Shown here: positions 1-32,816 of the stretch, in pieces
Numbering within the stretch: the first letter of the stretch is position 1
How the letters are laid out: every line of letters begins with the position of its first letter
Source: Bacillota bacterium
Lineage (GTDB): Bacteria > Bacillota > Limnochordia > Darwinibacteriales > DTU012
Assembly (NCBI GenBank): GCA_012521185.1
Contig: JAAYMV010000073.1
Coordinates: forward strand, 1-32,816
DNA length: 32,816 nt
Reading direction: 5' to 3'
Made by a program: the position numbers and the translations under genes
Notes under the pieces: generated by a model
Databases searched by the model: none
What the model saw: the letters and a program-made list of their open reading frames with translations, nothing else
Told to the model about the DNA's origin: nothing

Positions 1-2456
1 TCAAGGTTTTTTTCTGCCTTTGAATTAGCAGCTTCTAGCTGAACCAGCTTGCGTTGCTGCTCAATAGCTAGCAGGGGTACTAATGGTGCCACACTTTCTA
101 TAACTAACTCAGCTGGTCTAATACTATGAGCAGATGCAAATTGCGGGAAAGCTCGAATTACAATTTCACCAGGTTTCAGGGTCGAACGCACTAAAGCCAC
201 CGCTTCCCCCCACTGAGCTTGAGTAGGATTGGCATAAATCCCTAGGTCACCGACGATTTCACCTTCCCCAGTTACCTCAAATCGGATCCAATCTTTAGCC
301 AGTCGTTTTACTGTTCCATGCTGATCGGTAATATAAGCTACAACTGGCACAAAATCTACACCATCAGCCTGTAAAGGAATGCCTGCAAAATCAGCTTTTA
401 AAACAATCTTACTTTTCCGACCAGCTGGACGACGTACATGCTTAGCCACCAACTTGCCATCGATGTAACCTTCAGCTACAATCTCCACATTTACTTCAGT
501 TTTTACATTATAAACTCGCTCTTTTAATTTCATAAAATCAAAGGCCTTCTCGAAAACAACTGGTGGATGTGGTAAACCAGGCCGATTGGCAGGGACTTGT
601 TTTACCCGAGTTTCTTCACCATAAATTGTTAATCTAACTTCCTGGCAATTAGTGAAAACTACAATGTCAGAACTAGAAAAAGGCGTCATTTCATGAGCAA
701 TAAAGATCATTGGCTCAATCTTAGGGGATTGTTGACTCTTAAACGCATACCAGGCATACTTTGGTTGACGGAAAGCGTCTAAAATCCCACCCCAAAATGG
801 ATCAGGATGATAACCACGTTGATGATCAATACCGCACCATAATGCCCCGCCTACATGCTGAGCAGGCGCTTTATATAAAGTATCAAAGTTCGTAAAAGGA
901 TAAGCTGTCTTTAAAAAATGGAACGCCTGAGTTAGCTGTTTGTCCTCGCCCATTCCTTTATGTACCCGGTTATTGGCATTTTGAGCGTTCCAATCATCAA
1001 CATTATCCCCCCATTCCCTGGTAAAATAGGATTTGTTTTCTAATTTTACTTCATGTCCGTACATTACATCAAGTATTTGATTAATTTTTAAATGATCATC
1101 CCCTGCTGTATAACAACCAGGATAAGGATATTCTTCGTGAGTAATGCGATGGGCAGTTTCCACAAATTCTTGGGAATAACGAGTTTCATTTAATATTGGT
1201 TCCCACATTAAAACTGACGGACGATTTCGATCCCGACGAACCATATTGCGAATATCATCGTAAACTCGGTTCAAAAACAACTGAGAATCATTGAAAAACT
1301 GCCAGCCAGGAGTGGTGACAATCACAAATATGCCTAACTCATCGCACGCATCCATAAATGCAGGATCCTGCGGATAATGGGCTGCCCTTACTACCGTTAC
1401 ACCAGCTTCTCGCAGTTTTTGTGCATCTCGCCAATGACCAGAATTCGGTAAAGCATTGCCTATATATGCATAATCTTGATGACGATTAACGCCAATTAGT
1501 TTACCAGGGTAAGGCTGACCATTTACAAATAAGCCATCTGCACCACGAAACTCAACACTACGGATGCCAATTCGATTGCGAATACCATCTACAATCTGTT
1601 CCTCTTCATCAATAACTAGCGAATCCAAATTATATAACTTTGAATGATTAGGATGCCATAACTGTGGATTATTCACAACTAGCCGTTGAGTAATAGTTAG
1701 ACTGCTAAAAGGCTCTAGAGCCAGTAATTCTTGGCTACTAGCCACAAGTTGTCCCTGTTGATCTAATAATCTAGTTTCTAAAAGATAGTTCTTTGAAGTA
1801 TTAGTCTCATTAATTACTTCTGTGTCAACAACTACTATAGCCTGTTCCTTAGAAACCGTCTCATAATGTACAAAGACTCCTCCGCCAGCAACTTTATTGG
1901 CTAAAATTGGATCGGTAATATGCACTGGAGCGGTGGTATAGAACCAAACATCTCGATAAATTCCACCAAAGTATGTCCAATCTAATAAATCTTGAGCTTT
2001 ACCAGGTGGATACATTGGATCATCACTATTATCAGTCCAAATAGCAACTAAGTTCTGCTGACCATAATCTACATCATCCGTAATATCTAGAACAATTGGC
2101 AAAAATCCACCATAGTGCTCTGCTTTCAACTTACCATTAATCCAAATCTTGCACTTACCCATGATCGCTTCAAAATGTAGATACAGCTTGCGACCTTGCT
2201 GAGCGGTATCTACTAAAAATTTTTTACGATACCAAGCTGGACCCTGATAATTCATAGTACCACTAGCTTCTAAGGGTAATAATTCTAGCCCATGGGGTAA
2301 ATTTACAATTTCCCACCTGCTATCATCAAAATCTAAAGCTTCACCGCCTTCTACCATTCCTTTATAAAAGCGCCAAACAGGATTAAAATTATAGACAACT
2401 CGGTTACCATGCTCAATTTGATAAAAACCAGCTGTAGAAAATTCTTGGGAACGCAT
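1..2456 (-). CDS. Glycoside hydrolase family 2 protein (beta-galactosidase/glucuronidase-like), C-terminus beyond the window
   Basis: The reading frame is open from the ATG at 2456 to the left edge, giving at least 818 residues without a stop, so the gene is partial. An N-terminal jelly-roll sugar-binding domain (about residues 20-175, with WYRKKF and KIWINGK) is followed by an Ig-like sandwich and a TIM barrel (GVNRHQDYAY, VVRAAHYP). Candidate catalytic glutamates are E424 in LMWEPILNETRYS (acid/base) and E481 in FTREWGDN (nucleophile). A further sandwich domain with AYITDQHG follows. GH2 enzymes cleave beta-galactosides, beta-glucuronides or beta-mannosides, and the substrate cannot be set from sequence. 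There is no signal peptide, so it probably acts in the cytoplasm on imported oligosaccharides. Its ATG overlaps the TGA of the upstream esterase gene (TGATG), which implies translational coupling and a shared role in pectin or side-chain breakdown. Family assignment is firm; specificity is open. Confidence 0.9.
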   Translation of the reverse strand, partial: MRSQEFSTAGFYQIEHGNRVVYNFNPVWRFYKGMVEGGEALDFDDSRWEIVNLPHGLELLPLEASGTMNYQGPAWYRKKFLVDTAQQGRKLYLHFEAIMGKCKIWINGKLKAEHYGGFLPIVLDITDDVDYGQQNLVAIWTDNSDDPMYPPGKAQDLLDWTYFGGIYRDVWFYTTAPVHITDPILANKVAGGGVFVHYETVSKEQAIVVVDTEVINETNTSKNYLLETRLLDQQGQLVASSQELLALEPFSSLTITQRLVVNNPQLWHPNHSKLYNLDSLVIDEEEQIVDGIRNRIGIRSVEFRGADGLFVNGQPYPGKLIGVNRHQDYAYIGNALPNSGHWRDAQKLREAGVTVVRAAHYPQDPAFMDACDELGIFVIVTTPGWQFFNDSQLFLNRVYDDIRNMVRRDRNRPSVLMWEPILNETRYSQEFVETAHRITHEEYPYPGCYTAGDDHLKINQILDVMYGHEVKLENKSYFTREWGDNVDDWNAQNANNRVHKGMGEDKQLTQAFHFLKTAYPFTNFDTLYKAPAQHVGGALWCGIDHQRGYHPDPFWGGILDAFRQPKYAWYAFKSQQSPKIEPMIFIAHEMTPFSSSDIVVFTNCQEVRLTIYGEETRVKQVPANRPGLPHPPVVFEKAFDFMKLKERVYNVKTEVNVEIVAEGYIDGKLVAKHVRRPAGRKSKIVLKADFAGIPLQADGVDFVPVVAYITDQHGTVKRLAKDWIRFEVTGEGEIVGDLGIYANPTQAQWGEAVALVRSTLKPGEIVIRAFPQFASAHSIRPAELVIESVAPLVPLLAIEQQRKLVQLEAANSKAEKNL

Positions 2457-3706
2457 CAGCTCACCTCTTCATTAGCCATCTTTGGCAATTTAGTAGCTAA
2501 TTCTTCTCTGCTAAGAGTTTTAAGATGCTTCGTTAACTCTAGCTCTAAAGCTATTAACTCTTGATATACCAACTTGGCAATGGCAAATCCTCCATAATCA
2601 TTGAAATGAGTGTAATCATTAGGATAAAAAAAGCGCAACGAATCCTTTGGACCCAATTTCTTGATAAAAGCCACACTGCGCGCATGTAAATCAACAAAGG
2701 GCACGTTCATTTCTTCAGCTAACTGCCGACAAGCGTCAGCATACTCTGAAAGTAAATCATTAAAAGTACCGTCTGGGTGCCATAGACTACGACTAACCGG
2801 TGAAATTATTATTGGTTTGCCATCCAGGGCCAGCACTTGCTCTACATAATCACGTAAATTAGCTTGATAACCACCAAAAGGCTCTAAATGTTGCTGTTTT
2901 TGGTCATTATGACCAAATTGAATGAAGAACCAATCTCCAGGTTTAAAATGCTTCTTCACAATTTCCCAATGAGGTTTATAACTTTCTGTAGTGAGACCGC
3001 TATGAGCATGATTAGAAACAGCAATCTCTGGTTTAAGTAATGCAGAAAACATTTGCCCCCACCCACAATAACTATGCCAGGGATAATATGGATAATAAGC
3101 CCCCTGATCAGTCATGGTAGAATCCCCTGCCATGTAAATAGTTGACAGTGCTGAGGCGACATCCACTTGAATTGCTTGTAAACCAACATTTTTACCCACA
3201 ATAGCAACATCGAGCATTAAATCTTGATAAACTTCTTTTTTGCCTCGAGGAATAAACTCACAAAGGTTAGCAATGAACTGATATTGAAATACTTGTTCAG
3301 CTGGCAAGCGTTTATCTAAGAGCATACACCGTCGACGTTCAGAAAAAATAGTTACTCGTGCATCATCCGCTAAGCCAATTAATCTTAAAGTTACTCGATA
3401 ATTACCACTAGCAGGTACCTTAGCTTTAAAAACCAACGGAATATTACTATCCTCAAGATAGCAATATGTGGCTTCTGTTCTAATCCTAGTACTCAGCTGA
3501 CCTTGAAGATCAGGAGATAAACTAAAGCCACTATTTAACTCAGGTATTTGAAATATCTGATTATGTCCAGTATTCTTTTCGGACATAAAACCATAACCTA
3601 CTGCTTCAGAATATAGGATATCTCCAATAACAAGAGTACTCGCTGCTGAGTTTCGCTGTTTACCAAAAACAAATTTCAGACCAGCCACCCCCTTATGCTT
3701 TACCAT
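2456..3706 (-). CDS. Rhamnogalacturonan acetylesterase-like SGNH hydrolase (CE12 type)
   Basis: Likely a carbohydrate esterase that removes acetyl groups from pectic rhamnogalacturonan or related oligosaccharides. Numbering from the ATG at 3706, an N-terminal beta-sandwich (to about residue 185, with FVFG and YSEAVGYGF as in CE12 proteins) precedes an SGNH domain: AGDST with nucleophile S196, GHND at 265-268, and the catalytic pair D364-x-x-H367 in NDYTHF. All catalytic blocks are present. There is no signal peptide. It is the first gene of a two-gene unit with the GH2 gene. The ATG at 3706 is a doubtful start: it lies at or upstream of the expected transcription start of the nearest promoter and has no ribosome binding site. 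The sequence AGGGGG at 3688-3693 instead points to a CTG at 3679, giving MKFVFG, which matches how family members begin. No ATG, GTG or TTG lies in frame near that site. Confidence 0.87.
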   Translation of the reverse strand: MVKHKGVAGLKFVFGKQRNSAASTLVIGDILYSEAVGYGFMSEKNTGHNQIFQIPELNSGFSLSPDLQGQLSTRIRTEATYCYLEDSNIPLVFKAKVPASGNYRVTLRLIGLADDARVTIFSERRRCMLLDKRLPAEQVFQYQFIANLCEFIPRGKKEVYQDLMLDVAIVGKNVGLQAIQVDVASALSTIYMAGDSTMTDQGAYYPYYPWHSYCGWGQMFSALLKPEIAVSNHAHSGLTTESYKPHWEIVKKHFKPGDWFFIQFGHNDQKQQHLEPFGGYQANLRDYVEQVLALDGKPIIISPVSRSLWHPDGTFNDLLSEYADACRQLAEEMNVPFVDLHARSVAFIKKLGPKDSLRFFYPNDYTHFNDYGGFAIAKLVYQELIALELELTKHLKTLSREELATKLPKMANEEVS

Positions 3707-3715
3707 ATTATAACA
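3707..3715 (-). promoter_or_regulatory. Extended -10 promoter for the esterase/GH2 unit
   Basis: The minus strand reads TGTTATAAT, a perfect extended -10 element (TGnTATAAT), with no good -35 hexamer 16-18 bases upstream. The expected transcription start is near 3700, inside the first codons of the longest open frame. This is the main reason to prefer a downstream translation start. Confidence 0.5.
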
Positions 3716-3786
3716 TCATAAGTATTCTTCAGCATTTGTATTTTTTAAATTGAAAAAACAAACACTGAGAGAAAGGGGGAATACTG

Positions 3787-4758
3787 ATGGCTTTCACTAG
3801 ATTTATGAAACCAGAAACTCGCCAAAGTCTAATTGATACAAGAGAAGCGATGAATATCTGGAATATTTTAAATGCCTGCTACACCATTATTGAACGTTTA
3901 GAAGTAGATTCTAAAATGACTCATGATATAGATCTTAAAATCGTCCTAAGCCGAATCATCAAAAATCTCCATAATGATACTACCAAATTAAAACAACAAT
4001 TAGAGACATATCAAATTAAAGGTCCTGATCGGGGACGACTACCTTCAGAGTGGACAGGAAATCCAGAAGTAAGTAGAGACGAATTAATTGCTAAACTGGC
4101 CTTGATTTTCCTTGAAGAACATTTAGGAAATTTACTATTGGCTAACCGAACCAGCATCACCAATGACAATATCCGCCAAATATTTTATCGGATGATCATT
4201 AAGCTCACTAATCAAATTGATTTATTACTAAAATACCTTAAAGTTAAAGGTTGGATCGAATCCCCACCAATTTATCCTAATACTCCACCAAATAACGAAG
4301 AAAACCTAGATTGCGGAACAGCTGGAGATTTATGGAACCATCTGTGCCGCCGTTATGATCACATGAGAAAAACTGAGTTCTATGATGCTTTAGCCCATGA
4401 TCTCGATTTCAAAATTGTAATCGATCTAGGACTAAATACCCTTAAAGAGCAAATAAATATTTTAGAAAAGGAATGTCAGAAGTTCGGTATTCCTTTACCT
4501 AAACGACCATCTGAAGTAATTATTGCTCCTGTTAGTACAGATTTAATCAATGACGATCAAATGTATCGCGATATCTTCCTTGGACTACAAGGGGCTGCAT
4601 TATTGCACATTAGCGCCTATAAACAGTGTAAACTAAATGATCGAATAAGAAACTTGTTCAAACAAATGATCATTCAAGAATTGGATTTCTTTGAAATCTT
4701 TCTCAAATATGGCAAAACTAAAGGCTGGCTGCATCCTGCACCAAGTTATAAAATATAG
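3787..4758 (+). CDS. DUF3231 family protein, tandem two-domain
   Basis: A 323-residue helical protein made of two related halves (about residues 10-160 and 175-323). Each half ends in a similar signature: LKVKGWIESPPIYP and GKTKGWLHPAPSYK. That ending and the ferritin-like helical pattern fit DUF3231, a family of unknown function found mainly in spore-forming Bacillota. There is no signal peptide or membrane segment. The ribosome binding site is AAAGGGGGA just upstream of the ATG. The gene diverges from the esterase gene and ends in a bidirectional terminator shared with pyrE. A link to spores or to metal or oxidative stress would be inference only, since the sequence shows no conserved iron-ligand set that I can assign. 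Confidence 0.8.
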   Translation: MAFTRFMKPETRQSLIDTREAMNIWNILNACYTIIERLEVDSKMTHDIDLKIVLSRIIKNLHNDTTKLKQQLETYQIKGPDRGRLPSEWTGNPEVSRDELIAKLALIFLEEHLGNLLLANRTSITNDNIRQIFYRMIIKLTNQIDLLLKYLKVKGWIESPPIYPNTPPNNEENLDCGTAGDLWNHLCRRYDHMRKTEFYDALAHDLDFKIVIDLGLNTLKEQINILEKECQKFGIPLPKRPSEVIIAPVSTDLINDDQMYRDIFLGLQGAALLHISAYKQCKLNDRIRNLFKQMIIQELDFFEIFLKYGKTKGWLHPAPSYKI

Positions 4759-4795
4759 TAAACATCCTGCTAAAAAAGCAGGATGTTTACTATAT
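4753..4795. terminator. Bidirectional intrinsic terminator between the DUF3231 gene and pyrE
   Basis: There are perfect 18-base arms (4753-4770 and 4778-4795, atatagtaaacatcctgc and its complement) around a 7-base loop. The stop codons of both converging genes (TAG at 4756-4758 and TAG at 4792-4790) lie inside the arms, so the two genes share one compact terminator. Confidence 0.85.
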
Positions 4796-5336
4796 TTGTC
4801 TACTACCAGGTTTAACCAAGGGAAGGTCTGCTTGACATAAAGGACACTGGTCTGGTTGATAAACTTCAATATCTAATTTTAACAAAGCGTGAAATGGCAT
4901 ATCAAAGTCAACTTGTCCTTTACTACGATCAACTAAAGCAGCTACAGCTTGCACTGTACAATCATGGTCTTCCACTATTTTAATTACTTCTCTTACTGAA
5001 CCTCCAGTTGTAACCACATCTTCCACTACTAAAACCTGTTCATTTGCTGAAAGCGTAAAGCCCCGCCGTAAAGTCATTACTCCATTTTCCCGCTCTGCAA
5101 AGATAAAACGACAATCTAAAGCTTTGGCTAACTCGTAACCAAGGGTAATGCCACCAATAGCAGGTGCGACAACAGTATCAATTTTATAATTCAATAAAGC
5201 AACTAATTGTTTAACGATCTGCTCGGCTTGCCTGGGATGCTCGAAAACAGCAGCACACTGCATATACTGAGCACTATGAAGTCCAGAAGTTAACAGAAAA
5301 TGACCGGTTTTCAAAGCACCTAGACTTTCCAATTGC

Positions 5337-5356
<20 letters not shown>
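4790..5356 (-). CDS. pyrE: Orotate phosphoribosyltransferase
   Basis: Converts orotate and PRPP to orotidine 5'-monophosphate, the fifth step of UMP synthesis. The PRPP-binding signature VLVVEDVVTTGGS is intact. The C-terminal CPLC pair followed by LVKPGSRQI is typical of the Thermus/Clostridia subgroup of OPRTases (about 190 residues). The start MNKQLIKQ at 5356 is chosen because GGAGGAGG precedes it at normal spacing. A longer frame reaching 5434 lies inside pyrF and lacks such a site. The gene overlaps the 3' end of pyrF by 20 bases. It is the last gene of the pyr operon and ends in the shared hairpin. Confidence 0.95.
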
Positions 5357-7712
<2,356 letters not shown>

Positions 7713-7713
<1 letters not shown>

Positions 7714-8990
7714 TATAAAACTCCTTTCATGGTATTTTGGCAAGCATAACGAACTTCACCATTGACCAACGTTAATACAGGCCAACCTTCCAACAAATGA
7801 CCAATAAATGGTGAATTAGTTCCTTTACTAAAAAAACTGCTTTGTTTAACTGATCGCTGCTGCAACAAATCAATAACCACTAAATCTGCTGTCATATTTT
7901 CTCTTAAACTAGTTGCCTGTCCACTTATTTGAGCTGGCGCAACAGTAAAGGCATCTAGCAGTTGTTCAAGCTTAATAACATCTGTTTTGACTAAATAGGT
8001 ATATAGGGCGGGAAAGGCTGTCTCTAATCCAGTAACGCCAAAGGGAGAGTTGAAGAAAAGACCTTTTTCTTTTTCTTTACCATGAGGAGCATGATCCGTA
8101 GCAATAATATCAATGATTCCCGTACGTAATCCTTCAATTAATGCATAACGATCCTCTGGACTGCGTAAAGGAGGTTTCATTTGAAAATGGCCTTCTGGAA
8201 AAGAAATGTCCTCATAGGTAAGCAGTAAATGATGAGGAGTTACCTCAGCAGTCACTGGTAAACCTTTCGCTTTCGCCTCTGCAATTAATTCTACGGACTG
8301 AGCACAGCTTAGATGGGCTGCATGATACGGGCAGTTTGTCTTTTCCACCAACTGCAAATCTCTTTCTAACATTAAATATTCTGATTCTGCAGGAATTGCT
8401 TGGTGGAAAAATCCTTCACCAACATAGGCAGGATCCTCTAAATGATTAACTAATGCGCCACCAATCTTCGCTAATTGAATCATTGCTTCTTCCACTAATG
8501 CATCACAAATTGGATCACCATCATCGGTAAAAAATTTTACCCCTGCTTGAGTCAGCTGTGAAAAATCAACTAACTGTTGATTCTTCCGCCCTAACGTCAA
8601 GGCGGCAATTGGTTCTACTTTAATCACAGCATTCTTCTCTACTAATTCTTGAAAGTTATTCAGAGTATCGATGGAATCTAAGACGGGATTAGTATTTGGC
8701 ATAGCGAATACACTAGTAAAGCCACCTGCAGCAGCAGCTTTTGTTCCAGTTGCAATAGTTTCTTTCACTTCTCCCCCTGGTTCTCGCAAATGTACATGTA
8801 AGTCAATGAATCCACGAGAAATTAACATATCTGAGACATCAATTTCTTGTAATTGACCCGAAAAATTTGCTTTCTGACTTGCTGCTTGTTCACCAAAAGC
8901 AACAATTTTGCCGTCTATAACTAAAATATCTTCTGAATGCAAAGCACCATCCCGATACACCAAACCACTATGCAGAAACCAATTTCTCAT
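7713..8990 (-). CDS. pyrC: Dihydroorotase (class I)
   Basis: Cyclises carbamoyl aspartate to dihydroorotate. It is a zinc amidohydrolase of 425 residues, the normal length for class I. The metal-binding DLHVHLREPG, the FAMPNTNP and HHLLLT segments, and IATDHAPHGKEKE with the catalytic aspartate are all intact. The start at 8990 has GGAGGTCACA just upstream. The gene overlaps the end of pyrB by 23 bases and touches pyrK, so it sits inside one polycistronic unit. Confidence 0.96.
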
Positions 8991-9867
8991 TGTGACCTCC
9001 TAACAAACACCATTCAATAACCGCTTTTCGAATAGCAACCCCATTTTTGACTTGTTGCAAAATCTTGCAGCGAGGGTCAGTCATAGCTTCGTCACATATT
9101 TCTACATTGCGATTTACTGGACCAGGATGAAGAATAATAGCATCTTTCTTAATCATTTTTAAGCGTCTATCATTAAGTCCATATTTTTCATAGTAATCAA
9201 CTATATATTCTTGAGCTACATGCCGTTCCTTTTGAATTCTAAGCATCATAATTACATCTGACTCTTCCATGGCTTGATCCACATCTACCCAGGCTATGCC
9301 TGGTATATCCGTAGCAAAATATTGCTGAGGTCCAGCAAATTGTACCGTTGCTCCTAACATTTTTAATAAATGTGCATTGGACCGAGCTACTCGGCTATGA
9401 AAGATGTCACCAATAATAGTGACTTTTAAACCGTTTAGAGTGCCAAAGCTTTGTTGGATGGTTAAAGCATCTAACAAAGCCTGAGTTGGATGATGATAAC
9501 GGCCTGAACCAGCATTGATTAAAGACAGCCTCAAATTCAAACCCGTAGTTAAAGCGGGCCAATCCTCTTGGTGACGAATAATCGCCAGGTCCACTCCGAT
9601 AGCATCCAAGGTCTGCAAAGTATCCACTAATGACTCACCTTTTTGCACACTTGATCTTTCAACTGTAAAGTCTAAGACGGTTAAACCTAGGGCGTGAGCA
9701 GCTTGCTGAAATGATAAGCAAGTTCGAGTACTTGGTTCATAGAACAAGTTCACTACTGTTGCCCTTGTCCTCCATGTAATATCTTGCTTAGTAAAAAACT
9801 GAGCTCGACTTAAAATTGTTTCCACTTCATTTACTGATAACTGTTGTGTACTTAATAATGAGTTCAT
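8968..9867 (-). CDS. pyrB: Aspartate carbamoyltransferase catalytic subunit
   Basis: Condenses carbamoyl phosphate and aspartate, the committed step of the pathway. The carbamoyl-phosphate motif appears as FYEPSTRTCLSF (S46-T47-R48-T49 kept). The next residue, usually Arg, is Cys50, a deviation outside the core catalytic set. The 80s loop SSVQKGESL, HPTQALLDALT, GDIFHSRVARSN and HPGPVNRNVE are conserved. No regulatory pyrI is present, as is usual for Bacillota. The start MNSLLSTQ at 9867 follows GGAGGAAAAACAA. This is the first gene after the PyrR-type leader. carA, carB and pyrR are not in the window. Confidence 0.95.
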   Translation of the reverse strand: MNSLLSTQQLSVNEVETILSRAQFFTKQDITWRTRATVVNLFYEPSTRTCLSFQQAAHALGLTVLDFTVERSSVQKGESLVDTLQTLDAIGVDLAIIRHQEDWPALTTGLNLRLSLINAGSGRYHHPTQALLDALTIQQSFGTLNGLKVTIIGDIFHSRVARSNAHLLKMLGATVQFAGPQQYFATDIPGIAWVDVDQAMEESDVIMMLRIQKERHVAQEYIVDYYEKYGLNDRRLKMIKKDAIILHPGPVNRNVEICDEAMTDPRCKILQQVKNGVAIRKAVIEWCLLGGHNEKLVSA

Positions 9868-9897
9868 TTGTTTTTCCTCCCTATTAAGAGCCTCCAA

Positions 9898-10046
9898 ACG
9901 TATACAAGGCGTAAAAAAAGGCTTCCACCAGTTGGTAGAAGCCTAAAAGTAGCCTAAAAAAGAGCATAGTGATGCTACACCTTGTATAGACGTCCTTCCC
10001 AACCTCACTGGATTGGATTAAAGGTTCTATTTATTCTTTTTTTGTT
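9898..10046 (-). promoter_or_regulatory. pyr operon leader with PyrR-type binding element and attenuator
   Basis: The transcript carries CCAGTGAGGTTGGGAAGG (9994-10011), a close match to the PyrR-bound anti-antiterminator loop known from Bacillus. It is followed by a small hairpin AGCAT-CACT-ATGCT with CTTTTTT, and then a strong terminator (9913-9943) before pyrB. By analogy, PyrR with UMP would stabilise the binding hairpin and favour termination. An extra inverted repeat, TATACAAGG (sense 9988-9980) with CCTTGTATA (9909-9901), brackets the terminator. The alternative folds were assigned by eye only. Confidence 0.82.
9913..9943 (-). terminator. Attenuator terminator of the pyr leader
   Basis: On the minus strand, GGCTTCTACCA pairs with TGGTGGAAGCC (one G-U pair, very short loop), followed directly by seven T residues. 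It lies between the PyrR-type element and the pyrB ribosome binding site, as expected for a regulated terminator. Confidence 0.85.
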
Positions 10047-10052
10047 ACACTA

Positions 10053-10081
10053 AGTCTAGCAGATCAACAATCCTTTGTCAA
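10053..10081 (-). promoter_or_regulatory. Promoter of the pyr operon
   Basis: TTGACA (10081-10076), a 17-base spacer and TAGACT (10058-10053) form a good housekeeping promoter on the minus strand. The -35 hexamer lies inside the last codons of the upstream cyclase gene. The expected start near 10046 places the whole PyrR element in the transcript. Confidence 0.75.
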
Positions 10082-10714
10082 CACATTGTCATTACAATCT
10101 AGCAAAATAATTCTAGCCGGAGCAGCCTCTACATTTACTAATTTCAAAGGAGCTGCGACCATAATATATTCACCAGGAGAAACTGCAGCTAAACGTAAGC
10201 CTTCGATAATAATTATGTTATTACTTAATAAACCTTTATGGGTAGCATGATCTGTTTGATCCCGCTCAATTCCTAAAGAATCGATTCCCACACCAGCAAT
10301 TCTTTTTTCGATTAAGTACTCAGCTCCCGTCCGGTCCACAAACACAAAGTTTAAATCAAACTCTTCAATAGCAGAATTCCGGGTTTTTAATAAAATAAAA
10401 TCATTAGCTTGAATATCTAAACCTTCTAAATCTTTCCGCGTAATCCGTTCTTCTAAATGACTTAAATCAAATACTTTCACTGGTCGCACTAATTGCTCTA
10501 TCTTTGTGTGTTCAATAGTGTTGCCGTCTTCTATAAAGTGCAAAGGGGCATCAATATGAGTACCAGTGTGCAAATCGATGGAAATTTTTGTTTCCCTGCC
10601 ACCTTGACCATTTTCAAAATCTCTGGTGATTACAAATTCTGGCTTCTTCTCAGCCCGATCTTTCCAAACGGTCATTTCTGGATGAATCGCCATAGAAATA
10701 TCATAGATTCTCAT
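10064..10714 (-). CDS. Cyclase/kynurenine formamidase family metal hydrolase
   Basis: A 216-residue member of the cyclase family (PF04199), which includes kynurenine formamidase (KynB) and isatin hydrolase. The signature HTGTHIDAPLHF with the metal-binding His and Asp residues is intact, as are the early DISMAIHPEM segment and the later GIDSLGIE and GLRLAAV strands. Family enzymes use zinc or manganese to hydrolyse amide-like bonds. No other tryptophan-catabolism gene is nearby, so kynurenine is not implied as the substrate. The gene starts three bases after the zwf stop, with a ribosome binding site (GGAGGT) inside the end of zwf. Its 3' end contains the pyr promoter -35 element. Confidence 0.88.
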   Translation of the reverse strand: MRIYDISMAIHPEMTVWKDRAEKKPEFVITRDFENGQGGRETKISIDLHTGTHIDAPLHFIEDGNTIEHTKIEQLVRPVKVFDLSHLEERITRKDLEGLDIQANDFILLKTRNSAIEEFDLNFVFVDRTGAEYLIEKRIAGVGIDSLGIERDQTDHATHKGLLSNNIIIIEGLRLAAVSPGEYIMVAAPLKLVNVEAAPARIILLDCNDNVLTKDC

Positions 10715-10717
10715 CTT

Positions 10718-12190
10718 TTACCTCCTAGACAACCATTCCCTACTAGCCATCCGTAATAAAAAGTCTGCCTCTGACGGCCCATTACTTCCTGCTGGATAAA
10801 TATAGGTTGGTGGATTATTAACATCCCAATCCTTAGCAATTTGATCAACAAAACGCCACGAATACTCTACTTCATCCCAACGTGTAAACAAGGTGGATTC
10901 TCCCCGAATTACATCATACAATAATCGTTCATATGCTTCCGGTGAATTAAAACCTTCAATAGAGCTATGACAAAAATCCATAGAAACAGGGACAATCGTT
11001 TGTTCAGTACCTGGTCGTTTCGCGTTAAACCTTAAGAAAATCCCTTCATCTGGCTGCACACTAATAATCAAAATATTGGGTTCTAACTTATTATCTTTAA
11101 AATAGAGAACACCAGGTAGTTTCTTGAAATGGATAACTATTTCAGAATACTTCTCTGGCATTCTTTTGCCAGTGCGTAGATAAAATGGAACACCAGCCCA
11201 TCTGAAATTCTCCACTTCCGCCTTGAGAGCAACAAAAGTTTCAACTTGAGAATTTGGATTAACCCGCACCTCTTGCCTATAAGCAACTACTTGTTCACCA
11301 TTAACTACTCCAGGACCATATTGTCCGCGAATTACATTTTCTGGATCTACTTTAAGAGAACGCAAAACTTTAACTTTTTCATCCCTAATAGACTCTGTTT
11401 CTAAATCTACTGGCGGCTCCATAGCAATTAAAGACAGTAATTGTAACATATGATTCTGTACCATATCTCGCAAAGCACCAGATTGCTCATAATAAGGTCC
11501 GCGAGTACCGACACCCACAGTTTCAGCAAAAGTAATCTGGACATGATCTATGTATTTGTTATTCCATAACGGCTCAAATAAAGTGTTGGCAAACCGCAAT
11601 ACCATTAGGTTTTGTACCATCTCTTTACCTAAATAATGATCTATCCGGTAAATATTTTGCTCGGCAAAAGTCTGACGAATAACTTTATTTAACTGTCTAG
11701 CAGACGTCAAATCTCTACCAAAAGGCTTTTCAATAACCACTCTTTGCCAAGAATCCAGGTTGGGCGCCATTTGATGTTGCTTAATCTCCAAAGTTATTGG
11801 CGCAAAATGTTCTGGAGCAACTGCTAAGAAAAACACTCGATTACCTAAAGTATGATACTTTTGGTCTAACTCTTCCAGATAAGTTTTTAATCCAGCATAA
11901 GCATGGGAATCATAGAAATCTAGTTGATAGTAATGAAAACGCTCTAGAAACTGATGATCAGCCTGATTATCAGTAAACTCAATCCGCGAATATCTTTTAA
12001 TCGAATCAATTAAATCTTCATGAGCTTGCTGTTCCCTTTTTTCTCGCCGTCCAATTGAAAGCACGGCAAAATCCTGGGGCAGTAAATTATCTCGATAGAG
12101 ATTATAGAGTGCAGGATATAACTTTCGTCTAGTTAAATCCCCAGTAGCTCCAAAGATCACTAAAATACATGGTTGTAATTGTTCCATCAT
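10718..12190 (-). CDS. zwf: Glucose-6-phosphate 1-dehydrogenase
   Basis: Oxidises glucose 6-phosphate to 6-phosphogluconolactone with NADP+ at the entry of the oxidative pentose phosphate pathway. The N-terminal FGATGDLTRRKLYPALY is the nucleotide-binding loop. RIDHYLGKEMVQNL contains the catalytic-site HYLGKE signature. Later blocks include FYLRTGKRMPEK and the C-terminal RWDEVEYSWRFVDQ. The length (490 residues) is standard. The ATG at 12190 follows GGAG by six bases; an ATG at 12187 is equally possible, while the frame from 12202 would begin at the ribosome binding site. It sits between the DUF188 gene (18-base gap) and the cyclase gene. No gnd or pgl gene accompanies it. Confidence 0.95.
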   Translation of the reverse strand: MMEQLQPCILVIFGATGDLTRRKLYPALYNLYRDNLLPQDFAVLSIGRREKREQQAHEDLIDSIKRYSRIEFTDNQADHQFLERFHYYQLDFYDSHAYAGLKTYLEELDQKYHTLGNRVFFLAVAPEHFAPITLEIKQHQMAPNLDSWQRVVIEKPFGRDLTSARQLNKVIRQTFAEQNIYRIDHYLGKEMVQNLMVLRFANTLFEPLWNNKYIDHVQITFAETVGVGTRGPYYEQSGALRDMVQNHMLQLLSLIAMEPPVDLETESIRDEKVKVLRSLKVDPENVIRGQYGPGVVNGEQVVAYRQEVRVNPNSQVETFVALKAEVENFRWAGVPFYLRTGKRMPEKYSEIVIHFKKLPGVLYFKDNKLEPNILIISVQPDEGIFLRFNAKRPGTEQTIVPVSMDFCHSSIEGFNSPEAYERLLYDVIRGESTLFTRWDEVEYSWRFVDQIAKDWDVNNPPTYIYPAGSNGPSEADFLLRMASREWLSRR

Positions 12191-12208
12191 CCAACACTCC
12201 ATTCTGCG

Positions 12209-12661
12209 CTAACTGCAATTCATCATAGTCTCCAGTAATTTTAGCAAAGAACGATGAAAACGTTGATCATCTTCTAACCGTCTAGCTGACACACCCTTGG
12301 TTTTTCCTCCTGCACGCCGCACCTTAGCTTTTAGAGAACGTTCCTCTAACATAAAATCCATTTGTTCATTATTATAAATTCGACCAGCAGGGGATAGGGC
12401 TAAACCACCTTTGGCTAAGACCAAAGCTGCTAAACCCCAGTCTTGGGTAATAACTAAATCTCCCGGCTGCATTGAATTAATAATGGCAATATCTGCTGCA
12501 TCCGCTTGATTATCCACTACGATATGATCATCATTGTTTATTTGATGATTATAAGAAGCCACCGTTAGTAAACGATATTGATATTTTACTTGTTCCTGCT
12601 TTAAAATTGCTAAACAGGAACGTGGACAAGCATCTGCATCCACTATAACCTTCGCCTTCAT
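12209..12661 (-). CDS. DUF188 family protein (YaiI/YqxD)
   Basis: A 150-residue member of the YaiI/YqxD family (DUF188), which has a PIN-like fold and no firmly established biochemical role. Typical features are the N-terminal [10 protein letters not shown], the segment [24 protein letters not shown] and the C-terminal [10 protein letters not shown]. The acidic residues of the PIN-like core (D8, D10, D53, D57) are kept, consistent with metal binding. The start ATG overlaps the stop of the upstream transporter gene in a four-base ATGA, so the two are probably translationally coupled. The function of the pairing is not known. Confidence 0.9.
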
Positions 12662-13596
12662 TTTCCTCTCCCATTCCAGCTATTTACAATTGCGATTCCA
12701 AAGGCTACTAAGAGTAAAGAAATTACCACAGATAAAGTAATTTTTTCTCCTGGCAAGAAAATCGCCGATAAAATAGTTCCGGCAATTGGAATCATAAAGC
12801 GATAAAAAGTAACTTCGCCAGCCTTATTATGTTTTAACAGAATATACCAAATTGAAAAGGCTGCAGCTGACAAAAAGGCAGAGTAAACAAACAATCCCCA
12901 AAACAGCGGTGTAGGATTTAGATCCTGAGTCCACAAAGCAGGCAAACCAAAAGCCAGTAATAACAAGGAACCAAACAATAATTGGTAAGCATTAACAATT
13001 AAAGGATTAATAGTTGAAGACAACTTCTTAGCCTGAAAAGTGCCAACCACACCAGCCAATCCTGCAAAAATCAAAAAGCCTTCTCCAACAAAAGTAAAAT
13101 CCCATGATAAACCGCTCGGATCAGGCTGCCAGTTGATAATCAGTATCCCAAGTAAGCCAGTAATTAATCCAGTTATTTTGCTAGGATTTAATCGATCATC
13201 TGTATAAACAAAGTGAGCAAAAATAACTACTAAAAAATTACCAATGGAATTTAATATCGCACTTTTTATTCCCGTAGCATGGGCAACTCCATTATAAAAG
13301 AAAAAATACTGTAAACCAGTCTGGGCAAGTCCTAATCCTAGTAACGGTTTAACCCACTCTCCTTTTATCTTAACCGATTCGCGAAAACCAAAACTAATCA
13401 CTGCAAAAACCATCAGCGAAGCTAATAAAAAACGACCTCCTGCTAATAAAACACGACTTAATGTATCAGAGGAGTCTAGACCTAGTTCACTATAGGTTAC
13501 TTTTAAAACTGGAAAAGCACTACCCCATAAAACACAAGCGATAATTGCCAAAATAGCTACTACGTATTTGTTAGTAAATATTTTCGTTCTAGACAT
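12658..13596 (-). CDS. EamA/DMT-family transporter
   Basis: A 312-residue integral membrane protein with about ten hydrophobic segments in two EamA repeats (roughly residues 10-155 and 170-308). The first begins with [20 protein letters not shown], the tryptophan/GSAFP signature of drug/metabolite transporters. Substrates in this superfamily range from amino acids to nucleosides and cannot be predicted here. It is the first gene of the DMT-DUF188-zwf-cyclase unit and has its own promoter. The start at 13596 is preceded by GGAAGGTGC. Confidence 0.9.
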
Positions 13597-13631
13597 TAAC
13601 TAAAGCACCTTCCATTTCAATTGTTAACCTC

Positions 13632-13660
13632 ATTCTAGACTAACTCTATCTATTCGTCAA
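13632..13660 (-). promoter_or_regulatory. Promoter upstream of the DMT transporter unit
   Basis: TTGACG (13660-13655), a 17-base spacer and TAGAAT (13637-13632) are each one mismatch from consensus. They lie 36 bases upstream of the DMT start codon. Confidence 0.7.
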
Positions 13661-13677
13661 ATCATTCCAATTTACAA

Positions 13678-13710
13678 GAAAGGATCATTGAATTAATCAA
13701 TGATCCTTTC
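13678..13710 (-). terminator. Terminator downstream of hcp
   Basis: Perfect 14-base arms (gaaaggatcattga and its complement) surround a five-base loop. They start seven bases after the hcp stop. The following T-rich tract on the minus strand (CTTTCTTG) is modest, so strength is uncertain. Confidence 0.7.
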
Positions 13711-13716
13711 ATAGTT

Positions 13717-15003
13717 TTAACCAAGAATTGTCTTAATATCTTCCTCAACAGTTGTCGTGAGACGTAAATCAAAGTTTTCTTGGAGATATTCAAATACTTT
13801 TGGTGTAATCCAAGCTGGAGCGGATGGACCGATGTAAATACCTTTCAAACCGATAGAAAATAAACTCATTAAAATAGCAATAGCTTTCTGCTCCATCCAA
13901 GATAGTACTAAAGTTAATGGTAAATCATTTAGATCACATTCAAAGGCTTCAGCTAAAGCCGCAGCAATTTGAATACCAACAATCGCATCATTACATTGAC
14001 CTAAGTCTAGCAAACGAGGAATACCATCGATATCACCAAGGTCTAAATCATTAAATCTAAATTTACCACAAGCTAAGGTTAAAACAACTGTATCTTTTGG
14101 TAAGCTAGCCACAAAGTCACGATAATAATTACGGTGTTTACCTGGAGCATCACAGCCGCCTATTAAGAAGAAATGACGAATCTTACCTTCTTTCACTGCT
14201 TGAACGATTTTATCAGCCATTGGCAAAATATTAGTATCAGCAAAACCTGTTGTTAAATACTTGCCTTCAGGCTCACCTTCCATTTTTGGCAATGATAAAG
14301 CTTTTTCAATTAATGGTGTAAAATCATAGCCTTCGATTTGTTCCACACCTGGTACCCCGTCTACACCAATGGTAAACATTCTGTCTCTATAAGATTCATC
14401 TGGTAACATGACACAGTTAGATGTAACTAAAATTGCCCCTTGGAAATCTCTGAATAAAGATTTTTGATCAAACCATGCCCCACCTAGATTTCCTTTTAAA
14501 TGAGGGAATTTTTTTAGTTCTGGGTAACCATGAGCAGGTAACATTTCAGAATGAGTATAAATATTAATGCCTTTTCCTTCTGTTTGTTTCAGCAACTCAT
14601 ATAGAGCTTTCATACTGTGTCCAGTAACTACAATACCATGACCTTCAAATATATTAGTAGGGACCTTTACAGGTACCATTTCCCCAAAGTTCTTCACATG
14701 GGCTTCTTTTAACATTTTCATGGCTTCAAGGGTCATTTGACCAGCCTTTAAGTTAAAGCCAATGGTTTGTTCTAAGTCAAAATTCACGTTTGTTAGGGTG
14801 CTATAAAGACCCTCAGCAAAGAAAGCATTAATCTTTGGATTCTCTACACCAAGTTCACGTGCGTGATAAGCATAAGCTGCAATACCTTTCATGGCATAAA
14901 TCAAGTTATCTTGTAAACTTTGAATGTTTTCGTCTTTACCGCACACTCCAACCTTGGTGCATGCAACACCACCAACAGTCATTTCACATTGGTTACAAAA
15001 CAT
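13717..15003 (-). CDS. hcp: Hybrid cluster protein, short class III form (hydroxylamine/NO reductase)
   Basis: A 428-residue hybrid cluster protein. Hcp enzymes reduce nitric oxide or hydroxylamine and take part in nitrosative stress defence in anaerobes. The N-terminal cubane cysteines are C3, C6, C15 and C21. The hybrid cluster ligands are all visible: H129, E153 (HSEMLPAHGYP), C197 (SNCVM), C284 (GGCDAPGKHR), C312 (LACGKF), C337 (GQCNDA), E371 and K373 (SWMEQKA). The protein lacks about 115 residues of the helical domain found in the longer class I and II forms, which fits class III. It is monocistronic between a terminator and a promoter with a consensus FNR-type site. The start follows AAGGGGAG. 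No hcr reductase gene is adjacent. Confidence 0.95.
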   Translation of the reverse strand: MFCNQCEMTVGGVACTKVGVCGKDENIQSLQDNLIYAMKGIAAYAYHARELGVENPKINAFFAEGLYSTLTNVNFDLEQTIGFNLKAGQMTLEAMKMLKEAHVKNFGEMVPVKVPTNIFEGHGIVVTGHSMKALYELLKQTEGKGINIYTHSEMLPAHGYPELKKFPHLKGNLGGAWFDQKSLFRDFQGAILVTSNCVMLPDESYRDRMFTIGVDGVPGVEQIEGYDFTPLIEKALSLPKMEGEPEGKYLTTGFADTNILPMADKIVQAVKEGKIRHFFLIGGCDAPGKHRNYYRDFVASLPKDTVVLTLACGKFRFNDLDLGDIDGIPRLLDLGQCNDAIVGIQIAAALAEAFECDLNDLPLTLVLSWMEQKAIAILMSLFSIGLKGIYIGPSAPAWITPKVFEYLQENFDLRLTTTVEEDIKTILG

Positions 15004-15092
15004 GTTGTTATCTCCCCTTCTTGATTGTAATGCTATAAAAATAATTAAGTACTTACTCCGTAATATTCACTGTGAAAGTTAGTACAAAAAAA

Positions 15093-15134
15093 AGTATAGC
15101 ATAGGGAGATCTACAAAAAATTGATATAGATCAA
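15093..15134 (-). promoter_or_regulatory. FNR/Crp-type activator site and -10 element of hcp
   Basis: A perfect FNR-type palindrome TTGAT-CTAT-ATCAA occupies 15134-15121 on the minus strand. A -10 hexamer TATACT lies at 15098-15093, and nothing resembles a -35 (ATTTTT at that place). The site is centred 41.5 bases upstream of the predicted start near 15086, the textbook position for a class II activator. The regulator gene is not in the window. Confidence 0.8.
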
Positions 15135-15163
15135 TTTTGGGACATTTAATAATTATTTAATCG

Positions 15164-15445
15164 TCACAGCAACTCTGTTTCCACAGCTACAATCTCTAAC
15201 CGAGGTTCTGCCTCAATAAAACGAATTATTTGATCCACCTGTTGGTGAGCATGGCTGGTAGAAGTACTAACCACGGCCATGCCCACCTCCGCTTTTTGCC
15301 ATAAGTCTTGTGAACCGACTTCAGCAATTGCTACATTAAATTTGTTCCTAGTGCGATTAAGTACACTATTTAAAATTCCTCTTTTCTCCTTTAAAGAATG
15401 CACTGCACTAAGATGAATAGTTAAAAGGGCGGTTTTTATAATCAT
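15164..15445 (-). CDS. DUF503 family protein (YlxP-like)
   Basis: A 93-residue protein matching DUF503: it begins MIIKTALLTIHL, has the invariant SLKEKRGILNSVLNRTRNKFNVAIAEVG-type core (shown in part as LKEKRGILNS) and ends in an alternating strand. Relatives such as YlxP are ferredoxin-fold proteins of unknown function, often near translation or ribosome-maturation genes. Here it follows the tRNA-modification gene mnmA by 20 bases, with GGGGGG as ribosome binding site, so co-transcription is likely. Confidence 0.88.
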   Translation of the reverse strand: MIIKTALLTIHLSAVHSLKEKRGILNSVLNRTRNKFNVAIAEVGSQDLWQKAEVGMAVVSTSTSHAHQQVDQIIRFIEAEPRLEIVAVETELL

Positions 15446-15465
15446 TATTTACCCCCCTAGTCTAG

Positions 15466-16557
<1,092 letters not shown>

Positions 16558-16564
16558 TCACTCC

Positions 16565-17491
16565 TTAATGCTTAGCCCTACCGATAGATGATGTTTGCCT
16601 GATCACTGCTGGGACATTTAACCGCACTGGACTGCGCCCTTCATCGTCAATTAGACTTTTTAAGAGTGTTGCCGCCCATTTTCCCATTGAAACTAAGGAC
16701 ACGTCTATTCTACTCATTGGCGGAGTTAACTCTTTTGTTAACTCCAAATCGTCAAAACCAACAAGAGAAATATCTTTAGGAATCTTTAATCCTTGATCAA
16801 CTATGGCTTGATATGCTCCTAAAGCTAATTCAGAACTAGCTGCCACCAAAGCAGTTGGAGAAGCCTGTTCTAAAAGCTGTAAAGTGGCTTGATAACCACT
16901 TTGCCGATCCCAATTGGTAGCAACCTGAATTAATGCTTCGTTTACCGGAAGCCTAGCACATAATATACCTAACTTATAGCCACGTAATCGTTCTTGTCTG
17001 ATTATATCATGCTCCGGACCATTTAAGAATGCAATCTGCCGATGACCATATTTTACTAACAGTTGAATCGCTTCTAACATGGCCTTCCGTTCATCTATGC
17101 TAATTAACGAGTAATCCTCCTCTTCAAGTAAACCATCAACCACTACGACCGGAACATTACTTGGTTTAATTGCTGCATTACCTAACAGAATTAGTCCTTT
17201 CGCTTGTCCTAAATCATCTTGGATCAGTAATTTCTCAGCTGATGCAGCTTGCTCTATTCCTTCAAGTATCTTCTCATAGAATTTAGTCCAATCTGGGGAG
17301 GATGAAATATGAACCGCAATGGGAACTCTCACATTTGTCTGCTTCAATGGTTCATAACCTAACTGCTTCACCGCTTCTAAAACCAATCGTCTTTTTTCCG
17401 GACTCACATTGGTACTATCGCTTAAGACCCGTGATACAGTGGCACGGGAAACCTTTGCTAACTCGGCGACTTCCTCCATCGTAGGCTTCAA
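16565..17491 (-). CDS. LacI-family transcriptional regulator
   Basis: A 308-residue repressor-type protein. The N-terminal helix-turn-helix is MEEVAELAKVSRATVSRVLS, followed by the hinge segment RRLVLEAVKQLGYEP. A periplasmic-binding-protein-like sensor domain fills the rest (GHRQIAFLNGP, ISLVGFDDLELT, PPMSRIDVSL). Such regulators usually respond to sugars or sugar phosphates. The start is taken as the TTG at 17491, seven bases after AGGAGG. The ATG at 17479 is the alternative. It lies downstream of a beta-hydroxyacid dehydrogenase gene and upstream of mnmA. Neither is an obvious LacI target, so its regulon is not visible. Confidence 0.92.
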   Translation of the reverse strand: MKPTMEEVAELAKVSRATVSRVLSDSTNVSPEKRRLVLEAVKQLGYEPLKQTNVRVPIAVHISSSPDWTKFYEKILEGIEQAASAEKLLIQDDLGQAKGLILLGNAAIKPSNVPVVVVDGLLEEEDYSLISIDERKAMLEAIQLLVKYGHRQIAFLNGPEHDIIRQERLRGYKLGILCARLPVNEALIQVATNWDRQSGYQATLQLLEQASPTALVAASSELALGAYQAIVDQGLKIPKDISLVGFDDLELTKELTPPMSRIDVSLVSMGKWAATLLKSLIDDEGRSPVRLNVPAVIRQTSSIGRAKH

Positions 17492-17525
17492 AACAGTTCC
17501 TCCTCATCGAGAAAATACCATTTAT

Positions 17526-17554
17526 ATTTTACCCTTTGGATTTAATTATTGCAA
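17526..17554 (-). promoter_or_regulatory. Promoter upstream of the lacI-type gene
   Basis: TTGCAA (17554-17549), a 17-base spacer and TAAAAT (17531-17526) precede the lacI-type gene on the minus strand. This suggests that it is transcribed apart from the dehydrogenase gene. I see no clear LacI-type palindrome over it. Confidence 0.55.
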
Positions 17555-17565
17555 GCTACTCTTCT

Positions 17566-18429
17566 TTATTTTTCATAATATTTAATCAATGCTTGCGTAC
17601 CTAAATCTTCTAGCCCAGCTTTTGCTAATTCTTGATACATAGATAAAACATTTTTTAAAACTGCTAACTCCAATTGAACGTCACTGCTTTCCTCTGCAGC
17701 AATGGTCATATCCTTTATAAAATGTTTAATATAAAAGCCTGGGTCATAATTGCCTTTTAAAATTTGTGCCCCATTATTAGACATTTGCCAACTGCCAGCG
17801 GCGCCTGAACTAATCGTGGTCAACATCTTTTCTAAATCTAGTCCTGCTGCCTTCCCATAAGCCAAGGCTTCACAGACTCCTGCTAATGTACCAGCTATAG
17901 CAATTTGGTTAGCCATTTTAGTATGCTGACCAGAACCAGCAGGACCATGGTAAGTGATAGTTTTCCCCAAAACTTCAAAAATAGGTAGACAGGCATTAAA
18001 GGCAGCTTCTTCTCCGCCAACCATAATGGCTAATGTAGCATTTTTCGCTCCCACATCTCCACCAGATACTGGAGCATCTAAAGCAAACAAACCTTTTGCA
18101 GAGGCTTCTTGGTAAATCCGTTGACTCAATTTCGGACTAGTAGTTGTCATATCTATTAAGTAAGCACCTGGTTTAGCATGCTGAATAATACCATGTTCCC
18201 CAAAATAAACTTCTTCCACATCTTTTGGAAAGCCAACCATAGTGATTACTGCATCTTTATTTTGCACGCATTCAGCAATGGAATCACACCATAGGGCTCC
18301 ATCTTCAATCACATCTAGCACCTTTCTCTTAGTTCTAGTATAAATACTCACTTGATAACCATTTTTCATCAAGTTACGTACCATAGAACGACCCATTACA
18401 CCAACACCAATAAAAGCAATATTTTGCAT
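17566..18429 (-). CDS. Beta-hydroxyacid dehydrogenase (3-hydroxyisobutyrate / tartronate semialdehyde reductase family)
   Basis: An NAD(P)-dependent dehydrogenase of 287 residues. The Rossmann motif is FIGVGVMGRSMVRNL, the substrate signature is DAPVSGGDVGAKNATLAIMVGG, and the catalytic lysine is in GSGQHTKMANQ. Members reduce tartronate or succinate semialdehyde or oxidise 3-hydroxyisobutyrate, and the sequence does not decide which. Three ATG codons stand in a row. The third, at 18429, is the best spaced from GGAGGT (18441-18436), while the first (18435) is immediately adjacent to it. The gene is divergent from sfsA. Confidence 0.9.
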   Translation of the reverse strand: MQNIAFIGVGVMGRSMVRNLMKNGYQVSIYTRTKRKVLDVIEDGALWCDSIAECVQNKDAVITMVGFPKDVEEVYFGEHGIIQHAKPGAYLIDMTTTSPKLSQRIYQEASAKGLFALDAPVSGGDVGAKNATLAIMVGGEEAAFNACLPIFEVLGKTITYHGPAGSGQHTKMANQIAIAGTLAGVCEALAYGKAAGLDLEKMLTTISSGAAGSWQMSNNGAQILKGNYDPGFYIKHFIKDMTIAAEESSDVQLELAVLKNVLSMYQELAKAGLEDLGTQALIKYYEK

Positions 18430-18542
18430 CATCATACCTCCATAGTATAATTCTCTTAATACTCTTTGGCTTAATGTAGATAAAATCCTTTTGTTTTATG
18501 ATACAATTACCAATAAGAACATTTATAGAATTGGAGTTTAAA

Positions 18543-19241
18543 ATGAAGTACGATAAAATTATTGAAGCAAAATTTGTTAAACGACCAAATCGATTCATTG
18601 CTCATGTTGAAATTGATGGACGTGAAAAAACCGTGCATGTCAAGAATACAGGGCGCTGTAAAGAACTATTAGTTCCAGGAGCTAAAGTAATCCTTGAGGA
18701 TTGTTCCCATGTTCCTACACGGAAAACTAAATACTCTCTTATTGCTGTTTGGAAAGGAAATATGCTAGTTAACATGGATTCCCAAGCACCAAATATGGCT
18801 GTGTTTAGTGGACTAAAGAATAACTTAGTGCCTAGTTTGACTAATCTCAAAAAAATTCAACGCGAAGTTAAATTCGGAAATTCTAGATTCGATTTATACT
18901 TTGAATCAGAAAGGGATAAGGGTTTTATCGAAGTTAAAGGGGTAACTTTAGAAAAGGATTCAGTCGCAATGTTTCCAGATGCTCCCACAGACCGAGGAGC
19001 AAAGCATGTATTAGAAATGATTGATGTAGTAAATGCCGGATATCGAGGAATAATCTTTTTCTTAGTACAAATGCAGGGGCCGAAGTTATTCCACCCTAAT
19101 TTCACCATGGATGAAAAGTTCTCCAAGGCTCTCATGCAAGCGGAACAACAAGGCGTAGAAATCATGGTTTACGACTCTTTAGTTACACCTAATTCCTTAA
19201 CTTTAAATAAAGCAATGAATTATACAACAAACTCTCCTTGA
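18543..19241 (+). CDS. sfsA: SfsA family protein (sugar fermentation stimulation homolog)
   Basis: A 232-residue SfsA homolog. In E. coli SfsA was linked to maltose gene expression, and the fold combines an OB-like part with a nuclease-like core. The biochemical role is unsettled. The family signatures are NTGRCKELLVPGAKV, FGNSRFDLYFE, GFIEVKGVTLE and PDAPTDRGAKHVLEM. The acidic residues D and E of the nuclease-like core are present. The ATG at 18543 follows GGAG by six bases. An in-frame ATG 45 bases upstream lacks such a site. The stop codon lies in the arm of a bidirectional terminator shared with the merR gene. Confidence 0.92.
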   Translation: MKYDKIIEAKFVKRPNRFIAHVEIDGREKTVHVKNTGRCKELLVPGAKVILEDCSHVPTRKTKYSLIAVWKGNMLVNMDSQAPNMAVFSGLKNNLVPSLTNLKKIQREVKFGNSRFDLYFESERDKGFIEVKGVTLEKDSVAMFPDAPTDRGAKHVLEMIDVVNAGYRGIIFFLVQMQGPKLFHPNFTMDEKFSKALMQAEQQGVEIMVYDSLVTPNSLTLNKAMNYTTNSP

Positions 19242-19259
19242 AATCCAAGGAGAGTTTGT
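19227..19259. terminator. Bidirectional terminator between sfsA and the merR gene
   Basis: Perfect 14-base arms (acaaactctccttg and its complement) flank a five-base loop. The sfsA TGA is at the loop edge and the merR-type stop is three bases beyond. This is the same compact layout as at the DUF3231/pyrE junction. Confidence 0.78.
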
Positions 19260-19261
19260 GG

Positions 19262-20029
19262 TTACTTAGCTTTACCTGTATAGCACAAAATTGCTTCTTT
19301 TAAGAAATTAGCTGTACCTGGTTGCTTTTGATCATAGTAAGCAGTAAAGCGAGGATCAGCTACATACATTTCTGCTAATCCAGCATGAGCTTCCTTGCTA
19401 TAAGTTGACCAATAATAACAAATCCATTGCCGATGTAAATCAGCAATCTTTTGCCCTAATTCGCTAGAAGGTGCTGCGCCTTCATTCATGGCCTGCTCTA
19501 ATAGCTCTTTAATTTGTCGATCTAGATCGGTTAACTCTGCATACTCTGCCTCAGTCATCTTCAACAATTTTGTATTAGACTGATCCACAGTTTCGTCACC
19601 ATATTTTTCTCGCACTTCTTTTCCATATTTCGCTTCATTTTCTTCAATCAAGCGTTTAGTAAAGCCTTCAAATTTTTCTTGATCGCTCATAATACCCTTC
19701 CCTTCTGCTTGAGCAATTGACTTTTCCACAGTATTAATCAATTCATCTAATTGCTCACGTTTTGCCAGAAGTCTTTCACGGTGTTCTTTTAATGCCTGGG
19801 TTTTATCGAAATTTTCATCAGTGATTATTTTTTTAATCTGCTGTAAACTAAAACCCAGTTCGCGATAGAAAAGAATCTGCTGCAGCAAATCAATTTCGGC
19901 TGGACCATAAATTCGATAACCAGAAGAATTTATTCTTGCCGGCTTAAGGAGACCTTGTTCGTCATAATATCGAATCGTTCTTCCAGTTATCCCAGCTAAT
20001 TTGGCCAAACCTTGAACTGTGTATTCCAT
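19262..20029 (-). CDS. MerR-family regulator with TipAS effector domain
   Basis: A 255-residue MerR/TipA-type activator. The winged helix-turn-helix is MEYTVQGLAKLAGITGRTIR to about residue 70, with YYDEQGLLKPAR. A coiled-coil dimer helix (about residues 70-115) is followed by a C-terminal TipAS domain (YGDETVDQSNTKL, HRQWICYYWSTYSKEAHAGL, ADPRFTAYYD). TipAS domains bind thiopeptide-like antibiotics or other hydrophobic ligands, and the ligand here is unknown. The start at 20029 follows GGAGGTG. Its promoter has the 19-base spacer typical of MerR-activated genes, so it is probably autoregulated. No resistance gene is adjacent. Confidence 0.93.
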   Translation of the reverse strand: MEYTVQGLAKLAGITGRTIRYYDEQGLLKPARINSSGYRIYGPAEIDLLQQILFYRELGFSLQQIKKIITDENFDKTQALKEHRERLLAKREQLDELINTVEKSIAQAEGKGIMSDQEKFEGFTKRLIEENEAKYGKEVREKYGDETVDQSNTKLLKMTEAEYAELTDLDRQIKELLEQAMNEGAAPSSELGQKIADLHRQWICYYWSTYSKEAHAGLAEMYVADPRFTAYYDQKQPGTANFLKEAILCYTGKAK

Positions 20030-20050
20030 GAAACACCTCCTAACAGTCAC

Positions 20051-20081
20051 ACTATACACCTTGACGCAACGGTAAGGTCAA
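20051..20081 (-). promoter_or_regulatory. MerR-type promoter (19-bp spacer) with inverted repeat
   Basis: TTGACC (20081-20076), a 19-base spacer and TATAGT (20056-20051) are the over-long layout that MerR proteins untwist to activate transcription. The spacer region contains the inverted repeat ACCTT-N11-AAGGT (20058-20078). The -35 overlaps the stop codon of the upstream GGDEF-like gene. Confidence 0.85.
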
Positions 20082-21196
20082 GAGGTAATTTGCGATTCTA
20101 AGTAAGCTAATAAATCCATAGATTTAATTCCAATTTCCCGGGAAATCATTTCGCAAGTTAGCTTAATCCTTAGTTCAAAAGGTTCCCGCTTCTTTTCGTT
20201 AAACAGAGCAATATGTTCGTTAAGATCATTAATCTTTTTCTCCAACATTTTTTCATCAGCTATGTCTGATAATATAACAAACTTGTGTCCTGAGTACCTT
20301 GCAATAAAATCATCATAGGCAAAGACACTACGAATGATTAAAGCCAAAGCATCTAAAGCCCGATCACCAGAAGTATGTCCAAACTCATCGTTAATAGAAC
20401 ACAACTCATAAAGGTCGATCATTATAACCGTAAATACCTGGTCGGTCTGCAGATTATTTAATTTGTTGGTTAAAAACGATTCTAAATGACGACGATTATA
20501 AAATCCTGTTAAGTAATCAGTTTTCACTGCCTTGTTTTGCATTGTAATATAAATAATAAGTACAGACAAACTAAAACTTGCCCACAATAAATTAAAGTAC
20601 CCATTCTTCGCTTGGATCAACAAAGTTATTAACGGAAGAATGGAAAACATTAATAATGCCCAGCGATTCCGCCAATAAATTATTCGCCAATGTTTCAACA
20701 CAAACCAAGCGGTATAAGCAAGCAATAGTATTCCAATAAGATTAAAAAGTAATGGGCCATTTCCTCGATAAAACCGACCGTTCTCAGATATGATAAAAAA
20801 ATGTAAGTGATATGGCCGCAACAAAATATGCACACCAACAATAAGTAATGGAATAATATAAAAAAGTAACCGAGGTTTCAATCTTTTTATCTGGCCGTAT
20901 ACTTCAAAATCCACAAATAGAATCCACAGCAAGAAAGGCATCAAATAACAAGCTAGCACCAAAAGATTACCCCAAGTTACTAATTGTGGCCATAAGAACT
21001 GGTACTGTCCATTTAATAGCCAACTGATTAAATCGATAATAGTGACTACAAGCAAGCTAACTACTAATAATCTAAATAAACGATGTTGGACAAAATAATA
21101 CTTACCTTCTTTAGCATGCTGCGACAAGATAATTAGTAACATGATCAAAATAACGATATACATCTGCACTCTAATTATTGTATCCACTTCTATCAC
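20078..21196 (-). CDS. Membrane protein with degenerate GGDEF domain
   Basis: A 372-residue protein with about seven hydrophobic segments (residues 10-220) followed by a GGDEF-type domain (225-372). The domain start DYLTGFYNRRHLESFL, the metal aspartate D261 and INDEFGHTSGD are kept. The signature loop, however, is SGHKF (302-306) in place of GGDEF, with His and Lys where the metal- and substrate-binding acidic residues should be. It is therefore unlikely to make cyclic di-GMP. It may act as a nucleotide-binding or partner protein. No EAL or HD-GYP domain is attached. The start is uncertain: a GTG at 21196 has a poor ribosome binding site, and an ATG at 21163 is possible. Confidence 0.85.
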   Translation of the reverse strand: MIEVDTIIRVQMYIVILIMLLIILSQHAKEGKYYFVQHRLFRLLVVSLLVVTIIDLISWLLNGQYQFLWPQLVTWGNLLVLACYLMPFLLWILFVDFEVYGQIKRLKPRLLFYIIPLLIVGVHILLRPYHLHFFIISENGRFYRGNGPLLFNLIGILLLAYTAWFVLKHWRIIYWRNRWALLMFSILPLITLLIQAKNGYFNLLWASFSLSVLIIYITMQNKAVKTDYLTGFYNRRHLESFLTNKLNNLQTDQVFTVIMIDLYELCSINDEFGHTSGDRALDALALIIRSVFAYDDFIARYSGHKFVILSDIADEKMLEKKINDLNEHIALFNEKKREPFELRIKLTCEMISREIGIKSMDLLAYLESQITS

Positions 21197-21258
21197 CGCT
21201 ATTTTTAGTTTCTTTTATTCTTCTCCTAAATTATGCTGAGTTCCTTCTGAATTATTAT

Positions 21259-21278
21259 ACAATTCAATTGTTTATAAT
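21259..21278 (+). promoter_or_regulatory. -10 element and palindrome upstream of the Hsp20 gene
   Basis: TATAAT at 21273-21278 is preceded by the perfect palindrome ACAATT-C-AATTGT (21259-21271). On the other strand a second TATAAT (21259-21254) faces the GGDEF-like gene. The palindrome could be an operator between divergent promoters. No CIRCE element is present, and the -35 regions are weak. Confidence 0.4.
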
Positions 21279-21328
21279 CTGTTTCTAGAAGGAAACAATA
21301 AAGATATAGAATTTAAGGAGGTGGACAA

Positions 21329-21748
21329 ATGCGGAAACAATGGTCGCACAATCTACCTGAAGAGGTTACTAGTCTCTTTAATCCACTAGTAGGTAGGCTT
21401 GATTGGATGTCTGATGTATTTCACAATAGTTTCAGGGTGGATATTAAGGAGGTTGATAACGAATACGTGCTACAGGCTGAATTACCTGGGGTACCTAAAG
21501 AAAACATCAATATCCAAATCGATAATGATCATTTAACTATCAGTGTCCAACAAGAAAAACAAACTGCCGATGAAAGTCCTAATTACATTCGGAAAGAAAG
21601 ACGGACAAGTTATAGTTCAAGAAGCTTTTATATAGGGGAAGTAGATCCTGAAATGATTAAAGCTGAATTTAAAGATGGTATTCTGGAAATCAGATTTCCT
21701 AATCATAACTCAGGTCCAAATACTAAACGAACTATTCCCATCCAATAG
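21329..21748 (+). CDS. Small heat shock protein (Hsp20/alpha-crystallin family)
   Basis: A 139-residue ATP-independent holdase that binds unfolding proteins in the cytoplasm. The alpha-crystallin domain spans about residues 34-137: FRVDIKEVDNEYVLQAELPG opens it, YIRKERRTSYSSRSFYIG is the central conserved part, and AEFKDGILEIRFP is the last strand. A C-terminal IPIQ resembles the I-x-I anchoring motif. The N-terminal arm is short (33 residues). The start follows AAGGAGGTG. It is monocistronic and converges with fprA at a shared terminator. Confidence 0.95.
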   Translation: MRKQWSHNLPEEVTSLFNPLVGRLDWMSDVFHNSFRVDIKEVDNEYVLQAELPGVPKENINIQIDNDHLTISVQQEKQTADESPNYIRKERRTSYSSRSFYIGEVDPEMIKAEFKDGILEIRFPNHNSGPNTKRTIPIQ

Positions 21749-21751
21749 AAA

Positions 21752-21778
21752 AAGGGCTGTCCTTTATCGACAGCCCTT
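21752..21778. terminator. Terminator between the Hsp20 gene and fprA
   Basis: Ten-base arms (aagggctgtc and its complement) flank a seven-base loop. On the minus strand the stem is followed by five T residues, so it ends fprA well. It can also serve the Hsp20 gene, though less strongly. Confidence 0.8.
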
Positions 21779-21788
21779 CACCTTATTA

Positions 21789-22982
21789 TTACAATTTACT
21801 AACAAACTCTTTTCCGTAAGCGATACAAGCAGCAACCGCTTCGGCATCAGGTTGCCATAAAGCTCTAATACCTTCATCAACGACTTCAAAACCTGCATCC
21901 TTCAGCTCTTGAGTTATTAACTTAACTGCTTCTCCACTCCAGCCATAACTACCAAAAGCAGCAGCTTTCTTGTTTTTAAACTTCATACCTTTTACCATTT
22001 CCATCATGCTACCCATACTACTTAAATAACGGTTGTTAACAGTAGATGAACCAAATAAAACAGCTTTAGATTTGAAAATTTCCGTAATCGTATTATTTTT
22101 ATCATCTTTTCCTATATTCGATAATTTAACAATCAATTCTGGATCAGCTTGTCTAATTCCATCAGCAATGGCTTCTGCCATCTGTTTAGTACCTTCCCAC
22201 ATGGAATCATAAACAATGGTGATTTGGTTTTCCTGATAATTATCGGCCCATTTCAAATATTGCTCAATAATTTGCGTTGGATTCTCCCGCCAAATCACAC
22301 CATGGCTTGTACAAATTAAATCTACAGGTAAATTTAAAGCTAATACTTCATCAATTTTCTTCTTTACTAAAGCACTAAATGGCGTCAATATATTGGCATA
22401 GTACTTAATCGCCTCAGCAAACAATTCACATTGATCCACTAAATCGTTATACAGTGCCTCAGTAGCATAATGTTGGCCGAAAGCGTCATTACTAAATAGG
22501 ATATTTTCACCGGTCATATAAGTAAACATGGAGTCAGGCCAGTGCAACATAGGAGCTTCAACAAAGACTAACTTACTTTCGCCTAAATCTAGTGTATCAC
22601 CAGTTTTTACAGGAACGAAATTCCAATCTTGATGGTAATGTCCTTTCAAAGATTTAACACCATTATTAGTACAATAAATTGGGGTATCTGGAATTTCTCG
22701 CATCAATTCTGGCAGCGCACCACTATGATCCACTTCCCCATGATTTATGATAATATAATCAATTTCTTGTAAATCGATTTCTTCTTTCAATTTTTTCACA
22801 AATTCCTTATCGAATGGTAACCAAACTGTATCGATCAGCGCTACTTTTTCATCACGGATTAAGTAAGAGTTGTATGTTGAACCTCGATGCGTCGATAGTT
22901 CTTCCCCATGAAAGGATTTTAATTCCCAGTCCACTTTACCGACCCAAGTTACCTTATCAGTGATCTTTTTACTCCAATTCAT
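21789..22982 (-). CDS. fprA: Flavodiiron protein (A-type flavoprotein, O2/NO reductase)
   Basis: A 397-residue cytoplasmic flavodiiron protein that reduces oxygen to water or nitric oxide to nitrous oxide. The N-terminal metallo-beta-lactamase-like domain has the full diiron ligand set: H81-x-E83-x-D85-H86 (NHGEVDHSG), H147, D166 (SNDAFGQH) and H227 (TSHGVIWR). The C-terminal flavodoxin domain starts near residue 254 (ITIVYDSMWEGTKQMAEAI) and binds FMN. No rubredoxin domain is fused. The start MNWSKKIT at 22982 follows GAGGGGG. The longer frame to 23018 has no such site. The promoter carries an FNR-type site spaced as in front of hcp. Confidence 0.95.
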   Translation of the reverse strand: MNWSKKITDKVTWVGKVDWELKSFHGEELSTHRGSTYNSYLIRDEKVALIDTVWLPFDKEFVKKLKEEIDLQEIDYIIINHGEVDHSGALPELMREIPDTPIYCTNNGVKSLKGHYHQDWNFVPVKTGDTLDLGESKLVFVEAPMLHWPDSMFTYMTGENILFSNDAFGQHYATEALYNDLVDQCELFAEAIKYYANILTPFSALVKKKIDEVLALNLPVDLICTSHGVIWRENPTQIIEQYLKWADNYQENQITIVYDSMWEGTKQMAEAIADGIRQADPELIVKLSNIGKDDKNNTITEIFKSKAVLFGSSTVNNRYLSSMGSMMEMVKGMKFKNKKAAAFGSYGWSGEAVKLITQELKDAGFEVVDEGIRALWQPDAEAVAACIAYGKEFVSKL

Positions 22983-23013
22983 CCTTTTACCCCCTCGGTT
23001 TGTTGTTAACCTT

Positions 23014-23056
23014 AGCATACCGTAAATGAGAATTCGTAAACTATGATTTAGATCAA
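23014..23056 (-). promoter_or_regulatory. FNR/Crp-type activator site and -10 element of fprA
   Basis: TTGAT-CTAA-ATCAT (23056-23043) matches the FNR consensus at nine of ten positions. A -10-like TATGCT lies at 23019-23014 with 23 bases between, against 22 in the hcp promoter. The site is thus centred about 42 bases before the predicted start. Confidence 0.7.
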
Positions 23057-23091
23057 ATTTTCTTATTTATCTCAGATTTTACTGGTAAAAA

Positions 23092-23217
23092 TTGGTTAAT
23101 CAAAACGGTTATCATTATTATAGCATGAAACCTAGTTATTTACTACCGACAATTTTCAGTCTGCTTGACAGCAGGAGCTCTAGGGATTAATCTAGTATTA
23201 AACCTGTAAAAGGAGGG
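23092..23217 (+). promoter_or_regulatory. Possible promoter and structured leader of the metal exporter gene
   Basis: TTGGTT (23092), an 18-base spacer and TATTAT (23116-23121) could be the promoter. The leader of about 90 bases has possible stems, CCTAG with CTAGG enclosing CTGC-TTGACA-GCAG, before AGGAGGG (23211-23217). I could not match it to the manganese (yybP-ykoY) or NiCo riboswitch cores, so a regulatory RNA is only a possibility. Confidence 0.3.
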
Positions 23218-23224
23218 AATGCAA

Positions 23225-24478
23225 GTGTTTAACGAAATTTTAGATTTAGTAATTGTTAGTGCAGAAAACGCTTTTATTCAAGTTACCGTTTTTGTTGGGG
23301 CTGTACTTCTGTTTTTTGGCTATATTGATTATTTGCTTGCTGGCAAACTAATCAAGAAAATTGAAGCAGCTAAAAAATGGCAGCCAATCATTGGTGCTTT
23401 CCTCGGTATTACTCCCGGCTGCGGCGGTGCAATCTTTGTGATGCCCCTGTTTCATAGAGGGACTGTAACGTTCGGCACAATCACAGCTACCTTAGTAGCA
23501 ACCATGGGTGATGCGGCATTCGTATTACTATCAACAAAGCCCGTAGATTTTGCCATAGTTACTGCTTTATCATTTATCATAGCTATTATTACTGGATATA
23601 TAATCGATTATTTCCAAATTGGAGCAGGTTTACTCGAAGATTACCATGCTCGGCAACAAAAAAAAGAAGAACGTCGAATGGCTCATCATCAACAGGACCA
23701 TTCTCATTTACGTCAAGAAGCTGCTGTAGCTGATGAAAGCATTATTCACTTAGGTCACCAAGAGGGAGATGAAATCGACCTAATTCTTCACCATGAAATT
23801 AAAGGTCACCAACCTACTCATGGTTTAGGTTATAAATTAACTCACCAAGGATTCGGCGTTTATTGGGTAGTGTTAGGAATTGGTTTAATCCTTGGTATTT
23901 TAGATTTATTCCAAATAGATTTAGATAGCTTCTTATTCCCTAATTTTGCTACAATTGTGGGAGTAAGTGGTACAGTCTTATCGATTATCATGATGATTGC
24001 TAGCAAAAAGTTCATTCAAGATGATACTCACGAAGAAGCTGAATTAAAACTGCATAATATAAAAGAAACTATTGTTCATAATGCGCAGGAAACAGCCTTT
24101 GTCGCAACATGGGTGTTCTTCGCTTATTTAGCTTATGAGTTATTTGTTCTAGCCTTAGGTTCTGGCAATTATCTAGCTGGTGAAATGACCATGACAGCTT
24201 TTTTGACCCAGACTGGTTTTGCTGCTGTAATTATTGGAACCCTAATCGGGATGATTCCTGGTTGCGGGCCACAAATTATCTTTGTCAGTCTATATATTCG
24301 TGGCTTAGTTCCATTTTCAGCTTTACTAGCTAATACTATCTCCCAAGATGGGGATGCTTTATTCCCGCTAATTGCTATTGATAAAAAAGCCTCTGTCTGG
24401 GTTACAATCATCAATACCATTGTGGCCTTTATAGTAGGAATAATTAGCTACTGGCTGCAGTTTTCTGTTTTTGGCTAA
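23225..24478 (+). CDS. Putative 10-TM heavy-metal/manganese exporter with His-rich loop
   Basis: A 417-residue membrane protein of the putative 10-TM heavy-metal exporter group (PF11449-like). Two repeats each carry a glycine-cysteine motif: GITPGCGGAIFVMP near residue 64 and GMIPGCGPQIIFVS near residue 345. Between them lies a soluble, histidine-rich loop (about 140-205, including HHQQDHSHLRQ and HHEIKGHQPTHG) that probably binds metal. About ten hydrophobic segments are visible. The GTG at 23225 is preferred because AGGAGGG is eight bases upstream. The ATG at 23219 almost touches that site. It is divergent from fprA, and transport of manganese, arsenic or another metal is not settled by sequence. 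Confidence 0.85.
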   Translation: MFNEILDLVIVSAENAFIQVTVFVGAVLLFFGYIDYLLAGKLIKKIEAAKKWQPIIGAFLGITPGCGGAIFVMPLFHRGTVTFGTITATLVATMGDAAFVLLSTKPVDFAIVTALSFIIAIITGYIIDYFQIGAGLLEDYHARQQKKEERRMAHHQQDHSHLRQEAAVADESIIHLGHQEGDEIDLILHHEIKGHQPTHGLGYKLTHQGFGVYWVVLGIGLILGILDLFQIDLDSFLFPNFATIVGVSGTVLSIIMMIASKKFIQDDTHEEAELKLHNIKETIVHNAQETAFVATWVFFAYLAYELFVLALGSGNYLAGEMTMTAFLTQTGFAAVIIGTLIGMIPGCGPQIIFVSLYIRGLVPFSALLANTISQDGDALFPLIAIDKKASVWVTIINTIVAFIVGIISYWLQFSVFG

Positions 24479-24493
24479 TATGGTGACCAACTT

Positions 24494-24530
24494 ACCTACC
24501 TTGACAAAATCCGTCAAGGTAGGTTTTTTT
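24494..24530 (+). terminator. Terminator of the metal exporter gene
   Basis: Twelve-base arms (acctaccttgac and its complement) with a seven-base loop are followed by a run of T residues to 24530. This is a strong intrinsic terminator 15 bases after the stop. Confidence 0.88.
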
Positions 24531-24583
24531 ATTTTTCAAAGCGTCATAATAGGACAGAGCCAAATTTTCAAGGAGGCACTATT

Positions 24584-26950
24584 ATGATCGAGCTAAAAAA
24601 CATAACTAAAAGTTATCAAACAGGTGGTTTTAGCCAAACTGCCTTAAACAAAATAGATGCTGCTTTTCGCAGTAATGAATTCGTGGCCATTCTTGGCCCC
24701 AGCGGTTCAGGGAAATCCACATGTCTAAATATTATCGGTGGATTAGACCGCTATGATAGCGGGGATTTACTAATCAACGGCCGATCAACCAAGGAGTTTA
24801 CAGCTCAGGAATGGGATGCTTATCGAAATAATAGCATTGGATTTATCTTCCAAAGTTATCATTTAATACCGCACTTATCAGTTTTAAATAATGTTGAGTT
24901 AGGTCTGCGACTTAGCGGTATTTCAGCTAAGGAAAGACAAGCTAAAGCCATCGAAGTTCTTACTAAAGTTGGTTTAAAAGAGCATCTTCATAAAAAACCA
25001 AATCAGCTATCTGGAGGCGAAAGGCAACGGGTAGCTATTGCCCGAGCTTTAGTCAATGACCCTGATATTATTTTAGCAGATGAACCAACTGGAGTCCTAG
25101 ATAGCAAAACTAGCATTCAAATCATGGAATTAATCAAAGAAATAGCTCATGAAAAACTGGTAATAATGGTTACCCATAACGCTGAACTAGCTACTAAATA
25201 TGCTTCTAGAATAATTGAATTTAGCGATGGTTGTATTGTTAGTGACTCTCACCCTTATCAGGTCGAACAGCATCAGCAAACTGATCAATTGCGAATGACC
25301 AAAATGAATTATTTCACAGCTTTGAACTTATCTGGTAAAAATATGATTACCAAAAAATGGCGAACTGGCTTAACGGCTTTTGCTTGTAGTGTTGGAATTG
25401 TTGGAATTGCGCTAATTCTAGCCTTATCTAACGGTTTTAAACAACAAATTAATCAGTTTGAATCAAACACCTTAGCTGGATTTCCCATCATGATTAGTCA
25501 ACGGACCATGGAAATCGATCTAGATTCTCTAATGAAGCATAACCAAACTAAAACCAGTACAAAAAAACAGCAATCAAGTCTGACTGCTGGCCTAATATAT
25601 CCATATGAACCTAGCAAAAATAACAAAGTTCATCGAAATATTATTACTGATGAGTATCTAGATTTTCTTGCTCAAATTGATTCCTCATTGTTAGCAGGAA
25701 TTGGCTATGTTCGACCAATTAATTTTAATATCCTAAAGTTGGACCAGGGGCAAATTAATATTATTAATTCGGCAACAATCAATTTTACAGCTTATCCCAC
25801 AAAATCCAACCCTAATGCTGAAGGTTATTTAGAACAAAATTTCCCTTTACTAGCAGGTAAATATCCTGAAGAAATAACCGACTTAGTTTTAATTGTCGAT
25901 GGATTCAATCGTCTGGATGCATCCATTTTGCAAATTCTAGGTCAAAAAACTTTGGAAGCAGGCATCGACTATCAACAGTTGCTTGGCCAACAACTTAAAC
26001 TAGTATTTAATGATGATTTTTATATCAAACAAGGAGAATATTTCAGTATTGATAGTTCACAAGAGAGATTAAAAGACTTGTATCATAGTGCTGAAGGAAT
26101 TACCTTAACAATCGTAGGTATTCTACGAGGGCAAGAAGATCCTAATTTAGCCACGATCCCACCTGGTATTAGTTACTCTGATCAAGTTGCTCAGCTATAT
26201 ATTGAAAATGCCTATCAATCAGAAATAGTGCAAGCGCAACTAGAAAAAGATTATAACATTTTAACTGGGGAACCCTTTCAGCAAACTAGTACTGCTAGTA
26301 CTCATTTCACCAATTTCGTATCTAATGTTCCAACAGGACCAACAACTAAAGAAAACATGTTAAATCTATTGGGAGCTAACCGAAAACCAGCCATGATTCA
26401 GCTCTATCCGGTAAATTTTACTGCCAAAGCCCAAATACTAGAATTTCTCGACTCTTGGAACCATGACAAAGAGCCGGATCAAAGCATTCACTATACTGAT
26501 TTAGCTGCTACAGTAGCCAACTTAACTAGCGGGATCATGAATGGAATTACCTTAGTATTAATTACTTTCGCTAGCATCTCTTTAGTTGTTTCATTTATCA
26601 TGATTGGAATTATTACCTATGTTTCTGTGCTAGAACGAACTCAAGAAATTGGAATTCTACGGGCTCTAGGAGCCCGTAGACGAGATATTTTACGGGTCTT
26701 TAATGCAGAAACTTTTATTATCGGAGCTAGCTCTGGGCTGCTAGGCATTGCCCTTGCTTACTTATTAATCAGACCAATCAACAGCATGTTAGAGGACTTA
26801 ACTGAGCTAACTAATGTTGCCCAGTTAAATCCCTTCCATGCTCTAACTTTAGTCCTTTTAAGCGTAACCCTAACCATGCTAGGCGGTATAATTCCGGCTA
26901 AAATAGCTGCTGACCAAGATCCAGTTAAAGCTTTAAATAACCCTGCTTAA
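24584..26950 (+). CDS. Fused ABC transporter ATPase-permease (MacB/FtsX type)
   Basis: A 788-residue protein joining an ATPase (residues 1-220) to an FtsX-type permease. The ATPase has Walker [10 protein letters not shown] (38-46), Q-loop [11 protein letters not shown], signature LSGGERQR (142-149), Walker B with ADEPTG and the H-loop VTHNAE. The permease has one membrane helix near 262-285 ([20 protein letters not shown]), a large extracytoplasmic domain (about 290-640) and three C-terminal helices with the [20 protein letters not shown] signature of FtsX. Family members work as mechanotransmitters for peptides, lipoproteins or antimicrobials. No adaptor (MacA-like), two-component system or peptide gene is adjacent. 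The ribosome binding site is AAGGAGG. The 3' end overlaps the HD gene by 26 bases. Confidence 0.92.
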
Positions 26951-27518
26951 TGGCATCATCAATAACTTGTTTAGCATAATCCCATAATACTGGAGTATTC
27001 TCTTTTAGCATATGATTCCGCTCCAGCACTTTACTGCTGTTTACTCCAGGCTTTTGCCAAGTATGCCCTTGGGTATGATAGTTTAACAGCAATGGTTGTA
27101 ATCGATCTAAACAAGCAGTAAATCGAGCTTCTGGTGTGGCTTGAGCCTCAAATTCCCGCCATAACTCTTTAAACTCCAGTCCTTGATCACTTGGCAATAA
27201 ACTAAACAAGCGCTCAGCAGCTGCCTGCTCTCGCTGCTCTTTATCTTGTTTAGCAGCTTCATCATAACAAAAGGTATCCCCGGCATAGATTTCTACTAAA
27301 TCGTGAACCAAAGCCATCTTCAAGACTTTTAACATGTCTAAATCTTCAACTGCGGAATACTCCGACAAAATTATAGCCATTACCGCCATATGCCAGGAAT
27401 GTTCCGCATCATTTTCCTGCCTTTTAGTACCTATGACAACATTTTGGCGTAGCACTTGTTTAGCCTGATCAATTTCAACAATAAATTGAATTTGCTTAGC
27501 CAATCTTGCAGTATCCAA
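26925..27518 (-). CDS. HD-domain hydrolase (YfbR-like 5'-nucleotidase group)
   Basis: A 197-residue HD-superfamily phosphohydrolase of the HD_3 type. The metal ligands are H40 (ENDAEHSWH), H72-D73 (ALVHDLVEIYAGD) and D138 (ACLDRLQP). Relatives such as YfbR hydrolyse deoxynucleoside monophosphates, but the substrate here is unproven. The start is the TTG at 27518, six bases after GGAGGT. It lies 13 bases downstream of the serine hydrolase gene, so the two are probably co-transcribed. Its end runs 26 bases into the 3' end of the convergent ABC gene, with no terminator hairpin between them. Confidence 0.9.
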   Translation of the reverse strand: MDTARLAKQIQFIVEIDQAKQVLRQNVVIGTKRQENDAEHSWHMAVMAIILSEYSAVEDLDMLKVLKMALVHDLVEIYAGDTFCYDEAAKQDKEQREQAAAERLFSLLPSDQGLEFKELWREFEAQATPEARFTACLDRLQPLLLNYHTQGHTWQKPGVNSSKVLERNHMLKENTPVLWDYAKQVIDDAIKQGYLKL

Positions 27519-27531
27519 TAATCTACCTCCA

Positions 27532-28968
27532 TTAAGCTAATTTGCCACTAACGAAACCAGAAAACTCACTAAAACCCGATTCTATCACTTTTTTCATATA
27601 GACAGTGACTCGACTATCTTTGAAAGCTAATTGAATTGTAATCGTACCAATTTCCTCATCAATAATATGACTTTTAATGACCAAGGTTTTTTGGTCTGCC
27701 CAAGCTGCTGAGCTAGCACACTTCCAATTATAATGAGGAAATTGACTAACGACCAGTTCTTCTAATCCAAATACCAGCTGATGACTACCGGTTTGATTAG
27801 TGTAATACAGCTTGCCTTGCTGATCCCCTAATTCTAATTTGATACTCTTTAAGCCCATTTGATTTTCTGGGAAAATATATTGTTGCTGATTCACACTATT
27901 AGTTAAACTAGACTTGTTCCCAGTTAATGGTTTAATTGCTGCCTTTTCAATCGTTGCTTGCAGTTCAGCCCAAGCTTGTGCATTAACTGGTAAGGGTTGA
28001 TCAGCAAGCTTATCAAAGATTTCGCTATAAAAGGCTTCAAACATGATTGTAGCACCATAAGGTTGCTCTTGAAGATCAGCAGTAGTAACCAAGATTAAAT
28101 CCTGCTCTGGGAAACAAACAGCAAACTGACCGCCCATACCAAACATAGCATATCCATTATTACGAACCCGCCAAAATTGATAACCGTAACCTTGACGTTC
28201 ATCGATACCTAGTCCTCGTACCACTGTCTCAATTTGTTTTTTAACGGCCTCTTGTATAAACTCTTTTGGAAGATACTGCTTGCCTTGATAACAGCCTTCT
28301 TGCATAACCACCCAAGCTACCTTTGCTAAATCAATAGGTAAGGCCATTAAACCAGAACCACCTTGAGCTATGCCCATTGGGTCAGTTTTAATATAAGCGT
28401 CCTTGGAAAATCCTATTTCATCTAAAAACTTACTTCTTAAATAATCTAATAAAGACATACCAGACAACTTTTCCACTAAGGCAGCTAAAGTATGACTAGA
28501 GGAGGTATCATAGGAAAATACTGTTCCAGGAATATGGGAAGGTTCAATGGCAAAAAAGCTTTTTACCCAATCCCCGTCAGGCCATCTTTTATAAGTAGTT
28601 TTTTCATGAGCCGTGGACATCATTAACATATCCCCAATGGTAATCTCGGCAATGTAAGGATGAACACCTTCACTAGGTAATTTTTCTGGGAAATGATCAA
28701 TAATCCGATCTTCTAATGAAAGCTTACCTTCCTCGGCTAATAAACCTATTCCTAATGCGGTAAAACTTTTCGTTACTGAAAACATCCGATGTAAGGTATT
28801 GGCTGTATAAGGCGCATAATATGCTTCGGCAACTAATTTACCATGACGAATAAGTAAAATACTGTGCATGGTCAAATTATATACTTCCAACTTCTTCATA
28901 AAATTAGTAATATGCTGTGACTCGATTCCTACTTCTTCTGGCCTTGCAGTAACAAAAAAATTATCCAT
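27532..28968 (-). CDS. Serine hydrolase of the beta-lactamase class C / PBP-like family
   Basis: A 478-residue protein with the class C beta-lactamase fold. The nucleophile motif S-x-x-K is in MFSVTKSFTALG. The second motif is YDTSSSHTL (a Y-x-N variant with Thr in the third position), and GMGGQFAVCFPEQDLI occupies the place of the HxG/KTG motif. A C-terminal extension (about 330-478) forms a separate beta-rich domain. There is no signal peptide, so a cytoplasmic esterase or peptidase is more likely than a true beta-lactamase. The start follows AGGAGG. It leads a two-gene unit with the HD hydrolase gene. Confidence 0.9.
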   Translation of the reverse strand: MDNFFVTARPEEVGIESQHITNFMKKLEVYNLTMHSILLIRHGKLVAEAYYAPYTANTLHRMFSVTKSFTALGIGLLAEEGKLSLEDRIIDHFPEKLPSEGVHPYIAEITIGDMLMMSTAHEKTTYKRWPDGDWVKSFFAIEPSHIPGTVFSYDTSSSHTLAALVEKLSGMSLLDYLRSKFLDEIGFSKDAYIKTDPMGIAQGGSGLMALPIDLAKVAWVVMQEGCYQGKQYLPKEFIQEAVKKQIETVVRGLGIDERQGYGYQFWRVRNNGYAMFGMGGQFAVCFPEQDLILVTTADLQEQPYGATIMFEAFYSEIFDKLADQPLPVNAQAWAELQATIEKAAIKPLTGNKSSLTNSVNQQQYIFPENQMGLKSIKLELGDQQGKLYYTNQTGSHQLVFGLEELVVSQFPHYNWKCASSAAWADQKTLVIKSHIIDEEIGTITIQLAFKDSRVTVYMKKVIESGFSEFSGFVSGKLA

Positions 28969-29050
28969 TTATAATTCCTCCTGTAATATGCTCTGCTACA
29001 AATTTCTACAACCAATTACTATATCCTGCCAGATCGACTTGGACAGCCTG

Positions 29051-29671
29051 CTAGAATTCTTTTTGTTGATAGATTTTATTGGATAATTGTATGGACAGAA
29101 AAACAAGAATAAACACTACAATCGGCGATAGATACAGCATTCTAATTAATACTTGCTCACTTGGTAAGCTAACACCTAACTTGCCTAGCAAGATAAGACC
29201 TAAAGTTGGCAGAGCAATTACCATTAACATAATCATCCGACCTTTTTCAATCCCAAATTTAAAGATGATCGGTAAGACGATGGCTAGGAATAGGTTGGCT
29301 ACTACAATAAAAACTAGGTTACTCTGCAGAATAAGGATAAGAGATAAATCATTCGTTAAGCTCATTAATAAATTGACCAATAAGACTAACAAGGAAGCAG
29401 CTAAACTACAAATAATTCCTAAGCAGTACTTACTTAAGACGATAGTCTTGCGAGAAACAGGCATAGCCAAAGCATACCGATCCCATTTATGGTATTCATC
29501 GTAGGACATAGTAGTTATTGGTAACATGGCTGATAACAAAGTAATCATGGTACCAAACATCCCAATATTTCCTGAGCTCAGCCCTAGTATTAAATAAAAG
29601 ATAGATAGAGCAAAAATTACACGTCCTTGTTTTCTTAGGGCATAGAAATCTTTTAATAACAATCCTTTCAT
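29051..29671 (-). CDS. ABC-2 type transporter permease
   Basis: A 206-residue membrane protein with about six hydrophobic segments, matching the short ABC-2 permease group (ABC2_membrane_5 type). It opens with MKGLLLKDFYALRKQGR, and the segment YDEYHKWDRYALAMPVSRK before the third helix is typical. It is the membrane partner of the ATPase encoded just upstream. The start overlaps the ATPase stop in an ATGA, with GGGGGA as ribosome binding site. It is the last gene of the gntR-ATPase-permease operon. The cargo is unknown; YtrA-type operons in relatives respond to cell-envelope stress. Confidence 0.9.
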   Translation of the reverse strand: MKGLLLKDFYALRKQGRVIFALSIFYLILGLSSGNIGMFGTMITLLSAMLPITTMSYDEYHKWDRYALAMPVSRKTIVLSKYCLGIICSLAASLLVLLVNLLMSLTNDLSLILILQSNLVFIVVANLFLAIVLPIIFKFGIEKGRMIMLMVIALPTLGLILLGKLGVSLPSEQVLIRMLYLSPIVVFILVFLSIQLSNKIYQQKEF

Positions 29672-30516
29672 CGATTATCCCCCTTAATGGTAAACAACAT
29701 AATTTGTTCAAGACTAGCTGGATCTACCAGATAACCTTTCTTAAAATGCTCCTTTAACACTAAAGCCTCCACACCAAACTGGTTTTTGCGATAGCCTTTA
29801 ATATATTGTTGTTCTAGGGTTTCAAAGTCCGCTATAGTACATTTTAGAATCCCATAATTTCTAGCTAAGTCTTCCTTCGATTCTGCAAAAACAATCCGGC
29901 CTTGATGAATAAAGACAATATAGTCAGCAATCTTTTCAATATCACTGATGATATGCGAGGACACTAAAATCGACTTTTCCTCATCTTGAATAAACTCTAA
30001 AAACACATCTAATATCTCATCGCGAATTACCGGATCTAAACCACTAGTAGCTTCATCTAATAGTAATAATCGAGGATTATGTGAAAGAGCAACTGCTAAA
30101 GATAATTTCATTTTCATTCCCCGTGAAAAGCTTTTATACTCTTTCTTAGTAGGCAATGAAAACTTATCAATATAGTTGTAAAAAGTATTTGAATCCCAAT
30201 TTCTGTAAATTCTTTTCATCACTGCATCTACATGAGGCACTAGAATACTATCAGGAAAATTGCTTTCGTCAAAAACAACACCAAGATCCTGCTTAATCTG
30301 CAGTTCATGTTTTTGATTATCCAAGCCAAAAACTTTAATTAATCCCTGATCACGATGAATAAGATTTAGAATTAACTTTATGGTAGTGGTTTTACCAGCA
30401 CCATTTTCTCCAATAAATCCCATGATACAGCCTTTTGGTATCGCTAAATCAATACTATCCAATGTAAACCCATCATAACGTTTCGTTAATCCCTTAATTT
30501 CCAACAAGTTTTCCAT
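29668..30516 (-). CDS. ABC transporter ATP-binding protein
   Basis: A 282-residue ATPase of the BcrA/YtrB-like group. It has Walker A GENGAGKTTT (36-45), a degenerate-looking but family-typical signature FSRGMKMKLSLA, Walker B LLLLDEATSGLDP and the switch histidine in VSSHIISDIE. A C-terminal tail of about 70 residues is usual for this group. It would power the ABC-2 permease encoded next. It starts three bases after the gntR stop, so expression is coupled to the regulator gene. Confidence 0.93.
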   Translation of the reverse strand: MENLLEIKGLTKRYDGFTLDSIDLAIPKGCIMGFIGENGAGKTTTIKLILNLIHRDQGLIKVFGLDNQKHELQIKQDLGVVFDESNFPDSILVPHVDAVMKRIYRNWDSNTFYNYIDKFSLPTKKEYKSFSRGMKMKLSLAVALSHNPRLLLLDEATSGLDPVIRDEILDVFLEFIQDEEKSILVSSHIISDIEKIADYIVFIHQGRIVFAESKEDLARNYGILKCTIADFETLEQQYIKGYRKNQFGVEALVLKEHFKKGYLVDPASLEQIMLFTIKGDNR

Positions 30517-30519
30517 TTT

Positions 30520-30894
30520 TTATCCCTCCCGATAAAGCAAACGTAATACTTCTTCTAATTCGGTCAATTCAATTCCAGCTACTTTTGCGGCCCGCACTGC
30601 TTTTTCCAAGTGTTCTTCCGCTATTCTTAAATATTCTTCCCGAATAAAATCAGTATTTTTACTAGCTACAAAACTACCTTTGCCAGGAAATGTTTCGATA
30701 AACCCATCACGCTCTAATTCATCATAAGCTCGCTTAGTAGTGATCACGCTAATACGTAATTCCTTAGCTAAGTAGCGAATTGATGGAAGTGCGTCTCCTG
30801 GTGCCAGTTCACCTGTGATGATTAAGTTTTTAATTTGCGTAGCAATCTGGGCATATATTGGTTGTTCGCTGGAATTACTGATAATAATATCCAT
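30520..30894 (-). CDS. GntR-family regulator, YtrA subfamily
   Basis: A 124-residue short GntR regulator of the YtrA type: a winged helix-turn-helix (ATQIKNLIITGELAPGDALP, YLAKELRISVITTKRAYDEL, DGFIETFPGKGSFVA) and only a small dimerisation tail. YtrA proteins repress their own operon, which usually encodes an ABC transporter, exactly as found here. The start follows GGAGGGAAG. A perfect palindrome sits over its promoter. Confidence 0.94.
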   Translation of the reverse strand: MDIIISNSSEQPIYAQIATQIKNLIITGELAPGDALPSIRYLAKELRISVITTKRAYDELERDGFIETFPGKGSFVASKNTDFIREEYLRIAEEHLEKAVRAAKVAGIELTELEEVLRLLYREG

Positions 30895-30909
30895 CTACTT
30901 CCCTCCAAC

Positions 30910-30925
30910 AGTAACATTCGTTACT
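30910..30925. promoter_or_regulatory. Second, shorter palindrome near the gntR start
   Basis: AGTAAC-ATTC-GTTACT is a perfect 16-base inverted repeat. Its right arm overlaps the left edge of the larger palindrome, and AGTAAC is shared with that palindrome's outer arms. It may be an accessory site for the same regulator. Confidence 0.45.
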
Positions 30926-30967
30926 ACTGTATATACACATTATATACAGTAGTAACAGATCTGTCAA
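30920..30967 (-). promoter_or_regulatory. Consensus promoter of the gntR-ABC operon under a perfect palindromic operator
   Basis: TTGACA (30967-30962), a 17-base spacer and TATAAT (30944-30939) form a fully consensus promoter. A perfect inverted repeat, GTTACTACTGTATATA (30920-30935), CACAT, then its complement (30941-30956), covers the -10 and most of the spacer. Binding by the GntR protein there would block the polymerase. Confidence 0.88.
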
Positions 30968-30968
30968 C

Positions 30969-30994
30969 AAAAAAAAGAGGCTTTGAAAAGCCTC
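30969..30994 (-). terminator. Terminator of the hemerythrin gene
   Basis: On the minus strand, GAGGCTT-TTCA-AAGCCTC is followed by eight T residues. The T run ends one base before the -35 hexamer of the gntR promoter, so the terminator and the next promoter are almost fused. Confidence 0.85.
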
Positions 30995-30998
30995 CCAT

Positions 30999-31400
30999 TT
31001 ACTTCTCTTGCTCTCGGACAAATTCACCAATTTTCCGATCCATAATCGAAATATGATTAGTTAACCAATCAATTACCATTTTATTTGCATTAATAATTAC
31101 TAGTAAGTTACCGCCAGAAGAATTATATTCTTCTTTAAGTTGAGCTAATTTCTCGATAAAAGAATCGTGTGCTTTTTTTTGAGCCTCGTAACCTGGATAA
31201 TTTATACTAAGCATGTATTCTTCTTCATCTGCAAAATGCTTTTTCGTATAACTATCCAGAAACTCCAATAACTCACCAATATACTCTTTAGCTTGTCGGT
31301 TACGTCCTGCCTCAAACAGTTTTTCCGCTTTATCAAACCAAGTCTTATGTTGTTCATCAATCATTTCCACGCCTACAGATAATGCTGGTGTCCAACCCAC
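30999..31400 (-). CDS. Bacteriohemerythrin
   Basis: A 133-residue single-domain hemerythrin, a four-helix bundle with a diiron site that binds oxygen. Six of the seven usual ligands can be placed: H18 (DEQHKTWF), H55 and E59 (KKHFADEEE), H78 (KKAHDSF), H116 and D121 (TNHISIMDRKIG). The seventh position, four residues before H78, is Gln74 rather than His. The start is a GTG at 31400, nine bases after GGGGGAGG. It lies between the chemoreceptor gene and the gntR operon and has its own promoter and terminator. A role in oxygen sensing or supply is plausible, given FprA and Hcp elsewhere in the window. Confidence 0.93.
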   Translation of the reverse strand: MGWTPALSVGVEMIDEQHKTWFDKAEKLFEAGRNRQAKEYIGELLEFLDSYTKKHFADEEEYMLSINYPGYEAQKKAHDSFIEKLAQLKEEYNSSGGNLLVIINANKMVIDWLTNHISIMDRKIGEFVREQEK

Positions 31401-31440
31401 CTCCGAACGCCTCCCCCTTTAATAAATATTTTACTGAGCC

Positions 31441-31449
31441 ATTATATCA
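31441..31449 (-). promoter_or_regulatory. Extended -10 promoter of the hemerythrin gene
   Basis: The minus strand reads TGATATAAT, a perfect extended -10 element, 40 bases before the GTG start. There is no clear -35 hexamer and no FNR-type site here. Confidence 0.55.
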
Positions 31450-31489
31450 TTTTAATAAATATACCACATTACCTATAAATTAGCAATGA

Positions 31490-32653
31490 TTAGAGAATAA
31501 ACTCTTGAAACAGGCCTAACAGTTCCTGAGACATTTTACTTAACTCTGTAGAAGCTGTTGATAGGTGTTCAACTATAGCTGATTGTTCTTCAGTCATAGC
31601 AGCCATTTGTTGACTGCCTTCACCTACAGTCGCAATATTATTAAGAATTTCATTTAATCCTTCCGTTAAATTAGTAACTGAATCCAATACTTCATGTAAA
31701 GTAACACTGCTTTGAGCAACAATATCAGCAGTATCTTCAGCTTGAATAATACCTGATTCGATACCCTTGACAGCTTGTTGCACATCCTTTTTTATACCAG
31801 CTAATGATTGAGCAATATTTTCCGTAGCCAACTTAGACTGATCTGATAATTGCCTAATTTCTTCCGCAACAACAGCAAAGCCGCGACCGTGCTCTCCAGC
31901 TCGAGCAGCTTCAATAGAAGCATTTAAAGCAAGTAAATTAGTTTGCTCTGCAATATGGGCAATAGCTTCGACGATTTTTTCAACCTCTACTGAGTGAGCA
32001 TTCAAACTGTCAATAGCATTGTACAAGCCTTGGATATCTTCTTTTAAAACCGCAGTTTGAGTAACAGTATTGTCTAATGCCTGTTCTCCTGCTACCACCT
32101 TATTTGATATCTCTTTTGTGGTAACTAACATTTCTTGAGACCGCTCATTCATCTGTTCAACAGTAGTAGCTAACTCCGCTGCTGCATTAGCAATCTCAGT
32201 AATCGATGCATTATTTTCTTCCATCGATGAGGACAATTCCAAGGAATACCGCTCCACCTGATTACCAGAATTACGAATAGCATCTAATAATCTTTGAATA
32301 GCGGTTACCATCCGATTAAAAGCCACTGCTAACTGGCCAATTTCATCCTTCCGATCCATAGCCAATGTCTGGCTAAAATCTCCTTCAGCTACTAACTGAA
32401 CAGTATTAGTTAATTTTACTAATGGTTGAGCTAGACCTCTCGCAAACACATAACTTAATAGAACACCAATTGATAAAACAAATAAAGTTAACTTCACAAA
32501 AGAACTGCGTAGTAAGGTTAAATCAGAATACAAATCATTGGTTTTGGCAACCGTTGCAATGGACCAGCCAGTAATAGGAATCGGAGCAAAAGCAACAGTC
32601 ATATCTTCACCCGACTCTTGATAGCTAAGCAAATCAAGGTTGCCAGCTGCCAT
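31490..32653 (-). CDS. Methyl-accepting chemotaxis protein, portion downstream of an in-frame stop
   Basis: The open part of a chemoreceptor gene. It begins with the end of a dCache sensor domain ([17 protein letters not shown]), then a membrane helix (about 50-70), a HAMP domain ([20 protein letters not shown] to VAFNRMV) and the cytoplasmic signalling hairpin. The conserved tip is [35 protein letters not shown]. The ATG at 32653 directly follows a TAA and has no ribosome binding site. The sensor domain continues in the same frame upstream of that TAA, so this is not a natural start. The protein as read would lack its first membrane helix and most of its sensor. The gene is probably inactive, unless the stop is a sequencing error or is read through. 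Confidence 0.85.
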
Positions 32654-32816
32654 TTATTCGGCAATTGCTTGTAATTCACTGTTACTCTGCAGAAGCAGAT
32701 TATTGCCGATATACTCCTGAACAGGATGAGCAATTGTTGTTTTATGACTATCAATTACCCAACCATAACCATGTCCATTTATGTTGGTTCGGTTTGCTAA
32801 ATCCCATATGTAATCA
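32654..32816 (-). pseudogene. Upstream part of the same chemoreceptor gene, ended by an in-frame TAA
   Basis: The frame is open from the right edge to a TAA at 32656-32654. The translation includes NGHGYGWVIDSHKTTIAHP and EYIGNNLLLQ, the conserved membrane-distal lobe of a dCache ligand-binding domain, and ends ELQAIAE at the stop. The next codons in frame ([12 protein letters not shown]) continue the same domain without a gap, so a single codon separates the two halves. CAA, GAA or AAA would each restore the frame by one base change. The rest of the gene lies beyond the window. Confidence 0.85.

Follow-up and report, generated by a model that had tools for sequence, protein, structure and literature searches.

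FNR boxes and the regulation of Hcp and flavodiiron proteins are already known. Activators such as FNR and CRP that bind class II promoters near -41.5 contact RNA polymerase and replace a poor -35 element, and classical FNR is active without O2. At class II promoters of Escherichia coli FNR the site is TTGATNNNNATCAA at -41.5, and the promoters described here are alike in both site consensus and spacing. NO defence in strict anaerobes has so far been assigned largely to HcpR. HcpR1 and HcpR2 are Crp/Fnr-family activators of hcp in anaerobes, HcpR2 recognizing the motif GTAACnnnnGTTAC, while DNR of Pseudomonas uses the FNR-box TTGATnnnnATCAA before NO-metabolism genes and has denitrification genes as targets; according to the same source, both HcpR and DNR lack the FNR cysteines (PMC1274295). 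The HcpR regulons described in the parts of that paper devoted to them do not count fprA among their targets. The gene ric, which belongs to the RIC/YtfE/ScdA group, is a nitrosative-stress repair gene, and the sections of PMC9268430 on its control name NsrR, DnrD, NorR, SrrAB and other regulators, with direct FNR control not reported there. Searches of the open-access literature turned up no account of a cysteine-bearing FNR that controls hcp, fprA and an operon of a ric-like gene and a P1B ATPase in Bacillota.

The window analyzed in this study, a stretch of 32,816 nucleotides, belongs to a Bacillota genome (G000; 2.11 Mb, 126 contigs, 98% complete) and carries both hcp and fprA (Table 1). 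The preliminary description had named the two genes hcp and fprA, the latter a flavodiiron gene, and these identities were upheld by NCBIfam models for a hybrid cluster protein and a flavodiiron protein, which scored above the cut-off for both. The fprA protein contains an ODP beta-lactamase domain and a flavodoxin domain, and no rubredoxin domain was found in a domain profile search of its 397 residues; its gene begins at 22982 with an ATG, which is accompanied by the Shine-Dalgarno-like run GAGGGG. The hcp gene starts with ATG at 15003, and its product carries the Prismane domain. The nine-of-ten FNR-type site described earlier at fprA, with 23 bases to its -10 element against 22 at hcp, agrees with the sequence in both position and letters. 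At both genes the site ends 22-23 bases before the -10 element, as in class II FNR-dependent promoters, and the -35 is weak as judged by eye. Taken from sequence, both are probably activator sites of class II promoters that serve a single regulator of the FNR family, most likely the FNR-like protein encoded on contig C92.

Table 1. Positions of the genes and promoter elements discussed (positions refer to the window unless a contig is given).
Feature	Position	Strand	Remarks
FNR-type site of fprA, TTGATCTAAATCAT	23043..23056	-	9/10 consensus positions
-10 element of fprA, TATGCT	23014..23019	-	23 bases after site, class II spacing
fprA, flavodiiron protein, 397 aa	21789..22982	-	NF008887 flavorubredoxin, 722 bits vs cut-off 635
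FNR-type site of hcp, TTGATCTATATCAA	15121..15134	-	10/10 consensus positions
-10 element of hcp, TATACT	15093..15098	-	22 bases after site
hcp, hybrid cluster protein, short form, 428 aa	13717..15003	-	TIGR01703, 630 bits vs cut-off 361
ArsP_2-type putative exporter, divergent neighbour of fprA	23219..24478	+	PF11449, 311 bits
C92 FNR-like protein, 233 aa	G000 contig C92, 4120-4818	-	Crp/Fnr
PflA-Crp/Fnr fusion, 500 aa	G000:C65:3511-5013 (L253)		pyruvate formate-lyase activase TIGR02493 over cut-off

The divergent ArsP_2-type gene shows no FNR-type promoter of its own, and a 73.5% identical counterpart adjoins fprA in genome G001. A GATAACC/GGTTA-like element in the intergenic region between the two genes (23083-23219) is also kept in G001, whose fprA has no FNR site.

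The consensus by itself is common in this genome. The window contains 11 places that match with one mismatch or none, where shuffles lead one to expect 3.1, and the whole genome has 372 such places in 2.11 Mb. Exact matches number 23, and 21 of them lie inside open reading frames, which were picked as long frames by a simple greedy rule and not by a gene caller. A control with the reversed pattern (5 versus 23 matches) is misleading, because that pattern contains stop codons. As exact matches are mostly inside open reading frames and one-mismatch matches are common, a nine-of-ten match alone means little, and the bare consensus was rejected as evidence. The view put forward earlier, under which equally good sites should not occur inside genes at a similar frequency, is therefore contradicted for the bare motif. 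The two exact matches outside open reading frames are the hcp site and a perfect TTGATAGGAATCAA (G000:C97:33293-33306, L189) upstream of an open reading frame that we take, from our own reading of its sequence, to be SpoVAC-like; the latter is absent from the matches to site plus spacing and is likely due to chance.

The combination of site, spacing and -10 element is informative. TGATNNNNATCA followed at the right distance by a -10-like TANNNT was matched 22 times in the whole genome, 20 times inside open reading frames, and the remaining two places are hcp and fprA. With the looser TTGAN6TCA and a gap of 21-23 to the -10 element, 47 of 51 matches were inside open reading frames. Two of the remaining four again belong to hcp and fprA; the third precedes an operon of contig C120, and the fourth precedes rplU (gene named by eye) and resembles an ordinary promoter. 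Because the patterns were drawn from hcp and fprA, the return of these two genes is no test, and the C120 operon is a new prediction; this operon and the other genomes provide the only independent tests. From about two unexplained intergenic matches and an estimated ~1400 promoters, we infer that the chance of a fitting operon appearing is of the order of 0.001. Site plus -10 spacing, together with an architecture conserved in other genomes, is well beyond chance.

The site of the C120 operon, TTGACCTTGATCAA, is followed by 22 bases and then by TATGAT. The first gene of the operon encodes a 97-aa protein that matches the RIC iron-sulphur repair family with a value below the family cut-off (TIGR03652, E 7.5e-15). 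It is related to full-length RIC proteins of distant clostridia whose genes adjoin fprA and the gene of a cysteine-bearing FNR. The operon also encodes a heavy-metal P1B ATPase (TIGR01525, over cut-off), which has related ATPases next to FNR genes in genomes of the same class, and a heavy-metal-associated (HMA) domain protein. As judged from the promoter sequences, a regulon of at least three units in G000, namely hcp, fprA and the C120 operon of ric-like, P1B ATPase and HMA genes, is supported. The motif had been expected to lead to further members of the regulon, and the genome-wide search for site plus spacing did return this third fitting operon.

The comparison set consisted of 60 genomes, G000 and 59 relatives, none of which is of the same genus. 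The C120 ATPase has a match at E <= 1e-130 in 43 of them, and 27 orthologous ATPase loci were collected from the relatives (L316-L342). In 25 of these the sequence extends 150 bases or more upstream of the operon. Each of these 25 promoters possesses the site, and it lies 22 or 23 bases before TANNNT in 24; in the shuffle control, a site with this spacing was present in a mean of 0.025 loci, with a maximum of 1. The four genomes of the same family that carry the ATPase operon (G004, G006, G007 and G008) are all among the loci with the site. In addition, the ATPase paralogues that adjoin FNR genes have the site at the 22/23 spacing in 8/8 genomes with a promoter, the ninth locus (L314) being incomplete there. 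The consensus of the ATPase-operon sites in relatives is TTGAYCTAGATCAW, and the spacer CTA found at hcp (CTAT) and fprA (CTAA) is part of this motif. A matrix was built from 29 sites of the ATPase operons of other genomes, with none from hcp, fprA or G000 itself. When it was run over 327,981 overlapping bases, a part of G000 enriched for site-like places since most stretches were chosen for bearing one, hcp (22.0), C120 (20.0) and fprA (19.0) ranked first to third, and the next distinct place (17.8) was inside an open reading frame. The proposal of one regulator for hcp and fprA is supported both by this relatives-only matrix and by the genome-wide searches for site plus spacing.

A Pfam search of G000 revealed exactly two Crp/Fnr proteins over the cut-off, the C92 protein and a fusion of PflA with a Crp/Fnr protein. 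The C92 protein shows the Crp/Fnr fold (PF13545, HTH_Crp_2, 74 bits; PF00027, cNMP-binding-like, 81 bits; both over cut-off) and carries cysteines C9, C11, C16 and C114. The last of these aligns with C122, the central cysteine of FNR in E. coli. The three N-terminal cysteines, the central one and a recognition helix, PETVSR, that fits ExxSR are shared with E. coli FNR, and the cysteines set the C92 protein apart from HcpR and DNR. Its CxCx4C cysteine spacing is unlike that of E. coli FNR. The NCBIfam Fnr model NF008365 gave 51.2 bits, below its cut-off of 228, and the protein is therefore called FNR-like and is not filed as an E. coli-type FNR.

The other protein, the PflA-Crp fusion, has the helix RETITR and is encoded directly downstream of a 759-aa pflB-like gene. 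Class II sites of the form GTGAY..RTCAC were found at 5/5 pflB promoters of genomes with the fusion, that of G000 included, 22 bases before the -10 element (spacing by eye), so that by sequence the activase of the fusion may switch on its own operon. No description of such a fusion was found in the open-access literature searched. Residue 180 in the helix of Crp/Fnr proteins was reported to be tied to the third base of the site, R going with G and other residues, for example Ser or Pro, with T (PMC1274295). This rule fits G000, where P180 goes with TTGA and R180 with GTGA: the hcp, fprA and C120 sites carry TTGA and the pflB sites GTGA. By this rule the fusion goes with GTGA and the C92 protein with TTGA, and hcp and fprA were assigned to the C92 protein for this reason. 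The contrast at helix position 180, P/Q/S/I versus R, thereby separates two Crp/Fnr circuits in one genome.

The alternative that the fusion, and not the C92 protein, binds the hcp, fprA and ATPase sites nevertheless deserves attention, since G004 and G008, both of which keep the ATPase site, yielded no Crp/Fnr protein other than the fusion, and since in G023, G024, G029, G030 and G034 its coordinates place it a few kb or less from the ATPase operon. What speaks against the C92 protein is that no FNR-type match at E <= 1e-10 was obtained for five of the genomes that have the ATPase site (G004, G008, G010, G017 and G035). Against the fusion, GTGA is what the residue-180 rule predicts for RETITR and what stands, at the same 22-base spacing, before the fusion's own operon, and at that position the hcp, fprA and ATPase sites of G000 carry T or A and in no case G; we consider this alternative unlikely. 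Across the 59 relatives, FNR (E <= 1e-24) and the ATPase (1e-130) co-occur (37, 5, 3 and 14 genomes, p 4e-7, a value without correction for relatedness). No FNR-type site was seen upstream of the fnr gene.

As side observations on the fusion, in-frame PflA-Crp fusions of 499-506 aa (L253, L255-L260) have a pflB-like gene adjoining in 7/7 genomes, the neighbouring open reading frame running off the stretch in L255 and L257, and in 19/60 genomes the Crp match lies within an open frame 501-577 aa long.

Conservation at fprA and hcp themselves is a different matter. Apart from G000, the 60 genomes contain 29 fprA loci, none of which has a fitting site, and 24 hcp loci, which lack the hcp site save for a weak match in L127 without a fitting -10 element. 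G001, the closest genome by fprA (81%), keeps the fprA-arsP2 neighbourhood and has no site at fprA, no hcp and no FNR-type match. The sites had been expected to persist in close relatives, an expectation that these 29 and 24 loci contradict. This absence does not sink the single regulator, because motif and spacing are conserved at the ATPase operon of close relatives and, in distant clostridia, at fprA and ric.

The distant set comprised 80 named fprA loci (L014-L093). The pattern [GT]TGAT....ATCA[ACT], which was composed after the sites of fprA loci had been inspected, occurs within 300 bases upstream in 17/80 and exactly 22 bases before TANNNT in 14/80, these loci being those of Anaerocolumna, Herbinix and allied genomes. 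Shuffles gave means of 0.3 for the site and 0 for site plus spacing, and in gene DNA the counts were 0/80 for the first 300 bases and 1/80 for the later gene body. On their opposite strand these upstream regions also match the site, which is nearly palindromic, in 12/80 loci, with the 22-base spacing in only 1. Further, smaller peaks appear in the gap histogram of the 80 loci, those at 11 (8) and 24 (6) being the largest; they are read as due to additional TA...T words of these AT-rich promoters. Six distant loci carry a cysteine-bearing FNR-type gene, with the helix RETVSR, directly downstream of fprA, and the fprA site is present in 6/6. For the neighbouring ric of distant clostridia, a separate site at the 22-base distance is present in 8/10 promoters examined. 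An adjacent RETxSR regulator is weakly associated with the fprA site over the 80 loci (6/12 versus 11/68, p 0.016), and in several of them the site beside the regulator serves ric.

These data also bear on the reading that the fprA match is a chance one and the hcp site alone is functional. Such a reading draws on the 372 places with at most one mismatch and on the missing conservation of the fprA site in close relatives. It is made quite improbable by the fprA spacer CTAA, which is of the regulon type (beside CTAG and CTAT), by the third rank of fprA with a matrix built without its site, by the occurrence of the 23-base spacing at ATPase promoters of relatives as well, and by the same architecture at fprA of distant clostridia.

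In distant clostridia, the hcp loci (L219-L233, L236, L244) show an HcpR2-type GTAACNNNNGTTAC in 6/17, and judging from these sequences hcp and fprA appear to belong to two circuits there and to one in G000. A haem-type HcpR, NsrR or another NO regulator governing both genes, with the FNR sites secondary, is very improbable for G000: hcp is run by such regulators elsewhere (described, for the systems treated there, in PMC1274295 and PMC12915319), as the HcpR2-type sites at these 6/17 loci also suggest, but the two Crp/Fnr proteins of G000 are not HcpR-like, one having the FNR cysteines and the other being the PflA fusion, no HcpR-type regulator without FNR cysteines was found among them, and the G000 hcp promoter has TTGATCTATATCAA where an GTAACnnnnGTTAC (HcpR2) or TTGACnnnnGTCAA (HcpR1) site was looked for. 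Several of the other distant hcp loci have, by eye, a GTAGC/GCTAC palindrome, often before a TATAAT-like -10 element.

Under the preferred explanation, that of one regulator, a dimer of the C92 protein would bind the 14-bp palindrome TTGAYCTARATCAW at the hcp, fprA and C120 promoters; 22 or 23 bases separate the end of this palindrome from the -10 element, and its centre would be near -41.5. The bound protein would contact RNA polymerase and help it at promoters without a good -35, and hence presumably acts as an activator. The C92 protein is predicted to hold an iron-sulphur cluster that would make it sensitive to O2 and NO, so that it could read O2, NO or damage to the cluster. A response of the regulon to NO and O2 is suggested by the functions of its genes. 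The wiring we prefer is anaerobic pre-arming, in which the cluster-bearing form would turn on the defence genes in anoxia and traces of NO or O2 would meet ready enzymes; as classical FNR is active without O2, the NO/O2 reductases would stay ready in anoxia. The opposite sign, activation by the damaged cluster, is possible as well.

Unlike that of E. coli FNR, the proposed regulon is small, consists of NO/O2 defence and metal genes and belongs to anaerobic Bacillota, and it would tie the NO/O2 reductases to a metal pump and to the repair of iron-sulphur clusters. We tentatively suggest, as a possibility, that across this Bacillota group an FNR-like iron-sulphur protein runs a response to cluster damage, with a core of ric and a CPG-type P1B ATPase with an HMA carrier that would clear metal from broken clusters, to which hcp and fprA may have been added in G000 by gain of sites, hcp being without HcpR there. 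The motif TTGAYCTARATCAW followed by 22/23 bases and a -10 element is tight enough for finding further targets.

Finally, the usual membrane metal motif of P1B ATPases is CPC. In a scan of the ATPases of the FNR circuit at 11 loci (including L310:358-2211, L039, L150-L152, L157, L164, L167, L172 and L175), L025 gave no CPG match and the other ten carry CPG as their membrane metal motif.
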